From Pseudarthrobacter psychrotolerans (GTDB taxonomy: Bacteria > Actinomycetota > Actinomycetes > Actinomycetales > Micrococcaceae): a stretch of 64,000 nucleotides of DNA. A model generated the notes under the pieces. That model made no database searches and was not told the DNA's origin. It worked only from the letters and a program-made list of their open reading frames with translations. The DNA is taken from assembly GCF_009911795.1 (NCBI RefSeq), contig NZ_CP047898.1, positions 806,001 through 870,000 of the forward strand, in the 5' to 3' direction. Made by a program: the position numbers and the translations under genes. Positions 1 to 64,000 of the stretch are shown piece after piece (within the stretch, counting starts at the first letter, position 1; each line of letters opens with the position of its first letter).

Positions 1-248
1 ATGCCACCGAGCGGCCGGGCGATGAAGCCCACGGCAAATGTTGCAAAGGCGGCCAGGGTGCCGATGGCCGGGGAGGCATCGGGGAAGAACAGCTTTCCCA
101 AAACCAGGGCCGACGCGGTGCCGTAAATATAGAAATCGAACCATTCAATCGTCGTGCCCACGAAGGCGGCCATGCCAGCCCTGCGTCCTTGCTTCGGGTC
201 GATGCCGGCTCCCTTGCCCGCCTGGATGGTAGTTGCTACGTCACTCAT
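1..248 (-). CDS. MFS transporter, metabolite:H+ symporter (MHS) type, N-terminal part only
   Basis: Only the first 82 residues lie in the window; the gene runs off the left edge. The start is ATG at 248 with GGAG a few bases upstream. The fragment shows a short cytoplasmic N-terminus, then the signature [17 protein letters not shown] that begins helix 1 of MHS-family proton symporters (ShiA, ProP, KgtP, PcaT relatives), then a second helix ending at RPLGG. Function is proton-coupled uptake of an organic acid or similar metabolite at the cytoplasmic membrane; the substrate cannot be read from this part. It diverges from a LysR regulator at 435 with a 186-bp shared spacer, which suggests that regulator controls it. 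Confidence 0.85.
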
Positions 249-344
249 TGCTTCTCCTTCGAAGGGTGGGCGCCCCGCACTCCAAAGGGTGGGACGCTCA
301 CTCGCCAGTGTGCTGGGCATCACTCTTCCACCTTTGATACTTGG

Positions 345-355
345 TGTCTAAGACA
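345..355. promoter_or_regulatory. Palindrome TGTCTAAGACA between divergent MHS transporter and LysR gene
   Basis: An 11-bp odd palindrome (TGTCT-A-AGACA) lies 80 bp before the LysR start and 97 bp before the transporter start, roughly midway in the divergent spacer. LysR-type regulators usually bind interrupted dyads in such spacers, so this is a candidate operator. This is inference from position and symmetry only. Confidence 0.35.
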
Positions 356-434
356 TAGTTAGTTGCACATTGATTCCAGAAACCACATAATCGGTGGGTA
401 GTGCCGTATTCGACTCACTGGAAGCGAGAGGGAC

Positions 435-1319
435 ATGGAGTTTCGGCAATTTGAGGCATTTCTGGCCGTGGCGGAAGAGCTTCACTTCGCGCGAGCAGCC
501 GAGAAGCTCCATGTTGCCCAACCCGCGTTGAGCAAGATAATCAGAACCCTCGAGCGCGAGCTGGGAACCGAGCTGTTCGAACGAACCACCCGAAAGGTCC
601 GCTTGACCCCCTCGGGAGAAGCCCTCCTGGAACCGGCCAAGGCAATTAGCGTCCATATCAACGGCGTCAAGCGAATCGCCAGGGCTGCACAGCAGGGCGA
701 GATCGGCAGCGTCACAGTAGGGTTCGCTGGAACCACCGGATACTCGACTCTTTCGATCCTTGCCAGGGAGGTGTCGCGAAAGCAGCCCGGCATCAGCCTG
801 GAGCTTCTGCCCCAGAACTACTCAGGCGAAGCGCTGTCGATGCTTCGGGACGGGACGATTGACCTGGCAGTCGTGAGTTCACCCGCCCCCGCAGGAATCT
901 CGACGCTCCTCGTACGGAACGAGACGCTTATGCTTGCAATACCCAGCGACCATCGATTGGCCCGCCAGGACCGGATCAGCGTTCAGGACCTCCGCGACCA
1001 GCGGTTTATCGCCTATCCGGCCTCGCACGGCTCCCGGGTGAGGGACGCCATGCTGTCCATCTGCGCAGCGGCCGGATTCGTGCCGCACATCGCACAGGAA
1101 GCTCCCGACCCCTACAGCCTGTTGGCCCTGGTGGGGGCCGATGTGGGCGTCGCGATTGTTGTTGCGTCATCCAAGCACATCCGGGTAGACGGCGTCACTT
1201 ATGTGCCACTTGCCGAAGCCACCATGGTGCTGCCCATCGCCCTGGCCTGGAGGGACTCGAACCCCTCGTTGGCCTTAAGCACGGTTGTTGACCTGGCAAG
1301 GAACGTATTTACTTCTTAG
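435..1319 (+). CDS. LysR-family transcriptional regulator
   Basis: 294 residues, the usual LTTR length. Residues 1-60 are the winged helix-turn-helix, with the classic FARAAEKLHVAQPALSKIIR recognition segment and LGTELFERTTRKVRLTPSG; residues about 90-290 form the periplasmic-binding-like effector domain. Start ATG at 435 is preceded by GAGAGGG at good spacing. It diverges from the MHS transporter at 248 and most likely regulates it in response to the transported compound. The stop is followed by a hairpin at 1331-1360. The N-terminal sequence resembles the BenM/CatR-like branch, but the effector is not predictable. Confidence 0.93.
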   Translation: MEFRQFEAFLAVAEELHFARAAEKLHVAQPALSKIIRTLERELGTELFERTTRKVRLTPSGEALLEPAKAISVHINGVKRIARAAQQGEIGSVTVGFAGTTGYSTLSILAREVSRKQPGISLELLPQNYSGEALSMLRDGTIDLAVVSSPAPAGISTLLVRNETLMLAIPSDHRLARQDRISVQDLRDQRFIAYPASHGSRVRDAMLSICAAAGFVPHIAQEAPDPYSLLALVGADVGVAIVVASSKHIRVDGVTYVPLAEATMVLPIALAWRDSNPSLALSTVVDLARNVFTS

Positions 1320-1330
1320 CCGGATCCGGC

Positions 1331-1360
1331 CGTGGTGCCCTGCTTCAGCGGGGCGCCACG
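1331..1360 (+). terminator. Terminator-like hairpin after LysR gene
   Basis: CGTGGTGCCC and GGGCGCCACG form a 10-bp stem with one G-U pair and a 10-base loop just after the LysR stop. No clear T tract follows. Confidence 0.45.
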
Positions 1361-1446
1361 CTTGTATCTGAATACGTCAGTTCAGTGCCGACCAGATGCC
1401 GCACAGGGGAACACTCGTAAGGGCAGCCAGGAACCAGGCGACGGTG

Positions 1447-1856
1447 CTACTGGGCGGCGAACTCGGTCGCCAGGGGTGCCAGGTCCACAGTGAACTGGTG
1501 CATCCCGCTGCCCACGTCGAAGGGTTCCCCGCCCGGCAGTTCCACGGTCGCGTCCGATCCCGTCGGCACCAGCACGTCAGCGGTCATGACACCCTGCTCG
1601 ATCCGCCAGGCAATGGACGCGAGCCCGTATGGCGTCAGGTGTGAGGCTTCGGCGAAAGTCAGTCCGCCACCCGGCTGGGGACGGAAACGGATGTGCCGGT
1701 GTCCAGGCGCTGCCGGTGCCAGGCCGGCCACCACACGGTGGAGCCAGTCGGCCACGGCACCCAGGGCGTAGTGGTTGAACGAAGTCATGGTGCCAGGGTT
1801 GACGGTGCCGTCCGGGCGCTGGCTGTCCCAGCGTCCCGGGTGGTGTGCGTTGATGC
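1447..1856 (-). pseudogene. Alpha-L-rhamnosidase (GH78-like) C-terminal remnant
   Basis: The minus strand encodes a segment with SFNHYALGAVADWLHRVVAG, the conserved loop of the (alpha/alpha)6 barrel of bacterial alpha-L-rhamnosidases, preceded by RWDSQRPDGTVNPGTMT and followed by the short C-terminal beta domain ending at 1447. An ATG at 1788 would give 113 residues, but the family is normally 850-1050 residues and this start lies inside a conserved motif. The homology extends upstream to about 1850, where it runs without a break into the 3' end of the antiporter gene. It is therefore a 3' remnant left after deletion of the rest of the gene, not a functional small protein. Confidence 0.7.
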
Positions 1857-3007
1857 TGACGGAGTGCGAGCAGCGGAAACAGGAGTACCGAGAGCATTCC
1901 TGCTCCGACCAGTGCGGCTGAGATTCCGCTTGAGAGAATCCCCTCGTCCCGGCCGATGGCTGTCACAGCTACGATAATCGGCAGTCCTGTTGCACCCAAC
2001 AGTACGATGGCCCGCTTGTCGGCAGGAGTGGATTTGGGGGGAGCGGCGAGCAACGACGGCAGGCCGCGGATGATGAGCAGGAGGAGCAGAAACAGGGGGA
2101 CCAGGGCGAGAGCAGCCGGGCTGGCGGTGAGCGCGCGTAGATCGAAGTCAATGCCGGTGTCGATAAAGAAGATCGGCACCAGGAATCCGAACGCGATGGC
2201 GTCGATTTTCGTGGCGATGACCGTCCGGTCTTCTTCGGGAGCGCGCGCGATGGCAACCTTCCAAAGGACCCCGGCGGCGAATGCACCCAGCAGCATGTCG
2301 AGTCCCAGCACCATGCTGAGCACAACGAGCACGGTGAGGATGAACATGATGGACCGGACCGCGAACTGGCCGCTGGTGTGAAGGGTCCTGGTGACCTGGG
2401 AGTGGAGCAGTGAGTGCCGTGCGCGCGAGGCTAGATAAATCGCCAGACCGGTCAGGAGAACAAACCCGAGAAGTACTGCTGTTGCCGGTCCTAACTGCCT
2501 GCCACTAAAGAACAGCGAGATCGCAACCAGAGGACCAAACTCCCCGGCAGCGCCCAGTGCGGTGACCGCGATACCGATCGGGGACTTCGATTCGCCGGCG
2601 TCGCGAAGGATAGGCAGCAGCGCGCCCAGAGCTGTGGAGCACAAGGCGACGCCGATGATCACGGCAGCCTCCGACGTGGGGGCAAGGACCAGGCCAGCGC
2701 CAATGCCTGCCGCCAGGGAAATGACCCAGCCAGCAGACGCACGGTTGGCGGGCCGGCCCCGGATTAACGCGAAATCAATCTCGTTGCCGGCAACGAAGAA
2801 GAGCATGGCCAACCCGAATTGGGCCAGCGTATCCGTGAACTCGGCCTGTTGGATCCACCCCAACAGGCTGGGACCGAGCATGATTCCGAGGACAATTTCA
2901 AACACCACGATCGGCACCTTGAACACCCGGTCAAGGAAGCGGGCCGCAAGGGGCGCTGCGATGGCCAGCAAAGCGATCAGAACCAATGACGTGGACAAGC
3001 CCTGCAT
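1577..3007 (-). CDS. Cation:proton antiporter (CPA2/KefB-type), 3' end fused to foreign sequence
   Basis: Membrane protein of the monovalent cation:proton antiporter-2 family. Start ATG at 3007 is chosen because GGAGG sits 9 bases upstream and the protein then begins with helix 1 (LSTSLVLIALLAIAAPLAAR). About 12 hydrophobic segments follow, with LFFVAGNEIDF as the family's conserved ion-binding region and a FFIDTGIDFDL segment typical of this group. Homologous sequence ends at about residue 385 (FPLLALRQ). The remaining ~90 residues, rich in Arg, Pro and His, are read out of frame through the rhamnosidase remnant to a stop at 1577. The core looks complete, so the protein could still work with a junk tail. 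Role: Na+ or K+/H+ exchange at the plasma membrane. Confidence 0.75.
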   Translation of the reverse strand: MQGLSTSLVLIALLAIAAPLAARFLDRVFKVPIVVFEIVLGIMLGPSLLGWIQQAEFTDTLAQFGLAMLFFVAGNEIDFALIRGRPANRASAGWVISLAAGIGAGLVLAPTSEAAVIIGVALCSTALGALLPILRDAGESKSPIGIAVTALGAAGEFGPLVAISLFFSGRQLGPATAVLLGFVLLTGLAIYLASRARHSLLHSQVTRTLHTSGQFAVRSIMFILTVLVVLSMVLGLDMLLGAFAAGVLWKVAIARAPEEDRTVIATKIDAIAFGFLVPIFFIDTGIDFDLRALTASPAALALVPLFLLLLLIIRGLPSLLAAPPKSTPADKRAIVLLGATGLPIIVAVTAIGRDEGILSSGISAALVGAGMLSVLLFPLLALRQHQRTPPGTLGQPAPGRHRQPWHHDFVQPLRPGCRGRLAPPCGGRPGTGSAWTPAHPFPSPAGWRTDFRRSLTPDAIRARVHCLADRAGCHDR

Positions 3008-3166
3008 CAGCGGTACCTCCGGTACCTCGGCTGCTTCGAGGAAAAGTACTTCAAAGCTACCGCCACCATTGGTGATGGCGCCATAACAGCCGACCTGTCG
3101 AGGGAACAGGGGGCGACGACCTTGTCGGCTCGGATGGGCCAATGAACCGGCGAACGAAAAACGACC

Positions 3167-3206
3167 TGGCTGCGGCCCGTCCTCCTCGAAGGACGGGCCG
3201 TAGCCA
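3167..3206 (-). terminator. Intrinsic terminator of the amino-acid permease gene
   Basis: Two 17-base arms (3167-3183 and 3190-3206) pair with a single mismatch around a 6-base loop. On the minus strand the stem is followed by GTCGTTTTTCG, giving a T tract. It lies 35 bp after the permease stop, so the direction is clear. Confidence 0.75.
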
Positions 3207-3240
3207 GAGTTCTCACATCAGGGACGGAACGCGAGCCTGC

Positions 3241-4653
3241 CTACTGGGCGCGGATGAGGACGGACGCGCCTTCGGGGTCGCTGACGTCGTTGTGGTTGTG
3301 TGGGCTGAGGTTCTTCCGGTATCGCCACACGCCAATGCCGACGACGACGGCGGCAAGTGCGATGGAGAGCAGCAGCGATTCGCGGGTTGCGTCAAGGATC
3401 AGCATGCCGATCAATAGGGCGACGATGCTCGCGATTGCGACCCAGGTCAGGTACGGGAAGAGCCACATCTTCATGGCGAGGTCCTTGGCGGCTGCACCCA
3501 TGCGGCGGCGCAGGATCAGCTGGGACGTGGCGATGACCAGCCACACGAATAGTGCGATAGCGCCGGAGGTGTTGACCAGGAAGAGAAATACCGTGTCCGG
3601 GGCAACAAAGTTCAGTCCCACCGTGACGAAGCCGACCACAGTGGAAGACAGTACGGCGGCAGCAGGAACGCCGCGCTTGGAGATCTTGGTCCAGGACTTC
3701 GGGGCGTCTCCTCGCTGGGAGAGGGAGAACAACATGCGGCTTGCAGTGTAGAGGCCGGAATTCAGGCATGACAGGACCGACGTCAGTACGACGATGTCCA
3801 TGATGGTTCCCGCACCCGGGATGCCGAACAGCTCAATGACGGCCACATACGGGCTCTTGGCCACACTGGCGGAGTTCCAGGGCAGCAGGGTTACAACGAT
3901 GGCGATGGAGCCGATGTAGAAGATCAGGATGCGCCATACGGTGGACTTGACGGCCTTCTTGACCGCGTCAACGGGATTCTCGGACTCGCCGGCGGCGATC
4001 GTGGCGATCTCGGCACCGAAGAAGGAGAACACCACTACGAGGATGCCGGCCAGCACGGCGCCAGGACCGTTCGGGAAGAACCCGCCGTTCTCGAGCAGGT
4101 TGCTGACTCCCGGGGCAGGAACACCCGGGACAAGGCCGAGGATGGCGGCGATACCGAACAGCAGGAAAAGCACGATGGCTGCCACTTTGATGGACGCAAA
4201 CCAAAACTCGAACTCACCGTAGGACTTCACGGAGCCAAGGTTGGTCAGAGTCAGAAGCACCATGAGGAGCAGCGCCCACACCCATTGGTCGATGCCGGGC
4301 ACCCATCGGTGCATAATGGCAGCGCCGGCAGTCGCCTCGATTCCGAGGACGATGATCCAGAACCAGGCATAAAGCCAGCCGATGCTGAAACCCGCCCAGC
4401 GCCCCAGCGCTTTGTCGGCGTACGTGGAAAAGGATCCGGTTTCCGGGTTGGCCGCGGCCATTTCGCCGAGCATCCGCATGACCAGGATGACCACGAGCCC
4501 GGCCGCCGCGTACGCCAGGAGGATGCCGGGGCCCGCTTGCTGAATCGCTGCTCCTGAGCCGACGAACAGCCCGGCGCCAATGACGCCGGCGATGGCGATC
4601 ATGGAGAGGTGCCGCGGCTTGAGTGTTTTTGACAGCTGTGTGTCCGTGTGCAT
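3241..4653 (-). CDS. Amino acid permease (APC superfamily, GabP/AAT type)
   Basis: 470 residues from ATG at 4653. An upstream in-frame start at 4773 exists, but the extra 40 residues lack any family similarity. The start MHTDTQLSKTLKPRHLSMIA leads into helix 1 with the consensus GVIGAGLFVGSG and helix 2 GPGILLAYAAAGL, the signature of the amino acid transporter (AAT) family (GabP, AroP, CycA). Twelve membrane segments are visible, including FFGAEIATIAAGES in helix 6, the substrate-binding region. GABA permease-like is the closest impression, but substrate is inferred. It acts as a proton-driven importer. It stands alone with its own terminator. Confidence 0.88.
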   Translation of the reverse strand: MHTDTQLSKTLKPRHLSMIAIAGVIGAGLFVGSGAAIQQAGPGILLAYAAAGLVVILVMRMLGEMAAANPETGSFSTYADKALGRWAGFSIGWLYAWFWIIVLGIEATAGAAIMHRWVPGIDQWVWALLLMVLLTLTNLGSVKSYGEFEFWFASIKVAAIVLFLLFGIAAILGLVPGVPAPGVSNLLENGGFFPNGPGAVLAGILVVVFSFFGAEIATIAAGESENPVDAVKKAVKSTVWRILIFYIGSIAIVVTLLPWNSASVAKSPYVAVIELFGIPGAGTIMDIVVLTSVLSCLNSGLYTASRMLFSLSQRGDAPKSWTKISKRGVPAAAVLSSTVVGFVTVGLNFVAPDTVFLFLVNTSGAIALFVWLVIATSQLILRRRMGAAAKDLAMKMWLFPYLTWVAIASIVALLIGMLILDATRESLLLSIALAAVVVGIGVWRYRKNLSPHNHNDVSDPEGASVLIRAQ

Positions 4654-4848
4654 AGTGAGAAGCTTTCGATTGGCGGAACTGGTACGTTCGGCGCTGAACA
4701 GGATGTGAGTTGTGCCACATCCCCTATTGAAGGTAGTCGCCTCTCGCGGAAGCGGCATTGGTCGTTTGCCCAACCACGCGCCGCTGGGAATGTGCGGTTG
4801 CGGAATTCGTTACATAAGACCGCCCTGCAGTATTCCATAGGTAAACAA

Positions 4849-5060
4849 TCAAGCATCAATGGTCTTCCGGCTGGATGCAGGGCCCGGGCGCTCCTTGACG
4901 GCCCAGGGGTCGTAGTCGGCGTTGAGCTGTTCTGTTCCTGTGGCGGGCGCTCCGCCTCGGGGACGTGCTGCTCGGGGACGTGCTGCAGGTTCACCTGCAC
5001 CCTGTGCCAGAGCGAGCTCGATCCGCGCATTCCGTCGACGAGCACATCGGAAGCCATGGA
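4849..5060 (-). pseudogene. Unidentified C-terminal coding remnant
   Basis: A minus-strand frame ends ATGTEQLNADYDPWAVKERP plus 11 further residues and a TGA at 4849-4851. The composition (acidic/aromatic DYDPW, balanced charge) looks like the tail of a real protein. Upstream it dissolves into Arg-rich low-complexity codons, and no start with a ribosome site is present. I cannot name the family. Confidence 0.3.
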
Positions 5061-5091
5061 CTGCCCGCTTGTTGGCTCAAGACGGGACCAA

Positions 5092-5205
5092 TCAACCAGC
5101 GGTTCTGACCGGTGCCATCACCCGCTCCGCGTCACGGTCAGGATTCACCAAGATCATGGCCAGGATTGCGCCGAGAACCGCAACGATCCCGAATGATTGG
5201 AAGGA
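5092..5205 (-). pseudogene. MFS transporter C-terminal remnant
   Basis: The minus strand reads, after a stop codon at 5206-5208, SFQSFGIVAVLGAILAMILV then NPDRDAERVMAPVRTAG and a stop. This is one hydrophobic helix followed by a short charged tail, exactly how helix 12 and the C-terminus of many MFS transporters look. There is no start and no other helix. It is best read as the last 37 residues of a deleted transporter gene. Confidence 0.45.
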
Positions 5206-5449
5206 TTATGCATCACGATGCGGCCGTCCCGCGTGGGGACCCGCGGGACTGCGTGAGGCACTTCGCCTGTTCATAGTTGGAATGGCACCGTGTGACATGA
5301 TGTGGCAGAGAATTTCCAAGACAGTCAGGCACGACGCCGGGGCACTGTTTCCCCGTCCCTGCATTGCCCGCCTCTGGCTTGGGTCCCAGGAAGCGCCCCA
5401 CTGTCTTTGCCTCTGAGGAAGGCGAAGAACACAACTTAGAGGAGCCGAG

Positions 5450-6655
5450 ATGGATTCTGCAGTGAACCAGCCCCTGACTATCGCCAACGCCCTGGTCTTC
5501 GACGGCACCTCGCCGGAGCTTCGTAAGGCGTCCATTGTCTTCCGCGACGGGCTTGTTGCGGCGGTGGGTGATGTGGCTCCGGAAGGGCAGGTGGTGGACG
5601 CCGGGGGCAAGGTGGTGGTGCCCGGGCTGATCGACGCGCACTTCCATGCGTATGCCGTCGGGCTGGGAGGCCTGGATGTGGAACGGTGCCCGCTGAGCTA
5701 TTCCGCGCTGGTGGGTGCCAAGCGGCTGGGTTTGGCGGTGCGGCGGGGTTTCACCACCGTCCGCGACGTAGCCGGCGGCGACCGGGGCCTCGCGCGGGCT
5801 ATTGAGGACGGTCTTATTGCCTCCCCGCGCTACTACTACACGGGTGCTGCCTTCAGCCAGACGGGCGGGCATGGCGACCCGCGCTCGGCCGACGTCGACA
5901 TCTGTTTCAGCCATGGTCACATGTGCGCCGTAGTGGACGGGTCCGACAATCTGCGCCGGGCCGTTCGGGAGCGATTCCGCACGGGCAGCCACGCGATCAA
6001 GATCATGGCCTCCGGTGGCGTGGTTTCCCTGACCGATCCGATCCGGCTTCCCCAGTATTCCGCCGAGGAAATCCGTGCAGTGGTGGACGAGGCGGTGAGG
6101 CGCCGAAGCTACGTGGCGGCACACGCGTATTCGCCGGAGGCCATCCGGCACTCGGTGGAGAACGGTGTCCGCTCCATTGAGCATGGAAACCTGCTTGACC
6201 AGCCCACCGCCGCGCTCATGGCTGAGCATGGCGCGTTCCTCGTGCCAACGTTGGCCGCCTATGATGCCATGAACCGGCGTGGCGAGTCCCTGGGCCTGAA
6301 CCCCGTATCCCAGGCTAAGAATGCTGAGGTGCTCTCGGCCGGAAAGGTGGCCATCGGATTGGCACTGCAGGCTGGCGTCAAGGTCGGCTTTGGCTCGGAC
6401 CTGATGGGCGATCTGGAAGATGACCAGCTGGTGGGCGTACGCCTGCAGATCGAGGCTGCCGGCGTCCTCGAAACCCTGCGGTCGATGACGTCCGTCAACG
6501 CCGAGCTGCTGCAGAACCCGGACATCGGCCGCATCAGTGCCGGCGCTGCGGGCGACGCCGTACTGCTGGACGGCAATCCCTTTGAGGACGCTTCGGTGCT
6601 GTGGGATGAAGCGAGGCCACGGCTGGTCATCCAGCGCGGCCGCGCAATGGCCTAA
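5450..6655 (+). CDS. Amidohydrolase (prolidase/imidazolonepropionase-like)
   Basis: 401 residues of the metal-dependent amidohydrolase superfamily. Visible ligands are the DAHFH motif near residue 64, a Lys in KIMASGG near 185, His in VAAHAYS, His in SIEHGN and the Asp of GFGSDLMG, the full set for a binuclear TIM-barrel hydrolase. The flanking beta domain is made by both termini (TIANALVFDG and AAGDAVLLDGNP). Start ATG at 5450 has GAGGAG 7 bases upstream. Closest group is the Xaa-Pro dipeptidase-like amidohydrolases. It is followed after 57 bp by a PLP-dependent amino-acid lyase on the same strand, suggesting release and further breakdown of an amino acid derivative; the substrate is not known. 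Confidence 0.88.
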   Translation: MDSAVNQPLTIANALVFDGTSPELRKASIVFRDGLVAAVGDVAPEGQVVDAGGKVVVPGLIDAHFHAYAVGLGGLDVERCPLSYSALVGAKRLGLAVRRGFTTVRDVAGGDRGLARAIEDGLIASPRYYYTGAAFSQTGGHGDPRSADVDICFSHGHMCAVVDGSDNLRRAVRERFRTGSHAIKIMASGGVVSLTDPIRLPQYSAEEIRAVVDEAVRRRSYVAAHAYSPEAIRHSVENGVRSIEHGNLLDQPTAALMAEHGAFLVPTLAAYDAMNRRGESLGLNPVSQAKNAEVLSAGKVAIGLALQAGVKVGFGSDLMGDLEDDQLVGVRLQIEAAGVLETLRSMTSVNAELLQNPDIGRISAGAAGDAVLLDGNPFEDASVLWDEARPRLVIQRGRAMA

Positions 6656-6712
6656 GCCTGCGGCAATATCCAGGTGTTTGGCGCGAAATCCTGAACGCCT
6701 GCCGGTATAAAG

Positions 6713-7924
6713 TTGCTGAATGGAAAGAACGCGGATCCCCGGGCCATGCCGGATCGTTATCGGCCGATGGAGGTGAAGGTCCTCCCGTATCCTCACCTCC
6801 GGCTTGACCGGGAGGCACTCGATAGCAACATCGCAGTCATGGCAGCTTGGTGTGAGAGCCGGAATGTGGTGCTGGCCCCACACGTCAAGACGACCATGTC
6901 GGCCCCGATTGTCAGGCGCCAGGCGGACGCGGGCGCCCAAGGGGTCACCGTTGCCACCGTTGACCAGGCCGGCATCCTTCTGGGCTGGGGCTACCGCAAC
7001 ATCCTGATTGCCAACCAGGTGGTTGACCGCCAGGGGCTCAACCGAATCCACTCGTGGCTCACCGAGGACCCGACACTGCAGATCCGCATTTTCGTGGATT
7101 CCAAGGAAGGATCCGCCGCAGCCGCCAGCGTCTTTGACGGTTCGTCCGTTGCCCTGGATGTCCTCCTGGACGTCGGCGCCCCTGGGGGCCGGACCGGTCT
7201 AAGGACCCTCCGGGAGGCCCGCTCGCTTGCCGAACTCGTCGGCTCGACAGAAGGACTCCGCCTCGTCGGCGTCGCCGGCTACGAAGGCGTGGTCGCCAAC
7301 AGCCGCGAGGAAGTGATCGTGTCCGCCGTTGATGATCACTGCCGCAATGTACGGGACGTTTTCCTCGCCGTGGCGGACTTATACGAGACGCCTGCTCCGG
7401 TCTTCTCCATGGGCGGTTCTGCGTTCCCCGACCGCGTTATCGAATTCCTTCCCACCGACTCCGACGTGCCGGGCACCGTCCGGCTGTTGCGCTCGGGCTG
7501 CTACGTCACACACGACCACGGCACCTACGCTCAGGTCAGCCCCGTTCCTGGGCTGATTCCTGCTCTCGCAGTCCGGGCGGTGGTGCTGTCGGCCCCGGAG
7601 GACGGGATGGTCATTGCCGGTGCGGGCAAACGGGAGCTGCCTTACGACGCCGGCCTGCCAACACTCTTATCCGTTAGGACCGCGGACGGCACCGGAAAGC
7701 CGGACGCGACGGGCCGCATCGAAAAGCTCTTCGACCACCATGCCGTCCTGACCGGCGCCACGGGAATAGACGTCACCGATATTGTCGAATTCGGTATCTC
7801 TCATCCCTGCTCCGCGTTCGATCGGTGGCACGAATACATCGTCACCGACAGCACCGGCGAGACGGATGTGTGGCACACCAACTTTCATCGGGAATCGATA
7901 GAGGCAACCACAAGCGAGAAGTAG
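6713..7924 (+). CDS. D-threonine aldolase / D-serine dehydratase-like PLP enzyme
   Basis: Alanine-racemase-fold (type III) PLP protein. The PLP lysine is in LAPHVKTTMS near residue 59; the metal-binding pair typical of D-threonine aldolase and DSD1-type D-serine dehydratase is the His and Cys of EFGISHPCSAFDRW near the C-terminus. N-terminal barrel and C-terminal beta domain (from about 290) are both present and length (about 385-403) is normal. The start is uncertain: TTG at 6713 is the longest, while ATG at 6767 lies closer to the conserved YPHLRLDREAL segment. Probably co-transcribed with the amidohydrolase; acts on a D-configured beta-hydroxy amino acid. Confidence 0.85.
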   Translation: MLNGKNADPRAMPDRYRPMEVKVLPYPHLRLDREALDSNIAVMAAWCESRNVVLAPHVKTTMSAPIVRRQADAGAQGVTVATVDQAGILLGWGYRNILIANQVVDRQGLNRIHSWLTEDPTLQIRIFVDSKEGSAAAASVFDGSSVALDVLLDVGAPGGRTGLRTLREARSLAELVGSTEGLRLVGVAGYEGVVANSREEVIVSAVDDHCRNVRDVFLAVADLYETPAPVFSMGGSAFPDRVIEFLPTDSDVPGTVRLLRSGCYVTHDHGTYAQVSPVPGLIPALAVRAVVLSAPEDGMVIAGAGKRELPYDAGLPTLLSVRTADGTGKPDATGRIEKLFDHHAVLTGATGIDVTDIVEFGISHPCSAFDRWHEYIVTDSTGETDVWHTNFHRESIEATTSEK

Positions 7925-8308
7925 AGCCAGCTTCGGTTGCCGGAGTTCGGTTTCACGGTGAATCTGGATGGGCCTGCAAGCCAATTTCCGTGGTCTGGTG
8001 GGAGAACCCGCGGTTCAGTTTGTTCTTGGCCCCGTGTTCGACAGTGGCCGGGGTGCGTCGGGATAGCGTGCAGCGAGCCGGTTCGGTTGCGGCGTCCACC
8101 ATCTTCGGTCTGGTGCGGGGGAGCACCCTTTGAGCGCCGCTCACTGCACCAGCACCACCGGTAACAGCACAATTGCCAGAGTACGGCGGCGGGGTTACTC
8201 CGGCGTCGTACCCTGCTCTAAGGCGCCGATGCAGCCCGGCCGCAACCTCCGGATCAGTAGCATCGGGCCAGGACGACGACGTCCATAAAGCCAGCAAAGG
8301 GGTATTGA
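7925..8308. other. Intergenic region, nothing recognised
   Basis: 384 bp between the PLP enzyme and the adenylate kinase-like gene. Short frames exist on both strands, but none has a ribosome site, family motif or convincing codon use. It presumably carries the promoter of the kinase. Confidence 0.5.
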
Positions 8309-8878
8309 ATGACGAGAATGCTGATTATTGGTCCGCCCGGATCCGGCAAGGGAACGCAGGCGGAACGGATCTCCGAACGCCTCGGCGTCGTGGCGATCTC
8401 AACCGGAGACATCTTCCGCGCCAACGTCAAAGGCGGCACGCCGCTCGGTGTCGAGGCCCGGAAGTACATGGATAACGGAGACTTCGTGCCGGACAGCGTC
8501 ACGAATGAGATGGTGCGGAACCGCCTCAGCCAGGACGATGCCAAAGAGGGCTTCCTGCTGGACGGCTACCCTCGCACCGTGGCCCAGGTGGACTACCTCG
8601 ACGGAATCCTCGCTGCAGGCGAACAGAAGCTGGGCGTGGTCCTGCAATTGACGGCGGACGACGAGGAACTCGTCTCGCGCCTCCTGGGCCGGGCCCGGGA
8701 AACTGGCCGGAGCGACGACAACGAAAGCGTCATCCGACACCGTCTGGACCTGTACCACCAGCAGACGGAGGCCGTGGTGGCCAAGTACGCAGGCCGCGGG
8801 ATCCTCACCAAGGTCGACGGGTTGGGGGGATCGGGGACGTCACGGACAGGGTCCTTGGCAGCATCAGCGACCTGTTGA
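8309..8878 (+). CDS. adk: Adenylate kinase paralogue, C-terminus shifted by a one-base loss
   Basis: P-loop GPPGSGKGTQAERI at residues 7-20, AMP-site STGDIFRANV, the LLDGYPRT motif, and the short-LID form RARETGRSDDNESVIRHRLD give a clear adenylate kinase (ATP + AMP to 2 ADP). From residue about 171 the frame is wrong. After the six-G run at 8824-8829 the frame that fits the family (IGDVTDRVLGSISDLL, stop at 8901) needs one more base, which would give 197 residues. As written, the last ~18 residues are nonsense. The housekeeping adk normally lies in the ribosomal protein operon, so this single-gene locus is likely a second copy. Start ATG at 8309 follows a weak AAAGGGG. Confidence 0.85.
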   Translation: MTRMLIIGPPGSGKGTQAERISERLGVVAISTGDIFRANVKGGTPLGVEARKYMDNGDFVPDSVTNEMVRNRLSQDDAKEGFLLDGYPRTVAQVDYLDGILAAGEQKLGVVLQLTADDEELVSRLLGRARETGRSDDNESVIRHRLDLYHQQTEAVVAKYAGRGILTKVDGLGGSGTSRTGSLAASATC

Positions 8879-8910
8879 GCGTGCCCGTCCGCGGACTGTA
8901 GGCTGCAACG

Positions 8911-8951
8911 GCGGGAGGACGACGGCGGTTCTCCCGCCGTCGTTCTCCCGC
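8911..8951 (+). terminator. Terminator-like hairpin after adk paralogue
   Basis: Arms 8911-8928 and 8934-8951 are 18 bases each with one mismatch and a 5-base loop, followed by CGTTTGG. It sits right after the restored adk stop at 8901. Confidence 0.65.
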
Positions 8952-9117
8952 CGTTTGGTGCTTAAATGGGAGGGTAACGGATGCCGATGGTGGCCCTTTC
9001 CTGATTCTGTGCGGCCCCTCGAACGTCCTGGCGCTCCAGGGCTGGCATTGCCGGCACGGGCGCCGATGGGGCACTTGTCCAGCGTGGTGCCAACGTCGAT
9101 CAATCGCGGAGACGGCC

Positions 9118-9273
9118 ATGGGCGAGACAACTGCAAAGGCGTCATCAGCGTTCCTGTTGGTCGACCTGATCATTTCCCTGGACGAGGGGGCCAGCCTGAC
9201 CTCGCTGCTGACCGCCGGCATTGTGGACAGGTTCCGGTTGGTCAGCGGTCCGCCAGCCACCGGCCCCGCCTGA
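9118..9273 (+). pseudogene. Possible internally deleted DHFR/RibD-like protein remnant
   Basis: The 51-codon frame starts at ATG 9118 and ends TGA 9273. Its first part, LLVDLIISLDE, resembles the first strand and loop (VDLIISLDG) of dihydrofolate-reductase-like RibD C-terminal domain proteins. Its second part, SLTSLLTAGIVDRFRLV, resembles the late helix-strand LxxxLLxAGLVDRxRL of the same family, which is normally more than 100 residues further on. The simplest reading is a remnant after an internal deletion. Similarity is judged by eye over short stretches. Confidence 0.35.
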
Positions 9274-9290
9274 ACCAATCAGGGTTATGT

Positions 9291-10094
9291 TCAGTAGCTG
9301 GCAGGGGTTTCGCCTTCGGAGGGCTTAGTGAACCCGGCGGCGAGTGCCTCGGAGCCGCGGGCGAGCAGGGCGACGTCGGCGCCCACCAGGACAAAGGCGG
9401 CGCCGGCCGCCAGGTATCCGCGGGCGGTGGCCGGGCTGAAAGCGTTGACACCCGAGGGCTTCCCGGCCGCCGTTGCGGCGGTAAGGCAGTGTTCGACGGC
9501 GGTGCTCACCTTGGGGTGTTCCTGCTGTCCCAGCAGCCCCATGGAGGCGGCGAGGTCGGAGGGTCCGAGGAAGATGGCGTCCACACCGTCCACGGCGAGG
9601 ATGTCAGCAACGGCCTCGACAGCCGCCGTCGATTCGATCTGCACGGTGACGCTGACGGTTTCCGAGGCCCGGGCGAGGTAGTCCGGGACACGGTTCCAGC
9701 GTGAGGCCCGGGCGAGGGCGGACCCTACGCCGCGGACGCCGTGCGGCGGGTAGCGGGTGGCAGCGACGGCGGCCTCCGCTTCGGCAACAGAGTTAACCAT
9801 AGGAATCAGCAGGTTCTGCACGCCGAGGTCCAGGTACTGCTTGATGAGCACGGTGTCGTTGACCGGCGGCCGGACCAGGACCTGGACCGGGTAGCCGTTG
9901 ACCGCCTGGAGCTGGGCCAAGATGGATTCGAGGCCGTTGGGGCTGTGTTCGGCGTCGATCAGGAGCCAGTCCAGACCGGACCCGGCGCAGAGCTCGGCGA
10001 TCAGCGGGCTGCCGGAGCAGACCCACATTCCCGCCAGGGGGCGGTCGGCGGTGGCGAGGGCGTCCCGGAAGGTGGCGTCTACTCGAAGCGGCAT
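9291..10094 (-). CDS. hpaI: 4-hydroxy-2-oxoheptane-1,7-dioate aldolase (HpaI/HpcH family)
   Basis: 267 residues, class II metal-dependent aldolase that cleaves 4-hydroxy-2-oxoheptanedioate to pyruvate and succinic semialdehyde, the last step of homoprotocatechuate meta-cleavage. Visible family features are GMWVCSGSPLIAELCAGSGL, the DAEHSPNG active-site His, VLVRPPVND with the catalytic Arg, MVNSVAEAE, the metal ligand in VQIES and the LGPSDLA loop. Start ATG at 10094 lies 16 bp inside the end of hpaH, so the two are translationally coupled. A longer in-frame start upstream would overlap most of hpaH and is rejected. It is the last gene of the minus-strand hpa operon. Confidence 0.93.
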   Translation of the reverse strand: MPLRVDATFRDALATADRPLAGMWVCSGSPLIAELCAGSGLDWLLIDAEHSPNGLESILAQLQAVNGYPVQVLVRPPVNDTVLIKQYLDLGVQNLLIPMVNSVAEAEAAVAATRYPPHGVRGVGSALARASRWNRVPDYLARASETVSVTVQIESTAAVEAVADILAVDGVDAIFLGPSDLAASMGLLGQQEHPKVSTAVEHCLTAATAAGKPSGVNAFSPATARGYLAAGAAFVLVGADVALLARGSEALAAGFTKPSEGETPASY

Positions 10095-10864
10095 GTGATG
10101 GCCCCCAATGGTCCGTAGTCGGCGTGGACGGTATCCCCTTTGTACACCCACAGCGGGCGGGTGAAGGAGCCGGCGAGGATGATGTCCCCGGACTTCATCC
10201 CGTCGCCGTGGGCGGCGATCTTGTTGGCGAGCCAGTGCACCCCGTTGGCGGGGTGGTCCAGGACGCCGGCGGCCACCCCGGTTTCCTCGACGGTCTGGTT
10301 TTTGTAGAGGATGGCGGCGACCCAGCGGACGTCCACGGCGTCGGGTTTTACGGGGTTGCCGCCGACCACCATGGCGCCCATCGCGGCATTGTCCGCGATG
10401 GTGTCCACGATGGTCCGGCCCTCCATTTCGATCCGCGAGTCCAGGATCTCCAGGGCCGGCACCACGTAGTCGGTCGCGTCCAGGACGTCGAAGATGGTGC
10501 AACCGGGTCCGGCCAGGTCCTTCTTCAGCACGAACGCCAGCTCAACTTCCACCCGGGGATGGGTGTACTGGTCCCACTCCACCGAGCAGCCGGTCCCGAG
10601 CACCATGTCATCGAAGATGGCGCCGTAGTCCGGCTCGGTGATGCCGGTGGCGGCCTGCATGGCCTTGGAGGTGAGGCCGATCTTGCGGCCCACCAGTTTG
10701 CGGCCGGCGTCCTCGTTGCGCCGCCGCCACAGCTGCTGCACCGCATAGGAGTCCTCCACTGTCATGTCCGGGTAGCGGGCCGTCAGGCGGGGGACGGGGG
10801 TGCGGGTCCGGGCGGCTTCGAGGAGTTCGTCGGCGATGGCCTCGATCGTCTTCGCGTCCAGCAT
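10079..10864 (-). CDS. hpaH: 2-oxohept-3/4-ene-1,7-dioate hydratase
   Basis: 261 residues of the hydratase/decarboxylase family that shares the FAH fold (HpaH, MhpD). Motifs: VGRKIGLTSKAMQAATGI, PDYGAIFDDM, the metal-binding RVEVELAFVLKKDL (Glu residues) and the DNAAMGAMVVGG loop. It adds water to 2-oxo-hept-4-ene-1,7-dioate to give the substrate of HpaI. Start ATG at 10864 lies 2 bp after the hpaD stop and its 3' end overlaps hpaI, placing it in the middle of the operon. Length equals that of the E. coli enzyme family (about 260-267). Confidence 0.93.
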   Translation of the reverse strand: MLDAKTIEAIADELLEAARTRTPVPRLTARYPDMTVEDSYAVQQLWRRRNEDAGRKLVGRKIGLTSKAMQAATGITEPDYGAIFDDMVLGTGCSVEWDQYTHPRVEVELAFVLKKDLAGPGCTIFDVLDATDYVVPALEILDSRIEMEGRTIVDTIADNAAMGAMVVGGNPVKPDAVDVRWVAAILYKNQTVEETGVAAGVLDHPANGVHWLANKIAAHGDGMKSGDIILAGSFTRPLWVYKGDTVHADYGPLGAITCRFE

Positions 10865-10866
10865 GG

Positions 10867-11940
10867 CTACAGCTGCGCCCCGAGCTTGAAGCCGACTTCC
10901 TCGCCCGGCTCGCGGGTATACGAGAAGCCGTCGGCGCCCACGGTGACCGCCATTTCGCTCTTTTCCTCACGCACGACGACGGGCTGCGGGTTGCCGTCGA
11001 GGTCCAGGACCAGGGAGGCCTCGGTGTACCAGGACGGGACCACGGGGTTGCCCCACCAGTCGCGGCGCTGGTTGTCGTGGACGTCCCAGGTGACGACGGG
11101 GTTGTCGGGGTCGCCGGTGTAGTAGTCCTGGGTATAGATCTCGATGCGGTGGCCGTCGGGGTCCAGGATGTAGAGGTAGAACGCGTTGGAGACCCCGTGC
11201 CGGCCGGGGCCGCGTTCGATCCGGTCGCTGATGCGCAGGGCGCCCATTTTGTCGCAGATCTGGATGATGTTGTGCTTTTCGTGCGTGGCGAACGCGATGT
11301 GGTGCATGCGGGGGCCGTCCCCGCCGGTCAGGGCGGTGTCGTGCACGGTCTGCTTGCGGTGCATCCAGACGGCGTAGGTCACGCCGTCGGAGTCCTGGAT
11401 GTCTTCGGAGACGCGGAAGCCGAGGTCCTCGAGGTATTTGCGGCCCTTGGGGACGTCGGGGGTGACCTGGTTGAAGTGGTCCAGGCGGACCAGTTCGCCG
11501 GCGGAGTAAAGGTCGTAGCGCTGGGTGAGGCGCTCCACGTGCTCCACGTCGTAGAAGAACTCGTAGGGGAAGCCCAGCGGATCCTCGACGCGGACGGAAT
11601 CGCCTACGCCCTTGGTGAATCCTTCCTTACGGCGTTCGGTGCGGCAGCCCAGTTCCTGGTAGTACGCCTCGGCGGCGTCCACCTCGGCGGGGGACTTCAC
11701 CCGGTAGGCAAACGCGGCGACGGCGGCGATGGGTCCCTTGCGCAGCACCAGGTTGTGGTGGATGAACTCCTCCAGGGAGCGCAGGTAGATGTTGTTTTCA
11801 TCCTCCTGCGTCACGTGCAGGCCCAGGACGTCCACATAGAACTCCCGGGACTTGGCGAGGTCGGTGACCACGATCTCCATGTAGGCGCAGCGGACGATGT
11901 CCGGAGCCGGGACGGAGGGGGTGCGGACAAAATCAGTCAT
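10867..11940 (-). CDS. hpaD: 3,4-dihydroxyphenylacetate 2,3-dioxygenase (homoprotocatechuate, Mn/Fe extradiol type)
   Basis: 357 residues with two vicinal-oxygen-chelate repeats, the type I extradiol fold. The metal triad falls at His155 (VRLDHFNQV), His214 (MHHIAFATH) and Glu267 (GHRIEIYTQDYY), the same numbering known for the Brevibacterium fuscum and closely similar Arthrobacter globiformis homoprotocatechuate dioxygenases, which use Fe or Mn. It opens the ring next to the hydroxyls to give 5-carboxymethyl-2-hydroxymuconate semialdehyde. Start ATG at 11940 follows AAGAGAGAA. It lies between hpaE (upstream) and hpaH. Confidence 0.95.
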   Translation of the reverse strand: MTDFVRTPSVPAPDIVRCAYMEIVVTDLAKSREFYVDVLGLHVTQEDENNIYLRSLEEFIHHNLVLRKGPIAAVAAFAYRVKSPAEVDAAEAYYQELGCRTERRKEGFTKGVGDSVRVEDPLGFPYEFFYDVEHVERLTQRYDLYSAGELVRLDHFNQVTPDVPKGRKYLEDLGFRVSEDIQDSDGVTYAVWMHRKQTVHDTALTGGDGPRMHHIAFATHEKHNIIQICDKMGALRISDRIERGPGRHGVSNAFYLYILDPDGHRIEIYTQDYYTGDPDNPVVTWDVHDNQRRDWWGNPVVPSWYTEASLVLDLDGNPQPVVVREEKSEMAVTVGADGFSYTREPGEEVGFKLGAQL

Positions 11941-12025
11941 GAGGTTCTCTCTTCTTTGAAAGGGGGCATTGAAGTACGACGGCGGGAGGTTGGCTTGGGT
12001 GCCGGCGTCGCCTAGGCACTGGAAC

Positions 12026-13539
12026 TCAGGCGCCGAATTTCGGAGTGTGGACCGTGCCGAGGCTGATGTGCACGGCCTGCTGGTCGGTGTAGAAATCGAT
12101 GGAGCGGTAGCCGCCTTCGTGGCCGAGGCCGGAGGCTTTGACGCCGCCGAACGGGGTGCGGAGGTCGCGGACGTTATGGCTGTTCAACCAGACCATGCCG
12201 GCTTCCACGTTCTGGGAGAAGTTGTGGGCGCGGGTCAGGTTCTGGGTCCAGATGTAGGCAGCGAGCCCGTAACGGGTGTTGTTCGCCAGAGCCAGCGCCT
12301 CGTCGTCGTTCTCGAACGGGGTGATGGCGACGACGGGACCGAAGATCTCCTCCTGGAAGATCCGCGCGTCCGGCGCGACGTCGGCAAACACGGTGGGTGC
12401 GATGTAGTTGCCTTCGGGGAGGTGGCCGGGGCGGCCGCCGCCGGCGAGCAGCCGGCCCTCGGTCTTGCCGATCTCCACGTAAGAGGCCACCTTCGCGTAG
12501 TGCTCGGGGTGGACCAGGGCACCCACCTCGGTCTTGGGATCGTGCGGGTCGCCCACCACGATCTTCTTGGCCCGGGCGGCGTACTTTTCGCAGAACTCGT
12601 CGTAGATGGCGCGTTCGACGAGGATCCGGGAGCCGGCGGTGCAGCGTTCGCCGTTGAGGGAGAAGACCCCGAACAGGGCGGAATCGATCGCGGCGTCCAG
12701 GTCGGCGTCGGCAAACACCACACAGGGGATTTGCCGCCGAGTTCCATGGACAGGCCCTTGAGGTTGGCGGCGGCGTTGCGGAAGATCGTCTGGCCCGTGG
12801 TGGTTTCGCCGGTGAAGGAGATCAGCGGGACGTCCGGGTGCTTGACCAGGGCGTCGCCGGCTTCTTCGCCGAGGCCGTTGACAAGGTTGAAGACACCGTC
12901 CGGCAGGCCGGCGTCCTTGAAGATCTGCGCCCACAGTGAGGCGGACAGCGGGGTGAATTCGGCTGGCTTGAGGACCACGGTGTTACCGGTGGCCAGGGCC
13001 GGGGCGAGCTTCCAGGACTCCAGCATGAAGGGGGTGTTCCACGGAGTGATGAGGCCGGCGACGCCGATCGGCTTGCGGTTCACGTAGTTGATCTGGGCGC
13101 CGGGGACCTTCATGGCGTCGTCGAACTGGGCCACGATCAGGTCCGCGAAGAACCGGAAGTTTTCCGCCGCGCGCAGTGCCTGGCCCTTGGCCTGGGTGAT
13201 GGGCAAACCGGTGTCGAAGGTTTCGAGTTCGGCGAGGCGCTCCTCCTGGGCTTCGACGGCGTCGGCAATCCTGTTCAGGACGCGGGCACGTTCGCGCGGC
13301 CTCATCTTCGGCCACGGACCGTTGGCGAAGGCTTCGCGGGCAGCGGCGACGGCGAGGTCGATGTCTTCCTTCTGGCCGGCCGCAGCGGTGGCGTAATTCC
13401 GGTTGGAGACAGGGTCCAGGACATCGAAGGTTTTACCGCCCACGGAGTCAACGAACTGGCCGTTGATGTAGTGCTGGATGTGGGTGGGGAGGTCCTGCGG
13501 AACGTAGTGGGTGGTGGTAACAGGAGCGGTAAACGTCAT
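12026..13539 (-). pseudogene. hpaE: 5-carboxymethyl-2-hydroxymuconate semialdehyde dehydrogenase, one-base frameshift
   Basis: Aldehyde dehydrogenase superfamily. The first frame (from ATG 13539) carries the NAD-binding part with ITPWNTPFMLESWKLAPALA and ends sensibly at MELGGKSP. The rest, from VVFADADLDAAID with the catalytic Cys in NGERCTAGS and the C-terminal FGGVKASGLGHEGG, is in another frame. At the four-C run (GGGG at 12725-12728 on the plus strand) one extra base rejoins them as KSPCVVFAD, giving 504 residues, the normal HpaE length. NAD-dependent oxidation of the HpaD product. As written the protein would lack the catalytic Cys. Probably a consensus error, otherwise the pathway is blocked. 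Confidence 0.88.
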
Positions 13540-13563
13540 TGTTGTCTTCCTAACTGATAGTGC

Positions 13564-13624
13564 AACGCGGGGTCACTTACGGCCCATACGGGGGCCATTA
13601 ATGGGCGCTAAGTGACCCCGCGTT
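13564..13624 (-). terminator. Long hairpin spanning the end of the GntR gene
   Basis: A perfect 16-bp inverted repeat (13564-13579 with 13609-13624, AACGCGGGGTCACTTA and its complement) encloses a second 6-bp pair (GCCCAT / ATGGGC). The right arm supplies the last codons of the regulator gene. It separates that gene from hpaE and may act as terminator. The symmetry is unusually high for a plain terminator, so it may also be a dispersed palindromic element. Confidence 0.55.
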
Positions 13625-14308
13625 GGTTGTCGGAGCGTTGTTGCTTTGGGCCAGGTAGGCGTCCAGAGTGGCGGAGCGGTGCCGGCGGGCGGATTTCTCG
13701 ATCTCCTCAGCGGCGGCGCCGGCTTCGATGAGCCGCAGCAGCGCTTCGTGCTCGTCCACCGATTCGTGGGCACGGCCGGGAACGAAGCGGAACGTCGAAG
13801 ACCGGAGGGAGGCGAGCCGGTTCCAGCCGCGATGGACCAGGTCCAGGATGTGCGGGTTGGGGCAGTGTTCAAAGAGGATGCTGTGGAAGTCCTGGTTCAG
13901 GTGCGTGAAGCGGACGGGATCGAAGTGCTGGAGGCATTCGCGCATGTCCTCGTTCACGGCCCGGGCGCGGGCGATCGCCACGGAATCGATCAGCGGCGCA
14001 GAAAGGGCTGTGGCGGCGCCTTCGACGATGCTCAGGGTCTGCATGGTGTAGAGGTACTCGGTGGGGTCGATCCCGGAGACCGTGGCGCCGACGTTCCGCT
14101 CGAACGTCACCAGTCCTTCGGCCTCGAGGCGACGGATGGCTTCACGGACCGGGACCACGCTGACGCCCAGATCCTTGGCGATGGCGGCCAGGACCAGCCG
14201 GTAGCCGGGGGAGTAGGTCCCGTCCACGATCCGGGCCTTGACGGCCGTGTAGGCCTGTTCGGACTTGCTGCCGGTGGCGATTGCAGTTTCAGTAGCAGTC
14301 TCAGTCAT
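13598..14308 (-). CDS. GntR-family regulator, FCD (FadR) subfamily
   Basis: 236 residues. Residues 15-80 are the winged helix (KSEQAYTAVKARIVDGTYSP, then LGVSVVPVREAIRRLEAEGL); residues 95-220 form the all-helical FCD effector domain with the metal-binding pattern NQDFHSILFEHC and a later DEHEALLRLIEAGAAAEE. Its start overlaps the end of the FAH-RraA gene by 8 bp. It sits inside the homoprotocatechuate cluster and is the likely local repressor. The dyad TACGAAATCGTA in front of the FAH-RraA gene is the best candidate operator. Last codons lie in a strong hairpin. Confidence 0.9.
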   Translation of the reverse strand: MTETATETAIATGSKSEQAYTAVKARIVDGTYSPGYRLVLAAIAKDLGVSVVPVREAIRRLEAEGLVTFERNVGATVSGIDPTEYLYTMQTLSIVEGAATALSAPLIDSVAIARARAVNEDMRECLQHFDPVRFTHLNQDFHSILFEHCPNPHILDLVHRGWNRLASLRSSTFRFVPGRAHESVDEHEALLRLIEAGAAAEEIEKSARRHRSATLDAYLAQSNNAPTTNAGSLSAH

Positions 14309-15800
14309 TTCCGGTCTCCTTGGCGGATGCCCGTTCCTTGTAGCGTGCCTGCCATTCGGCGTTCATGGGGTATAGCCCGTCCACGCTGTGGCCCTGTGCC
14401 ACCATTTCCGCGATGAACGTTTCCTCGCGCTCCTGGATGATGGAGTCGTCCGCGAGCTCTTCGGCGAGTGCCGGCGGGATCACCAGGATGCCGTCAGAGT
14501 CCGCCACAATAATGTCCCCGGGCTGCACAGTGGTGCCGCCGCAGGCGATCGTGATGTCCGTGTCCCACGGGATGTGCCGGCGGCCCAGCACGGCGGGGTG
14601 CGGGTTGGCGTAGTACGTGGGCATTTCCATCGCGGCCACGGCGGCGAAGTCCCGGACGCCGCCGTCGGTAATGATCGCCGCGGCGCCACGCACCTGGGCG
14701 CGGAGGGCCAGGATGTCACCGATGGTGCCGGTACCCTTCTCGCCGCGCGCTTCCATGACCAGGATCTCGCCCTCATTGACGGAATCGATGGCCTGCTTCT
14801 GGGCGTTGAAGCCGCCGCCGTGGGTCTTGAACAGGTCCTCGCGGTTCGGCACATACCGCAGGGTCCGGGCCAGGCCCACGATCCGCTTTTCCGGGCGGGT
14901 AGAGGTGAGGCCGTCGATGCTGACGTTGTTCAGACCGCGCTTGCGCAGCTGGGAGGAAAGCGTGGCGGTGCAGACGCTTTCCAGCTTCGCCTTCAGCTCA
15001 GGGGTCAGGACATGCCCGACGGCGGCAAGGCCCGCCGCTGCCCGCGAACCGTACGCTTCCTCCCGCTGCACGTCATCAGCCTTGGGCCGGGCACCAAAGT
15101 CGGCGAACGCCGTCGTGCCTTCCTCCACCCGGGTGACCAGACGCCCGGTGGTGAGTGCAGCACCGCCGGTGGCTCCCGTCGTCGTGCTCACTTCAACCTC
15201 GACGACGTCGCCCGGCTTGGCCACGGACGCGCCGGCCGGGGTGCCGGTCAGGATGATGTCGCCCTCCTCAAGGGTCAGGAGCTGCGACAGGTCGGCCACC
15301 AGGCGGGCGAACGGGAAAAGCAGGTCCCCAGTGGTGTCGTCCTGGACGAGTTCGCTGTTGTGCCAGGCGCGGATACGTAGGCTTGAGGGGTCGACGGCGT
15401 CTGCGGGGATCAACCCGGGGCCGACCGGGGTGAAGCCGTCGCCCCCCTTGGACCGGAGGTTGGAACCTTTGTCTGCGTAGCGGAGATCGTAGACACCGAG
15501 GTCGTTGCTCGCTGTCACCCATTCGACGTGGCTCCATGCGTCCTCCAGCCCGACCCGCCGGGCGGGCTTGCCGATGATCAGGGCGATCTCGCCCTCAAAA
15601 CCGAGGAGTTCACAGCCGGCCGGACGCTCCACAACGGAAGGGGCTTCTGCCGAACCGAATGCCAGGGAGGACGGTGGCTTCAGGAAGTAGGAAGGCTGCT
15701 CCGGCGTGCGGCCGCGCTGGGCTGCCCGGCTGGGGTAATTGATGTGCACCGCGATGACCTTGCGGGCCGCGGCCAGGGTGTGGTCGGTGACCTGTTCCAA
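14301..15800 (-). CDS. hpaG: Fumarylacetoacetate hydrolase-family (HpaG-like) protein fused to an RraA-like domain
   Basis: 499 residues. Residues about 10-235 are an FAH-fold domain with LLGFEGEIALIIGKPARRV (metal Glu residues), ASNDLGVYDLR, the KGGDGFTPVGPGLI segment and ILTGTPAGA, as in HpaG decarboxylase/isomerases. Residues about 265-480 are an RraA/HMG-aldolase-like domain with the hallmark GDILALRAQVRGAAAIITDGGVRD and PGDIIVADSDGILVIP. E. coli HpaG has two FAH domains instead. Start is TTG at 15800, chosen because GAGGAG sits 6 bases upstream and no better codon exists. It leads the minus-strand cluster and overlaps the GntR gene. Role inferred: decarboxylation and isomerisation of the HpaE product. 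Confidence 0.88.
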   Translation of the reverse strand: MEQVTDHTLAAARKVIAVHINYPSRAAQRGRTPEQPSYFLKPPSSLAFGSAEAPSVVERPAGCELLGFEGEIALIIGKPARRVGLEDAWSHVEWVTASNDLGVYDLRYADKGSNLRSKGGDGFTPVGPGLIPADAVDPSSLRIRAWHNSELVQDDTTGDLLFPFARLVADLSQLLTLEEGDIILTGTPAGASVAKPGDVVEVEVSTTTGATGGAALTTGRLVTRVEEGTTAFADFGARPKADDVQREEAYGSRAAAGLAAVGHVLTPELKAKLESVCTATLSSQLRKRGLNNVSIDGLTSTRPEKRIVGLARTLRYVPNREDLFKTHGGGFNAQKQAIDSVNEGEILVMEARGEKGTGTIGDILALRAQVRGAAAIITDGGVRDFAAVAAMEMPTYYANPHPAVLGRRHIPWDTDITIACGGTTVQPGDIIVADSDGILVIPPALAEELADDSIIQEREETFIAEMVAQGHSVDGLYPMNAEWQARYKERASAKETGND

Positions 15801-15818
15801 GTATTACTCCTCATCGAG

Positions 15819-15836
15819 TACGAAATCGTATACGAA
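15819..15836. promoter_or_regulatory. Candidate GntR operator TACGAAATCGTA with adjacent half-site
   Basis: TACGAAATCGTA at 15819-15830 is a dyad of TACGA half-sites, immediately followed by another TACGAA. It is 19 bp upstream of the TTG start of the FAH-RraA gene, where a repressor would block transcription or initiation. The FCD-type regulator at 13598 is the likely binder. Inferred from symmetry and position. Confidence 0.45.
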
Positions 15837-15951
15837 GCAATATTCCACATAACTCTTGCGGCGTCAATGGGTTGTCCTCTGCAACGGCATGGCCGGTCGC
15901 GGCCCCTGAAGCGCTCCAGCACCATGCCAGGGACCGGCAACGGGAGCGCGT

Positions 15952-16143
15952 ATGGCCTGGGGGCGGGCCTGCCCTTGGCTGCAGATACGTACTGCAGACA
16001 AGCCCGCCACTGCGGCCGACAGGCTGGGCCTGGCAGTTGAGCCGATGACCTGTCCGCCGGACGCCTTCAACAGCGGCGAGGACCTCATCCAGCTGGAGCC
16101 GGGCAGCAGCCACCAGGCCGGCTGGAGCATCTTCGCCGCCTGA
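15952..16143 (+). pseudogene. Aldose 1-epimerase C-terminal remnant
   Basis: The plus strand encodes WLQIRTADKP, GLAVEPMTCPPDAFNSGEDL and LEPGSSHQAGWSIFAA, the strongly conserved end of galactose mutarotase/aldose 1-epimerase family proteins, including the CPPDAFNSG loop. Only about 60 of 300 residues remain and there is no ribosome site or upstream homology. It converges on the RraA gene and ends before a strong hairpin. Confidence 0.7.
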
Positions 16144-16170
16144 TGCCGTGTGTTGTGGGGTTGACACGCA

Positions 16171-16211
16171 CTGAAGCGGCCGACCCGGCGTGTGCCGGTC
16201 GGCCGCTTCAG
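16171..16211. terminator. Terminator-like hairpin between convergent coding ends
   Basis: CTGAAGCGGCCGACC (16171-16185) pairs perfectly with 16197-16211 around an 11-base loop. It lies between the aldose epimerase remnant (plus) and the RraA gene (minus), so it can serve both directions. Confidence 0.6.
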
Positions 16212-16239
16212 TGTACGCGCAGGTCACTGCGCGCGTAAG

Positions 16240-16899
16240 TCAGTGTATTCGCAGGTCAGTGCGCCAGCAGCGTTTCGAGCGGTTCTCCTGCGGCGATCCT
16301 TGCCAGCAGCTCCGGCTCGGCCGCATCGGAGGCAGAGCCTGCTCCAGCACAGCCTCTGTCTCCTGCGGGGACAGCACGATCACGCCGTTATTGTCCCCCA
16401 GCACCCAGTCGCCGGGGGCCACGTCCACGTCCCCGCATTTGACCGGAACATCGACCGCAGATTCCGTGCCGTGCAGGCGCTTTGTGGTGAGGCACGAGGT
16501 GCCGCGGGCGAACACCGGCAGGCCGGTACTCCGCAGCTCCAGCAGATCAGTTGCCACGCCGTCCACCACGATGCCGGCCGCGCCCCGGGCCTTGGCGGCG
16601 GCCGCTGTCACCGCGCCGACAGGGGCATGGCGGCGATCGCCGTCCATGTCCACCACCAGCACTGCTCCGGGGTACAGCTCCAGCAGCGCCCGGTTCATGG
16701 CGATCGCGTCATTTCCGACGATCCGGACGGTGACCGCAGGCCCGGCCACCTTCACGCCGTCCAACAGCGACTGGATGGCCGGGTCAACGAAGCCGTCTTC
16801 GAGGAAATGCCCGATGGTGGGGTAGCTGACGGCTTCAAGGCCTGCCAGGACCTGCGTGTCTGCCAGAACATGAGTGCCTGTGAGGACCTTGCTGCTCAC
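16240..16899 (-). CDS. RraA-family protein (HMG/CHA aldolase-like), C-terminal frame disturbed
   Basis: The body matches RraA-like aldolase/decarboxylase proteins: LLDGVKVAGPAVTVRIV, VLVVDMDGDRRHAPVGAV, ARGAAGIVVDGVATDL and PGDWVLGDNNGVIVLSP. The last ~30 residues are Arg/Trp-rich and unlike the family. A neighbouring frame reads ASDAAEPELLARIAAGEPLE and stops at 16256, the expected ending, so one base appears lost between about 16330 and 16345. The restored protein would have 214 residues. Start ATG at 16899 overlaps the RidA stop by 4 bp. Likely acts on a pyruvate-type or oxaloacetate-type intermediate; exact reaction unknown. Confidence 0.82.
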   Translation of the reverse strand: MSSKVLTGTHVLADTQVLAGLEAVSYPTIGHFLEDGFVDPAIQSLLDGVKVAGPAVTVRIVGNDAIAMNRALLELYPGAVLVVDMDGDRRHAPVGAVTAAAAKARGAAGIVVDGVATDLLELRSTGLPVFARGTSCLTTKRLHGTESAVDVPVKCGDVDVAPGDWVLGDNNGVIVLSPQETEAVLEQALPPMRPSRSCWQGSPQENRSKRCWRTDLRIH

Positions 16900-17306
16900 T
16901 GTCCGGCCTCAGCCAGGACCGCAACACATTCGATTTCCAGGGAGACTCCCCAGAGGCTGACGCAGACGGACGTGCGTGCCGGCTTTGCGTCGCCGAAGAA
17001 CTCCGCATAAACGCGGTTGTACTCCTCCAGCTGCCCCGGATCCGTGAGGTAGGTGTTGACTTTGACCACGTGGGCCAGCCCGGAGCCGGCGGCCTCCAGC
17101 ACTGCTGTGAGGTTCCGGAGTGTCTGGCGGACCTGTCCCTCGAACGTTTCCGGCTGGTGGTCCAGTCCCGTGATGGCGCAGATCTGCCCGGCCGTAAAGA
17201 CGAATCCGTTGGCGACTACTGCCTGGGAGAAGGGACCGACGGCGGCCGCCCCGCCGGGGATCTCAGCGATCCTCCGGATGGTTCCGGCGGGGGAGGCTGC
17301 CGTCAC
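16896..17306 (-). CDS. RidA family enamine/imine deaminase
   Basis: 136 residues of the YjgF/YER057c/UK114 family. Conserved pieces are AVGPFSQAVVANGFVFTAGQ at residues 21-40, QTLRNLTAVLEAAGSGL, VKVNTYL, and PARTSVCV with the ligand-binding Arg that holds the substrate carboxylate. It overlaps the transporter by ATGA upstream and RraA by ATGA downstream, so the three are one operon. Members of catabolic operons hydrolyse reactive enamines or tautomerise intermediates. Which intermediate applies here is unknown. Confidence 0.9.
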   Translation of the reverse strand: MTAASPAGTIRRIAEIPGGAAAVGPFSQAVVANGFVFTAGQICAITGLDHQPETFEGQVRQTLRNLTAVLEAAGSGLAHVVKVNTYLTDPGQLEEYNRVYAEFFGDAKPARTSVCVSLWGVSLEIECVAVLAEAGQ

Positions 17307-18655
17307 TTCGCTGCCGCCTCAACGGGCGACTCGTCGACGGCGTCGATGTTGCCGTAGCGGGTTTCCGTCAGGATCACGAGCGCCGCCAGCGAAACCAGGG
17401 AGGCTCCCATGATGTACCAGGCGATGGACGAGCTCTGGTGCGTGACGCCCAGGAGCCAGGTGGTGATGAATGGTGTCGCGGCGCTGCCCAGGAGTCCTGA
17501 GAGCATGTATGCAACGGACAGGCCCGAGTAGCGGACCTTTGACCCAAACAGCTCGGCCAGGAACGTGGCGATCGGGCCGTAGTTGGCGGCGAACGCCGTC
17601 ATCATGGCCAGGTAGGCGACGAAGAGAAGCGCTACGGACTTGGTATCCATTAGCCAAAACATGGGGAAGGTCAGGGCTGCCTCGGCGGCGACGCCCGCGA
17701 AGATGATGGGTTTGCGGCCGTATTTGTCCGAGAGGCGTCCGAAGAACGGGATGAGGACGAAGCACAAGGCGCAGGCGGCGAGGACCACCCACAGCATCAG
17801 ACTCTCGGAGTGGCCGAGTTCCTTCTTGCCGTAGGAGACGCCGGACGCAACCAGGAGAGTGAACGTGCTTCCCGTTGAGAGGGTGGCGACGCCGCCGAGG
17901 ATGACCTGCTTCCAGTACTTGGCCATCAGGGCCGCGAAGGGAAGCTTGGCCTTGGCGCCGGCATCCTTGACCGCCTGGAAGGACGGGGTCTCCTCGATGT
18001 GGAGCCGGATGTAGATGCCCACGGCCACCAGGAGTGCGGAGGCGAGGAACGGAATGCGCCAGCCCCAGCTGAGCAGTGCCTCGGTGCTGACGGTTGAGGC
18101 CACGATCAGGAAGGCTATGTTGGCGATCATGGTTCCGGCTGGTACGCCCACCTGGACCAGGGAACCGTAGAACCCCCGCTGTGAGGCGGGTGCGTGTTCC
18201 ACTGTCATCAGCACCGCTCCGCCCCACTCGCTGCCCAGGGCCAGGCCCTGGATGACGCGGAGGAAGAGGAGGAGCAACGGGGCCATGATGCCGATGCTGT
18301 TGTAGTCCGGCAGCAGGCCGATGGCGAACGTGGCGGCGCCCATGGTCAGGAGCGAGATCAGGAGCATGGACTTGCGTCCAAGCCTGTCGCCGAAGTGTCC
18401 GAAGATGATGGCGCCCACCATGCGGGCGATGTAGGCCGAGGCGAACGTGCCGAAAGCGAGCATGGTGCCCACCAGCGGGTCGAAGCTGGGGAAGAAGATT
18501 TTGTTGAAGACCAGCGCGGAAGCTGTTCCGAAAACGAAGAGGTCGTACCACTCGACGGTGGTGCCGATCACGCTGGCGAGAGCGATTTTGCGCATTTTTG
18601 CGAGGTCCAGGCGTGCTGTAGCAGCGGCCGTGGTGGTATTTACCATGTTGGCCAT
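17303..18655 (-). CDS. MFS transporter, metabolite:H+ symporter (MHS) family
   Basis: 450 residues, 12 membrane helices. The MHS signature IGTTVEWYDLFVFGTASALV occurs near residue 30, FGHFGDRLGRKSMLL is the loop 2-3 motif and LALGSEWGGAVLMTVEHAP the helix 4-5 region typical of aromatic acid, shikimate and proline/betaine symporters. Start ATG at 18655; a second ATG three codons later is also possible. First gene of the MFS-RidA-RraA operon downstream of a PucR-type regulator. Uptake of the compound degraded by the neighbouring cluster is the likely role, perhaps an aromatic acid. Confidence 0.9.
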   Translation of the reverse strand: MANMVNTTTAAATARLDLAKMRKIALASVIGTTVEWYDLFVFGTASALVFNKIFFPSFDPLVGTMLAFGTFASAYIARMVGAIIFGHFGDRLGRKSMLLISLLTMGAATFAIGLLPDYNSIGIMAPLLLLFLRVIQGLALGSEWGGAVLMTVEHAPASQRGFYGSLVQVGVPAGTMIANIAFLIVASTVSTEALLSWGWRIPFLASALLVAVGIYIRLHIEETPSFQAVKDAGAKAKLPFAALMAKYWKQVILGGVATLSTGSTFTLLVASGVSYGKKELGHSESLMLWVVLAACALCFVLIPFFGRLSDKYGRKPIIFAGVAAEAALTFPMFWLMDTKSVALLFVAYLAMMTAFAANYGPIATFLAELFGSKVRYSGLSVAYMLSGLLGSAATPFITTWLLGVTHQSSSIAWYIMGASLVSLAALVILTETRYGNIDAVDESPVEAAAK

Positions 18656-18697
18656 CAGTTCTCCAGATGGGGTGCGGGGACGATTGTCCGGTGCAGG

Positions 18698-18710
18698 TAG
18701 TTGCCAACTA
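18698..18710. promoter_or_regulatory. Palindrome TAGTTGCCAACTA upstream of the MHS transporter
   Basis: A 13-bp odd palindrome (TAGTTG-C-CAACTA) lies 43 bp upstream of the transporter start, within the likely promoter. Candidate operator for a local regulator; binder unknown. Confidence 0.35.
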
Positions 18711-18811
18711 TCCTGTGTCAGCCATCACAGTTCAATGGCAAAAAATCCACCAAAAATCCGCCCAAATTGTGACTTCACACAACGCCGAGGGGAATCCTGC
18801 CCAGGCCGCAC

Positions 18812-20005
18812 TCAGGCCCAGGCAACCACCAGCCTGGCCGCCTGGGACGGGACTGTGAGGTCGATCCCGGTCAGGTCCTGGAAGCGGTTGAGCCGGTTGA
18901 GGATGGTGTTCCGGTGACAGAAAAGGGACTGCGCCGTGGTGGTGATATTCCCTGTGGACAGGAAATGGCGCACCGTTTCCTCCAGGCGTTCGCGCTCCCC
19001 GCCCCGGCAGGGCGAGAGCGAAGAGTCCAGGTCCGCCCACAGATCCAGTCCGGCGTCCTGGAGTTGCTGCTTCGCGAGCCTGGCCCAGGCGTCAGCGGCT
19101 GTCAGCGGGCCCCTGTCCGAAGGGTGGAGGAGCAGGGCCAGGCGCTCGGCTGTCCGCGCCGCCGACGGGAGGGCGCGCAGGCCGGAAAAACCTTCCACAT
19201 AGCCGCAGGGGATACCGGCAATGCCGGCCGGCAGATAGCCGGATCCGCCAGGTTGAGCCCCTCCGGCGGTACGGCCGAGCGCCCAGAACACGTATGCGCT
19301 GCCGCCGAATTCGTGCACAAAGAGCCGCTGCGAGGACTGCGGGCCCTGAGCCGCGATGGCGCGCAGTTGTGATGCAGCTTCCCCGCTTGCGGCAACTATG
19401 GAGAACCGCGCGTCAGGATCGGTCACAAGGGCTGCGGCCGCCTGGCTGATGGTGTCCGCGGAGAGTTCGGATTTGCTGAACAGCCGTGCAATGAATTCAC
19501 GGCGGATATTTGATGCCTCCTGGGCCATGCGCACCCGTTCGGCTGAGTAGCTCGAGTGCGTATGGGTGGCGAATTCGTCCACTACGCGCCATACCCTGTC
19601 CACCCTGGATGTCAGGAGCATTGCGTCTTCGGGATCAGCGATCAGCAGCAGGTCATCCCACAGGATGCCGAAGTCCAGCCGGACGGCCGAGATGAGGGCA
19701 TCGGGGGAGATCCCGGCCCGCGCCCTTTTGGTGCCTAGTTCCGAGGAGAAACGCATCAGCGAATCGCGGTCACCGTTGCGGCCCGACTGCTGTAGCTCCT
19801 TGTCACGCAGCCCGTCCACAAGACGGCGAAACGTCTCGCGGGCCGTATCCCGAAGTTCCGCGAGGCCAACCCTGTTGCCGGCGTACTCCGGGATCTCCTG
19901 GACCCGGGCCATAAAGAGGTCCACAAGTACGTCCAGGCGACTGTGCAGCTGCTCCACCAATTCTCCCCAGCGGGAGGTGTTGTCCTTAGTATTGTGCATT
20001 TTCAC
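18812..20005 (-). CDS. PucR/CdaR-type transcriptional regulator
   Basis: 397 residues. The C-terminal 60 residues are the PucR helix-turn-helix (LEETVRHFLSTGNITTTAQS, HRNTILNRLNRFQDLTGIDL); the N-terminal 200 residues resemble the RsbR/GGDEF-related sensing region of this family (ALISAVRLDFGILWDDLLL). Start ATG at 20005; a second ATG two codons on is equally possible. It diverges from the TPP enzyme at 20201 across about 195 bp and is tail-to-head with the transporter operon, so it could regulate either. Effectors of PucR-like activators are often pathway metabolites such as purine breakdown products or polyamines. Confidence 0.9.
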   Translation of the reverse strand: MKMHNTKDNTSRWGELVEQLHSRLDVLVDLFMARVQEIPEYAGNRVGLAELRDTARETFRRLVDGLRDKELQQSGRNGDRDSLMRFSSELGTKRARAGISPDALISAVRLDFGILWDDLLLIADPEDAMLLTSRVDRVWRVVDEFATHTHSSYSAERVRMAQEASNIRREFIARLFSKSELSADTISQAAAALVTDPDARFSIVAASGEAASQLRAIAAQGPQSSQRLFVHEFGGSAYVFWALGRTAGGAQPGGSGYLPAGIAGIPCGYVEGFSGLRALPSAARTAERLALLLHPSDRGPLTAADAWARLAKQQLQDAGLDLWADLDSSLSPCRGGERERLEETVRHFLSTGNITTTAQSLFCHRNTILNRLNRFQDLTGIDLTVPSQAARLVVAWA

Positions 20006-20200
20006 ATTCTAGGACCAAAAACCCGTGGTGTATTGCTAGTCATTTTGGGTGAACCTACTGGAAGAATGGAGTGAACCCAACGGGTGAGCCACATCACGCG
20101 GCAGGCGGCGAAAAGCGCCGCATGTTCGCAACACGCGGTCCCGCGGATCGTGGATGAGAGTGTCACTCCGCCCTCAATCTTAAGAAGAAGGTATGAAGCA

Positions 20201-21841
20201 TTGAGTACAACAACCACTGCCGGGCACCTGATTGTCGCGCAGCTCGAGCGTGCCGGCATCAAGCGGGTCTACGGTGTCCCGGGTGAAAGTTTCCTGGATG
20301 TCCTGGACGGTTTGCATGGCTCCAGCATTGAGACGGTGGTGACCCGGCATGAGGGCGGCGCGGGTTTTATGGCCCTGGCGGAGGGCCGGCTGACGGAGTT
20401 GCCCGGTGTGGCGATGGTGACCCGTGGCCCGGGTGCGGCCAACGCGTTCATCGCGATCCACACCGCGCATCAGGACGCCACGCCCATGATCCTGTTCGTG
20501 GGGCTGATCCCGGTGGCGGACCGGGGCCGGGAGTCCTTCCAGGAGTTCGATATCAATGCCTGGTTCGGCAGCACCGCCAAGAAAGTGGTCACGCTCGAGG
20601 ACGCCGCTTCGGCCGCCCGCGTGGTGGATGACGCGATCTTCACCGCACTGAGCGGCCGGCCCGGACCCGTGGTCATCGGGCTCCCCGAGGACGTCCTGGT
20701 CCACACCATCAACGAAGGCACGGTGGAGCCGCGGGTGGTGGCACGGTCCGGGCCGACCGCGGCGGACCTGGCCGCGCTGGAACAGCGCCTGGCAGCATCG
20801 CACAAACCCCTGATCGTGGTCGGTGGCGAAGGCTGGGACCAGGCTTCTTCCGAAGCGTTGGCCGGCTGGGCAGAACGCCACGGCATTCCTGTCCTGGCTG
20901 ATTTCCGCGCCTACGACGCCGTTCCGCACCATAGCGGTGCCTACGCCGGATACCTCGGCTACGCCCGCAGCGACGCCAACGCGGCACGGTTGGACGAGTC
21001 CGATCTCCTGATCTTCGTCGGCTGCGTCCGCGCCGATGTGCTCTCCGACGGCTACAAGCGCGGCCTCACCGCCGTCACGGTGGTGGTCAATGCCGACGCG
21101 GACCTGCTGGGTCATTTCGGCCGGCTGGATCAGCACATCCCCGCCCACGTCGCATCCTTCGCCACGGTCCTCGCCGCGACCACCTCCGAGGTGAAGCCGG
21201 CCGCGGGTTGGCTGGCCGAGGCGCGCGCCGATTATGAAAAGTTCTCCTCCGCCCGGCCGGACAGGGTCAACGGAGTGGACGTACAGGGCGTGGATCTCGG
21301 TGTCGTGATGGAAATCCTGAAGCAGGAAATGGACGACGACGCCGTCATCACCTACGGGGCGGGAAACCACTCGCTCTGGCCGGCCCGGTACCTGCAGCAC
21401 AACGCCGCGAACTCCCTGGCCGCGCCGCGGAACGGTGCGATGGGCATGGGCATCCCCGCAGCGGTGGCCGCGTCCCTGGCGTTCCCGGGCCGGCAGGTCA
21501 TCTCCGTGGCGGGGGATGGGTGCTTCATGATGAACGGGCAGGAAATTGCCACCGCCATGGGCCACGGCGCGACGTTCATCGTGCTGGTGGTGGATAACGG
21601 CATCTTCGCCACCATCCGTGAACACCAGGAAGCCCACTACCCGGGCCGGCCCTCCGGCACGCACATGACCAACCCCGACTTCGCCGCGCTGGCCCGCTCC
21701 TACGGCGGCTACGGCGAACGGATCGAGACGGCCGAGGACTTCGCGCCCGCGTTCCGCCGCGCCGTCGACTCCGGGCTCCCCGCCGTGCTGCACCTGCCCC
21801 AGGACCCTGCCACCCGCTCACCCAAGACCGCCAGCAACTGA
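20201..21841 (+). CDS. Thiamine pyrophosphate-dependent enzyme (acetolactate synthase/2-oxoacid decarboxylase family)
   Basis: 546 residues from TTG at 20201, chosen because AAGAAGAAGG lies 9 bases upstream and homology starts at once (AGHLIVAQLERAGIKRVYGV). A longer frame from 20084 gives an unrelated Arg-rich extension. The catalytic Glu is in VVTRHEGGAGFMA (residue 51), the Mg-TPP motif is VAGDGCFMMNGQE and VVDNGIF in the C-terminal domain. All three TPP-enzyme domains are present. It is followed 12 bp later by an aldehyde dehydrogenase, the classic arrangement of a 2-oxoacid decarboxylase that makes an aldehyde for oxidation. A guanidino- or amino-2-oxoacid is one option, but the substrate is not established. 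Confidence 0.88.
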   Translation: MSTTTTAGHLIVAQLERAGIKRVYGVPGESFLDVLDGLHGSSIETVVTRHEGGAGFMALAEGRLTELPGVAMVTRGPGAANAFIAIHTAHQDATPMILFVGLIPVADRGRESFQEFDINAWFGSTAKKVVTLEDAASAARVVDDAIFTALSGRPGPVVIGLPEDVLVHTINEGTVEPRVVARSGPTAADLAALEQRLAASHKPLIVVGGEGWDQASSEALAGWAERHGIPVLADFRAYDAVPHHSGAYAGYLGYARSDANAARLDESDLLIFVGCVRADVLSDGYKRGLTAVTVVVNADADLLGHFGRLDQHIPAHVASFATVLAATTSEVKPAAGWLAEARADYEKFSSARPDRVNGVDVQGVDLGVVMEILKQEMDDDAVITYGAGNHSLWPARYLQHNAANSLAAPRNGAMGMGIPAAVAASLAFPGRQVISVAGDGCFMMNGQEIATAMGHGATFIVLVVDNGIFATIREHQEAHYPGRPSGTHMTNPDFAALARSYGGYGERIETAEDFAPAFRRAVDSGLPAVLHLPQDPATRSPKTASN

Positions 21842-21853
21842 CCGGAGCCCCCC

Positions 21854-23260
21854 GTGATCACCCTGCACAACATCATCAACGGCCAGGCCGTTGACACCCC
21901 GGACAGCCTGCCGTTCTTCGACCCGGCCACCGGGGTCCAGCTCGGCACCGCCCCGGACAGCGACCCCGCCACCGTCGACGCCGCCTTCCACGCCGCGCAC
22001 ACCGCCTTCACGACCTACAAGCGGACCACGCCGGGCGAACGCCAGGGGATGCTGCTCCAGCTCGCGGACCTCATCGAAACCAACGCCGACCGGCTGCTCG
22101 AGGCCGAAGTCGCGTGCACCGGCAAGCCGCGGGCCGTGACCCGCGAGCTGGAAATCCTGCGCGGCGCGGACCAGCTGCGCTTCTTCGCCGGCGCCTGCCG
22201 CGTCGTATCCGGCACGGCACAAACCGAATACGTGAAGGGCTTCACCTCCACCATCCGGCGCGAACCCCTCGGCGTGGTCGCCCAGATCACGCCCTGGAAC
22301 TACCCGTTCATGATGGCGATCTGGAAAATCGGGCCCGCCCTGGCCGCGGGCAACACCCTGGTCCTCAAACCCGCCGACACCACCCCCTGGTCCACCGTGA
22401 TCCTGGGCGAACTCGCCCAGGAAGCCTTCCCCGCCGGCGTCGTGAACATCCTCTGCGGCGGCCGCGGCACCGGCGCCGCGATGGTCGAGCACGAGATCCC
22501 CGAAATGGTCTCCATCACCGGCTCCACCCGCGCCGGCGCACAGGTCATGTCCGCAGCCGCGAAAACGCTCAAGGACGTCCACCTCGAACTCGGCGGCAAG
22601 GCACCCGCGATCGTCTTCGCCGACGTCGACATCCACCAGACAGCGAAGGAGATCGCGCTGAGTGCGTTCTTCAACGCCGGCCAGGACTGCACCGCCGTCA
22701 CCCGCGTCCTCGTGCACGAAACCATCCACACCGAGTTCGCCGCCGCCCTCGCCCAGGCCGCCTCCGCCCTGAACGTCGGCGGCGAGGACGCGGACCTCGG
22801 CCCGCTGAACAGCGCCGCCCAACTCGACCAGGTGGAGGGCTTCATGACCCGGCTCCCGGCCAACGCCACCGTCCTCGCCGGCGGCAAACGCACCGGCACC
22901 GGCTACCACTTCGAACCCACCGTGATCGACGGCGTCTTCCAAACCGACGAAGTCGTCTGCGACGAGATCTTCGGCCCCGTCCTCACCGTCCAGCCCTTCA
23001 CCACCGAAGAAGAAGCCATCGACCTCGCCAACGGCACCAAATACGCCCTCGCCTCCAGCGTCTGGTCCAACAACCACGGCGTGGTCACCCGGGTCTCCAT
23101 GGAACTGGACTTCGGCGCCGTCTGGATCAACTGCCACCAAATCATCCCCGCCGAAGCCCCCCACGGCGGCTTCAAACACTCCGGCACCGGCAAAGACCTC
23201 TCCATCTACGGACTCGAGGACTACACCCGCATCAAATCCGTCACCACCTCCCACCGCTAA
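21854..23260 (+). CDS. Aldehyde dehydrogenase (aminobutyraldehyde/betaine aldehyde type)
   Basis: 468 residues from GTG at 21854, 12 bp after the TPP enzyme. Catalytic Cys279 in AFFNAGQDCTA, general-base Glu245 in LELGGKAP, NAD-site QITPWNYPFMMAIWKIGPAL and SITGSTRAGAQVM, and the C-terminal IPAEAPHGGFKHSGTGKDLS, which is typical of gamma-aminobutyraldehyde dehydrogenases (PatD/KauB-like). Oxidises an aldehyde to the acid with NAD(P). Strong C in codon third positions sets it apart slightly from neighbours. It is 25 bp before the amidohydrolase and belongs to one operon. Confidence 0.92.
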   Translation: MITLHNIINGQAVDTPDSLPFFDPATGVQLGTAPDSDPATVDAAFHAAHTAFTTYKRTTPGERQGMLLQLADLIETNADRLLEAEVACTGKPRAVTRELEILRGADQLRFFAGACRVVSGTAQTEYVKGFTSTIRREPLGVVAQITPWNYPFMMAIWKIGPALAAGNTLVLKPADTTPWSTVILGELAQEAFPAGVVNILCGGRGTGAAMVEHEIPEMVSITGSTRAGAQVMSAAAKTLKDVHLELGGKAPAIVFADVDIHQTAKEIALSAFFNAGQDCTAVTRVLVHETIHTEFAAALAQAASALNVGGEDADLGPLNSAAQLDQVEGFMTRLPANATVLAGGKRTGTGYHFEPTVIDGVFQTDEVVCDEIFGPVLTVQPFTTEEEAIDLANGTKYALASSVWSNNHGVVTRVSMELDFGAVWINCHQIIPAEAPHGGFKHSGTGKDLSIYGLEDYTRIKSVTTSHR

Positions 23261-23285
23261 ACCCACGCCTTCATAGGGGAACACC

Positions 23286-24547
23286 ATGACCACAACACCC
23301 ACCTTCACCGCCCCCGACGCCGCCTTTGTTGAAGACTTCCTCGTCATGAGCCAGTTCGGCGCCACGGAAAACGGCGGCGTGGACCGCCAGGCGGCCACCA
23401 TCGCCGACGGCGAGCAGCGCCGTTGGCTGACGGGCCTGCTGGAGGCCCGCGGATTCACCGTGAAGTTTGACCGTGCCGGCAACCAGTGGGGCCTTTTCGA
23501 GGCCGTGCCGGGGGCACCGTTTGTCGTGGTTGGCTCGCACATGGATTCGCAGCCGACGGCGGGCCGTTACGACGGTGCCTTCGGTGTCCTGGCCGCCGCG
23601 CACGCTGCGTTCCGGCTGGTGGAGAAGTGGGCCGGCGGCGCCGCTTCCGGGAAGCCGAAGTTCAACATCGCCGTGGTGAACTGGTTCAACGAGGAAGGTT
23701 CCCGCTTCAAGCCGTCCATGATGGGGTCCTCCGTCTACACCGGGAAGCTCGCCCTTGAAACGGCACTCGACACCACGGACACGCAGGGAATCAGTGTCCG
23801 CGAGGCCCTGGACGGGATCGGCTGCCGGGGGACTACGAGGGGCCGGCGGCTGCGTACTGCGCCGAAATCCACATCGAGCAGGGCCGCAGCATGGAACGCG
23901 ACGGCATCACCATCGGCCTGGTGCAGTCCAGCTGGGCGGCCAACAAGTATGAGTTTGTGGTCCACGGCGAGCAGGCCCACACCGGTTCCGCCGTGATCGC
24001 GGACCGCAAGGACGCCCTCCTGGGCGCCGCCATGCTTGTGGTGGCCGCCCGCGAACTCGCTGACCGGTTCCCGGGCGTGCTGCACACCTCGGTGGGTGAG
24101 TTGACCGTCTACCCCAACTCGCCGGTGGTGGTTCCCTCCCGGGTTAACCTGTTGCTGGACCTGCGCAGCGCGGACGAGTCCGTCCTGGCCAAGGCCGATG
24201 CGCTCCTCTACGAACGGATCCCGGCGATTGAACGCGCCGCCAACATCAGCGTGGAACGGAACCACTCACACTCCTGGCCGGTGACCCCGTACCAGACCGA
24301 AGGCGTGGAGCTCGCAGCCAAGGTGGCCGCGGACCTGGGCCTGTCCAGCAAGCAGGTCATGACGCTCGCCGGGCACGATTCGATCAACATGAAGGACCTG
24401 GTCCCCACCGTGATGCTGTTCGTCCCCAGCGTGGACGGAATCTCCCACAACGAGCATGAATACACCACTGACGAGGACATCGTGGCCGGCCTCGCCATGC
24501 TCACCGAAGTGGTCAACCGTCTCTGCAACGGGGTCCTGGAGGACTAG
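23286..24547 (+). pseudogene. Zn-dependent hydrolase, N-carbamoyl-amino-acid hydrolase (M20/HyuC) family, one-base frameshift
   Basis: Part one (23286 to about 23826) holds VVGSHMDSQPTAGRYDGAFG with the first metal His and Asp, and NWFNEEGSRFKPSMMGSSVY with the bridging Glu residues. Part two, in another frame, continues EGPAAAYCAEIHIEQGRSME, AANKYEFVVHGEQAHTGS and GHDSINMKDLVPTVMLFVPS. Adding one base to the five-G run at 23827-23831 joins them into 420 residues, the normal length for L-carbamoylase/allantoate amidohydrolase/ureidopropionase enzymes. Cleaves a carbamoyl or amide C-N bond in the cytoplasm. Start ATG at 23286 has AGGGGAA upstream. The break is probably a sequence error. Confidence 0.87.
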
Positions 24548-24613
24548 GGAAGGCGAAGCCTCGGCATAGTTCCCGGCCACATCCGTTGGTAAGGCGGGCT
24601 GAAAACAATGATG

Positions 24614-24645
24614 GCCCGGTGCGCGGCAATGGCCGCGCACCGGGC
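24614..24645. terminator. Bidirectional terminator hairpin
   Basis: GCCCGGTGCGCGG (24614-24626) pairs perfectly with 24633-24645 around a 6-base loop, in the 111-bp gap between convergent genes ending at 24547 (plus) and 24659 (minus). Confidence 0.7.
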
Positions 24646-24658
24646 TAGCACTTGGGGA

Positions 24659-25517
24659 CTAGCGCTTGACGGCGTCGAGCTTGAGCATTTTGGCGATGAC
24701 GCCGTCCAGCTCGGAGTCGTCGAAGATCTTCTTCCAGTCGTCCTTGATGATGGTGTCCTTGCCGTACTGGATGGCGATTTCGCACGCCTCGGAGAACGGG
24801 TTGGAGCCACGGAGGGCGTTGGTCAAGGCGATCTGCACGTGGCCGAACAGCATGGCCTTGGCAGCTTCCTCAGGAACGCCGGCGGTGTGGACGGTCTCGT
24901 GCAGCGCCTCGTTGAGGAGGGTGCCGATCATGCAGGCAACGGTTTCCACCAGGGTGGGTTCGAGGATAGCGAGCTGCTTGACGGTGACCCAGTGCACGTC
25001 GATCACGGGGCGTAGATGGTGCGGATGACGGCCTCGGCCGAATCGCGGGTCGCCGTCGGTGCGTCCTCGTCGATCGCGGCAACCACGTTCTGCGGGGCGC
25101 CCTCGCCGCCGAAGGTGTCGGCCCATTCCTCTTTGGTGGTGCGCTCCAGGAACACGGACGGGTGGCACGGGTGCGCAACCGCCTGGACGACGTCGTCGCG
25201 CTTGGCCAGCAGCCCGGCGTAGGCGGCGGCGGGGTCCAGGGTGAGCAGGATCGCCCCGGCCTTCAGCTGCGGAACAACGCCCTCGGACACAACGCCCAGG
25301 ACGGTGTCCGGGACGGCGAGGATGACCACGTCGGCGCCCTTGACGGCGTCCTCAGTGGAGGTGATGTCGCGGCCTTCGGCGCGGACGCGCTCCTGGCCGG
25401 CGGGGAGTTCTCGCTGAAAAAGACGGTGTGGGCGCTCTTCTGGAGGTTCCGGGAAACGCGCATTCCCATTTTGCCACCGGCTCCGACGACGGCGACGGTC
25501 AATTTTCCTGCTGACAT
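24659..25517 (-). pseudogene. apnO: Probable D-apionate oxidoisomerase (6-PGDH-like NAD-binding protein), two one-base frameshifts
   Basis: Three frames in succession make one protein: KLTVAVVGAGGKMGMRVSRN (Rossmann GxGxxG) in the first, GADVVILAVPDTVLGVVSEG to IRTIYAP in the second, and VIDVHWVTVKQLAILEPTLV to the end KMLKLDAVKR in the third. Adding one base at GGGG 25402-25405 and one at GGGG 25007-25010 makes 286 residues with no other change. The C-terminal helical half is the phosphogluconate-dehydrogenase-like domain used by ApnO, which converts D-apionate to 3-oxo-isoapionate. Assignment rests on this architecture and on the neighbours OiaC-, LerI-, DerI-, LerK- and ApnL-like. Last gene of the minus-strand operon; starts 2 bp after the OiaC-like gene. 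Confidence 0.72.
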
Positions 25518-25518
25518 T

Positions 25519-26334
25519 TCACTTGCTCCTTAGGAATTCGATGCTGTGTTGGGTCCACTGGTTTTCGAGGCGGATGGTCTCCGCCTCGGAGTCCTGCCAC
25601 GGCAGCCAGTGTTCGACGATCTGGTTGATATTTCTTTGGTGGGGCTGGAATTTGGTGACCATGTACTCGTACTCGAGCAGGCCTTCGCCGAGCGGTGCGC
25701 CGGCATAGGTGAACCCGACCCAGCCGTCCTTGCGGCTGAACGCGAAGTCCTTGACGTGCATGTTCAGGACGTAAGGCGCGACGGCGTCAATCACCTCACG
25801 CGGCATCTCCAGCGCAGCGACCGTGTTGGCCGGGTCGCTGCAGATGCCGAGGTAAGGGCTGTCCACTCCGCGGATCACGTCCAGGATCCGGGAGGTGGGC
25901 ACCTGTTCGTAGGTTTCCACCGCGATCTTTACCCCGGCGGCTTGGAACTCCGGCAGGACCTCCTTGAAGATCGCCACGGCTTCCTCCGCCGTCGGGGTGT
26001 GGCCCGGGACGTTGAACATGGTCCGCAGTAAGGGCGAGCCCAGGATCCCGGCGATGTGCAGGAATTTCCGCAGGTGCTCCGCGCGGATGCCCTTGGTGCC
26101 GAGCTCCAGGGCGATGCCCAGCCGGTCAGCTGTTGCCCGGACGGCAACCAGCTCGGAGTCCGTCATGGCTTCCAGCGGGGTGTAGTCGCAGACCTGGAAG
26201 AGGTCCACGCTGAGTTCCGCGGTCCGCTCCAGCGACTGGTGGATGCTGAGCGGTTCGGCGACCTTGTCCGAGAGCTGCCAGAAGAAGGCGTAGCTGCTCA
26301 GGCCGATCCGTGAGCCCTGGCCGGTGGCGTTCAT
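25519..26334 (-). CDS. oiaC: Xylose-isomerase-like TIM barrel protein, probable 3-oxo-isoapionate decarboxylase
   Basis: 271 residues of the sugar phosphate isomerase/epimerase family (AP endonuclease 2 fold). Metal ligands are suggested by AVETYEQVPT (Glu), LGICSDPANT (Asp), LNMHVKDFAF (His, Asp) and the late GEGLLEYEYM (Glu). The family includes OiaC, which decarboxylates 3-oxo-isoapionate to L-erythrulose. Here it lies exactly between an ApnO-like gene and the L-erythrulose enzymes, which supports that reaction. Start ATG at 26334 overlaps the LerI stop (ATGA). Without the context it would be called only a sugar phosphate isomerase/epimerase. Confidence 0.7.
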   Translation of the reverse strand: MNATGQGSRIGLSSYAFFWQLSDKVAEPLSIHQSLERTAELSVDLFQVCDYTPLEAMTDSELVAVRATADRLGIALELGTKGIRAEHLRKFLHIAGILGSPLLRTMFNVPGHTPTAEEAVAIFKEVLPEFQAAGVKIAVETYEQVPTSRILDVIRGVDSPYLGICSDPANTVAALEMPREVIDAVAPYVLNMHVKDFAFSRKDGWVGFTYAGAPLGEGLLEYEYMVTKFQPHQRNINQIVEHWLPWQDSEAETIRLENQWTQHSIEFLRSK

Positions 26335-27149
26335 ACCGTCGCCTCCGCTGCTGCCAGCCACGCGGTCGTCTCGTCCAGGATGGTCTTCAGCGCCTTCGGA
26401 TCGTGGGCGAAGCGGCCCAGGAACAGGCCGGCGACGGCGGAGTCCAGCCTGGTGATCAGGCCGGGTCCGGCGCTGCCGCCGTAGATCACGCGGCTGTCGG
26501 CCTGGCCGGGCAGGGTGCGCAGGTGCGCGTCCAGCCCGGTGATGACGGCGCTGATGTATTCCGGGGTTGCGGGTGCCGGGGCGCCGATGGCCCATTGCGG
26601 CTCGTAGGCCACGATGGTCCGGCCTGCGGGTCCCAGCGACTGGGCACGGTTGAGGGCGGCGTCGATCTCGGCAGTGCACTGCGCGACAGCCTCTTCCGGC
26701 GAACCGGCGTGCAGCTCCCCGACGCACAGAACCGGCGTGAGGCCGTTGCGGTAGGCGGCGGCGGTCTTCAGCCCGATGACCGTGTCATCTTCGCCAAAGA
26801 TCCGGCGGCGTTCGGCGTGGCCCACCTCGGCGTACCGTCCGCCGAGCTCGGCCACGGTCTTGCCGCCGACTTCACCGGTGAACGAGCCTTCGTCTTCCCA
26901 GAAGATGTCCTGGGCGCCCGCGGCGGCTCCTGCAGTGCCCAGGATGCGGGCAGCTTCGGGAAGCACCGGGAGGGTGGGCAGGACGAACAGCTCGATGTCC
27001 CCGCTCTGGATGGCCGGGTGCGCGAACGCGATGCCAGCCACGTCGCGGCAGTAATCAACCGAACGCTGGTAGCCGAAGTACATCTTCAGGCTGACGCCGA
27101 TGATGGCTTTCGGTTTTGTCGCTGTCTTAGCAGGAAGTGACACCCTCAT
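26331..27149 (-). CDS. lerI: Triose-phosphate isomerase family protein, probable L-erythrulose 1-phosphate isomerase
   Basis: 272 residues with the complete triose-phosphate isomerase catalytic set: Lys in [10 protein letters not shown], His in [13 protein letters not shown] and Glu in [10 protein letters not shown], plus phosphate loop [10 protein letters not shown]. The housekeeping tpiA lies in the gap-pgk operon of actinobacteria, so this is a specialised paralogue. LerI/EryH-type paralogues convert L-erythrulose 1-phosphate to D-erythrulose 4-phosphate. The start overlaps the RpiB-like gene by 23 bp, and the stop overlaps OiaC, so the genes are tightly coupled. Confidence 0.85.
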
Positions 27150-27597
27150 AGTCCTTAATCAGTGTGACTTTCTCGGCCGAAGCGGAGGTTTCGTCGAAGG
27201 TGTAGGTGAGCCATTCCTTGGCGAGGCGGCGTGCCAGTTCCAGGCCGACGACGCGCTGGCCGAAGGTGAGGACCTGGACGTTGTTGCTCAGGATGGAGCG
27301 TTCAACGGAGTAGCTGTCGTGCGCGGTGACGGCGCGGATGCCGGCGACCTTGTTCGCGGCGATGGCTACGCCGAGCCCGGTGCCGCAGACCAGCAGGGCA
27401 CGGTCGGCCTTGCCGGCGGCGATGAGTTCGGCGGCCGTGATGGCCACGGACGGGTAAGGGGTGTGGCTCGTGGCATCCACTCCCACATCGGTCACGGATT
27501 CAACCAGGTCGGAGGCCTCCAGGTCAGCCTTGAGGGCTTCCTTGTAGTCGAATCCGGCGTCGTCGGCTCCGATGACCAGGCGCAGTTTGGCGCTCAT
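27127..27597 (-). CDS. derI: RpiB-family sugar phosphate isomerase, probable D-erythrulose 4-phosphate isomerase
   Basis: 156 residues from ATG 27597. RpiB/LacAB fold with [26 protein letters not shown], and the active-site Cys in [20 protein letters not shown] followed by [14 protein letters not shown]. Interconverts a ketose and aldose phosphate; in tetrose pathways DerI/EryI makes D-erythrose 4-phosphate from D-erythrulose 4-phosphate. The start overlaps the kinase stop by 4 bp (ATGA). A longer in-frame start at 27831 lies within the kinase gene and gives nonsense, so it is rejected. Confidence 0.87.
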
Positions 27598-29393
27598 GCG
27601 TTCTCCTTGACTGAGTTGTTGAGGACTGTGTTGTTGCTGGGGGTGTTCCCGGCGGGGGATTTCTCGCCGAAGGTGTTGTGGATGGCCCGGACGATCAGGG
27701 CCATGGAGACCGCTCCGGCGTCCGGGGTGCCGAGGCTCTTCTCGGCGTGCGGCCGGGCGCGGCCCATGAGGGGCAGCAGCGCGGCGGTATCGTCGGCGGC
27801 CTGCTGCGCAACGGTCGCGGCGGCGCCCCACGCGTCGGTGAGGGACTGCCCGGCGTGCACGCCGGCTGCCAACGCGTCGCGGAACGGGACCAGGACGTCC
27901 ACCAGGGTCTTGTCCCCGGGCTTGGCCTTGCCAAAGTCCATGATCGCGGACGCGGCGCCGGCGACTCCGGCGGCGACAGCTCCGGCGTCGGGGGCTTTGG
28001 TGTCCCCGACCGCGTCACCGACGGCCCGCAGGGCCATGCCCCAGAGAGCGCCGGACGTGCCGCCTGCTTTGTCGGACCAGGCGTCCGCGGCGAAGTGCAG
28101 CGTGGTGGCGGCACCTGCGCCGCGGGCGACGGCGTCAGTTGCGGCCTCGACGGCGGCGCGGACGCCGCGTTCCATGCCGATGCCGTGGTCACCGTCGCCG
28201 GCGATCGCATCGATCCGGCCCAGTTCGTCGGCGTTGGCGTCCACCACGGTCCTCGCCGCGCCGAGCGCGGCGAGGACACGGACGGCACCCGCGCGGGACT
28301 CCGCCGTCGCGTCAGGAATGGAACGTTCGACGTCGGCCAGCTCGCCGCCGTCGGAAGCGTCCAGTGCCGCCGCCGTCACGGCGCCGCGGCGGAAAGCCGG
28401 CGCGTCGGCCGGGGCGTTCCAGTGCGTCTCTAATTCGTCGTCGAGCCAGAACAGGGTGAGGGACGTGCCGGCCATGTCGAAGCTGGTCACCAGTTCGCCC
28501 ACCTGCGGGTCCACGGCTTCCAGGCCGGCCTCGGCCAGGAGCTGGGCCACGCGGCGGTAGACCACGAAGAGTTCCTCGTACTTCACGCTGCCCAGGCCGT
28601 TCAGGATGGGGACCACGCGCGGTCGGGCAGAAGCGCCGCTGGTCTCCAAACCGTCAGGGACTTCGGTGAGGAGCTTGGCAACCAGCAACTCGGCGAGCTC
28701 ATCCGCCGTCGGGATCTCCGTCTCGCCGATGCCGGGTTCGCCGTGGATGCCCATGCCCACGGCCATCCGGCCCTCGGGGACGGAGAAAAGGGGGTGGTCG
28801 GCGCCCGGCAGGGTGCAGCCGGTGAAGGCCACGCCGAAGGAACGGGTGCGGTCGTTGGCGCGCTCGGCGATGGCGACGACGTCGTCCATGGAGTAGCCGG
28901 CTTCCGCTGCGGCGGCGGCCACCTTGAAGACGGTCAGGTCTCCGGCAATGCCGCGGCGTTTGGTGCGTTCGGCCAGCGGGGCGGAGGAGACGTCGTCGGT
29001 GACGGCGATGCTGCGGCAGTCAATGCCTTCCTTGCGGAGGCGGTCCTGGGCCTGGTTGAAGTGCAGGACATCACCGGCGTAGTTGCCGTAGCCCAGCAGC
29101 ACGCCGGCGCCGTTGTTGGCGGCAATCGACACGTTGTAGACCTGCTGCGCCGAGGGGGACGCGAAGAGGTTGCCCATGGCGGCGCCGTGCGCCAGGCCCT
29201 GTCCCACCAGGCCGGCGAATGCCGGGTAGTGGCCGGAGCCTCCGCCGATCACCAGGGCCACCGTGTCCGGGGTGCTCTTGGTGTTGCGGACCACGCCGCC
29301 CGAGACACGCTTCACCCAGCGGCCGTGGGAGGCAACAAAGCCTTCGATCATCTCGTCAGCGAAGGCTGCTGGTTCATTGAAAAGGCGTGTCAT
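27594..29393 (-). CDS. lerK: Dihydroxyacetone kinase family protein (DhaK-DhaL), probable L-erythrulose kinase
   Basis: 599 residues containing both halves of ATP-dependent dihydroxyacetone kinases. Residues 1-330 are DhaK with [20 protein letters not shown] and the covalent substrate His region [28 protein letters not shown]. Residues about 370-580 are DhaL with [16 protein letters not shown] (three Asp that bind Mg-ATP) and [12 protein letters not shown]. Glycerone, glyceraldehyde or erythrulose can be the substrate. Neighbouring LerI and DerI homologues argue for L-erythrulose 1-phosphorylation. First gene of the operon; AGGAG lies before ATG 29393. Confidence 0.87.
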
Positions 29394-29511
29394 GGGGAGC
29401 TCCTGGGCCTAACTGCGGGGAAGTCGGTTCGGGTGGTGCGGAGTGGGGGCGGTTGGGGAGCGGAACTCGGTCTCGGCAGGCTCCGCCACGGGATTGTTGT
29501 GTTGGTGCGGA

Positions 29512-29536
29512 GGCGTCCCCGGGTAAGGGGGACGCC
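29512..29536 (-). terminator. Hairpin after the transporter gene
   Basis: GGCGTCCCC (29512-29520) and GGGGACGCC (29528-29536) form a perfect 9-bp stem downstream of the MFS stop at 29548. No U tract is visible on the minus strand. It may limit read-through into the lerK operon. Confidence 0.4.
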
Positions 29537-29547
29537 CCCCGGGTCTG

Positions 29548-30912
29548 TTACGGCTCGGCGTGGTGGCCGGCCCCCGCAGGGTCAAGGGCTTCGGCCGGGA
29601 TGCCGTCGCTGACCTTGCCGGAGCGGCTCAGCGCCACCATGAGGATGGAGGACAGGAGCATAAAGCCGCCGACCACGAACATCGGCACCGTGTAGCTGCC
29701 GGTCAGGTCCTTGAGCCAGCCCGTGATGTACCCGGCGCTGAATCCGGCCAGGTTGCCAACGGTATTGATCAGGGCGATGCCGGCAGCGGCTGCTGCGCCG
29801 GTGAGGAACTGGGTGGGCACGGTCCAGAAGTTGGGCAGTGCCGCGAAGATCGACATGGCTGTGATGGTGATGACGGCGATCGTGGCGGCCGGCGAACCGG
29901 CGAACAGCGCCAGCGGGATGCTGAGGCCGCCGATGAGGGCCGGAAGGGCGATGTGCCAGGTCTTCACGCCGCGCTTGGTGGCGTCCTTGGACCAGAAGTA
30001 CAGGGCGAACGCCGCCGGCAGGTACGGGATGGCGGTGATGAGGCCCTTCTGGAGCACGTCGAACTTGGCGCCGTAGAGGCCTTCGAAGCCGGCAATGATG
30101 GTGGGCAGGAAGAACCCGAGGGCGTACAGGCCGTAGATGAAGCCGAAGTAGATGGCGGACAGCATCCAGACCCGGCCGTTGCCGAAGACGGTGCGGACGC
30201 TGACGTGCTTGTTGCCGGCGGTTGTCGCCTTCTTTTCCGTCTCCAGTGCGCCGGTCAGCCAGGTCTTTTCCTCGGCAGTCAGCCACTTGGCCTTGGCCGG
30301 GGAGTCAGCGAGGTAGAACCAGGCGATGATGCCGACGATGATCGCCGGAAGTGCCACGCCGAGGAACATCACGCGCCAGCCTTCAAGCCCGAAGAAGCCG
30401 TGCTGCTGGATGAGAAGGCCGGCCAGCGGGGCACCGATCACGGTGGTCAGCGGCTGGGCCAGGTAGAAGAGGGCCAGGATCTTGCTGCGGTGGCGGGACG
30501 GCACCCAGAGGCTCAGGAAGAGGATGGCACCGGGGAAGAAGCCGGCCTCGGCCACACCAAGAATGAAGCGCAGGATGTAGAGGTGCTCCACGCTGCCCAC
30601 CCAGGTGAACAGCAGGGACACAATGCCCCAGCTGACCATGATCCGGGCCAGCCAGCGGCGGGCGCCGAACTTGTGCAAGGCCAGGTTGCTGGGAATTTCC
30701 AGCAGGATGTAGCCGATGAAGAAGACGCCTGAGGCGAAGCCAAACTGGGCTGCCGAGAGGGCCAGGTCCGTATTCATGCCGTTCGGACCGGCAAAGGAAA
30801 TTGCCGTGCGGTCCAGGTAATTGATGAAGAACATCAGGGCAACGAACGGGACAAGCCGGATCGCCACTTTCCTGATTGCAGATTTTTCGACCACCGATTG
30901 TGTGGGGTCCAC
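29548..30912 (-). CDS. MFS transporter, anion:cation symporter type (sugar acid transporter)
   Basis: 454 residues from GTG at 30912, chosen because AGGAG lies 6 bases before it; an ATG at 30945 is in frame but poorly placed. Twelve helices. MFFINYLDRTAISFAGP near the start and GYILLEIPSNLALHKFGARRW are the hallmarks of ACS-family transporters for hexuronates, galactonate and other sugar acids. Its likely substrate is D-apionate or its lactone, given the flanking genes; inferred from context only. The perfect operator palindrome at 31047 lies 135 bp upstream, between it and the divergent GntR gene. Confidence 0.88.
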   Translation of the reverse strand: MDPTQSVVEKSAIRKVAIRLVPFVALMFFINYLDRTAISFAGPNGMNTDLALSAAQFGFASGVFFIGYILLEIPSNLALHKFGARRWLARIMVSWGIVSLLFTWVGSVEHLYILRFILGVAEAGFFPGAILFLSLWVPSRHRSKILALFYLAQPLTTVIGAPLAGLLIQQHGFFGLEGWRVMFLGVALPAIIVGIIAWFYLADSPAKAKWLTAEEKTWLTGALETEKKATTAGNKHVSVRTVFGNGRVWMLSAIYFGFIYGLYALGFFLPTIIAGFEGLYGAKFDVLQKGLITAIPYLPAAFALYFWSKDATKRGVKTWHIALPALIGGLSIPLALFAGSPAATIAVITITAMSIFAALPNFWTVPTQFLTGAAAAAGIALINTVGNLAGFSAGYITGWLKDLTGSYTVPMFVVGGFMLLSSILMVALSRSGKVSDGIPAEALDPAGAGHHAEP

Positions 30913-31046
30913 GTTGACTCCTAGATGTTGATGTCCCGGCCGCATCCTGCGCTGGAGGCGTGGGGCTGGTTTCGAGGCTTCGCGGCGTGGTGCTTGCCGG
31001 AGGGGCTAGGCCTGTGATCTCAACCATAGGACTTTTCGTTAAATTG

Positions 31047-31060
31047 GTCAACCGGTTGAC
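31047..31060. promoter_or_regulatory. Operator palindrome GTCAACCGGTTGAC, copy 1
   Basis: A perfect 14-bp palindrome in the divergent spacer between the MFS transporter and the GntR regulator. The same 14 bases, with a shared flanking TTGG/TTTGG on the left and T on the right, occur again at 31933, in front of the ApnL-like gene. The repeated occurrence beside a GntR/FCD gene makes it a good operator candidate. Confidence 0.75.
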
Positions 31061-31152
31061 TGCATGTAGTTTCTTGCACTGATGGTTGAGCCTGTCGAAA
31101 CCCAGGGCCCGGGCTCTCGACAAGCTCGATCACCCGGTCCGGTTGCTACGCT

Positions 31153-31902
31153 GTGACTGTGTCCCTAAATTCCGCCGCCTCGACGGCCAAAATCAGCGCA
31201 GCTCTTGGTTCCATGGGACAGGGCTCTGTCGTATCCGAGGTGGCCGAAAGGCTGATGGCCTACTTCACCAGCGGTGACATCGCCGCCGGAACCCGGCTTC
31301 CCGCCGAACGCCAGCTGGCGGCTTCGCTCGGCGTCGGACGTTCAGCGGTGCGCGAAGCGCTGGCCGCGTTGGAAATCCTGGGCATCGTCATCGTGCGCCC
31401 GGGGTCGGGAACCTACCTGCGCGACGGCGTCTCCGAACTCCTGCCGCGGACCCTCAGCTGGGGGCTCATGCTGGGGGAGCCGAGGACTCGTGAGCTGGTT
31501 GAGCTGCGGAGTGGCCTTGAAGTGCAGGCCGTGCAGCTGGCCGCGACGAGGATTACCGAAGAGGCGTTGGAGCGCATGCGCACCAACCTTGAGTCCATGG
31601 AGAGGAACCTGGGCAACCTTTCGGCCTTCGTCGAGGCTGATGCCGCCTTCCATAAGGAAATCGCTGCGGGCTCGGGAAACCAGGTGCTTCAGGAGCTGCT
31701 GCAAAGCATCCGGTCCCTGCTGCGGATCTGGGTGGACCGGGCGCTGACCGACGAGGGGCACGCTGCGGCCGCCCTGAAGGAACATGCCGAGATCTTTGCT
31801 GCCCTTCAGGCCCGTGATGCCGGGGCGGCCACCGTCACCATGCATTTGCACATGGAGACCGCTTCACGGCGTCTGCTCGTTGGCTTCGACGCGGCGCAGT
31901 AG
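31153..31902 (+). CDS. GntR-family regulator, FCD subfamily
   Basis: 249 residues from GTG 31153. Winged helix at about residues 24-90 (VSEVAERLMAYFTSGDIAAG, LPAERQLAASLGVGRSAVRE), then an FCD domain with RELVELRSGLEVQAVQLAAT, EADAAFHKEIAAGSGNQVL and LKEHAEIFAALQARD. Divergent from the sugar acid transporter and upstream of the ApnL-like gene. The perfect palindrome GTCAACCGGTTGAC flanks it on both sides, so it probably autoregulates and represses transporter and lactonase until a pathway sugar acid binds. Confidence 0.92.
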   Translation: MTVSLNSAASTAKISAALGSMGQGSVVSEVAERLMAYFTSGDIAAGTRLPAERQLAASLGVGRSAVREALAALEILGIVIVRPGSGTYLRDGVSELLPRTLSWGLMLGEPRTRELVELRSGLEVQAVQLAATRITEEALERMRTNLESMERNLGNLSAFVEADAAFHKEIAAGSGNQVLQELLQSIRSLLRIWVDRALTDEGHAAAALKEHAEIFAALQARDAGAATVTMHLHMETASRRLLVGFDAAQ

Positions 31903-31932
31903 TTGGCGCCAACCAACGCTAGTCCACTTTTG

Positions 31933-31946
31933 GTCAACCGGTTGAC
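31933..31946. promoter_or_regulatory. Operator palindrome GTCAACCGGTTGAC, copy 2
   Basis: Identical to the site at 31047. It lies 31 bp after the GntR stop and 120 bp before the GTG start of the ApnL-like gene, so it probably controls that gene. Confidence 0.72.
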
Positions 31947-32066
31947 TTGTAGTGGGATGTAATTCCATAATCGGAGATGGCCTGACTCATGGGCCGTCTT
32001 TGAGTTTGCACTAGCCAAGCCGGATACCCGGGCCATAGCAGCCCCGGGCCGGCGGAGAGCAGCGAT

Positions 32067-34117
32067 GTGTCTTTCCAGCCCCTTCCGGATGACGAACCCG
32101 GCCTGTCCCGCCTTGGGATTTCACGCCCCGGTCCCGAAAATCTGGCACCCTCCCGCCTGGCACCCTCCCGCCTGGCACCCTCCCGCCTGGCACCCTCCCG
32201 CCTGGCACCCTCCCGCCTGGCACCCGACCGCCGGGCCCTGTCCGCGGGACCATGGTCTGCCGAGCTTGTCGGCGACGAACTTGCCCACATCAGCTACCTT
32301 GGGCGTCCCGTGCTGCGGGCGGTCAAAGCCGTGGTCCGGGACCAGGATTGGCGTACGCCGCAGCCGGCCGTCCGCACCCTTGAGGTCACCCAGGACAACG
32401 GGCTCCTGCAGGCGCGGTGGACCGTCCGCTTTGCCGGCCACGGCGTCGAGTACGACGGCTTCCTGACGGCAGACTTCACCCCTGCGGCCGTGGAGATTGC
32501 GTTCGAGGGTACAGCCGTCCATACGTTCCGCAGCAACAGGATCGGCCTGGTGGTGCTCCACCCGCCTGGCGACGCCGGAAGGGACGTCACCGTGGAACAT
32601 CCCGACGGCGGCAGCACTGCCGCTCAGTTCCCGAACGACATCAGTCCGCACCAGCCGTTCATGGACATCGCGGCCCTCGAATGGGCCGACGCCGACGCCG
32701 GCACCGCCTTCCGCCTGTCGTTCACCGGCGATGTCTTCGAAACCGAAGACCAGCGCAACTGGACCGACGGTTCCTTCAAGACCTACAGCACACCGCTGGC
32801 ACGGCCGTTCCCGGTGGACGTCGCGGCCGGAGACGCCGTGCGGCAAGCGGTGCGCCTGGAGGCCGCCATTATGGACGCCGGCACCGTGGACGCCGCCATT
32901 GTGGATGCCGGCTCCCTGGAATCGCAGGAGTCTACGGGAGCGGCCGCAGGCACGTCCGCAGGCCGTTTCGCCGCCGGAGCGAACGGCACCCCCACACGGA
33001 TTGCCGCCAGCCTCGGCCCTGCGGCCGCCCGCGTTCCCCGGCTGGCCGTGGGGCAGGACCCCGGGCCGGAGTGCTTCCCCCGATGACCGGACTGGATGCG
33101 GTCCTGGTGGAACTCGTTGAAGAGCCTGGCGACACGCCCTGGTCCGGCTGGGCTGCCCGGCTGCAGGCCGCCGCGGAGGAGGCTGCCGTCCACGGTGCGG
33201 GTCTGGACATCCGGGCCGTTGCCGCGGACTCCGGTGCGCTGGCGGCGGAGCTCGCCCCGTACCTTTCCCAGGCCAAGCGGCTGGCGGTATTCCACCCGTC
33301 CAGCCACCTCACCGAACCGGGCAGCTGGCCGGAACTGAAGTCCTCACTTCGTACCGCCGGTTTCCGCGGAGAGCTCCTTGCCGGTGTCCGTTCGCACTTC
33401 ACGGAACTCAACCGCAACAGCGGCCGCACGCCGTCGGACTCGGATGCCCTGACCTTCAGCATCACGCCACAGATGCACAGCACCGAGACCGCGCACATCA
33501 TCGACACCGTGCCCATGCAGCGGCTGGTGGCGCAGAACGCACTCCGGCTGGGCGGCGGAAGGCCCGTGCATGTGGGGCCGGTGACCCTGCTGCCGCGTTT
33601 CAATGCCGTCTCCACGTCCGGCGAAGCCCCCGAGGCCGCAGCGGATGAACTCCAGCCGGAACCATTTGCTGCGGCCTGGACCCTGGCGAGCATCGATGCG
33701 CTCACCCTGGACGGAGTGGAATCGGTCACCTACTTCGAAGCCTTCGGCCCGAGGGGAATTTCCGACGCCGGCGGCCGGCTCAATCCTGCCGGCGAACTCC
33801 TGAAGGAGCTCGCCGCGCTCCGGGGCAGCGCCGTGTTGTCGGTCCAGGGCGAGGGGCGATCTTCACTGACCCTCTATCCCGTGGTGTCATCCTCCGGGCT
33901 GGCCCTTTTTGCCGGAAATCTCTCTGCATCCGCCCTGGAGGTGGAGGTGCGGCTCCCGGAAGGCACCGCCGCCGCTGACGGCAAATGCACGGTTTTCGGG
34001 CAGGACCGGGGTTCGGCCATTCGCTTCATAGCCAACAACGACGGCGGGAAGGCCGCGGGGCGGCTCACCCTGGGACCCTGGTCCGCCGGCGTCGTCCGCT
34101 TTCCTGCCACCCGCTGA
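32067..34117 (+). pseudogene. apnL: Probable D-apionate lactonase, one-base frameshift
   Basis: Two frames. The first (from GTG 32067, GGAG upstream) encodes a repeat-rich N-terminus and a beta-rich domain ending near RNWTDGSFKTYSTPLARPFP. The second (from about 33083) gives MTGLDAVLVELVEEPGDTPW, a barrel-like region with SITPQMHSTETAHIIDTVPM and a C-terminal beta domain ending at 34117. Adding one C to the run 33077-33081 joins them into 683 residues. The three-part layout and the NWTDGSFKTY motif match my memory of ApnL proteins, which open D-apionolactone to D-apionate. Presence in this cluster supports the name. No alternative glycosidase motif was seen. Residues about 265-300 contain a low-complexity insert with repeated DAAI and DAG. 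Confidence 0.65.
32142..32231 (+). repeat. Six tandem 15-bp units at the start of the ApnL-like gene
   Basis: CTGGCACCCTCCCGC occurs five times perfectly (32142-32216) and once with two changes (32217-32231). The unit length keeps the frame and encodes Leu-Ala-Pro-Ser-Arg. It sits in a disordered N-terminal stretch before the first conserved strand. Confidence 0.95.
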
Positions 34118-34123
34118 ACCGCT

Positions 34124-34515
34124 GTGCCGTTGAGCCGCGGACCATACTTTGCGCCCTCCAAGGATGGCGTCACGCCAACGAAAGGCATGTCCACGGACTC
34201 GTTGTCCAGCAGCCATTGCACTTGCAGGCCATCCATCAGGGCCGCGAGTTGGCGGGCCGCGGCGGCGGGAACGATGTCCGGCCGAAGCTGGCTGGGCCGC
34301 TGCATCTCCGCGAAGGCCTCGGTCGTGGTGCCGCGCACTCACGCGTAGCGCCGCTGGAAGTAGCCGTGGGCCGGGTGGTCAGGGGGTCTTCGGCCTCGGC
34401 TGACAATACGCAGGAGAGGCGACGAGGCGGGGGATGGTGGTGTTGTAATGCGTGAGCTCCACCAGGCCGCGCAGCATGTCGATCCCCTTGGTGGTCAGGG
34501 ACCGCGTGCGCGGAT
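34124..34515 (-). pseudogene. TetR-family regulator remnant (C-terminal ligand domain)
   Basis: The minus strand carries, in three frames, LTTKGIDMLRGLVELTHYNT, then LSCVLSAEAEDP, then DHPAHGYFQRRYA, a TGA where Trp is expected, and RGTTTEAFAEMQ...ARQLAALMDGLQVQWLLDNE. These pieces in this order form the effector domain of TetR regulators related to those found next to glycoside hydrolase genes. The DNA-binding N-terminus is absent and the C-terminus breaks off after SVDM into unrelated codons. With two frame changes, a nonsense codon and both ends missing, this is a true pseudogene. Confidence 0.65.
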
Positions 34516-34539
34516 ACGCTGCCCGGCACGGCCCGGCAC

Positions 34540-34617
34540 GGCACGGTGACGGGGCGGGTCCGGGTGGAGCTTCCCGGCCGGCAGTTCATCGCTGTCAGGA
34601 TCCGCGCCGTTAGCTGA
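34540..34617 (+). pseudogene. Unidentified C-terminal remnant, hydrolase-like beta strands
   Basis: A plus-strand frame ends GTVTGRVRVELPGRQFIAVR and then IRAVS with TGA at 34615. The alternating hydrophobic pattern resembles the last beta strands of a glycoside hydrolase accessory domain, but the fragment is too short to assign. It lies where the TetR remnant loses its N-terminus, so this is probably a deletion junction. Confidence 0.25.
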
Positions 34618-34689
34618 CCGGGGTTCCGTCCGGATCGGAACTAGACTCCCTCGGGTACGCAATTGCACTCAATGGAGAGGTAGTCCACT

Positions 34690-36135
34690 GTGGCTGACGC
34701 AGTCCTGACGAACACCGGAGCCGAAGAACGCGGGCTCGCCAGAGTAGCCCAACGGATGGCGGCCTGGACCGAGAAGTGGTTCCCGGATGCCTACATCTTT
34801 GCACTGGCCGGCGTTGTCATCATCGCCGTGGCCGCCTTGGCTATCGGTGCTTCACCGCAGTCGATCGCCGACTCCTTCGGCAACGGCTTCTGGGATCTGA
34901 CTGCGTTCACCCTGCAGATGGCCATGGTGGTACTGACCGGTTACGTGGTGGCCACGTCGCCGCCGGTGGCGAAGCTCATCAACCGGCTGGCACTGATCCC
35001 TGCCACGGCACGCACTGCGGTGAGCTTCGTGGCGTTGATGTCCATGTCCGTGTCCTTCCTGAACTGGGGTCTCAGCCTCGTCTTCGGAGGTCTGCTGGCC
35101 CGGGCCATTGCCCGCCGCAAGGACCTCACGGTGGACTATCGGGCGCTTGGCGCGGCGGCGTTTATGGGACTCGGAGCCGTCTGGGCGCTGGGGCTGTCCT
35201 CGTCCGCCGCCCAGCTGCAGGCCACCGCGGCGTCGCTGCCGCCGGCTTTGCTGAAGATCACCGGGATCCTGGACTTCGGGGCCACGATTTTCACGTGGCA
35301 GTCCCTGCTCACCCTGGCCATCCTGATGGCCCTCACAACCGTGATCGCGCACTTCTCCGCGCCCCAGGGCGGTGCGATCCGCACAGCGGAGGATCTCGGC
35401 GTCGACCTCGACGACGAACCCAGCGAATCGGCGCCCCGGTCACGCCCGGGCGAGTGGCTCGAATACAGCATGATCCTGCCGATCCTTGCGGGCATCCTGA
35501 CCTTGGGCTGGCTGGTCTCCCAGTTCCTGACGAAGCCGTTCCTGACCGTGGTCAGCAGCCTTAACGGATACCTGCTGGTCTTCCTGATCCTGGGCCTGGT
35601 GCTGCATGGAACACCACGGAAATTCCTGCAGGCCGTCACCAAGGCCGTTCCGGCGACCGCCGGGATACTGGTCCAGTTCCCGCTCTACGCCGCCATGGCA
35701 GCCATCCTGACCAAAGCCACCGGCCACGGCGGGATGACCATCTCCGCGCATCTGGCAGAGTTCTTCTCCGACATCGGCGGAGGAGGCGCATTCGCTGTGG
35801 TCATTGCGCTCTACACCGCCGTGCTGGGCCTGCTGGTCCCGTCCGGCGGGGGTAAATGGCTGGTGGAGGCGCCCTACGTGATGCAGTCCGCGACCGATGT
35901 GCAGATGAACCTCGGCTGGACCGTGCAGATCTACAACATCGCCGAGGCCCTGCCCAACCTGGTCAATCCCTTCTTTATGCTGCCGCTGCTCGCGGTCCTG
36001 AGGCTCCGGGCCAGGGACCTCGTGGGCTTCACCTTCCTGCAGTTCCTGTTCCACCTGCCTGTGGTGCTGCTGCTGGTCTGGCTGCTGGGGATGACCTTCC
36101 AGTTCGTCCCGCCGGTGATGCCCGCCGGACAATAG
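34690..36135 (+). CDS. Short-chain fatty acid transporter (AtoE family)
   Basis: 481 residues from GTG 34690 with GAGAGG upstream. Around 12 hydrophobic segments; the family signature appears as WTEKWFPDAYIFALAGVVII, FWDLTAFTLQMAMVVLTGYV, FLNWGLSLVFGGLLARAIAR and PSGGGKWLVEAPYVM, matching the E. coli AtoE/short-chain fatty acid uptake group. Imports acetoacetate, butyrate or similar acids. It stands alone between a pseudogene area and the IS element. A GGGGGTACCCCC palindrome follows the stop at 36137-36148. Confidence 0.9.
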   Translation: MADAVLTNTGAEERGLARVAQRMAAWTEKWFPDAYIFALAGVVIIAVAALAIGASPQSIADSFGNGFWDLTAFTLQMAMVVLTGYVVATSPPVAKLINRLALIPATARTAVSFVALMSMSVSFLNWGLSLVFGGLLARAIARRKDLTVDYRALGAAAFMGLGAVWALGLSSSAAQLQATAASLPPALLKITGILDFGATIFTWQSLLTLAILMALTTVIAHFSAPQGGAIRTAEDLGVDLDDEPSESAPRSRPGEWLEYSMILPILAGILTLGWLVSQFLTKPFLTVVSSLNGYLLVFLILGLVLHGTPRKFLQAVTKAVPATAGILVQFPLYAAMAAILTKATGHGGMTISAHLAEFFSDIGGGGAFAVVIALYTAVLGLLVPSGGGKWLVEAPYVMQSATDVQMNLGWTVQIYNIAEALPNLVNPFFMLPLLAVLRLRARDLVGFTFLQFLFHLPVVLLLVWLLGMTFQFVPPVMPAGQ

Positions 36136-36583
36136 CGGGGGTACCCCCACGGTAGGGCCAAACCCCCAACCAAGCTGCAGAACCTAGATGGCCGTCCCCT
36201 GCAGGCGTAGTCTGTTTCCACCGGCAGCAGCCCGGTCCACCGCCCCGCGCGGATGACCTTCTTCCTGTGTCCAGTAGACACTGTTTTGCAGTCCCGGCAA
36301 CAGCGACGAAAGTCCCCGCGGCGTCGGGATCCGGCCGCTGCACGGCAAGTGCACGGGGTGATATTTGACCCTGGCGGGCGGTGCCCTCAGACGCGACTCC
36401 GGAGGGACAGAAACCGGGTGTTAGCTGCAACTTTAAACTGACCAGAGACGGCAATTTGGATTGACCGTTCGCGGCAGTGGTTTTGACCAGTGGCTGCAAG
36501 TACTTTTGACCAGTTCTTGGCCGTGTGTGTGGCCGGGGCTTTGCTGGGATTCCCTTGTCCGTCCCCCGTGTCATTACGGGGAG

Positions 36584-36656
36584 AGCCCCTTCCTTCCGCG
36601 GTGAAATAGCGATGCCAATCGTTTTTATTTCACCCATCGTGGGGAAGGAAGGGGCT
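36584..36656 (+). promoter_or_regulatory. Long hairpin covering the istA ribosome site
   Basis: AGCCCCTTCCTTCC (36584-36597) is the perfect complement of 36643-36656, which includes the GGAAGGAAGG ribosome-binding sequence just before the GTG start at 36661. An inner pair GGTGAAAT (36600-36607) with ATTTCACC (36627-36634) extends the stem. Transcripts starting outside the element would fold this way and hide the ribosome site, which would limit transposase production. Confidence 0.55.
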
Positions 36657-36660
36657 TGAT

Positions 36661-38229
36661 GTGAAGTCTCCAGGAGAGTTCATGGAAATTTTAGCTGCTT
36701 ATGATTTGACCCGTTCGTACCGGGATGCCGCGAAGATCTGCGGCGTTTCGCACAACACTGTCCGTTCGTATGTGAAGGCCCGGCAGGAAGGCGTCCAAGC
36801 GCCGGTCGCCCGCCAGCGGGGACGGATCACTGACCCGTTCCTGCCGCAGATGAAGTCGCTGGTCGAGCAGTCCCGCGGGAAGATCCGCGGGGACGTTGTG
36901 CACGGAAAACTCGTTGATCTGGGCTATCCCGGATCGATCCGCACGACCCGCTACGTGCTGGCCGGGCTGAAGTCGAAATACCGGGCCCAAAACACCCGTG
37001 TTCACCGGCCCTGGACTGTGGAGCCAGGCCTGTGGCTCCAATGGGACTACGGAGACGGGCCCGTCGTTGACGGCGCCAAAACGGTGTTGTTCGTGGCCTG
37101 GCTGGCGTATTCACGCTTCCGGATCGTGATCCCTTTGCGGGATAAGACCATGCCGAGCGTCTTCGCCGCCCTCGACCGCTCCTTCCGGCTCATCGGCGGG
37201 GTCCCGACGTACATTTTGACCGACAACGAGAAGACCGTCACGGTCGAGCACGTTGCCGGGGTGCCGGTCCGTAACCCGCAGATCGTCGCGTTCGCCCGGC
37301 ACTACTCCACCGCCGTGCACACCTGCATGCCGGCGGACCCGGCCTCGAAGGGCGGGGTGGAGAACGCGGTCAAGATCGCCAAAGCCGACATCGTGCCCAA
37401 AGACACGAACCTGCGCCCGGACTACGCCTCCTTCGCCGAGCTGGAAGCGGCGTGCGAGGCGTTTATGGAGGATGTGAATTCCAAGGTCCACCGGGCCACC
37501 CTGGAGATCCCCCAGGACATGCTGAGACTGATCGAGCAGCCCAAGCTGCACCCGGTCCCTGCAGTGCCGGTGACGGCCAGTTTCGGGCAGGTCCGGCAGG
37601 TCCCGCCGAACACTCCCATGGTCACCTACGAGCACGCCCGCTACTCCGTCCCGCACACCCTGATGGGGCAAAGGCTCTGGGTGCGCGGCACCGACACCGA
37701 GGTCATCATCGTCCATGTCGGCGAGGCCGGGCCGGTGGAAGTCGCACGCCATCCACTCACCCGTCCCGGCGTGCCGGCGATCATTGACGCCCACTTCCCG
37801 CCCGCCAATGCCGGGGCCCTGGAACGGGTGATCCGCCCCACGAACACCGCCGAAGAGGAGTTCCTGGCACTCGGCGCCGGGGCAGCGCTCTGGCTCAAAG
37901 AAGCCGCCGCAGCCGGGACGAACAAGATCCGCCACAAGATGGAACGCGCCGCCACCATGGCCAAGGTCATGGGCGCCGACGTCGTTGACCAGGGTCTCGG
38001 CGCCGCCGCCGTGCACCACCGCTTCAGCCACGAGGACCTGGTCTCCATCATCACCAACACCGCCACCGGCCAGCCGCAAAGAACCATCAGCACTACCCGG
38101 CACGCCGTCACCGACCAAGGCCAGTGGCTGAGCCAGGGCACCAGCGCATGGGCCAACTTCGGTACCACCAACACCCCTACCACCAGCGATGCCAGCGACG
38201 TTGCCGATCTTGAAGGAGCCACCGAATGA
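36661..38229 (+). CDS. istA: IS21-family transposase IstA
   Basis: 522 residues. N-terminal helix-turn-helix (YRDAAKICGVSHNTVRSYVK), then the integrase/RNase H fold with catalytic residues in LWLQWDYGDGP (first Asp), YILTDNEKTVTV (second Asp) and PASKGGVENAVKIAK (Glu), and a C-terminal beta domain (HARYSVPHTLMGQRLWVRGT). Starts at GTG 36661; an ATG at 36682 is also in frame. Stop overlaps istB start as ATGA, giving coupled translation. It cuts and joins the element ends together with IstB. Confidence 0.95.
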   Translation: MKSPGEFMEILAAYDLTRSYRDAAKICGVSHNTVRSYVKARQEGVQAPVARQRGRITDPFLPQMKSLVEQSRGKIRGDVVHGKLVDLGYPGSIRTTRYVLAGLKSKYRAQNTRVHRPWTVEPGLWLQWDYGDGPVVDGAKTVLFVAWLAYSRFRIVIPLRDKTMPSVFAALDRSFRLIGGVPTYILTDNEKTVTVEHVAGVPVRNPQIVAFARHYSTAVHTCMPADPASKGGVENAVKIAKADIVPKDTNLRPDYASFAELEAACEAFMEDVNSKVHRATLEIPQDMLRLIEQPKLHPVPAVPVTASFGQVRQVPPNTPMVTYEHARYSVPHTLMGQRLWVRGTDTEVIIVHVGEAGPVEVARHPLTRPGVPAIIDAHFPPANAGALERVIRPTNTAEEEFLALGAGAALWLKEAAAAGTNKIRHKMERAATMAKVMGADVVDQGLGAAAVHHRFSHEDLVSIITNTATGQPQRTISTTRHAVTDQGQWLSQGTSAWANFGTTNTPTTSDASDVADLEGATE

Positions 38230-39017
38230 GCGCGACAGCCCTGGCCCCCAGCCCGCTGGCGGATGCGGCCGTGGAGCACGTCATCGCGTTGATGCGCACC
38301 ACCCGGATGCCGCACGCCCGCGCCGTTGTCGCCGAGGTGTTGGCGACCGCGAAGGCCCAGCGCTGGGACCCCACAGAAGTCATTCGCGTCTTGCTCGAGG
38401 CCGAAGCAACGGGCCGGAACCGGTCGATGCTCGCCACCCGGCGCAAACGCGCGGGGTTCCCCACCGGGAAAACGTTCGATGTCTGGGACGAGTCCCTCTC
38501 CACCCTGCCGGCTGCGACGACCTCGTTCCTGCGGACCCTGGAGTGGGTGCGGCGGAGGGAGAACCTGATCGCGTGCGGGCCCTCCGGGACCGGGAAAACC
38601 CTGCTGCTGGAATCCCTGGGCCAGCAGGCCATCGACGAAGGCATGTCCGTGTCGTGGCTGAGTCTGGAGGACCTCGGCGCCCTCGTGCGCCGGCACCGCA
38701 TCGATGACAGCGTCAACAAGGCCATCACCCGCGTTACCGGCGTGGATTTGATTTGCATTGATGACGTAGGACTTTTGCCGGTTTCCGGCGATGCCGCCGA
38801 GGGTTTCTACCGCGTCGTGGAGGCCTCCTACGAGAAACGCTCCCTGGCGATCAGCTCGAATATCCACCCCTCCGGCTTTGATGAGTTGATGCCCAAAACC
38901 ATCGCCACCGCGACCGTGGACCGGCTCATGCACCACGCACACCTATGCCAAACCAGCGGCGAGTCCGTCCGGCTCATGCAAGCCCAAAACGGGAAAGGAA
39001 CCCGCCCGATGAACTAA
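38226..39017 (+). CDS. istB: IS21-family helper ATPase IstB
   Basis: 263 residues, DnaC/DnaA-like AAA+ ATPase. Walker A is LIACGPSGTGKTLLLES, Walker B is VDLICIDDVGLLPV, followed by sensor residues in SLAISSNIHPSGFDELMPK and a C-terminal arginine segment (TATVDRLMHHAHL). Assists IstA in target selection and strand transfer. Full length, no frame damage, overlapping istA by 4 bp. Confidence 0.95.
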   Translation: MSATALAPSPLADAAVEHVIALMRTTRMPHARAVVAEVLATAKAQRWDPTEVIRVLLEAEATGRNRSMLATRRKRAGFPTGKTFDVWDESLSTLPAATTSFLRTLEWVRRRENLIACGPSGTGKTLLLESLGQQAIDEGMSVSWLSLEDLGALVRRHRIDDSVNKAITRVTGVDLICIDDVGLLPVSGDAAEGFYRVVEASYEKRSLAISSNIHPSGFDELMPKTIATATVDRLMHHAHLCQTSGESVRLMQAQNGKGTRPMN

Positions 39018-39217
39018 CCCGCAACGCGGTCAGGCGCCCCAACCCCGGCATGCCCCCGGCGCCTGACCAGTGTTCAAAACTACTTGCCGCCACCGGTCAG
39101 TCCATTGCAGCCACCGGTCAACGCAAACTGCAGCCACCGGTCAGTTCAAAGTTGCAGTTGACAACCGGGTGGGCCGGCGCCGAAATATCCGCAAAACGAC
39201 GACGAGGGGGGACCCCC

Positions 39218-40597
39218 ATGAGGGCTCGTTCCATCACCATGCTCATCCTCGGCATTTTCTTATCCATGCTGGGCGGTGGGCTGCTTTTCGGGGGCATTGG
39301 CGCTTCGTGGGTCAACTCGCTCCAGAACGACGGCGGATACCTCACCTCTCCGAGGGAACGCTTCGCCGTCGATTCCACGGCCCTAGTGTCCGCCCGGGCG
39401 GACAACATGCGAGGTGACTCCGGCCCGGGACCTCTCCCCTTTGACGTGGGCAGCATCCGGATCAGGGCCGAGTCTGCCAATTCAGGCAAGGACATTTTTG
39501 TGGGCATAGCGCCCAGGGCTGACGTTGACCGCTACCTCGCCGGATCCAACTACTCCGAATTGCGGGATGTGGAGTTCCGGCCGTTCCGCGCCGAGTACAG
39601 GGAGGTGCAGGGCACAACCCAACCGTCAGCTCCCGCCGGCCAGGCCTTCTGGGCAGCTTCTACGGCGGGCAGCGGCGCACGGGACCTGGATTGGAAAATT
39701 GAGGCAGGAGACTGGTCTGTGGTGGTCATGAACGCCGATGCCAGCGCCGGAGTTTCGGCGGACCTGCAGGCAGGGTTCCGGTCCGAGCTCTTCGGCCCGA
39801 TAGCCGCGGGCCTGCTGACAGCTGGGACCATCCTGCTGGTTCTCGGTGTGCCACTCCTGATTTTTGGCGCTCAAGGGCTGGGCAGGCGCACACCGACTCC
39901 CACCGCTGCGGTGCCGGCTGCGTATCCAGGCGCCGCAACGCCGTCCGCCTACCAGGGCCACGCCGGCCAGACCCCAAACGCCCGGGCTGCTGCCGGGCCG
40001 TCGCCGTACCCGGCGCGGCTTCGCGGTGAACTCGACCCGCTGCTCTCCAGATGGATGTGGCTGGTGAAGTGGTTCCTGGCCATCCCGCACTATATTGTCC
40101 TGTTCTTCCTGTGGTTCGCGTTCGTGGTGGTCACAATAATTGCCGGGTTCGCCATCCTTTTCACGGGCCGCTATCCGCATTCCCTGTTCAACTTCAACGT
40201 GGGAGTACTGCGTTGGGGCTGGAGGGTGGCCTTCTACACCTACGGGGCACTGGGCACGGACAGGTATCCGCCCTTCACCCTTGCCAAGACGGACTACCCG
40301 GCTGATTTCGAGGTGGATTACCCGGAACGGTTGTCGCGTGGGCTTGTGCTGGTCAAGTGGTGGCTCCTTGCACTACCGCACTTCGTGATCATTGCGGCGC
40401 TGACCGGCAGCAGTGCCGTCCGTTGGAGCGACCTCGACACCCCAGGCATCAGGTACGAGACCGGGACGGGATTTTCGCTGTTCGGCTTCCTGGTCCTTGT
40501 TGCGGCGGTAATACTGCTGTTCAGTGGCCGCTACCAGCGCCCGCTGTTCGACCTGGTCATGGGTTTCAACCGCTGGATCTACCGCGTCATTACCTAA
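39218..40597 (+). CDS. DUF4389 domain membrane protein
   Basis: 459 residues from ATG 39218 with GAGGGGGG upstream; a longer frame beginning at 38945 lies inside the IS element and is rejected. N-terminal helix (MLILGIFLSMLGGGLLFGGI), an extracellular beta-rich segment to about residue 185, a second helix, an Ala/Pro-rich cytoplasmic linker, then two DUF4389 units, each with a pair of helices around FTGRYPHSLFNFNVGVLRWG and FSGRYQRPLFDLVMGFNRWI. Function of the family is unknown. The IS element sits 55 bp upstream, so its native promoter may be cut off or replaced. Confidence 0.85.
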   Translation: MRARSITMLILGIFLSMLGGGLLFGGIGASWVNSLQNDGGYLTSPRERFAVDSTALVSARADNMRGDSGPGPLPFDVGSIRIRAESANSGKDIFVGIAPRADVDRYLAGSNYSELRDVEFRPFRAEYREVQGTTQPSAPAGQAFWAASTAGSGARDLDWKIEAGDWSVVVMNADASAGVSADLQAGFRSELFGPIAAGLLTAGTILLVLGVPLLIFGAQGLGRRTPTPTAAVPAAYPGAATPSAYQGHAGQTPNARAAAGPSPYPARLRGELDPLLSRWMWLVKWFLAIPHYIVLFFLWFAFVVVTIIAGFAILFTGRYPHSLFNFNVGVLRWGWRVAFYTYGALGTDRYPPFTLAKTDYPADFEVDYPERLSRGLVLVKWWLLALPHFVIIAALTGSSAVRWSDLDTPGIRYETGTGFSLFGFLVLVAAVILLFSGRYQRPLFDLVMGFNRWIYRVIT

Positions 40598-40606
40598 GCA
40601 GCCCTC

Positions 40607-40789
40607 ATGCGCGATGAATATCCGCCGTTCCGCCTGGACCAGGGCCCATCGGAACCCGAGGCGTGGCAGCCAGGTGTCGGCGACGGCAGCACGCTGCGCG
40701 CCCCGGCCCCGCCGGATGGACCCCTCCCGCCGGCCGGCACTCCGCCGCCGTCGGATCCAACAGGGCGCGATCAGGGTCAACCACTCTGA
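40607..40789 (+). CDS. Small proline-rich protein or truncated N-terminus
   Basis: 60 residues starting MRDEYPPFRLDQGPSEPEAW followed by Pro-rich sequence. The YPPFRLDQG opening resembles N-termini of larger actinobacterial membrane proteins, so this may be the front part of a gene whose rest was lost near the rsgA deletion. It lies 9 bp after the DUF4389 gene. Ribosome site is weak and no second domain follows. Confidence 0.35.
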   Translation: MRDEYPPFRLDQGPSEPEAWQPGVGDGSTLRAPAPPDGPLPPAGTPPPSDPTGRDQGQPL

Positions 40790-40845
40790 TCCTCAAGCGG
40801 GGGGCCATCACCGCGACGAGGCAGCTCCGAGAGTGAACGTCCTGC

Positions 40846-41680
40846 TCAGCGCCGCTTACGTTTGGACCGTTGCTCCACCAGCCGCTCGGAACTGTCACGT
40901 TCAGCGGAGCCTGCGACTTCCCGGCCAACACCACCTTGTGGTGCCACTCGCGCTGGTAGGCCCGGCGGGCGGCGGCATCGGTGCGGCGGGTCAGGGCGGC
41001 CAGTGCGCCAGCAGCGCATCGAGCCCGTCGCCGTTCTCGGCTGACGTGGTGACCACGTCCACGCCCGCCGCCTGCAGGCTGACCTTCCCGACGACGTCGT
41101 CCGCTGTGTCTGCAAGGTCGGCCTTGGTGATGATCACCAGCGGCACCGCGCCGGAATCCCAGGCTGCCACGAGTGTGCGTTCCAGGCGGTTGTGCGTGAG
41201 CGGCCGGTCCACCGGAACCACCACACCCACCACACCCATGTTCGCGGCCAGGACCTGCGCCTCCGAGGAATCTTCAAAGGCGCGCTTCCGGCTGAGCTCA
41301 GACCGGCGCGGAAGGATCCCGGTGATCTGGCGGCCGCCCGCGCGGTTGGGCCCGATCCACACCCAGTCGCCGGTAACCGGAACGCCGGCGTCCAGCGGGT
41401 ACGGCAGGTGGAGCAGTTCGCGGCCGACGGCTGTGAGGACGAGGTTGCGGTCCACCCGCACCACACGTCCGCGTTCGTTGCGCTGGTTCGCGGGGTGGCG
41501 ACTCTGGTGTTCGGGTTCGTGCACGTCAAAGTACGCGGCGACGGCGGGGGAGTAGCCGTACGTTGTGGGTCCTTCACGGCCGGAGGTTGATAGGGAATAA
41601 CTGTCCAGGCTGATGCCTGAGGAATTGTTCAAGGTGAGTCCTCGGGAGAGGTCTCCAGGCTCCGGATTCAGCGTAGCCAT
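40846..41680 (-). pseudogene. rsgA: RsgA ribosome-assembly GTPase with internal deletion
   Basis: The first 227 residues are a normal RsgA front: OB-fold (VVRVDRNLVLTAVGRELLHL, TGDWVWIGP) and the first part of the circularly permuted GTPase with G4 (VPLVIITKADLAD) and G5 (VTTSAENGDGLDALLAHW). The P-loop, G2, G3 and the zinc-binding domain are missing. Directly after HW the frame shifts to TRRTDAAARRAYQREWHHKV, then after one more frame change to SAERDSSERLVEQRSKRKRR, the genuine RsgA C-terminus. About 120-140 residues have been deleted. Such a protein cannot bind GTP. RsgA normally helps 30S subunit maturation. Confidence 0.8.
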
Positions 41681-41716
41681 GCGGCCGCTAGGCCTGTCCG
41701 TTGGTGTGTTGCGCGC

Positions 41717-41797
41717 TTACGCCGTGCGGATGCTGGAGACGGTGGTGATTGGTTTGATGTGTGCGGGGCGCTCTGGGCGCGCGGCTGTAGCAGTCAT
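41717..41797 (-). CDS. Short peptide gene (26 aa) ahead of rsgA
   Basis: ATG at 41797 has a textbook GGAGGTG 8 bases upstream and encodes MTATAARPERPAHIKPITTV plus SSIRTA, ending TAA 36 bp before the rsgA start. The pattern His-Ile followed by Val-Ser-Ser resembles short actinobacterial leader peptides (general form RxHIDxxRVSSA), but here without the usual Cys. It may be a translated leader for the downstream gene. The strong ribosome site is the main evidence. Confidence 0.45.
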   Translation of the reverse strand: MTATAARPERPAHIKPITTVSSIRTA

Positions 41798-41980
41798 CAA
41801 AACCACCTCCGTTTCTCTCCAGATGTCCGGATGCTGTCGCGGACTTTCGGCTCTGCGTCTAGCTGCCAAGAGTTGCGTTGAGTAGGGGGCAACTGGGATA
41901 CGTGCGGGCGAGGCTCATTCGTGGGTAGCGACGGCAATATAGTTGATGCACCCGCACTTCCCAGAGCAAGGAACGCCGAA

Positions 41981-42286
41981 ATGTCAGAGACGTACTTCCT
42001 GGTGGTGGTCCGCTACCAGGTGAAACCCGAAGAAACGGAAACGGTCCTGGGACTGCTGGGCGAGATGGCCGCAGCCACCCGCGCGGAGGAGGCCAACATT
42101 TCCTACGAGTTCTTCCAGGGTGTGGAGGACCCCGCGCAGATCGTGGTCCTCGAACGCTACGCGGATGCGGCTGGTTTTGCCGCCCACCGTGAATATGAGC
42201 ACATCGAGCGGATCGGTGCAGCGCAGATCATCCCTCGGCTGGCGCGCAGGACCATCCAGACGTTCGACGTCAGGGCGGACTCCTAG
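41981..42286 (+). CDS. Antibiotic biosynthesis monooxygenase (ABM) domain protein
   Basis: 101 residues from ATG 41981 with AAGGAACG upstream; an in-frame start at 41921 lacks support. Ferredoxin-like ABM fold: VVVRYQVKPEETETVLGLLG, ISYEFFQGVEDPAQIVVLER, YADAAGFAAHREYEHIERIG. Such single-domain dimeric proteins act as quinone- or polyketide-modifying monooxygenases or in stress metabolism; substrate unknown. It converges with the phosphatase gene, separated by 5 bp. Confidence 0.85.
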   Translation: MSETYFLVVVRYQVKPEETETVLGLLGEMAAATRAEEANISYEFFQGVEDPAQIVVLERYADAAGFAAHREYEHIERIGAAQIIPRLARRTIQTFDVRADS

Positions 42287-42291
42287 GTCTA

Positions 42292-42876
42292 TCAGCCCTG
42301 GGCTGCAGCCATTACGCGCTCACCGTTGAAGTATTCGAGGTGCCAGCCCTTGGTGGCATGATGGTGGGCCAGGTTCAGCACGGCGTTGTCGATCCTGTGC
42401 AGGGTGCGGCCGATGGCACGGTTGAGGCTCACCCGTAGGAGCGTGCCGTGGGCGACCACCAGGACGCGACGGCCTGGGAATTCAGTCGCCAATGCTTCCA
42501 GCGCCCCCAACCCGCGAGCGGCCGCGTCTTCCTCAGTTTCGGCGCCGCGGTAACCGCCGGGGATGCGCAGGGCCTCCAGCTCGGGGCCGGCCTGGAGGCC
42601 TTCGGCCTGTCCGAAGCTGCGTTCGGCAAGCGCCGGAATGTGCCGGGTAACGCTCAGCCCCAACCCGTCTGCTATAACGTTGGCCGTTTCCGCGGCACGG
42701 CTAAGCGGCGAGGACACGATCGCATCCCACGCGTAATCTGAGAGGACGTCGACGGCGTCGCGCGCCTGGCCACGGCCGACGTCGTTCAGTGGAATGTCAG
42801 TGGCTCCCTGGAGCCGACGCTGCGCATTCCAGTCTGTCTGGCCATGGCGGATGAGGGCGAACGTCGTAAGGGTCAT
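42292..42876 (-). CDS. Histidine phosphatase (phosphoglycerate mutase-like) family protein
   Basis: 194 residues. The phosphohistidine motif LIRHGQTDWNAQRRLQG is at residues 8-24, SPLSRAAETANVIADGLG carries the second Arg, ALAERSFGQAEGL the acid, and VLVVAHGTLLRVSLNRAI the second His. A broad-specificity phosphatase in the cytoplasm; the neighbourhood gives no substrate. Preceded on the same strand by a 58-residue small protein gene 48 bp upstream, possibly co-transcribed. Confidence 0.9.
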   Translation of the reverse strand: MTLTTFALIRHGQTDWNAQRRLQGATDIPLNDVGRGQARDAVDVLSDYAWDAIVSSPLSRAAETANVIADGLGLSVTRHIPALAERSFGQAEGLQAGPELEALRIPGGYRGAETEEDAAARGLGALEALATEFPGRRVLVVAHGTLLRVSLNRAIGRTLHRIDNAVLNLAHHHATKGWHLEYFNGERVMAAAQG

Positions 42877-42924
42877 GCTGTCTATTCTCCCTGACGGCGG
42901 GCACGGTCCGGGCAGCCGTCGGGC

Positions 42925-43101
42925 TCAGGGGCCCGGCCACTGCTCGGGGTCGAAGCCATAGGTGTTGGGAGCAGTTTTCCGGTCAGTCGTTACGGCGGGG
43001 CCGTTCCCGTCGTCGTCGTGATGATGTGGTGGGCTCTGCCCGTCAGAAGCCTGTTTGACAGGCAGGCGGGGCGCGGTCCGGACGGGTGCATCTTTGGCCA
43101 C
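42925..43101 (-). CDS. Small conserved-looking protein, 58 aa
   Basis: Starts at GTG 43101 with GAGAGG 11 bases upstream and ends TGA 42925. It contains KDAPVRTAPRLPVKQASDGQ, a His/Asp stretch PPHHHDDDGNG and the end NTYGFDPEQWPGP. Composition is hydrophilic and protein-like, with no membrane segment. The HHHDDD stretch could bind metal. I do not recognise the family. It is upstream of the phosphatase on the same strand. Confidence 0.5.
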   Translation of the reverse strand: MAKDAPVRTAPRLPVKQASDGQSPPHHHDDDGNGPAVTTDRKTAPNTYGFDPEQWPGP

Positions 43102-43180
43102 GGTCGAAACCTCTCAAACACAGATGTTTGGTCCCGCTGCTTGAACCGTTGTAGGCATCCTAACCCCACGGTACCGTTCT

Positions 43181-43219
43181 GTCGCCGGGAAATGTCGGCG
43201 GGAAATGTCGGCGGGAAAT
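43181..43219 (+). repeat. Three tandem 13-bp units before the exonuclease gene
   Basis: GTCGGCGGGAAAT repeated three times (the first copy has C for G at position 5). It lies 40 bp before the exonuclease start. Confidence 0.85.
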
Positions 43220-43258
43220 GCTGATGGCCCCGCAACTCCTTCCGTGTCAGGATCAGGT

Positions 43259-44194
43259 ATGCCACACCGCCTGATGCTGCTTGATACTGCGTCCCTGTAC
43301 TTTCGCGCTTTTTATGGCTTGCCGGACACGATCCGACGGACCGACGGAGCGCCGGTGAACGCCGTCCGCGGCCTCCTGGACATGATCGCCCGCCTCACCA
43401 CGGACTACGGGGCAACTCACCTGATTGCCTGCTGGGACGACGACTGGCGTCCGCAGTGGCGCGTGGACCTGATTCCGACCTACAAGTCGCACCGGGTCGC
43501 CGAAGTGGTGGCGGATGCCCCTGACGTTGAGGTGGTCCCGGACGCTCTTGAAGCGCAGCTTCCGATGATCCGCCGCGTCCTCGGGCTCGCCGGCATCGCC
43601 ATTGTCGGGGCTGCGGAACACGAGGCCGATGATGTCGTTGGCACCTACGCCAGCCACGCGGACCTCCCCGTCGATGTGGTCACCGGCGACCGGGATCTCT
43701 TCCAGACGGTCAACGACGAGCGTCAGGTGCGGGTGATCTACACCGCGCGGGGCATGAGGAACCTCGAGGTCGTGACGGACGCCGTCGTTGTCGGGAAGTA
43801 CCGCGTGCTCCCGGAGCAGTATGCAGATTACGCGACCCTTCGCGGCGACGCCTCCGACGGGCTGCCAGGCGTGGCCGGCATCGGCGAGAAGACGGCAGCG
43901 TCGCTCCTGGGCGAGTACGGCACGCTGGAGGGCTTGCTCGCTGCAGCCGCTGACGGGGAAGGCGGTATGTCCGCGTCCGTGCGCTCAAAGCTCGCCGCTG
44001 CCGCCGACTACCTGACTGTCGCGCCCACCGTCGTGAAAATCGTGCGCGACCTGAAGCTTCCCACGCTCGAGGAAGCGGGAGCGCAGCTGCACCCCGTCGT
44101 CGGCGCATCGCGCGCCGAACTGGAGCATCTTGCCGTCGAATGGAACCTTGGCGGTTCGGTCAAGCGGCTGCTCGACGCGCTTGACCAACGCTAA
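43259..44194 (+). CDS. 5'-3' exonuclease (PolA N-terminal/flap nuclease type)
   Basis: 311 residues from ATG 43259; an earlier in-frame start at 43205 lies in the 13-bp repeats. Similar to the nuclease domain of DNA polymerase I: MLLDTASLYFRAFYGLPDTI, the acidic metal site in AAEHEADDVVGTYASH and VDVVTGDRDLFQTVND, and the helix-hairpin-helix GDASDGLPGVAGIGEKTAAS. Stand-alone proteins of this kind process RNA primers or flaps during replication and repair. Monocistronic. Confidence 0.92.
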   Translation: MPHRLMLLDTASLYFRAFYGLPDTIRRTDGAPVNAVRGLLDMIARLTTDYGATHLIACWDDDWRPQWRVDLIPTYKSHRVAEVVADAPDVEVVPDALEAQLPMIRRVLGLAGIAIVGAAEHEADDVVGTYASHADLPVDVVTGDRDLFQTVNDERQVRVIYTARGMRNLEVVTDAVVVGKYRVLPEQYADYATLRGDASDGLPGVAGIGEKTAASLLGEYGTLEGLLAAAADGEGGMSASVRSKLAAAADYLTVAPTVVKIVRDLKLPTLEEAGAQLHPVVGASRAELEHLAVEWNLGGSVKRLLDALDQR

Positions 44195-44258
44195 CGGTGA
44201 TTCTGCATGCGCCGACGGGGACGTCCGGTCCGACGCGGCAGCCGAAGTATCGGGGGAG

Positions 44259-45869
44259 CTAGACCATCTGGGGGACGCCCCACTCCGGCCATGGTTCGTC
44301 CACTGGTGCCTGTTGCCGGATCCAAGCCGGAAGGGGATCCTCAGGCATGGCCGTGCTAGGGCATAGTTCCAGCCCGTCGGGCGGGAACGGATCCGGATCG
44401 TCGAGCGGCCACTGCAGCCAGACCCACTCCGGCAAGGGATCTACCGGTCGCAGATTCTCAGGCGGAGGTTCGCGGGACAGGATGTCTTCAGGCACGTCCG
44501 GGCCAAGTTCCAGGTGTCTTGCTTCATTCTTGAATTGGGGTGGCCAGTCGGGTGGTTCCCAGTCCTGTTGTTCGCTGGCGTACTGACGGCCTGTCGGTGA
44601 AATCCAGCCTGGTGGCATGTCGGCGGTCGCACCGGTGGGTGTCCAAGCCGTGGTGTGTTTCAGCCTGTGGTGTTTGTGGCATGGCTGGCCGAGGTTGCTG
44701 ATGCCGGTGGTGCCGCCGTCTGCCCATGAGAGAAGGTGATCGGCTTCGTTGTCCAGGGATTGGTTGGTGCAGCCGGGGAACGGGCATTTCCCGTCCCGCA
44801 GGCGGAGCCATTGCCGCATGCTGACCGGGATGCGGTAGCTGGTGCGCCCGATCTCCAGCGGTGCCCCGTCGCGGGGATCGGTAAGGACCCGGTGGAACGA
44901 CGTGGAACTTTCGGCCATCAGCCGGCTCGCCATGGAGGCCGGGATTGGACCGTATCCGTCGAGCATGGCGGGTTCGTCGGTGAGGCCCATAAGGGAGAAC
45001 ACCGGCACGGTCATAAGGACCTGCGCTGACGGTGACGGGGCGTCGTCGGTTCTGCCGCCCAGGAGCCAGGAAGCGGCGGTGTCGGCGCGGAGTTGGGTCA
45101 GTGTTCGCGTCTCGGCGGGGCCCTGCATTGCGCGGGCTGCGGTGGTGGTACGGTCCCAAATCCCCGCCGCCTGGTCCGCGGGGAGGTAGGCCGAGAGCCA
45201 GGCCATGCCGTCCCGGTCCGGGGCGAACTCCAGCCGGCGGTCCAGGGCACTTTTAGTGTGGCGCCTTTCGATGCTGTCCGGGTGGTGGCGTTCGCGCCAG
45301 GTCCGGGCTTGGTGCCGGAACCGGGACGGTACGAGTTCCCCGGCGGGACAGCCCTGTGCCGGGTTGGGTGCGTCCGGGTCCAGGAAGTGGGCTTCCAGGG
45401 CGGCAGCGCCAGCCGGGTTCAGGCTGGCTGTTTCGTCGACCATGGCCCGGGCATGCTGCCACGAAATGTTCCCGGCCTGCAGGGCGGCCAGCGTCAGCGG
45501 CAGGGTGGTTGTCAGTTCATGGGCCTCGGCCAGGAGCGCACCGGCCGTCCGCTCGCTGACCGCCAGGACGCACGCTACCTCAGCGACTACCGCCATCTCC
45601 TGAGCGATGCGGCCCTGCGGCAGCGCGTTTGGGGAGGCCATCGCCCGTGTACTGTCGGCGAACCCTGCTGCGGCGTGGACTACCAGGGCAGCCGTCGCGG
45701 CTTGCAGCCGGGCCGCCTCCGCGAGGGTGTCCAGCCAGCCGTCCAACTGATGCCGCAGCGGATCCGGATCCTCTTGACCCGCGGAGCCTGCGCCGGGGAT
45801 CACTACGGCAAGGGCAGCGACAGACGCCTTGATGGCATCCAACGCCTCCACCGCTGTTGTCCCTTTCAT
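44259..45869 (-). CDS. HNH endonuclease with DUF222 domain
   Basis: 536 residues from ATG 45869; the frame continues upstream to 46316 but that part overlaps another gene and has no family sequence. Residues about 30-350 are DUF222 (LQAATAALVVHAAAGF, ALQAGNISWQHARAMVDETA). The HNH nuclease follows at about 400-450 with CPFPGCTNQSLDNEADHLLS, WADGGTTGISNLGQPCHKHH. The last ~90 residues are Pro/Glu/Trp-rich. These proteins are present in many copies in high-GC actinobacteria, often linked to mobile 13E12-type elements; function is uncertain. Confidence 0.9.
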   Translation of the reverse strand: MKGTTAVEALDAIKASVAALAVVIPGAGSAGQEDPDPLRHQLDGWLDTLAEAARLQAATAALVVHAAAGFADSTRAMASPNALPQGRIAQEMAVVAEVACVLAVSERTAGALLAEAHELTTTLPLTLAALQAGNISWQHARAMVDETASLNPAGAAALEAHFLDPDAPNPAQGCPAGELVPSRFRHQARTWRERHHPDSIERRHTKSALDRRLEFAPDRDGMAWLSAYLPADQAAGIWDRTTTAARAMQGPAETRTLTQLRADTAASWLLGGRTDDAPSPSAQVLMTVPVFSLMGLTDEPAMLDGYGPIPASMASRLMAESSTSFHRVLTDPRDGAPLEIGRTSYRIPVSMRQWLRLRDGKCPFPGCTNQSLDNEADHLLSWADGGTTGISNLGQPCHKHHRLKHTTAWTPTGATADMPPGWISPTGRQYASEQQDWEPPDWPPQFKNEARHLELGPDVPEDILSREPPPENLRPVDPLPEWVWLQWPLDDPDPFPPDGLELCPSTAMPEDPLPAWIRQQAPVDEPWPEWGVPQMV

Positions 45870-46023
45870 ACTCACATCATCTTGCGAGGCACTGACATTT
45901 AAGGTCCCCGGGTGCCTGTTCCGAGAAAAACTCCGGGAAAGTTTTTTTCGGCCGCCGGCTGGGGGCCGATATGCCATGCTGTGGCGGGCCTGGAACGGCG
46001 CCGCGCTCTGACGCGCTGGTTGC

Positions 46024-46605
46024 TCAGTCAGTTGCCGTGAGGAACCGGCCGTTCCTGATCCGCGACGGGCCAAAGGCGACGGTGAGCGGGGCAATGGCCC
46101 GCGGTCTGCGTTCCCGCGCCAGTGGACGGCCGACGGCGACATGGGGCACCCAGTGCGGGTAACGGTAGCCCAGTGCCGGTGAGCTGAGGATGAAGTCGTC
46201 CACATTGTCCACGAGGAGCCGGTCCAGCAGATCATGCAGGCCCTGCACCAGGGACACCTGGTAGTCCTGCACCCGACGGGGCACGTCCACTCCGAGTCCG
46301 GAGATGCCTCCGCCACCCAGCACGATCAGTTGTTCAGAGGTTCCCGTGAACCCGTCCAGTACGGGCAGGCCCTGCAGCCAGCCCGTTGTGTGCCGGGCGG
46401 CGTCACCGGCCGGGGTGATCCCCTTGGTCCAGTCCGCGACGTCCTGCGCAAAATCCGCCAAGATGCCGATATGCAGCAGCGTCAGGTGCAGCCCCTGCGG
46501 CCTGCGCAGGGCGCTGACATAGCTGCCCAGGGCCTCGTAGTCAGAGGGGGCTGATCCCACCGCCAGGACCGGAACCTCCACGGTGATGCGGGGCAACGGC
46601 TGCAC
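46024..46605 (-). CDS. 2H phosphoesterase (2'-5' RNA ligase-like) protein
   Basis: 193 residues from GTG 46605, chosen because GAGGAGG lies 5 bases upstream and conserved sequence (ITVEVPVLAVGS) starts there; the longer frame to 46965 is a Pro/Arg-rich artefact. Two HxT/V-type motifs, GLHLTLLHIG and WVPHVAVGRPL, define the 2H superfamily active site (cyclic phosphodiesterase/2'-5' ligase). Diverges from the EF-G-like gene. Substrate unknown, probably a cyclic nucleotide phosphate. Confidence 0.75.
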   Translation of the reverse strand: MQPLPRITVEVPVLAVGSAPSDYEALGSYVSALRRPQGLHLTLLHIGILADFAQDVADWTKGITPAGDAARHTTGWLQGLPVLDGFTGTSEQLIVLGGGGISGLGVDVPRRVQDYQVSLVQGLHDLLDRLLVDNVDDFILSSPALGYRYPHWVPHVAVGRPLARERRPRAIAPLTVAFGPSRIRNGRFLTATD

Positions 46606-46769
46606 ACGGACCTCCTCACAGCGGCACGGACCTTTTGGGCTCTGGCTGCAATTATCCACCGCTGTGGCCGCCTCGTCCCGGTAGTTGCTCTTGCCCTTGC
46701 GCCCGCCAGGGTGTCGAATCAGAGAACACGATTCGGCCCGGTGCATGGCGAAGACGCCAGGAGGTTCCC

Positions 46770-48929
46770 ATGTCAGTGAAAGGCGCAAAGGACACAGCGC
46801 GGACACCGGGGCGTGGAGGGCCGGAAGTGCGCCGGGCTGAGGCTTCCAACGGAATCGCGGTAGCGGATTCGAAGCAGGTGCGCAATGTGGCGCTTGTGGG
46901 GCATTCGGGCGCCGGGAAGACCCTGCTGATCGAAGCATTACTGGCCGCCCACGGCATGATTTCACGCAAAGGCTCCATCGCGGAGGGCACCACCGTCAGT
47001 GACTCCGACCCGTCAGCAGTGCGGCAGCAGCGGTCGGTCACCCTGTCCCTGGTTCCGCTGCTTATCAACGGCATTAAGGTGAACCTGCTGGATACGCCAG
47101 GGTATCCGGACTTTATCGGCGAACTTCGGGCGGGGCTGCGGGCTGCGGACTCCGCCCTCTTTGTTGTCTCCGCCGTGGACGGCATCGATGCCACCACTAC
47201 GGCGCTCTGGGGCGAATGCGAACGCCTCGGCACGCCGCGGGCCGTGGTCATCTCCCGCGTTGACCACCCCCGGGCAGATTACGACGGCGTCCTGGCCGCC
47301 TGCCAGCGGGCGTTCGGCGACGCGGTGCTGCCACTGTACGTCCCGGTCCGGTCCGGCGGCGAAACCAGCGGGCTGCTCGGATTGTTGACGGGCACGGTCT
47401 CGGACTACTCCGCCGGGGAGGCGTACGCCGGTTCCCGGGACGCTGACCCCGGCGAGCGCGCGGAGTCTGAAACCGCCCGGGGCCGGCTCATTGAAGGGAT
47501 CATCGCCGAAAGCGAGGACGAGACCCTGATGGACCGTTATCTGGGTGGTGAGGACATCGATACGGATGTCCTCATCGCGGACCTGGAAACCGCCGTCGCC
47601 CGTGGTTCCTTCTTCCCGGTCCTGCCCACCTCCGCTGTCACCGGGCTCGGCACCGCGGAACTGATGGAAGTCCTGACCAGGGGCTTCCCGTCGCCGGTGG
47701 AGGGCGGCCTCCCGGCGGTGACGGACTTGGCGGGCGGTCCCGCGGCGGCCTTGGCCTGTGACCCGGACGGGCCGCTGGCGGCTGAGGTGGTGCGCACTAC
47801 CATTGATCCGTTCCTGGGCAGGGTCTGCCTGACGCGCGTCTTTTCGGGTACGTTGCGTGCTGACACTCCCGTGCACGTCGGCGGGCACGGGCTCGCGGAC
47901 CGCGGCCATCAGGACCATGACACTGACGAGCGCGTCACCCACCTGTATTCCCCGTTGGGCACCAACCTGCGTCCGGTAGCGCACGCTGTTGCCGGTGACA
48001 TCTGTGCGCTGGCGAAACTGGGAAGCGCCGAAACCGGGGACACGATCTCGGCCAAGGACCAGCCGCTGCTGCTGGCCACCTGGGAGATGCCGGAGCCGCT
48101 GATGCCGGTGGCAGTCGAGGCGGACTCGCGCAGTGACGAGGACGCGCTGGCCCGAAGCCTGGCCAAAGTGGCCGCCGGCGATCCCACGCTGCGTGTGGAG
48201 CGGAACGCGGAAACACACCAGCTGATCCTGTGGTGCATGGGGGAGGCCCATGCCGAGGTGGTGCTGGACAGGCTGCGCGACCAGGGCGTAAAGCTGCACA
48301 CCGTTGGCGTGGTGACGCCGCTGCGGGAAACGTTCGCCGCACCGGCCACGGGCCACGGCCGGCACGTCAAACAGTCCGGCGGGCACGGGCAGTATGCCGT
48401 CTGCGACATCGATGTGGAGCCGCTGGACCGAGGCGGCGGATTCGAATTCGTCGACAAAACGGTAGGCGGGGTGATTCCAGGTACGTTCATCGCCTCCGTC
48501 GAGAAAGGCGTGCGCTCGCAGATGCAAAAAGGCTTGGCTGCCGGGTTCCCCGTGGTAGACCTGCGCGTCACCCTGGTGGGTGGCAAGGCCCACAGCGTTG
48601 ACTCGTCAGACGCCGCCTTCCAGGCGGCAGGCGCCCTGGCGCTCCGGGAGGCCGCCGCGGCCGGTCGCATCCAGCTGCTCGAGCCCGTTTCCTCGGTCAG
48701 TATCACCGTGTCCGAGGCGCACGTAGGTGCCGTGATGAGTGACCTCTCAGCACGCCGCGGCAGGCTCACCGGTACGGCCACCACCGGTGGTGAACTGACC
48801 GAAATCAGCGCGGAAGTCCCTGATCAGGAACTGCTGAAGTACGCCGTGGAGCTGCGGGCGCTGACTGCCGGAACCGGCCGGTTCCGGCGCCGCTACCTCC
48901 GGCACGACCCGGTGCCCAGCGGCTCATGA
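46770..48929 (+). CDS. Elongation factor G-like protein (EF-G2)
   Basis: 719 residues from ATG 46770 with AGGAGG 6 bases upstream. GTPase domain: VALVGHSGAGKTLLIEALLA (G1), NLLDTPGYPDFIGEL (G3), VVISRVDHPRADYDG in place of the NKxD (G4), so the guanine motif is altered. Domains II-V follow with LTRVFSGTLRADTPVHVG, SGGHGQYAVCDIDVEP, FVDKTVGGVIPGTFI and SDLSARRGRLTG. Actinobacteria carry such a second EF-G whose role is not translocation as in FusA; proposed roles include ribosome rescue or recycling. It runs directly into an MFS gene 10 bp downstream. Confidence 0.9.
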   Translation: MSVKGAKDTARTPGRGGPEVRRAEASNGIAVADSKQVRNVALVGHSGAGKTLLIEALLAAHGMISRKGSIAEGTTVSDSDPSAVRQQRSVTLSLVPLLINGIKVNLLDTPGYPDFIGELRAGLRAADSALFVVSAVDGIDATTTALWGECERLGTPRAVVISRVDHPRADYDGVLAACQRAFGDAVLPLYVPVRSGGETSGLLGLLTGTVSDYSAGEAYAGSRDADPGERAESETARGRLIEGIIAESEDETLMDRYLGGEDIDTDVLIADLETAVARGSFFPVLPTSAVTGLGTAELMEVLTRGFPSPVEGGLPAVTDLAGGPAAALACDPDGPLAAEVVRTTIDPFLGRVCLTRVFSGTLRADTPVHVGGHGLADRGHQDHDTDERVTHLYSPLGTNLRPVAHAVAGDICALAKLGSAETGDTISAKDQPLLLATWEMPEPLMPVAVEADSRSDEDALARSLAKVAAGDPTLRVERNAETHQLILWCMGEAHAEVVLDRLRDQGVKLHTVGVVTPLRETFAAPATGHGRHVKQSGGHGQYAVCDIDVEPLDRGGGFEFVDKTVGGVIPGTFIASVEKGVRSQMQKGLAAGFPVVDLRVTLVGGKAHSVDSSDAAFQAAGALALREAAAAGRIQLLEPVSSVSITVSEAHVGAVMSDLSARRGRLTGTATTGGELTEISAEVPDQELLKYAVELRALTAGTGRFRRRYLRHDPVPSGS

Positions 48930-48939
48930 GCGCCGCATC

Positions 48940-50241
48940 ATGAACCCCGCCGCGCTGAAGATCCAGCGCATCTACCTCACCCTGACCCTGGGCAATACGC
49001 TGGCGGCCTCATTCATCTGGGGAATCAACACGCTCTTTCTCCTGGATGCCGGGCTGAGCAACCTGGAAGCCTTCGCGGCCAACGCCTTCTTCACGGCCGG
49101 AATGGTCCTGTTCGAAGTGCCCACCGGGGTCATCGCGGACGGTTGGGGACGCCGGGTCTCGTTCCTGCTCGGCACGGTGACCCTGGCTGCCTCCACCTAC
49201 CTGTATTACCTGCTCTGGCAGTTGTCCGCGCCCTTCTGGGCCTGGGCGGTGGTGTCGGTCCTGCTGGGCCTGGGTTTCACGTTCTTCTCCGGCGCCGTGG
49301 AGGCATGGCTGGTGGACGCGTTGCACTTCTCCGGCTTCGACGGTGCTTTGGAGGCGGTGTTCGGACGGGCGCAGATGGTCGCCGGCGTCGCGATGCTCGT
49401 GGGCTCGACGGCCGGCGGCGTGATCGCCCAGGCCACTGACCTTGGGGTCCCGTTCCTGTTGCGCGTAGGCGTACTCCTGGCGATGTTCGGGGTGGCCTTT
49501 TGGCTGATGCACGATGTTGGTTTCACCCCGGAACGTTCTCCCCATCCGCTGGAGGCGACCCGGGCCGTGCTGTCCGCTTCCATCGACAACGGCCTGAAAA
49601 ACCCGCCCGTGCGGTACATTATGCTGGCCGCACCGTTCAGCGCCGGCGTGGGGATCTATGTCTTCTACGCGCTGCAGCCCTACCTGCTGGAGCTCTTCGG
49701 CGACCCGCACGCCTACTCGGTGGCCGGACTCGCCGCGGGCATTGTGGCCGGCGCGCAGGTGGTGGGCGGCTGGCTGGCGCCGATGGTCCGGCGCCTGGTC
49801 CGCAAACGCACCACGGTCCTGGTGGTGAGCAGCAGCATGGGCGCACTGATCCTGGTGGCGCTCGGCATTACGGGCGTGTTTTGGGTGGCGCTGCTGCTGC
49901 TGGTGCTGTGGGCCCTGGTCTCAGCGGCGGGCACTCCGGTGCGGCAGGCCTACCTGAACGACATGATCGCTTCAAAGCAGCGGGCAACGGTGCTCAGCTT
50001 CGATTCACTGGTGGGATCCAGCGGCGGCATTGTGGTGCAGCCGCTCATGGGCCGGACAGCGGATGTGTACGGCTACCCCCTCTCGCTCGCCATCAGCGGT
50101 GTGATCGAACTGTTCGCCGTGCCGTTCCTGCTGGCGAGCCGCCGACGGCGCTCGCCGGCCGACACAGCAACCACCGACACAGCAACCACCGACACAGCAA
50201 CCACCGACACAGCAACCACCGACACCGGCCCATCGGCCTGA
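48940..50241 (+). CDS. MFS transporter (drug:H+ antiporter-like)
   Basis: 433 residues from ATG 48940, 10 bp after the EF-G-like stop. Twelve helices, with FEVPTGVIADGWGRRVSFLL (loop 2-3 motif) and ALVSAAGTPVRQAYLNDMIA, as in uncharacterised MFS exporters. The C-terminal tail is extended by four DTATT repeats encoded by a 15-bp tandem repeat. Substrate unknown; export of toxic compounds is the family expectation. Likely co-transcribed with the EF-G-like gene. Confidence 0.88.
   Translation: MNPAALKIQRIYLTLTLGNTLAASFIWGINTLFLLDAGLSNLEAFAANAFFTAGMVLFEVPTGVIADGWGRRVSFLLGTVTLAASTYLYYLLWQLSAPFWAWAVVSVLLGLGFTFFSGAVEAWLVDALHFSGFDGALEAVFGRAQMVAGVAMLVGSTAGGVIAQATDLGVPFLLRVGVLLAMFGVAFWLMHDVGFTPERSPHPLEATRAVLSASIDNGLKNPPVRYIMLAAPFSAGVGIYVFYALQPYLLELFGDPHAYSVAGLAAGIVAGAQVVGGWLAPMVRRLVRKRTTVLVVSSSMGALILVALGITGVFWVALLLLVLWALVSAAGTPVRQAYLNDMIASKQRATVLSFDSLVGSSGGIVVQPLMGRTADVYGYPLSLAISGVIELFAVPFLLASRRRRSPADTATTDTATTDTATTDTATTDTGPSA
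50161..50220 (+). repeat. Four tandem 15-bp units at the end of the MFS gene
   Basis: GACACAGCAACCACC is repeated four times without change, followed by a partial fifth (GACACCGG). In frame it encodes Asp-Thr-Ala-Thr-Thr in the cytoplasmic tail. Confidence 0.97.
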
Positions 50242-50344
50242 GGCTATGGACCCGGCACAAAGAATTTGAGCCTTGAGAGTCCCAACCCGTCGGAGTATCG
50301 TGGCGCAAACCCACCTTGCGCAACACCCTGACTTGGGAGCGATC

Positions 50345-52192
50345 ATGCCTAGTGTGCGACGTCGATTGGCTGCTGTGACGGCTGTCCTAGCCTTGAGCGT
50401 AACTACCGGGGCGGTGACCAGTCCCGCGTTCGCAGACCCCCGCGCGACGGATAAAGCCCCGACAGCCACCGGCTACGGCGGGGCGGTGAGCACCGTTGAT
50501 CCCGAGGCGTCCGCTGCGGCGATCGAGGTCCTGCGCGACGGCGGCAACGCCGCGGATGCCGCCGTCGCCGCGGCCGCGACCCTGGGTGTGACCGAGCCCT
50601 ACAGCGCCGGCATCGGCGGCGGCGGATACTTCGTGTTCTACGACGCGAAGACCGGCAAGGTGGGAACCATCGATGGCCGCGAAACGGCTCCGGCAACGAT
50701 GCCCGCCGACGCGTTCATCGATCCGGCCACCATCACGCCAGCCAACCCCGCAGGCAGTCCATACCCGTTTACCCCTGAACTGGTCACCAGTGGCGTCTCC
50801 GTAGGCGTCCCCGGAACGCCGGCCACGTGGGAGCGGGCCTTGGAACGGTGGGGAACGCTGGACCTTGGCGAGGCCCTCAAGCCCGCCATCAAGGTAGCTG
50901 GCCGTGGCTTTGTGGTGGATGAAACGTTCCGCCAGCAGACGCTCGATAACAAGGTCCGGTTCTCGGCCTTCCCCGCCACGGCGAGTCTCTACCTACCCGG
51001 CGGTGACGCTCCCGCCGTCGGCAGTATCTTCCACAACCAGGACCTCGCCAGGACGTACCGGCTCCTCGCCAAACAGGGAACCGACGCTTTCTACGGCGGG
51101 ACGCTCGCAGCGGAGATCGCCGCCACGGTCCAGTCACCGCCGAAGAGCGACACCACCACGCTGCCTGTTCCGGCCGGCTACCTCACGACGGCGGATCTCG
51201 CCGCATACCGGACGCTGGACCAGGAGCCCACGCATGTGGAGTACCGCGGCTACGACGTCTACGGCATGGCGCCGTCCAGCAGCGGCGGCACAACAGTGGG
51301 AGAGGCGCTGAATATCCTGGCGCCCTTCAACCTCCGTGAGATGACCACGCCGGATGCCCTGCATCACTATCTCGAGGCCAGCGCACTAGCCTTCGGGGAC
51401 CGTGCCAAGTACGTGGGCGACCCGGCCTTCGTCGACGTCCCCACCGATGCCCTCACCGATCCGCAGTTTGGCAAGGAGCGGGCCTGCGCCGTTGACCCCG
51501 CGACCGCGGCAACCAAGCCGGTACCGGCAGGGAATGTGTCAGAGTACGACGGCGTGTGCCCGGTTACGCCGGCGGCAGCCGCAGACGAGAAGGACACCGA
51601 AAACATCTCCACGACCAACCTGACTGTCGCTGACAAGTGGGGCAACGTGGTGGAATACACCCTGACGATCGAGCAGACCGGCGGTTCCGGCATGCTGGTG
51701 CCCGGCCGCGGATTCCTGCTGAACAACGAGCTCACCGACTTCTCCACGGTCTATGTCGCCACAGACCCGAACCGGATCGAGCCCGGCAAGCGCCCACGGT
51801 CCTCGATGTCGCCCACCATCATCCTCAAGGACGAAAAGCCGTTCCTGGCGCTCGGTTCCCCCGGCGGATCGACCATTATCACTACGGTCCTGCAAACCAT
51901 CTTCAACAGGGTGGACCTGGATATGAACATTCTGGACTCGCTGGCGGCACCGCGTGCATCCCAGCGCAACACCGCCAATGTCACGGCCGAGCCGGACTTC
52001 ATCAAGGCATATGGAGACGCGTTGGCACCATACAAACACAAGCTGGTACCTGCCGGTGACGCCTTCACCTCGGCTGCCGAAATTGGTGCGGCGACAGCCA
52101 TCGAGTTTGGGCCCGGCAAGAGCGTGACCGCGGTTGCCGAGCCCGTGCGGCGCGGCGGCGGTTCGGCGATGGTGGTCAAACCGTCGCGGTGA
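50345..52192 (+). CDS. ggt: Gamma-glutamyltransferase, secreted
   Basis: 615 residues from ATG 50345 with GGGAG upstream. Signal peptide at residues 1-30 (RRRLAAVTAVLALSVTTGAV ending AFA). Large-subunit motifs GYGGAVSTVDPEASAAAIEV, DGGNAADAAVAAAATLGVTE, GIGGGGYFVFYD. The autocatalytic cleavage site and nucleophile is Thr423 in ISTTNLTVADKWGN; small-subunit motifs NNELTDF, KRPRSSMSPTI, LGSPGGSTIITTVLQ. Hydrolyses or transfers gamma-glutamyl groups outside the cell, for peptide or glutathione use. Two Cys pairs in an insert near 380-405 (ERACAVDPA, DGVCPVTP) may form a disulfide. Confidence 0.95.
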   Translation: MPSVRRRLAAVTAVLALSVTTGAVTSPAFADPRATDKAPTATGYGGAVSTVDPEASAAAIEVLRDGGNAADAAVAAAATLGVTEPYSAGIGGGGYFVFYDAKTGKVGTIDGRETAPATMPADAFIDPATITPANPAGSPYPFTPELVTSGVSVGVPGTPATWERALERWGTLDLGEALKPAIKVAGRGFVVDETFRQQTLDNKVRFSAFPATASLYLPGGDAPAVGSIFHNQDLARTYRLLAKQGTDAFYGGTLAAEIAATVQSPPKSDTTTLPVPAGYLTTADLAAYRTLDQEPTHVEYRGYDVYGMAPSSSGGTTVGEALNILAPFNLREMTTPDALHHYLEASALAFGDRAKYVGDPAFVDVPTDALTDPQFGKERACAVDPATAATKPVPAGNVSEYDGVCPVTPAAAADEKDTENISTTNLTVADKWGNVVEYTLTIEQTGGSGMLVPGRGFLLNNELTDFSTVYVATDPNRIEPGKRPRSSMSPTIILKDEKPFLALGSPGGSTIITTVLQTIFNRVDLDMNILDSLAAPRASQRNTANVTAEPDFIKAYGDALAPYKHKLVPAGDAFTSAAEIGAATAIEFGPGKSVTAVAEPVRRGGGSAMVVKPSR

Positions 52193-52285
52193 GGCCGGGC
52201 GCCGGGGTGCCGCCCCCAAACGCAAACCACAAACCGCAAACCGCGAGCGGGCCGGGTTCGCGGCGGTGGGACGCGGTGGACCGGG

Positions 52286-52564
52286 TTACTGCCCCATTCC
52301 GGGACGGACGGCCACAAACTCGATGGTGGTCTGAACCTTTTTCTGCGGGCCACGGGAAAACCCCTTGGCATCAAGCTGGTTCTGGGCGCGGTACACGGCC
52401 AGAGCGTCGTCGTAGAGCTCGTTGAGCCGGCGGCCGGAGAACTCCTCCTGGGAGCCGTCGCTGAACGTGACAGTCACGGCGGCGCTGGCCGGGAAGTGCC
52501 GCTTCATGCGGATGAAGCCTTCGGAGTCCTGCTGGAGGTTGATCAAGGGAAATCCTGCTTTCAT
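52286..52564 (-). CDS. Hypothetical protein, 92 aa
   Basis: Starts ATG 52564 and reads MKAGFPLINLQQDSEGFIRM, SAAVTVTFSDGSQEEFSGRR and LYDDALAVYRAQNQLDAKGF. No signal peptide or membrane helix. It looks like a small folded cytoplasmic protein of mixed alpha/beta type. The coding sense is supported by balanced charge and typical third-position GC. It diverges from the HrpB gene with starts under 80 bp apart. Family not recognised. Confidence 0.7.
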   Translation of the reverse strand: MKAGFPLINLQQDSEGFIRMKRHFPASAAVTVTFSDGSQEEFSGRRLNELYDDALAVYRAQNQLDAKGFSRGPQKKVQTTIEFVAVRPGMGQ

Positions 52565-52641
52565 GGTCGGTGACCTCCAGTCTGACCTATCCCACCGCAC
52601 CTGTGCTGCCGCCGGTGCGTGATTGCGGCGACAATGGACGG

Positions 52642-55422
52642 GTGATACCGCCAACCAATTCCGACGCCGTCCGTCCGGGCACCTCTGCCGCCGGCACCTT
52701 TGATCTGGCGGCCATCGGCACCGGTCTGGCCTTTGCTGAATCGCTCGGGGAGTTGTCCTCCGTGCTGCGCGCGGGCGGTGCGGCGGGTACGGCCGTGGTG
52801 CAGGCGCCGCCCGGCACCGGCAAAACAACCCTTGTCCCGCCTCTGCTCGCCAACCTGACGGGACACACCAAGGCGCCCCGGCGCGTGGTGGTCACCCAGC
52901 CCCGGCGGGTGGCCGCCCGCGCAGCCGCCCGCCGGTTGGCCGCACTGGACGGCAGCCGGATCGGAGACCGTGTGGGGTACACCGTCCGCGGTGAACGCCA
53001 GGCCGGGCCCGCCACCGTGGTGGAGTTTGTCACGCCAGGGATCCTGCTGCGGCGCCTGCTCGACGATCCTGGCCTGGAGAGCATCGGCGCGGTCATCCTG
53101 GACGAGGTCCACGAACGCGGCCTCGAAACCGACCTGCTGCTGGGCATGCTCAGCGAAGTGCGCCAGCTGCGCGGCGACCTCACCCTAGTGGCCATGTCGG
53201 CCACCCTTGACGCCCCCCGCTTCGCCACCCTGATAGGGGGTGCGGCCGGGAATGCAGGGACAGGACATGCAGGGACAGCGGACGACGGCGGCGGGCCGGC
53301 TCCCGTCGTCGACTGCCCCGCAGCCCTGTACCCCTTGGCAGTGGAGTGGGTGCCCTCCGCTTTGCCACGATTGGACGACCGCGGGGTGACGCGCGGGTTC
53401 CTGGACCACGTGGCAGATACAGCCGCGCAGGCCCATGCTGCGGCGATGGCGCAGGACGCCGGCACCGATGCACTGGTGTTTGTCCCGGGCGCCTGGGAGG
53501 TCTCCTATGTGGCGGCCCGGCTCCGCGGCCGGGCGGCCCCGGGGACCGAGGTGCTGGAACTCCACGGCCAGGTCAGCCCAGCCGAGCAGGACCAGGCCGT
53601 CTCCGGGCGCCGGCCGGGCGGCCCTGCACGGATCATCGTGTCCACGGACCTGGCCGAATCTTCCCTGACCGTCCCCGGGGTGCGTCTGGTCATCGACTCC
53701 GGGCTAACCCGCGAACCCCGCCGCGATGCCAGCCGGGGCATGTCCGGACTGGTAACTGTTTCCTGCTCACGGGCCTCCGCGGAGCAGCGCGCCGGGCGGG
53801 CCGCGCGGCAGGGTCCGGGCCGGGTGGTGCGCTGCTACGACCAGAGGACCTATGGTGCCGCGCCGGCGCATGTGACGCCGGAGATCGCGGTCGCGGACCT
53901 GACCGGTGCTGCGCTGGTCCTGGCATGCTGGGGATCACCGGGCGGCGCCGGGCTGGCTCTTCCGGATGCACCTCCCGCGGCAGCCATGGGCGAAGCTATT
54001 GAAGTCCTGCGCGAACTCGGAGCCGTGGCCCGCGACGGGCACGCCACCAAGCTGGGGCGGACACTGGCCAGGGTCCCGTCGGATCCCCGGCTGGCCCGCG
54101 CTCTGCTCGACGGCGCAGCGGCCGTAGGCTACCGTGCCGCAGCGGAAGCAGTAGCACTCGTCGCCGGGGACCAGCGGGCCCCGGGCGCCGACCTCACGCG
54201 GCTGCTGACCGCCCTGCGCACCGGAAAGGACCCCGCCGCCCGGCGGTGGGCGGAAGACGTCCGCCGGCTGGAGGCCATTGCGCGGAAGGAGGCCACCGCC
54301 GTCGGACGGTCAGACATCGCCACCCTGGCATCCGAGGCGACGGTGACTGCCGCGGAGGCGGTAGGCGTCGTCGTCGCCCTGGCATTCCCGGACCGCGTGG
54401 CCCGGCGCGTCCCGGGCGACGGCCCGGCACGGTACCTGCTGTCGTCCGGCACCCGCGCTGGGTTGCCGGCAGGCAGTCCGCTGACCGGGCAGGAGTGGCT
54501 GGCCGTGGCGGAAGTTTCACGTGCCTCCGGCCGGGACGCTGCCGGTACCGGCGCGGTGATCCGCTCTGCGGCGCCGCTGATCGCCGACACCGCCGAGGCG
54601 GCCGCCGGGCACCTCCTGACCGACACGGTGGAAGCACAGTTCAGCCAGGGCCGGGTGAAGGCCAGGCGGGAACGGCGGCTGGGTGCCATCAGCCTTTCCT
54701 CCACCCCCGTCCGCCCCTCCGCAGAGGACGGCCGTGCCGCCGTGGCCCGTGCCCTCGCCAAGGAGGGGCTGGCAACCATCGGATGGTCGACGGCGGCTGA
54801 CGCGTTACGCCGCCGCCTCGCCTTGCTGCGCCGCGAACTGGGTGAGCCGTGGCCCGATGTTTCCGAACCGGCCCTGCTGGCACGGCTGGACTCCTGGCTG
54901 GGACCGGAGCTCGAGAAACTGGCTGGCGGCGCAGCCACCAGCAGCATCGACCTCACCGATCCCTTGCGCCGGCTGCTGCCCTGGCCCGAGGCGGTCCGCC
55001 TGGCGGAGCTGGCACCGGAGGCGCTGAAAGTGCCGAGCGGATCGATGGTGCGGATCGACTACCCCGACGTTTCGGACAAAGCCTGGTCCGACGGTGCCGG
55101 GTCAGATGGTGCCGTGCCGGACCAGGCAGGAACCGGGAAGGCAGGCGCGGACGACGCCGGCCGGCCGGTTGTTGCGGTCAAGCTGCAGGAGTGCTTTGGC
55201 TGGGCTGAGACGCCGCGGCTGGTGGACGGCAGGGTCCCGGTCCTCTTCCACCTGCTGTCGCCTGCGCGGCGGCCGCTTGCTGTGACGGATGACTTGGCGT
55301 CGTTCTGGTCCGGGCCGTACGCCCAGGTGCGGTCCGAGATGCGGGGCCGCTATCCCAGGCATCCCTGGCCGGAGGATCCCTGGACGGCGCAGCCCACTGC
55401 GCGGACCAAAGCCCGCATGTAA
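52642..55422 (+). CDS. hrpB: ATP-dependent helicase HrpB
   Basis: 926 residues from GTG 52642 (an earlier ATG at 52570 would add 24 residues and overlap the divergent promoter; the start is uncertain). DEAH-box helicase: Walker A VQAPPGTGKTTLVPPLLA, VVTQPRRVAARAAARRLA, Walker B LDEVHERGLETDLLLG, VAMSATLD, and motif VI SAEQRAGRAARQGPGRVVR. The C-terminal HrpB domain ends with FHLLSPARRPLAVTDDLASF and YPRHPWPEDPW, typical of the family. RNA helicase of unclear role. A short Gly/Asp insert lies near residue 825. Confidence 0.93.
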   Translation: MIPPTNSDAVRPGTSAAGTFDLAAIGTGLAFAESLGELSSVLRAGGAAGTAVVQAPPGTGKTTLVPPLLANLTGHTKAPRRVVVTQPRRVAARAAARRLAALDGSRIGDRVGYTVRGERQAGPATVVEFVTPGILLRRLLDDPGLESIGAVILDEVHERGLETDLLLGMLSEVRQLRGDLTLVAMSATLDAPRFATLIGGAAGNAGTGHAGTADDGGGPAPVVDCPAALYPLAVEWVPSALPRLDDRGVTRGFLDHVADTAAQAHAAAMAQDAGTDALVFVPGAWEVSYVAARLRGRAAPGTEVLELHGQVSPAEQDQAVSGRRPGGPARIIVSTDLAESSLTVPGVRLVIDSGLTREPRRDASRGMSGLVTVSCSRASAEQRAGRAARQGPGRVVRCYDQRTYGAAPAHVTPEIAVADLTGAALVLACWGSPGGAGLALPDAPPAAAMGEAIEVLRELGAVARDGHATKLGRTLARVPSDPRLARALLDGAAAVGYRAAAEAVALVAGDQRAPGADLTRLLTALRTGKDPAARRWAEDVRRLEAIARKEATAVGRSDIATLASEATVTAAEAVGVVVALAFPDRVARRVPGDGPARYLLSSGTRAGLPAGSPLTGQEWLAVAEVSRASGRDAAGTGAVIRSAAPLIADTAEAAAGHLLTDTVEAQFSQGRVKARRERRLGAISLSSTPVRPSAEDGRAAVARALAKEGLATIGWSTAADALRRRLALLRRELGEPWPDVSEPALLARLDSWLGPELEKLAGGAATSSIDLTDPLRRLLPWPEAVRLAELAPEALKVPSGSMVRIDYPDVSDKAWSDGAGSDGAVPDQAGTGKAGADDAGRPVVAVKLQECFGWAETPRLVDGRVPVLFHLLSPARRPLAVTDDLASFWSGPYAQVRSEMRGRYPRHPWPEDPWTAQPTARTKARM

Positions 55423-55577
55423 CGGCGGCCCGTCCGGCGGCCTTCTTTCGCCGTTTGCACAGGTGAGATGTCCGATACGTGGCTGAAACGTTGCGTCGAC
55501 GCGCTGAAACATGGCGCAGTTAGGCTCGTTCCTACTTGGACAACGTGGTCCGGACCACCACACGAAGGGACACAATA

Positions 55578-55733
55578 ATGTTGTTGCTTTTGAGTAGCCT
55601 GAACTTCCTCTTTGACGCCGGCCGCGGAGAGGGCAGCCACTCACACAACGGCGGGATCGGAAAGACCGATTTCCCCACCGGACGGCTGACCTCCACCGCC
55701 TGGGAAGGTTGGTGGCACGAGGACGCTGCGTAG
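55578..55733 (+). CDS. Possible small protein, 51 aa
   Basis: ATG 55578 follows AAGGGA at 9 bases and encodes MLLLLSSLNFLFDAGRGEGS, then SHNGGIGKTDFPTGRLTSTA and WEGWWHEDAA. The short hydrophobic start and the Trp-rich end look peptide-like rather than random. No family is recognised. Located after hrpB in a 340-bp gap. Confidence 0.35.
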   Translation: MLLLLSSLNFLFDAGRGEGSHSHNGGIGKTDFPTGRLTSTAWEGWWHEDAA

Positions 55734-55761
55734 CTGACGCAGGAGGCCGAACCGGAACAGG

Positions 55762-55989
55762 TTACTGCTCAGGGATCCAGTACGGCGCCGGGACGCCGGC
55801 TCCGGTGAGGTTATCGCAGCGGACCAGTTGGGTGCCGATCCTGGTGAGCAAGCAGTTTTCAAAGCTGGGACGCTCATCAGGGGTAACGGAATCCGTCCCG
55901 GCGCTTGCACCGGCAGTGGGCGCGAGAGCAAGCAGGATCATTGTGAGCAGAAGACCTGCCCGGTGTGAAGGTTTGGTGGGCTGGTACAT
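55762..55989 (-). CDS. Small secreted protein, 75 aa
   Basis: ATG 55989 has AAGGGA 7 bases upstream. A signal peptide is evident: positive start (YQPTKPSHR), hydrophobic core AGLLLTMILLALAPTAGASA with an AxA cleavage site. The mature part of about 50 residues has two Cys (FENCLLTRIG, QLVRCDNLTG) that could form a disulfide. Function unknown. Its start nearly touches the longest possible frame of the divergent LuxR gene, which argues that the LuxR start lies further downstream. Confidence 0.65.
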   Translation of the reverse strand: MYQPTKPSHRAGLLLTMILLALAPTAGASAGTDSVTPDERPSFENCLLTRIGTQLVRCDNLTGAGVPAPYWIPEQ

Positions 55990-56130
55990 GGCATGTCCCT
56001 TCGAAGAATCCTTGGTCTGACACCTCCACTTTCCGTCCGCCATGCCCCGCGCCACATCAGGCATGACCCCTTAAAAACAGGCGGGGTACCCTCAGTTCTG
56101 TACGCGCCTGCCACAGGGGTGCAAGCTGGG

Positions 56131-59052
56131 ATGGTGGCGACACCGTGGGACGCCGGCGGCCCGGAATTGGTAGGACGGGACGGGGACCTGGCACAACTGA
56201 CCGAAGTCATCAACGGCGTCTGCGCCGGCAAAGCCAGGACGGTCATCGTTTCCGGGGACGCCGGCGTCGGGAAGACAGCGCTCGTCCGCCGGGCCTGCGC
56301 ATCAGCGCCCCCCGACGCGCTGATGCTGATTGGCGGGGCCCTGCCGCTGGCGTCTGTTGACGTCCCCTTCCTCGCGTTGAGGTCCGCGTTCCGGACCGCT
56401 GCCGCCAGGGTGGTCGGGACACTCCCGGCGCCTGAACTGTCTGGTGATGCCCGTCCGGATGTCCTGGTCCAGATCGATGAGTGGCTCACCGCCCAGAGCC
56501 GGCTGAGGCCGGTCATCCTGGTGATCGATGACCTCCACTGGGCGGACCAGAGCACCCTGGATGTGCTGATGTACATCCTGGCCGGCCCGGGCGACAGGCC
56601 GTTGGGCGTCATTGGGACAGTGCGCACCGGCGAAGTCCGCCCGGGAGGCGCACTCCACCAGTGGCTCGCCGACATCCGGCGGTTGCCCCGCATGGACGTC
56701 CACCGGCTGGGACCGCTGGACCGCCCGGACACCGAGGCCCAGCTCAGCCAGCTTCTGGGCGCTCCGCCGCATCAGTCCCTGATCAATGACGTCTATACGC
56801 GTTCGGCCGGAAACCCCTACCTCAACCTCCTACTGGTCGAGGGGCTGACCGCCGGAGCCCGGCACCTGCCCGCGGGCTTCCCGCCCGACCTGAAGTCGGC
56901 GGTCCTGCGCGCGTGGCGCGGGTTGTCAGCCGGAGCACGGGAGCTGACCCAGATCCTGGCACTTGGCGGGCGGGCGGCCAGCGCTGCGGAACTACGCGCG
57001 GTGGCCGGGTCCGCCGTCGAGCCGGACGGCGTTCTGCCGCTGCTGCACTTAGCCGTGGAGGCAGGCCTGGTGGACCTTGCGCCGGACGGCACGTACTGGT
57101 TCCACCACCCCATCATCGCTGAAGCGCTGGAACAGGGACTTGACGCGGGTGAACGGCGGCGCTGGCATGCGGCGTTCGCAGCCGTTTACGAGCGGCAACT
57201 CGACGACGGTGCCCGGCCCGACGCTGCGGTCGCGGTATCCCTCGCCGATCACTACGATGCGGCGGGTCGTCCTGCTGACGCCTACCGGTGGGCGCTTACG
57301 GCGGCGGATCTGGCATCCGCGAACGGTGCCCTCAGCGATGCCTTGCGGCTCCTGCGGCGTACCGTGCAATTGCGGGCCGCCTTGCCTGACGCGGTGGAAC
57401 AGCCGCGGGACCTCTGGGACAGACTCCGGGCGGCTGCCCGGGAGTCAGGCGCCATGGCACAGGAGCTCGAAGCAATCGAGATATTGCTGGCATGCATCGA
57501 CAAGGCGGAGGAACCGCTGGAAGCGTCCCACCTTATGGTTCGTCGGATGCACCTCCAGCTCTCTACCGGGCAGGCCTTCTTTCCGATGGCAGATATCCGC
57601 GAGGCAGTCCGGCTCTCAGCAGCAACGCCGCGACGCTGGGAGCACGCCCTCGCACTGGCCGAACTGGTCCACGCGAGTATGTGGCACAGCGAGCCCGGTG
57701 CGGATGCTTTGGCGTACCAGGCGCTTGCCCTTGCCCGCGAGACGGGGGATCAGCGGGCGCTGTCCTATGCACTGACCGCAGCGGCGATCGTGGCCAACAC
57801 CGCCCATCGGTTCACCGAGTCACGCGATCTGGCGGCCAAAGGAGCCGTGGAAGCGGTCCGGGCCCGTGATTTCTGGGCCTACGTGCATGCGACCTACTGG
57901 ACGGGCAATGCCCAGGACCCCTGGACCAGTGCAGAGTACGCGGACCTCCTGTGCCGGGCGAGACAGGAACTGATGGAACAGGGAGCGCCGCACGCATACA
58001 TCTCAAAAATTGCGGCCACGGAAGCGGCCAGCTACCTGGCTGTCGGGGCGTGGCGGGAATGCCGGGCGGCCTTGCGGATCGCACTAAGCCTTGACCCTGG
58101 CCCCATGGGGGACGTGGATGCCCGGCTCACAGCCGCCAGGCTGGCCCAGCTGCAGGGCCGGCATGACGAAGCCGCAGTCCACCTTGCACGGGCCGACGAG
58201 CTGTACCAGGAAAACTCCGGCTACCTCAACCTCACTTTCGATGCCATCCGGGCGGAGGTGCATGTGGCCGCCGGTCGGCCTGAACTAGCCTTCACAGCGG
58301 CCATGGCAGGCGCCACGGGCCCAGGGCCGGCACCCACCATGTGCGAATGGCTGCTGCCGTTGGCGGCCCGTGCGCTCGCCGACCAGGCGCAGCGGGCCAG
58401 AGACCTGGGCGACCCCACTGCGGAACTGCTGGTTGCCGCCAAGGAACTCGAGCAACGCTTTCCCGGCGTCCTCCACGAACGCGTTGGCCATGCGGCGCTA
58501 TACAACCGGCAAGTGGCGGCATTCGAACTCCTCTACACTGCCGAGCTGGGGCGGGTCCGGAACGAGCCAGGCAGCGCGGCGGCATGGGCCCGAACAGCGG
58601 ACGCCTTTGGGGCCGCGCTCCTGCCGTGGGAAGAGGCATACGCCTGCAGACGGGCCGTGGAACTGCTGCTGCTCCAAGGTCACCACCGGAGTCCCCGGGC
58701 CGCTGAGTTCCTCCGCCGTGGACTGACGCTGGCGACGGACCTTGAGGCGGTTCCCATCAGGGTGGCCCTTGAACGCCTTGCTGCCCATGCGAGGATTCCG
58801 GTGGCGCCGGTAACGGCAACACCGCTGACCCTTGCGGCGCGGCTCCCCGGCCTGACACCACGGGAGCGGGACATCCTGGAATTCGTGGTGGCCGGCCGGA
58901 CCTACGGCGAAATTGCCCGGGGGCTGATGATCAGCGAGAAAACGGTCAGCTCGCACATCTCGAACCTGCTGCGGAAGACCGGCGCCGCCAACCGCGTGGA
59001 CCTTGCGCGGCTGGCCTCGGGGGCGGGACCCGTCAGCAACGGCTCCGCATAA
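56131..59052 (+). CDS. LuxR-family regulator with AAA ATPase domain (LAL type)
   Basis: 973 residues from ATG 56131. A longer frame from 55993 would leave no promoter next to the divergent secreted protein gene. LVGRDGDLAQLTEVINGVCA then Walker A VSGDAGVGKTALVRRAC and Walker B LRPVILVIDDLHWADQSTLD define the STAND ATPase; about 500 residues of helical repeats follow; the C-terminal LuxR helix-turn-helix is LTPRERDILEFVVAGRTYGE, IARGLMISEKTVSSHISNLL. LAL regulators activate catabolic or secondary metabolite genes on binding a ligand. Target unknown. Its end overlaps the convergent hydrolase gene by 20 bp. Confidence 0.9.
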   Translation: MVATPWDAGGPELVGRDGDLAQLTEVINGVCAGKARTVIVSGDAGVGKTALVRRACASAPPDALMLIGGALPLASVDVPFLALRSAFRTAAARVVGTLPAPELSGDARPDVLVQIDEWLTAQSRLRPVILVIDDLHWADQSTLDVLMYILAGPGDRPLGVIGTVRTGEVRPGGALHQWLADIRRLPRMDVHRLGPLDRPDTEAQLSQLLGAPPHQSLINDVYTRSAGNPYLNLLLVEGLTAGARHLPAGFPPDLKSAVLRAWRGLSAGARELTQILALGGRAASAAELRAVAGSAVEPDGVLPLLHLAVEAGLVDLAPDGTYWFHHPIIAEALEQGLDAGERRRWHAAFAAVYERQLDDGARPDAAVAVSLADHYDAAGRPADAYRWALTAADLASANGALSDALRLLRRTVQLRAALPDAVEQPRDLWDRLRAAARESGAMAQELEAIEILLACIDKAEEPLEASHLMVRRMHLQLSTGQAFFPMADIREAVRLSAATPRRWEHALALAELVHASMWHSEPGADALAYQALALARETGDQRALSYALTAAAIVANTAHRFTESRDLAAKGAVEAVRARDFWAYVHATYWTGNAQDPWTSAEYADLLCRARQELMEQGAPHAYISKIAATEAASYLAVGAWRECRAALRIALSLDPGPMGDVDARLTAARLAQLQGRHDEAAVHLARADELYQENSGYLNLTFDAIRAEVHVAAGRPELAFTAAMAGATGPGPAPTMCEWLLPLAARALADQAQRARDLGDPTAELLVAAKELEQRFPGVLHERVGHAALYNRQVAAFELLYTAELGRVRNEPGSAAAWARTADAFGAALLPWEEAYACRRAVELLLLQGHHRSPRAAEFLRRGLTLATDLEAVPIRVALERLAAHARIPVAPVTATPLTLAARLPGLTPRERDILEFVVAGRTYGEIARGLMISEKTVSSHISNLLRKTGAANRVDLARLASGAGPVSNGSA

Positions 59053-59710
59053 ACTCCGCGACTACCGGAGCCAGTGACGCCCCGATCTCGGCGGCGTCAC
59101 GCTTCTTTCCGGCCACATCGAAAGAGTGGTCCCCACCGTCGATCCAGGCAAGGACAGCGGACGGGCCGATGCGCGACACCACATCCTGCAGCAGGGCCGG
59201 CGTGGCGAAGGTGTCGCGCGTGCCCTGCAGGAACAACATGGGGAGCGTGAGCCCGTAGAGGTGCTCGTCGCGGAGCTTTTCGGGCTTTCCGGGCGGGTGG
59301 AGGGGATAGCCGAGGTAGACGAGTCCGGCAGTGTCCATTCCCTCGGCAACTGCCATGGATGCCATCCGGCCGCCAAACGATTTGCCGGCAGCCCACACCG
59401 GTCCGGTATCACCGTGTTCGGTTCCCCGCCGCATTGCTTCATGCATGGCGGCGCGCCAGGCGGAGATGGCTGTCGGCGGCCGGTCCGGGAATTTTCGGCC
59501 GGCCTCGCGGTAGGGGAAGTTGAAGCGCAAGGTGGCAACGCCGTCGTCGTTCAGTCCACGGGTGAAACCGCTCATGAACGGGTGCTCCATGCCGGCGCCT
59601 GCCCCGTGCGCCAGCACCAGAGTGGCGAAGGGGCTGTCCGGGCGGGCGTAAACGCCGGAGACCTCAACGTCGCCGACGGGAAAGGTGACAGGGGATTCAG
59701 CTGCGGCCAT
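59033..59710 (-). CDS. Alpha/beta-hydrolase (KANL3/Tex30-like)
   Basis: 225 residues from ATG 59710; a longer frame to 59896 overlaps the divergent LigD gene. The fold shows LVLAHGAGAGMEHPFM (oxyanion loop), nucleophile Ser in WAAGKSFGGRMASMAVAEG (KSFGG), MLFLQGTRDTFA with the Asp and DGGDHSFDV with the His. The size and GAGAGM motif match the KANL3/Tex30 alpha/beta-hydrolase-like group (dienelactone hydrolase relatives). Cytoplasmic hydrolase of unknown substrate. Confidence 0.87.
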   Translation of the reverse strand: MAAAESPVTFPVGDVEVSGVYARPDSPFATLVLAHGAGAGMEHPFMSGFTRGLNDDGVATLRFNFPYREAGRKFPDRPPTAISAWRAAMHEAMRRGTEHGDTGPVWAAGKSFGGRMASMAVAEGMDTAGLVYLGYPLHPPGKPEKLRDEHLYGLTLPMLFLQGTRDTFATPALLQDVVSRIGPSAVLAWIDGGDHSFDVAGKKRDAAEIGASLAPVVAEFMRSRC

Positions 59711-59789
59711 AGGTCCATGATGCCGGATCACCGGCAGCCCTGCGTGCCGGGGTGCTGACGCGGCGGACCGTGCAGGGTAGGTTGTCCCC

Positions 59790-60812
59790 ATGGCGAGCGA
59801 ACAGACCACCCTCACTGTCCCGGGACCGCACGGCGAGCGCGAGATGCGAGTTTCCAGCCCCAGCAGGGTGCTCTGGCCGGAGCTGGGACTGACCAAGCTT
59901 GACCTCGCACGCTACATGGTGGATGTGGGGGCGGCTTTCATTGCCGCGAACGGTGCCCGGCCGGTGGCGCTGCAGAGGTACTCGGAAAACGTCGAGGGGG
60001 ACCAGTTTTTCTCCAAGAACCCGCCCAAGGGAACCCCGGACTTCATCAGGTCGGTGAAGGTGGTCTTTCCGAGCGCACGCTCGCACCCCATGCTGGTCCT
60101 TGACGAACCCGCCGCTGCCGTGTGGGCAGTCCAGATGAATACGGTGGTGTTCCATCCGTGGCCCTCCCATGCGGAAAACACCGATAACCCGGACCAGCTG
60201 CGCATCGACCTTGACCCCCAGCCGGGAACAGACTTCGACGACGCCGTCCCGGCTGCCCTGGCGCTGAAGGAGGTGCTGGCGGAGGCCGGGCTGGACTCGT
60301 TCATCAAGACATCGGGGAACCGCGGCCTGCACGTCTACGCGCCCATCGAACCCACCTACGAATTCCTGGACGTCCGCCACGCCGTGATCGCCGCGGCCCG
60401 CGAGCTTGAGCGGCGGATACCGGAGAAGGTGACCACGGCCTGGTGGAAAGAGGAACGGGGCGTGAAGGTGTTCCTGGACTTCAACCAGGCCAACCGGGAC
60501 CGCACCATCGCCGGCGCGTACAGCCCCCGCGCGCTGGCCCATGCGCCTGTCTCCTGCCCCATCACGTGGGATGAACTGGGCAGCACGGACCCCAAGAACT
60601 TCACCATCCTGACGGTCCCCGAGCGACTCAGGACCGTGGGCGATCCCTGGGCCGACATGGCAGCGCATCCGGGCACTATCGACGTGCTCCTGGGTTGGTG
60701 GGAGCGCGACATCAAGGCCGGCCTCGGCGAGCTGCCGTTCCCGCCGGACTACCCGAAGATGCCCGGTGAGCCCCCGCGGGTGCAGCCGAGCCGGGCCCGC
60801 AAGCCGGACTGA
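59790..60812 (+). CDS. DNA polymerase domain of LigD, stand-alone (NHEJ primase-polymerase)
   Basis: 340 residues. Archaeo-eukaryotic primase fold as in the LigD polymerase domain: VSSPSRVLWPELGLTKLDLA at the start, phosphate-binding NVEGDQFFSKNPPKGTPDFI, catalytic LRIDLDPQPGTDFDD with the two Asp, SGNRGLHVYAPIEP and the DFNQANRDRTIAGAYSPRA segment. It adds ribonucleotides at double-strand breaks for non-homologous end joining. Ligase and Ku are not in the window; actinobacteria often carry such split pieces. Diverges from the hydrolase. Confidence 0.93.
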   Translation: MASEQTTLTVPGPHGEREMRVSSPSRVLWPELGLTKLDLARYMVDVGAAFIAANGARPVALQRYSENVEGDQFFSKNPPKGTPDFIRSVKVVFPSARSHPMLVLDEPAAAVWAVQMNTVVFHPWPSHAENTDNPDQLRIDLDPQPGTDFDDAVPAALALKEVLAEAGLDSFIKTSGNRGLHVYAPIEPTYEFLDVRHAVIAAARELERRIPEKVTTAWWKEERGVKVFLDFNQANRDRTIAGAYSPRALAHAPVSCPITWDELGSTDPKNFTILTVPERLRTVGDPWADMAAHPGTIDVLLGWWERDIKAGLGELPFPPDYPKMPGEPPRVQPSRARKPD

Positions 60813-60827
60813 GTCGGTTCGAGCCGG

Positions 60828-61448
60828 CTACTCGAACCGGGACGGGTCCCCGGTGCCGCGCCGGACCACCTCGGCCACTCCGCTGGAGTAGTCGATTACC
60901 GTGGTGGGCTCTGACCCGCAGTCGCCGGAATCGATGACGGCGTCCACCACGTGGTCGAGGCGTTCCTTGATTTCCCAGCCCTGGGTCAGCGGGTCTTCCT
61001 CGTCGGGGAGCAGCAACGTGCTGGAGAGCAGCGGCTCGCCAAGCTCGGCCAGCAGTGCCTGGACCACCCGGTTGTCCGGGATCCGCACTCCCACCGTCTT
61101 TTTCTTCGGGTGCAGCAGCCTGCGCGGAACTTCCTTGGTGGCAGGCAGGATAAACGTGTAGCTGCCGGGCGTGACGGCCTTAATGGCGCGGAAGACATCG
61201 TTGCCGATGTTTACGAACTGGCCCAGCTGGGCGAAGTCCTTGCACACCAGGGTGAAGTGGTGCTTGTCGTCGAGCTTGCGGATATTCCGGATCCGGTCCA
61301 GCGCATCCTTGTTGCCCAGCTGGGCCCCGAGGGCGTAGCAGGAGTCCGTGGGGTAGGCGATCAGCCCGCCGTCGAGCACGATTTTCACGGCCTGCGTGAT
61401 GGCGCGGGGCTGGGGATCCTGGGGATGAACATCAAAGTATCTGGCCAT
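60828..61448 (-). CDS. Sua5/YciO/YrdC family protein
   Basis: 206 residues from ATG 61448; the frame upstream to 61850 is not coding. YrdC-type fold: GGLIAYPTDSCYALGAQLGN, IRNIRKLDDKHHFTLVCKDF, TPGSYTFILPATKEVPRRLL and KKKTVGVRIPDNRVVQALLA. The sequence fits YciO better than the housekeeping threonylcarbamoyl-AMP synthase TsaC/Sua5, which is longer. It may still bind nucleotides or RNA. Converges with LigD-Pol. Confidence 0.87.
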   Translation of the reverse strand: MARYFDVHPQDPQPRAITQAVKIVLDGGLIAYPTDSCYALGAQLGNKDALDRIRNIRKLDDKHHFTLVCKDFAQLGQFVNIGNDVFRAIKAVTPGSYTFILPATKEVPRRLLHPKKKTVGVRIPDNRVVQALLAELGEPLLSSTLLLPDEEDPLTQGWEIKERLDHVVDAVIDSGDCGSEPTTVIDYSSGVAEVVRRGTGDPSRFE

Positions 61449-61574
61449 GCCCCTGAGCCTACGACAATTGCCGTCCCGCAACGCAGACAGGCACGGCACC
61501 GTGCGCACAACGCCGATGGCGTATAGGTTCAATCGGACGGGTGAGTCCCGTGCGGGCGAACGAAAGGTGGCAGC

Positions 61575-62330
61575 ATGCCGGAATGGTTTCAGGCGTTGAT
61601 GTGGGGAACCGTGGCCGGTGCCGCCCTGGTGCTGGGGGCCGCCGCGTCGTGGAAATGGGCGATTCCCTCCAAACTTGTCTCGTCCGTCATGGCCTTTGGG
61701 GCGGGCGTGCTGATATCGGCCCTGGCGTTCGAGCTCGTCGGTGAGGCGGTTAAGGGTGGGGGCCTGTGGCCTACCGTGACAGGATTCCTGGCCGGCTCCG
61801 TGGTCTACGTGGGAGCGAACATGCTCCTGACCCGGGCCGGCGCAAAACACCGCAAACGCTCCGGCGGCCAGCAGCCGTCGGAACAGGAGAGCCCCGGCAG
61901 CGGCACGGCCATCGCCTTCGGCGCCCTCCTCGACGGGATCCCGGAGTCGATAGTGCTCGGTGTCGGACTCATCACCGCCGGATCTGTAAGTCCGGCAATG
62001 CTTGTGGCTGTCTTTATCTCCAACGTTCCCGAGGGGCTTTCCGGAACCGCCGGGATGAAAAAGGCGGGCCGCAGCGCCAAGTACATTTTTGGGGTCTGGG
62101 GAGGTATTGCCGTTGTGTCCGGGCTTGCCTCACTGATCGGTTACGTGGCGCTGGAGAACGCTCCGGGCGCCGTCGTCGCCTTCATCACCGCGATCGCGGC
62201 GGGCGGGATCCTGGCAATGCTCGCCGACACCATGATCCCGGAGGCGTTCGAAGAGCATCACAACCTCACGGGACTGACCACTTCGGTAGGGTTCCTGACG
62301 GCGTTCACCGTCCACCAGCTCGGGGGGTGA
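61575..62330 (+). CDS. ZIP-family metal transporter (ZupT-like)
   Basis: 251 residues from ATG 61575 with AAAGGTGG upstream. About eight hydrophobic helices; the metal-binding helices carry GALLDGIPESIVLGVGLI and VAVFISNVPEGLSGTAGMKK, the paired DGIPE/NxPEG motifs of ZIP zinc or iron importers. A short hydrophilic loop (KHRKRSGGQQPSEQESPGS) replaces the His-rich loop of eukaryotic members. Imports zinc or similar divalent metal at the cytoplasmic membrane. Confidence 0.92.
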   Translation: MPEWFQALMWGTVAGAALVLGAAASWKWAIPSKLVSSVMAFGAGVLISALAFELVGEAVKGGGLWPTVTGFLAGSVVYVGANMLLTRAGAKHRKRSGGQQPSEQESPGSGTAIAFGALLDGIPESIVLGVGLITAGSVSPAMLVAVFISNVPEGLSGTAGMKKAGRSAKYIFGVWGGIAVVSGLASLIGYVALENAPGAVVAFITAIAAGGILAMLADTMIPEAFEEHHNLTGLTTSVGFLTAFTVHQLGG

Positions 62331-62350
62331 CCTCCCGCCGTCGTCAACGG

Positions 62351-64000
62351 TCAGCCCACGTGCACCCACGGCCGCTTGGTGACATCCGGTTCGGCTTCGC
62401 GCAGGATCTCGCGCGTCACGGGAGCGATTTCGCCTTCGCCCAGCACCAGGAAGCGCAGGAGGTTCACGGCAGGATTGCCTTCGGTCCAGCGGAAGTAGAC
62501 GTGCGGCATCAGCCCGGTCACATCGCGGATGTGCAGGAGCACCGAGGCGATGGTGTTGGGGACGCCCGGTCCGTGTACTTCCAGGACGGCAAACCCGTGC
62601 CGCACAACGCCCCGGACTTCCAGGGCCGTCTCGAAGTCGGAGGAATCGTCCACAATGACTTCCAGGAACAGCGTCTGGTAGTCGGCAGGGAAGTGGCTTG
62701 CTTCGGTGGCGGAGGCCAGCTTCTGCCGGTAGGCGTCCGCTGACTGGCGAAGCGGTTCATGGGCGATGATCCCGATAGGCCCGGCCAGGTTCTCCGCCAT
62801 AAACTCCAGGGCCTGGGTGTCCAGCCGGACGTGCGTGGCGTGCAGTTCGAACGAGCGAAGCACCCTCGAGAGCAGCGAGATGCTGATGATCCCCAGGATG
62901 AAGAAGCCGGCAATCCGGATCCCTTCGGGACGTTCAAAGATATTGGTGACGGTCGTGTAGACAAAGAGCACCGTGATAATACCGAAGCCGATGGTCCGCT
63001 TACGCTGCTGAAGCCGGCGGGCCGAAAGCGTCACAGCCACTGCGGCCGAGGTCATCAGCACCAGGACGCCGGTAGCGTACGCACCGCCCTGTGCGTCGAC
63101 GTCGGCCTCAAACAGCCAGGTGATCAGGAACCCGATCAGCGTGAAGACGAGTACGAGCGGCCGGACCGCCTTCGCCCATGCAGGGGCCATGCCGTACCGC
63201 GGCAGGTACCGGGGGACAAGGTTCAGCAGGCCGGCCATCGCGGACGCACCGGCGAACCACAGGATGGCGATGGTGCTCAGGTCGTACACCGTTCCGAAGC
63301 CTGCCCCGAGGTATTCGTGCGCCAGGAACGCCAGCGCCCGCCCGTTCGCTTGCCCGCCCGGCAGGAATTCACGCTCGGGGATCAGGACCACGGTGGTGAA
63401 GCTGCTGGTGACCAGGAAGGAACTCATGATCACGGCGGCGGTGGTCAGCATCCGCCGGGTTCCCTGGATCCGTCCGGCCGGGTTTTCCTCGGTATCGCCC
63501 GCGCCGCCAAGGATCTGCGGCATCACCGCGACTCCGGTTTCAAAGCCGGACAGTCCCAGCGCCAGCTTGGGGAAGACCAGCAGGGCGATGGCAACCGCCA
63601 TCAGCGGATTCCCGTGCGAGGTGTTCAGGGTCTGCCACCAGTCACCGACGGCGACCGGATGGGCGGCTGCCTCCACAAGCGACCTGGCGATGACCACCAC
63701 ATTGAGCCCCAGGTACAGGAGCACCAGCACAACGGCGACGCCGATCGCCTCCTTGAACCCGCGCAGGAAGACCGCAGCGAGCAAAGCAAGCAGCACCAGC
63801 GTCACGGCCACCCCTGGCCATGCAGGACGTCCGGGGCAAACGGATTCTCGACCAGGTGTGCCGTGGCATCGGCGGCGGACAGTGTCATGGTGATCATGAA
63901 GTCCGTCGCTGCAAACCCCAGAAGCACCAGCACCAGGAGTTTGCCGCGCCACTTGGGGAGCAGCCGCTCCAGCATGGCAATGGAACCCTCGCCGCGGTGG
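62351..64000 (-). pseudogene. APC-family amino acid permease, 5' end outside window, one-base frameshift
   Basis: From the right edge the first frame reads [20 protein letters not shown] and ends GQGWP with a stop. The next frame continues at once with [20 protein letters not shown] and runs to the stop at 62351. Adding one base to GGGG (63811-63814) joins them, giving a protein that already has 549 residues in the window. Helices include [20 protein letters not shown] and [19 protein letters not shown], as in large APC permeases. The C-terminal 190 residues are cytoplasmic, mixed alpha/beta ([37 protein letters not shown]). Substrate unknown. Confidence 0.8.

Follow-up and report, generated by a model that had tools for sequence, protein, structure and literature searches.

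Among the described systems closest to this locus is the D-apiose pathway of rhizobia, which, reportedly described by Carter et al. in 2018, is said to comprise a dehydrogenase of the Gfo/Idh/MocA type, ApnL, ApnO, OiaK and OiaX, a RuBisCO-like decarboxylase. The same work reportedly also covers an OiaC branch that runs through L-erythrulose. We know of no ApnO, OiaC or ApnL in the tetritol catabolism of Mycolicibacterium smegmatis. This catabolism resembles the locus in leading from erythrulose phosphates to D-erythrose 4-phosphate (excerpt of PMC12780249). Apiose is contained in plant cell walls and in many plant glycosides (excerpt of PMC11747546), and bacteria described as degrading it include plant-associated and enteric proteobacteria as well as some gut anaerobes (excerpt of PMC13001218). 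Both papers cite Carter et al. 2018, as does PMC6302742 (also in excerpt); PMC10176493 mentions apiose in a reference alone. The matches listed in a search of the open-licence literature included no report of the pathway in Arthrobacter.

We analysed a cluster of an Arthrobacter-type genome within a window of 64,000 nucleotides (the whole stretch of DNA under analysis). It shares with the rhizobial pathway the ApnL and ApnO families and the presence, in one cluster, of a triosephosphate-isomerase (TPI)-type and an RpiB-type isomerase. The rhizobial pathway uses a sugar-acid kinase and OiaX, acting on the phosphorylated acid, whereas an OiaC-like protein and LerK take their place here; moreover, the dehydrogenase is absent here and is of the short-chain (SDR) type in relatives. 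The steps of ApnO, OiaC, LerK, LerI and DerI are those of the OiaC branch, and plasmids of two enterobacteria (Pantoea sp. At-9b and Erwinia sp. E602) carry MFS-LerK-LerI-OiaC-ApnO in the same order. Unlike that branch, the locus has a GntR regulator instead of a "sugar-binding transcriptional regulator", has ApnL attached, and has actinobacterial relatives with an SDR-type dehydrogenase. We infer all substrates from sequence comparisons, and consider it probable that the cluster provides the lower steps of a D-apiose pathway in actinobacteria.

Organisation of the cluster

Profile searches and reading frames identified all eight gene families between positions 24659 and 34117, in the order given by the earlier note (Table 1). 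The broken frames that this note had implied are present in the deposited sequence. The apnO gene is spread over three frames, shifting once near 25.4 kb and again near 25.0 kb, and its middle and last pieces correspond to residues 43-171 and 172-286 of intact relatives; apnL changes frame once.

Table 1. Features of the cluster with predicted functions (positions in the window).
Feature	Position	Strand	Remarks
apnO-like, D-apionate oxidoisomerase	24659..25517	-	three frames; intact 286-aa orthologues; PGDH_C; PDB 5t57 homologue
oiaC-like, 3-oxo-isoapionate decarboxylase	25519..26334	-	271 aa; xylose-isomerase-like barrel, AP_endonuc_2
lerI, TIM-type L-erythrulose-1-phosphate isomerase	26331..27149	-	TIM fold
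derI, RpiB-type D-erythrulose-4-phosphate isomerase	27127..27597	-	TIGR02133, 198 bits (cut-off 168)
lerK, fused DhaK-DhaL L-erythrulose kinase	27594..29393	-	NF011049, 730 bits (cut-off 492)
MFS transporter, sugar-acid type	29548..30945	-	family match
operator 1 (predicted), perfect palindrome GTCAACCGGTTGAC	31047..31060	.	between MFS gene and gntR
gntR, GntR/FCD regulator	31153..31902	+	GntR and FCD domains
operator 2 (predicted), second copy of GTCAACCGGTTGAC	31933..31946	.	between gntR and apnL
apnL-like, D-apionolactonase	32067..34117	+	NF049900 match; one frame change near 33060
deletion junction	34184..34185	.	SDR gene at the same place in relatives
TetR-type gene remnant	34184..34510	-	in relatives, TetR-type gene follows SDR gene

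Family assignment of the enzymes

The two pieces of ApnL match the equivalog model NF049900 (E 8e-51 for the first, 6e-9 for the second) with 173 and 35 bits, far under its cut-off of 750. The best scores against this model, 195 bits in the genus and 221.5 in the order, and the 198 bits of an intact relative are all below the same cut-off. Profile searches, which the earlier note had named as a check, bear out the ApnL family and not the equivalog (173 of 750 bits). For OiaC, NCBIfam gave weak epimerase matches, with no curated OiaC model among them; its gene adjoins those of ApnO and LerI/LerK in unrelated lineages. With the intact orthologue from locus L033 as query, ApnL is ~30% identical to rhizobial ApnL (469 residues). 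A nine-row alignment shows the LHP, EDQRNW, FTELNR and GPxT motifs to be common to ApnL here and to rhizobial ApnL from operons with OiaX, ApnO and Gfo/Idh/MocA. It is unlikely that the actinobacterial ApnL-like protein is a sugar-releasing glycosidase rather than a lactonase, given that a fold in common says nothing on function, that the ApnL-family motifs FTELNR and EDQRNW are retained, and that the position next to a dehydrogenase agrees with a lactonase.

A Pfam profile search gave no match for two larger intact ApnL proteins and one weak match for a third. PF25838 appears as a precomputed annotation on ApnL matches, and, of those among the 120 ApnL relatives listed that have a source name, nearly all are called "hypothetical protein", one (P0047) being named "D-apionolactonase".

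The intact L033 orthologue of ApnO shares 41% identity over 273 residues with the ApnO encoded in a rhizobial apiose operon, and is homologous (E 5.9e-66) to PDB 5t57, which we take to be ApnO. DerI scores 138 bits against the rhizobial DerI model NF051858 (cut-off 240) and passes the model of the actinobacterial RpiB type (Table 1). LerI lies under the curated triosephosphate-isomerase cut-offs; among its structure matches, 11ef, a solved L-erythrulose-1-phosphate isomerase, comes fourth (E 9.9e-31), after three entries that bear the name triosephosphate isomerase.

Proposed route

The reaction names used here are those of the published pathway. The MFS protein would import D-apionate or its lactone, and ApnL would open the lactone ring. 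D-apionate would be turned by ApnO into 3-oxo-isoapionate, through an oxidation and a shift of the hydroxymethyl group, and OiaC would decarboxylate the product to L-erythrulose, from which LerK, LerI and DerI would make D-erythrose 4-phosphate, feeding the pentose phosphate pathway. Many related ApnL operons have, beside ApnL, an SDR that probably turns D-apiose into D-apionolactone, and in some an apiosidase-like PF13204 enzyme and a transporter would supply the D-apiose; the window strain has neither SDR nor apiosidase. The earlier note had drawn the same route from D-apionolactone to D-erythrose 4-phosphate, and profiles, synteny in several lineages and the shared operator support it. The completeness of what the note called a "candidate complete D-apionate degradation system" is not established: apnO and apnL have interrupted frames in this assembly, ApnL falls under the equivalog cut-off, and a deletion has removed the upstream dehydrogenase.

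Conservation and co-occurrence

The eight-gene arrangement is not due to chance: the complete set of eight is present in 17 of 45 ApnL loci that we fetched from genomes of the genus. Eight genus genomes have ApnL and no ApnO; of the 72 with ApnO, a total that takes in fragments and one match at just 31% identity (G169), 37 lack ApnL. Twenty ApnO loci were fetched from the genomes without ApnL (n = 37): 19 have the full seven-gene core and the remaining one has no lerK and no MFS gene. Outside the genus, OiaC is present in 27/28 ApnL genomes vs 13/358 others; the co-occurrence p-values take no account of shared ancestry. OiaC lies at most 20 kb from ApnL in 19 of these 28 genomes and elsewhere in the genome in eight; one has none.

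The D-apionate reading holds because the core is conserved in relatives, ApnL and OiaC co-occur, and a palindrome flanks gntR. It is very unlikely that the module serves a different sugar acid, or tetritols, via L-erythrulose, with a borrowed apionate label. Bacterial tetritol pathways also go through erythrulose phosphates (excerpt of PMC12780249), and DerI and LerI fail the DerI equivalog and triosephosphate-isomerase models, respectively, but almost every core locus seen has OiaC-ApnO next to LerI and DerI, and the module is linked to ApnL and to PF13204 apiosidases.

A palindrome flanking gntR

The 14-base palindrome GTCAACCGGTTGAC, found from shared 10-mers, has exactly two exact sites in the 5.17-Mb genome, one ahead of the main operon and one ahead of apnL. 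In the genus, ApnO is present in 66 of the 70 site-bearing genomes (four lack it), and 66 of the 72 ApnO genomes have the site (six lack an exact copy); the reversed control pattern occurs in 2 of 198 genomes. The palindrome lies about 4.0 kb from an apiosidase match in 9/9 pairs, chosen by eye. We infer that GntR would bind both copies, sense a pathway compound and thereby control two promoters, which makes the operator a directly testable prediction. Palindrome patterns of other GntR types were also tried, and were set aside because no more than 7 of the 40 intergenic regions matched them.

A candidate dehydrogenase in relatives

In many relatives, an SDR gene comes right after apnL. It was found in 31 of the 198 genus genomes, all 31 of which have ApnL and ApnO, and in 24 of 25 genomes with a PF13204 apiosidase; it is missing from five of the 20 loci that were fetched at the level of the order. 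In a set of named genomes (80 loci retained out of 114 confirmed, SDR called at an identity of at least 55%), 75 loci have the SDR and 69 of these have ApnL. The two genes are adjacent on one strand in 63 loci, and ApnO lies at most 8 kb away in 38. These 80 loci gave no match to rhizobial-type ApsD, OiaX or OiaK at E 1e-12. Likewise, a search at E 1e-30 for the Gfo/Idh/MocA-type D-apiose dehydrogenase ApsD, which we take the 5uhw series to represent, matched none of the 198 genus genomes, this one included, and gave no positive-control match.

The SDR next to ApnL is new as a candidate apiose dehydrogenase, and is probably a D-apiose dehydrogenase non-homologous to the Gfo/Idh/MocA-type enzyme. 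We favour, with some reserve, a scenario in which Actinobacteria oxidise D-apiose to the lactone by this unrelated SDR, as part of a GntR regulon, recognisable by GTCAACCGGTTGAC, that unites apioside import, the PF13204 apiosidase, the SDR, ApnL and the ApnO/OiaC/LerK/LerI/DerI route; the window strain would be a natural knock-out of the first step. Soil and leaf actinobacteria would then possess a coherent apiose regulon, and the missing dehydrogenase would have a name, that of a specific SDR family.

In the window strain, a clean 0.84-kb deletion at 34184 removed the SDR gene, and a search of the window for a remnant found none (best E 0.11). Genome searches for known ApsD, the SDR candidate and the PF13204 apiosidase found none of them, in agreement with the earlier note, which had seen no apiose-specific dehydrogenase and had suggested entry as apionate or its lactone. 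The SDR deletion is consistent with such an entry.

Broken frames and possible decay

Frameshift-like junctions number 14 in 464 kb of this genome (4 in the window), compared with 1 in 400 kb of a relative (G016). These rates are estimates from a scan of the window plus 400 kb of sampled sequence, with a detector that overlooked all three breaks of the cluster and may report some genuine gene boundaries as junctions. A homology-based check covering 33.8 kb of this genome's genes, window included, gave five sites, all within the window, of which three are the known breaks in apnO and apnL; the sites at 29520 and 30960 lie at gene ends and were treated as spurious. In the control, 74.5 kb yielded 3 sites, which fall within a single stretch.

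It is possible, if somewhat doubtful, that the cluster is decaying, the SDR gene having been lost and apnO and apnL then pseudogenized, so that the pathway no longer functions in this strain. The two breaks in apnO, the one in apnL and the deleted SDR gene would fit this history, as would the confinement of the sites of the homology-based check to the window. Against it, frameshift-like junctions are enriched genome-wide, two unrelated genes of the window, hpaE and that of an allantoate amidohydrolase, show the same kind of split, and the pieces of apnO and apnL show purifying selection (Ka/Ks about 0.03-0.26 for the gene pieces).

Composition and conservation of the cluster

All eight genes that the earlier note placed at 24659-34117 are present in the proposed order in this genome of 5.17 Mb and 3 contigs. 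The assignment of the cluster to the D-apionate pathway is well supported, and the cluster is a variant of a known pathway. With the NCBIfam model for D-apionate lactonase, ApnL gives E 8e-51 but only 173 bits; the cut-off of 750 bits is reached by none of the 198 genus genomes and none of the 396 order genomes. It has the motifs EDQRNW and FTELNR in common with rhizobial ApnL, at about 30% identity. The intact orthologue of ApnO shares 41% identity with an ApnO encoded on a Rhizobium plasmid, in an operon together with ApnL, OiaX, an ABC transporter, a four-carbon acid sugar kinase and a Gfo/Idh/MocA oxidoreductase. This oxidoreductase aligns over almost its full length (E 3.9e-193) with PDB 5uhw, which we take to be the known apiose dehydrogenase. 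The identity of OiaC rests on linkage, as no curated OiaC model matched.

The linkage extends across the genus, where all eight genes occur in 17 of 45 fetched ApnL loci. From the 37 genomes that lack ApnL, 20 ApnO loci were fetched, and the complete seven-gene core occurs in 19 of them. Fragments are included in the ApnO count (72/198 genus genomes), as is a match in genome G169 with an identity of 31%. Outside the genus (10 of the 396 order genomes were treated as congeners, following the listing), OiaC is found in 27 of the 28 genomes with ApnL versus 13 of the 358 others. The p-values for co-occurrence, those for the operator included, were computed without correction for shared ancestry. 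The one ApnL genome without OiaC, G397, is 75% complete. ApnL and OiaC lie at most 20 kb apart in 19 of these 28 genomes, and OiaC is elsewhere in 8. The 20 loci fetched among the 28, of which 19 had been selected for gene proximity, include OiaC in 19 cases and ApnO in 18. The genes MFS-LerK-LerI-OiaC-ApnO are found with order unchanged on two enterobacterial plasmids, from Pantoea sp. At-9b (L176) and Erwinia sp. E602 (L177), and this common order suggests a transfer between phyla. The genus also has a second ApnL clade (L055, L057, L058 and similar loci), whose neighbours are urocanase, arginase-family and permease genes and where ApnO is often absent.

Table. Features of the window
Feature	Position	Strand	Observation
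hpaE (5-carboxymethyl-2-hydroxymuconate semialdehyde dehydrogenase)	12026-13572		Two frames, split at profile position 250/251
Allantoate amidohydrolase-type gene	23286-24547		Two frames
apnO, oiaC, lerI, derI, lerK, MFS; gntR, apnL	24659-34117	minus; plus	Eight-gene cluster
Operator copies	31047; 31933		One on each side of gntR
apnL 5' part	32067-32235	plus	Short tandem repeat (LAPSR units) ahead of the conserved domain; start codon uncertain
Frame change in apnL	near 33060	plus	
Segment aligned to L034	33003-34185		Runs to L034 11336
Segment aligned to L034	34184-34510		Resumes at L034 12174, 91%
TIGR00366-type membrane protein gene	34690-36135		Adjoins the deletion junction; 272 of 576 bits
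IS21-family transposase gene	36661-38229		Just past the cluster
Second ORF behind the transposase gene	38226-39017		Resembles the ATP-binding partner of the IS21-family transposase

A candidate entry enzyme in relatives and its loss

In 26 of 45 genus loci, gene calling places a 251-aa short-chain dehydrogenase (SDR) close to apnL, mostly directly behind it. With a threshold of E 1e-70, it is found in 31 of the 198 genus genomes, all 31 with ApnL and ApnO. Apiosidases of family PF13204 are present in 25/198, 24 of which have the SDR; their settings differ, with ApnL, LacI and ABC-transporter genes as neighbours in some cases and GH78, GH43 and MFS genes in others. In named genomes, 114 loci were confirmed and 80 retained. 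The SDR is present with at least 55% identity in 75 of these; in the other five, identity falls to 34-36% and ApnL was not seen. Among the 75, ApnL lies within the fetched flanks in 69 (adjacent and on the same strand in 63) and was not seen within them in six (L241, which stops at a contig end, L250, L271, L300, L301 and L306); rhizobial-type ApsD, OiaX and OiaK had no match in any. A recurring complete order has GntR divergent from MFS-LerK-DerI-LerI-OiaC-ApnO-SDR-ApnL (e.g., L234, L258-L261, L289, L294). Fifteen of the 20 order loci have the SDR, the five without it coming from a single genus. A search for rhizobial ApsD in the 198 genus genomes (E 1e-30) gave zero matches, though no positive control gave a match either. 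The SDR of the relatives is a concrete candidate for the entry step missing in the window's strain.

Alignment with locus L034 of the relative G042 leaves 839 bases absent from the window, including the entire SDR gene (L034 11344-12099) and the end of the following TetR-type gene. At the joint, two bases are common to both sides, and the same flanks enclose the SDR in L042, L032 and L039. The window's genome has no match to the SDR at E 1e-70 and none to PF13204. The entry step is lost in this strain, and the earlier note's suggestion that the substrate enters as apionate or its lactone therefore fits.

Broken reading frames

Besides the frame change in apnL, apnO is split over three frames. 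Compared with intact orthologues of 286 aa, its middle piece matches residues 43-171 and its last piece residues 172-286. These breaks could reflect assembly error or decay. We lean to error because frameshift-like junctions number 14 in 464 kb of samples from this genome versus 1 in 400 kb of the relative G016, and because two unrelated genes of the window, hpaE and the allantoate amidohydrolase gene, are also split. However, rpoB is a single open frame, and a homology-based check, covering a limited set of genes, found no break outside the window. The apnO and apnL pieces are still under purifying selection.

A conserved putative operator

The genome holds exactly two copies of the 14-base palindrome GTCAACCGGTTGAC (Table). 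All 40 MFS/GntR intergenic regions, one from the window and 39 from relatives, contain its core 10-mers; 38 of them contain the last 10-mer. Either GTCAACCGGTTGAC or a slightly shifted 14-mer is found in 34/45 and 19/20 genus loci, 7/20 order loci and 25/80 SDR loci; such 14-mers are absent from 20 sampled stretches (400 kb) each of this genome and of G016, and from two enterobacterial and two rhizobial loci. Across the genus, the operator occurs in 70 of 198 genomes, 66 of them with ApnO, and in 66 of the 72 ApnO genomes; it is present in 31/31 SDR genomes, and the reversed control pattern in 2/198. The protein that reads the site is likely GntR, since the cluster has no other regulator. In nine pairs, chosen by eye, the operator lies 3967-4021 bases from an apiosidase match; at apiosidase operons the reader may also be a LacI protein. 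One genome, G090, has two ApnL copies (L032, L033). Next to each lie a GntR gene and one copy of the operator, and the SDR follows only one of the two ApnL copies.
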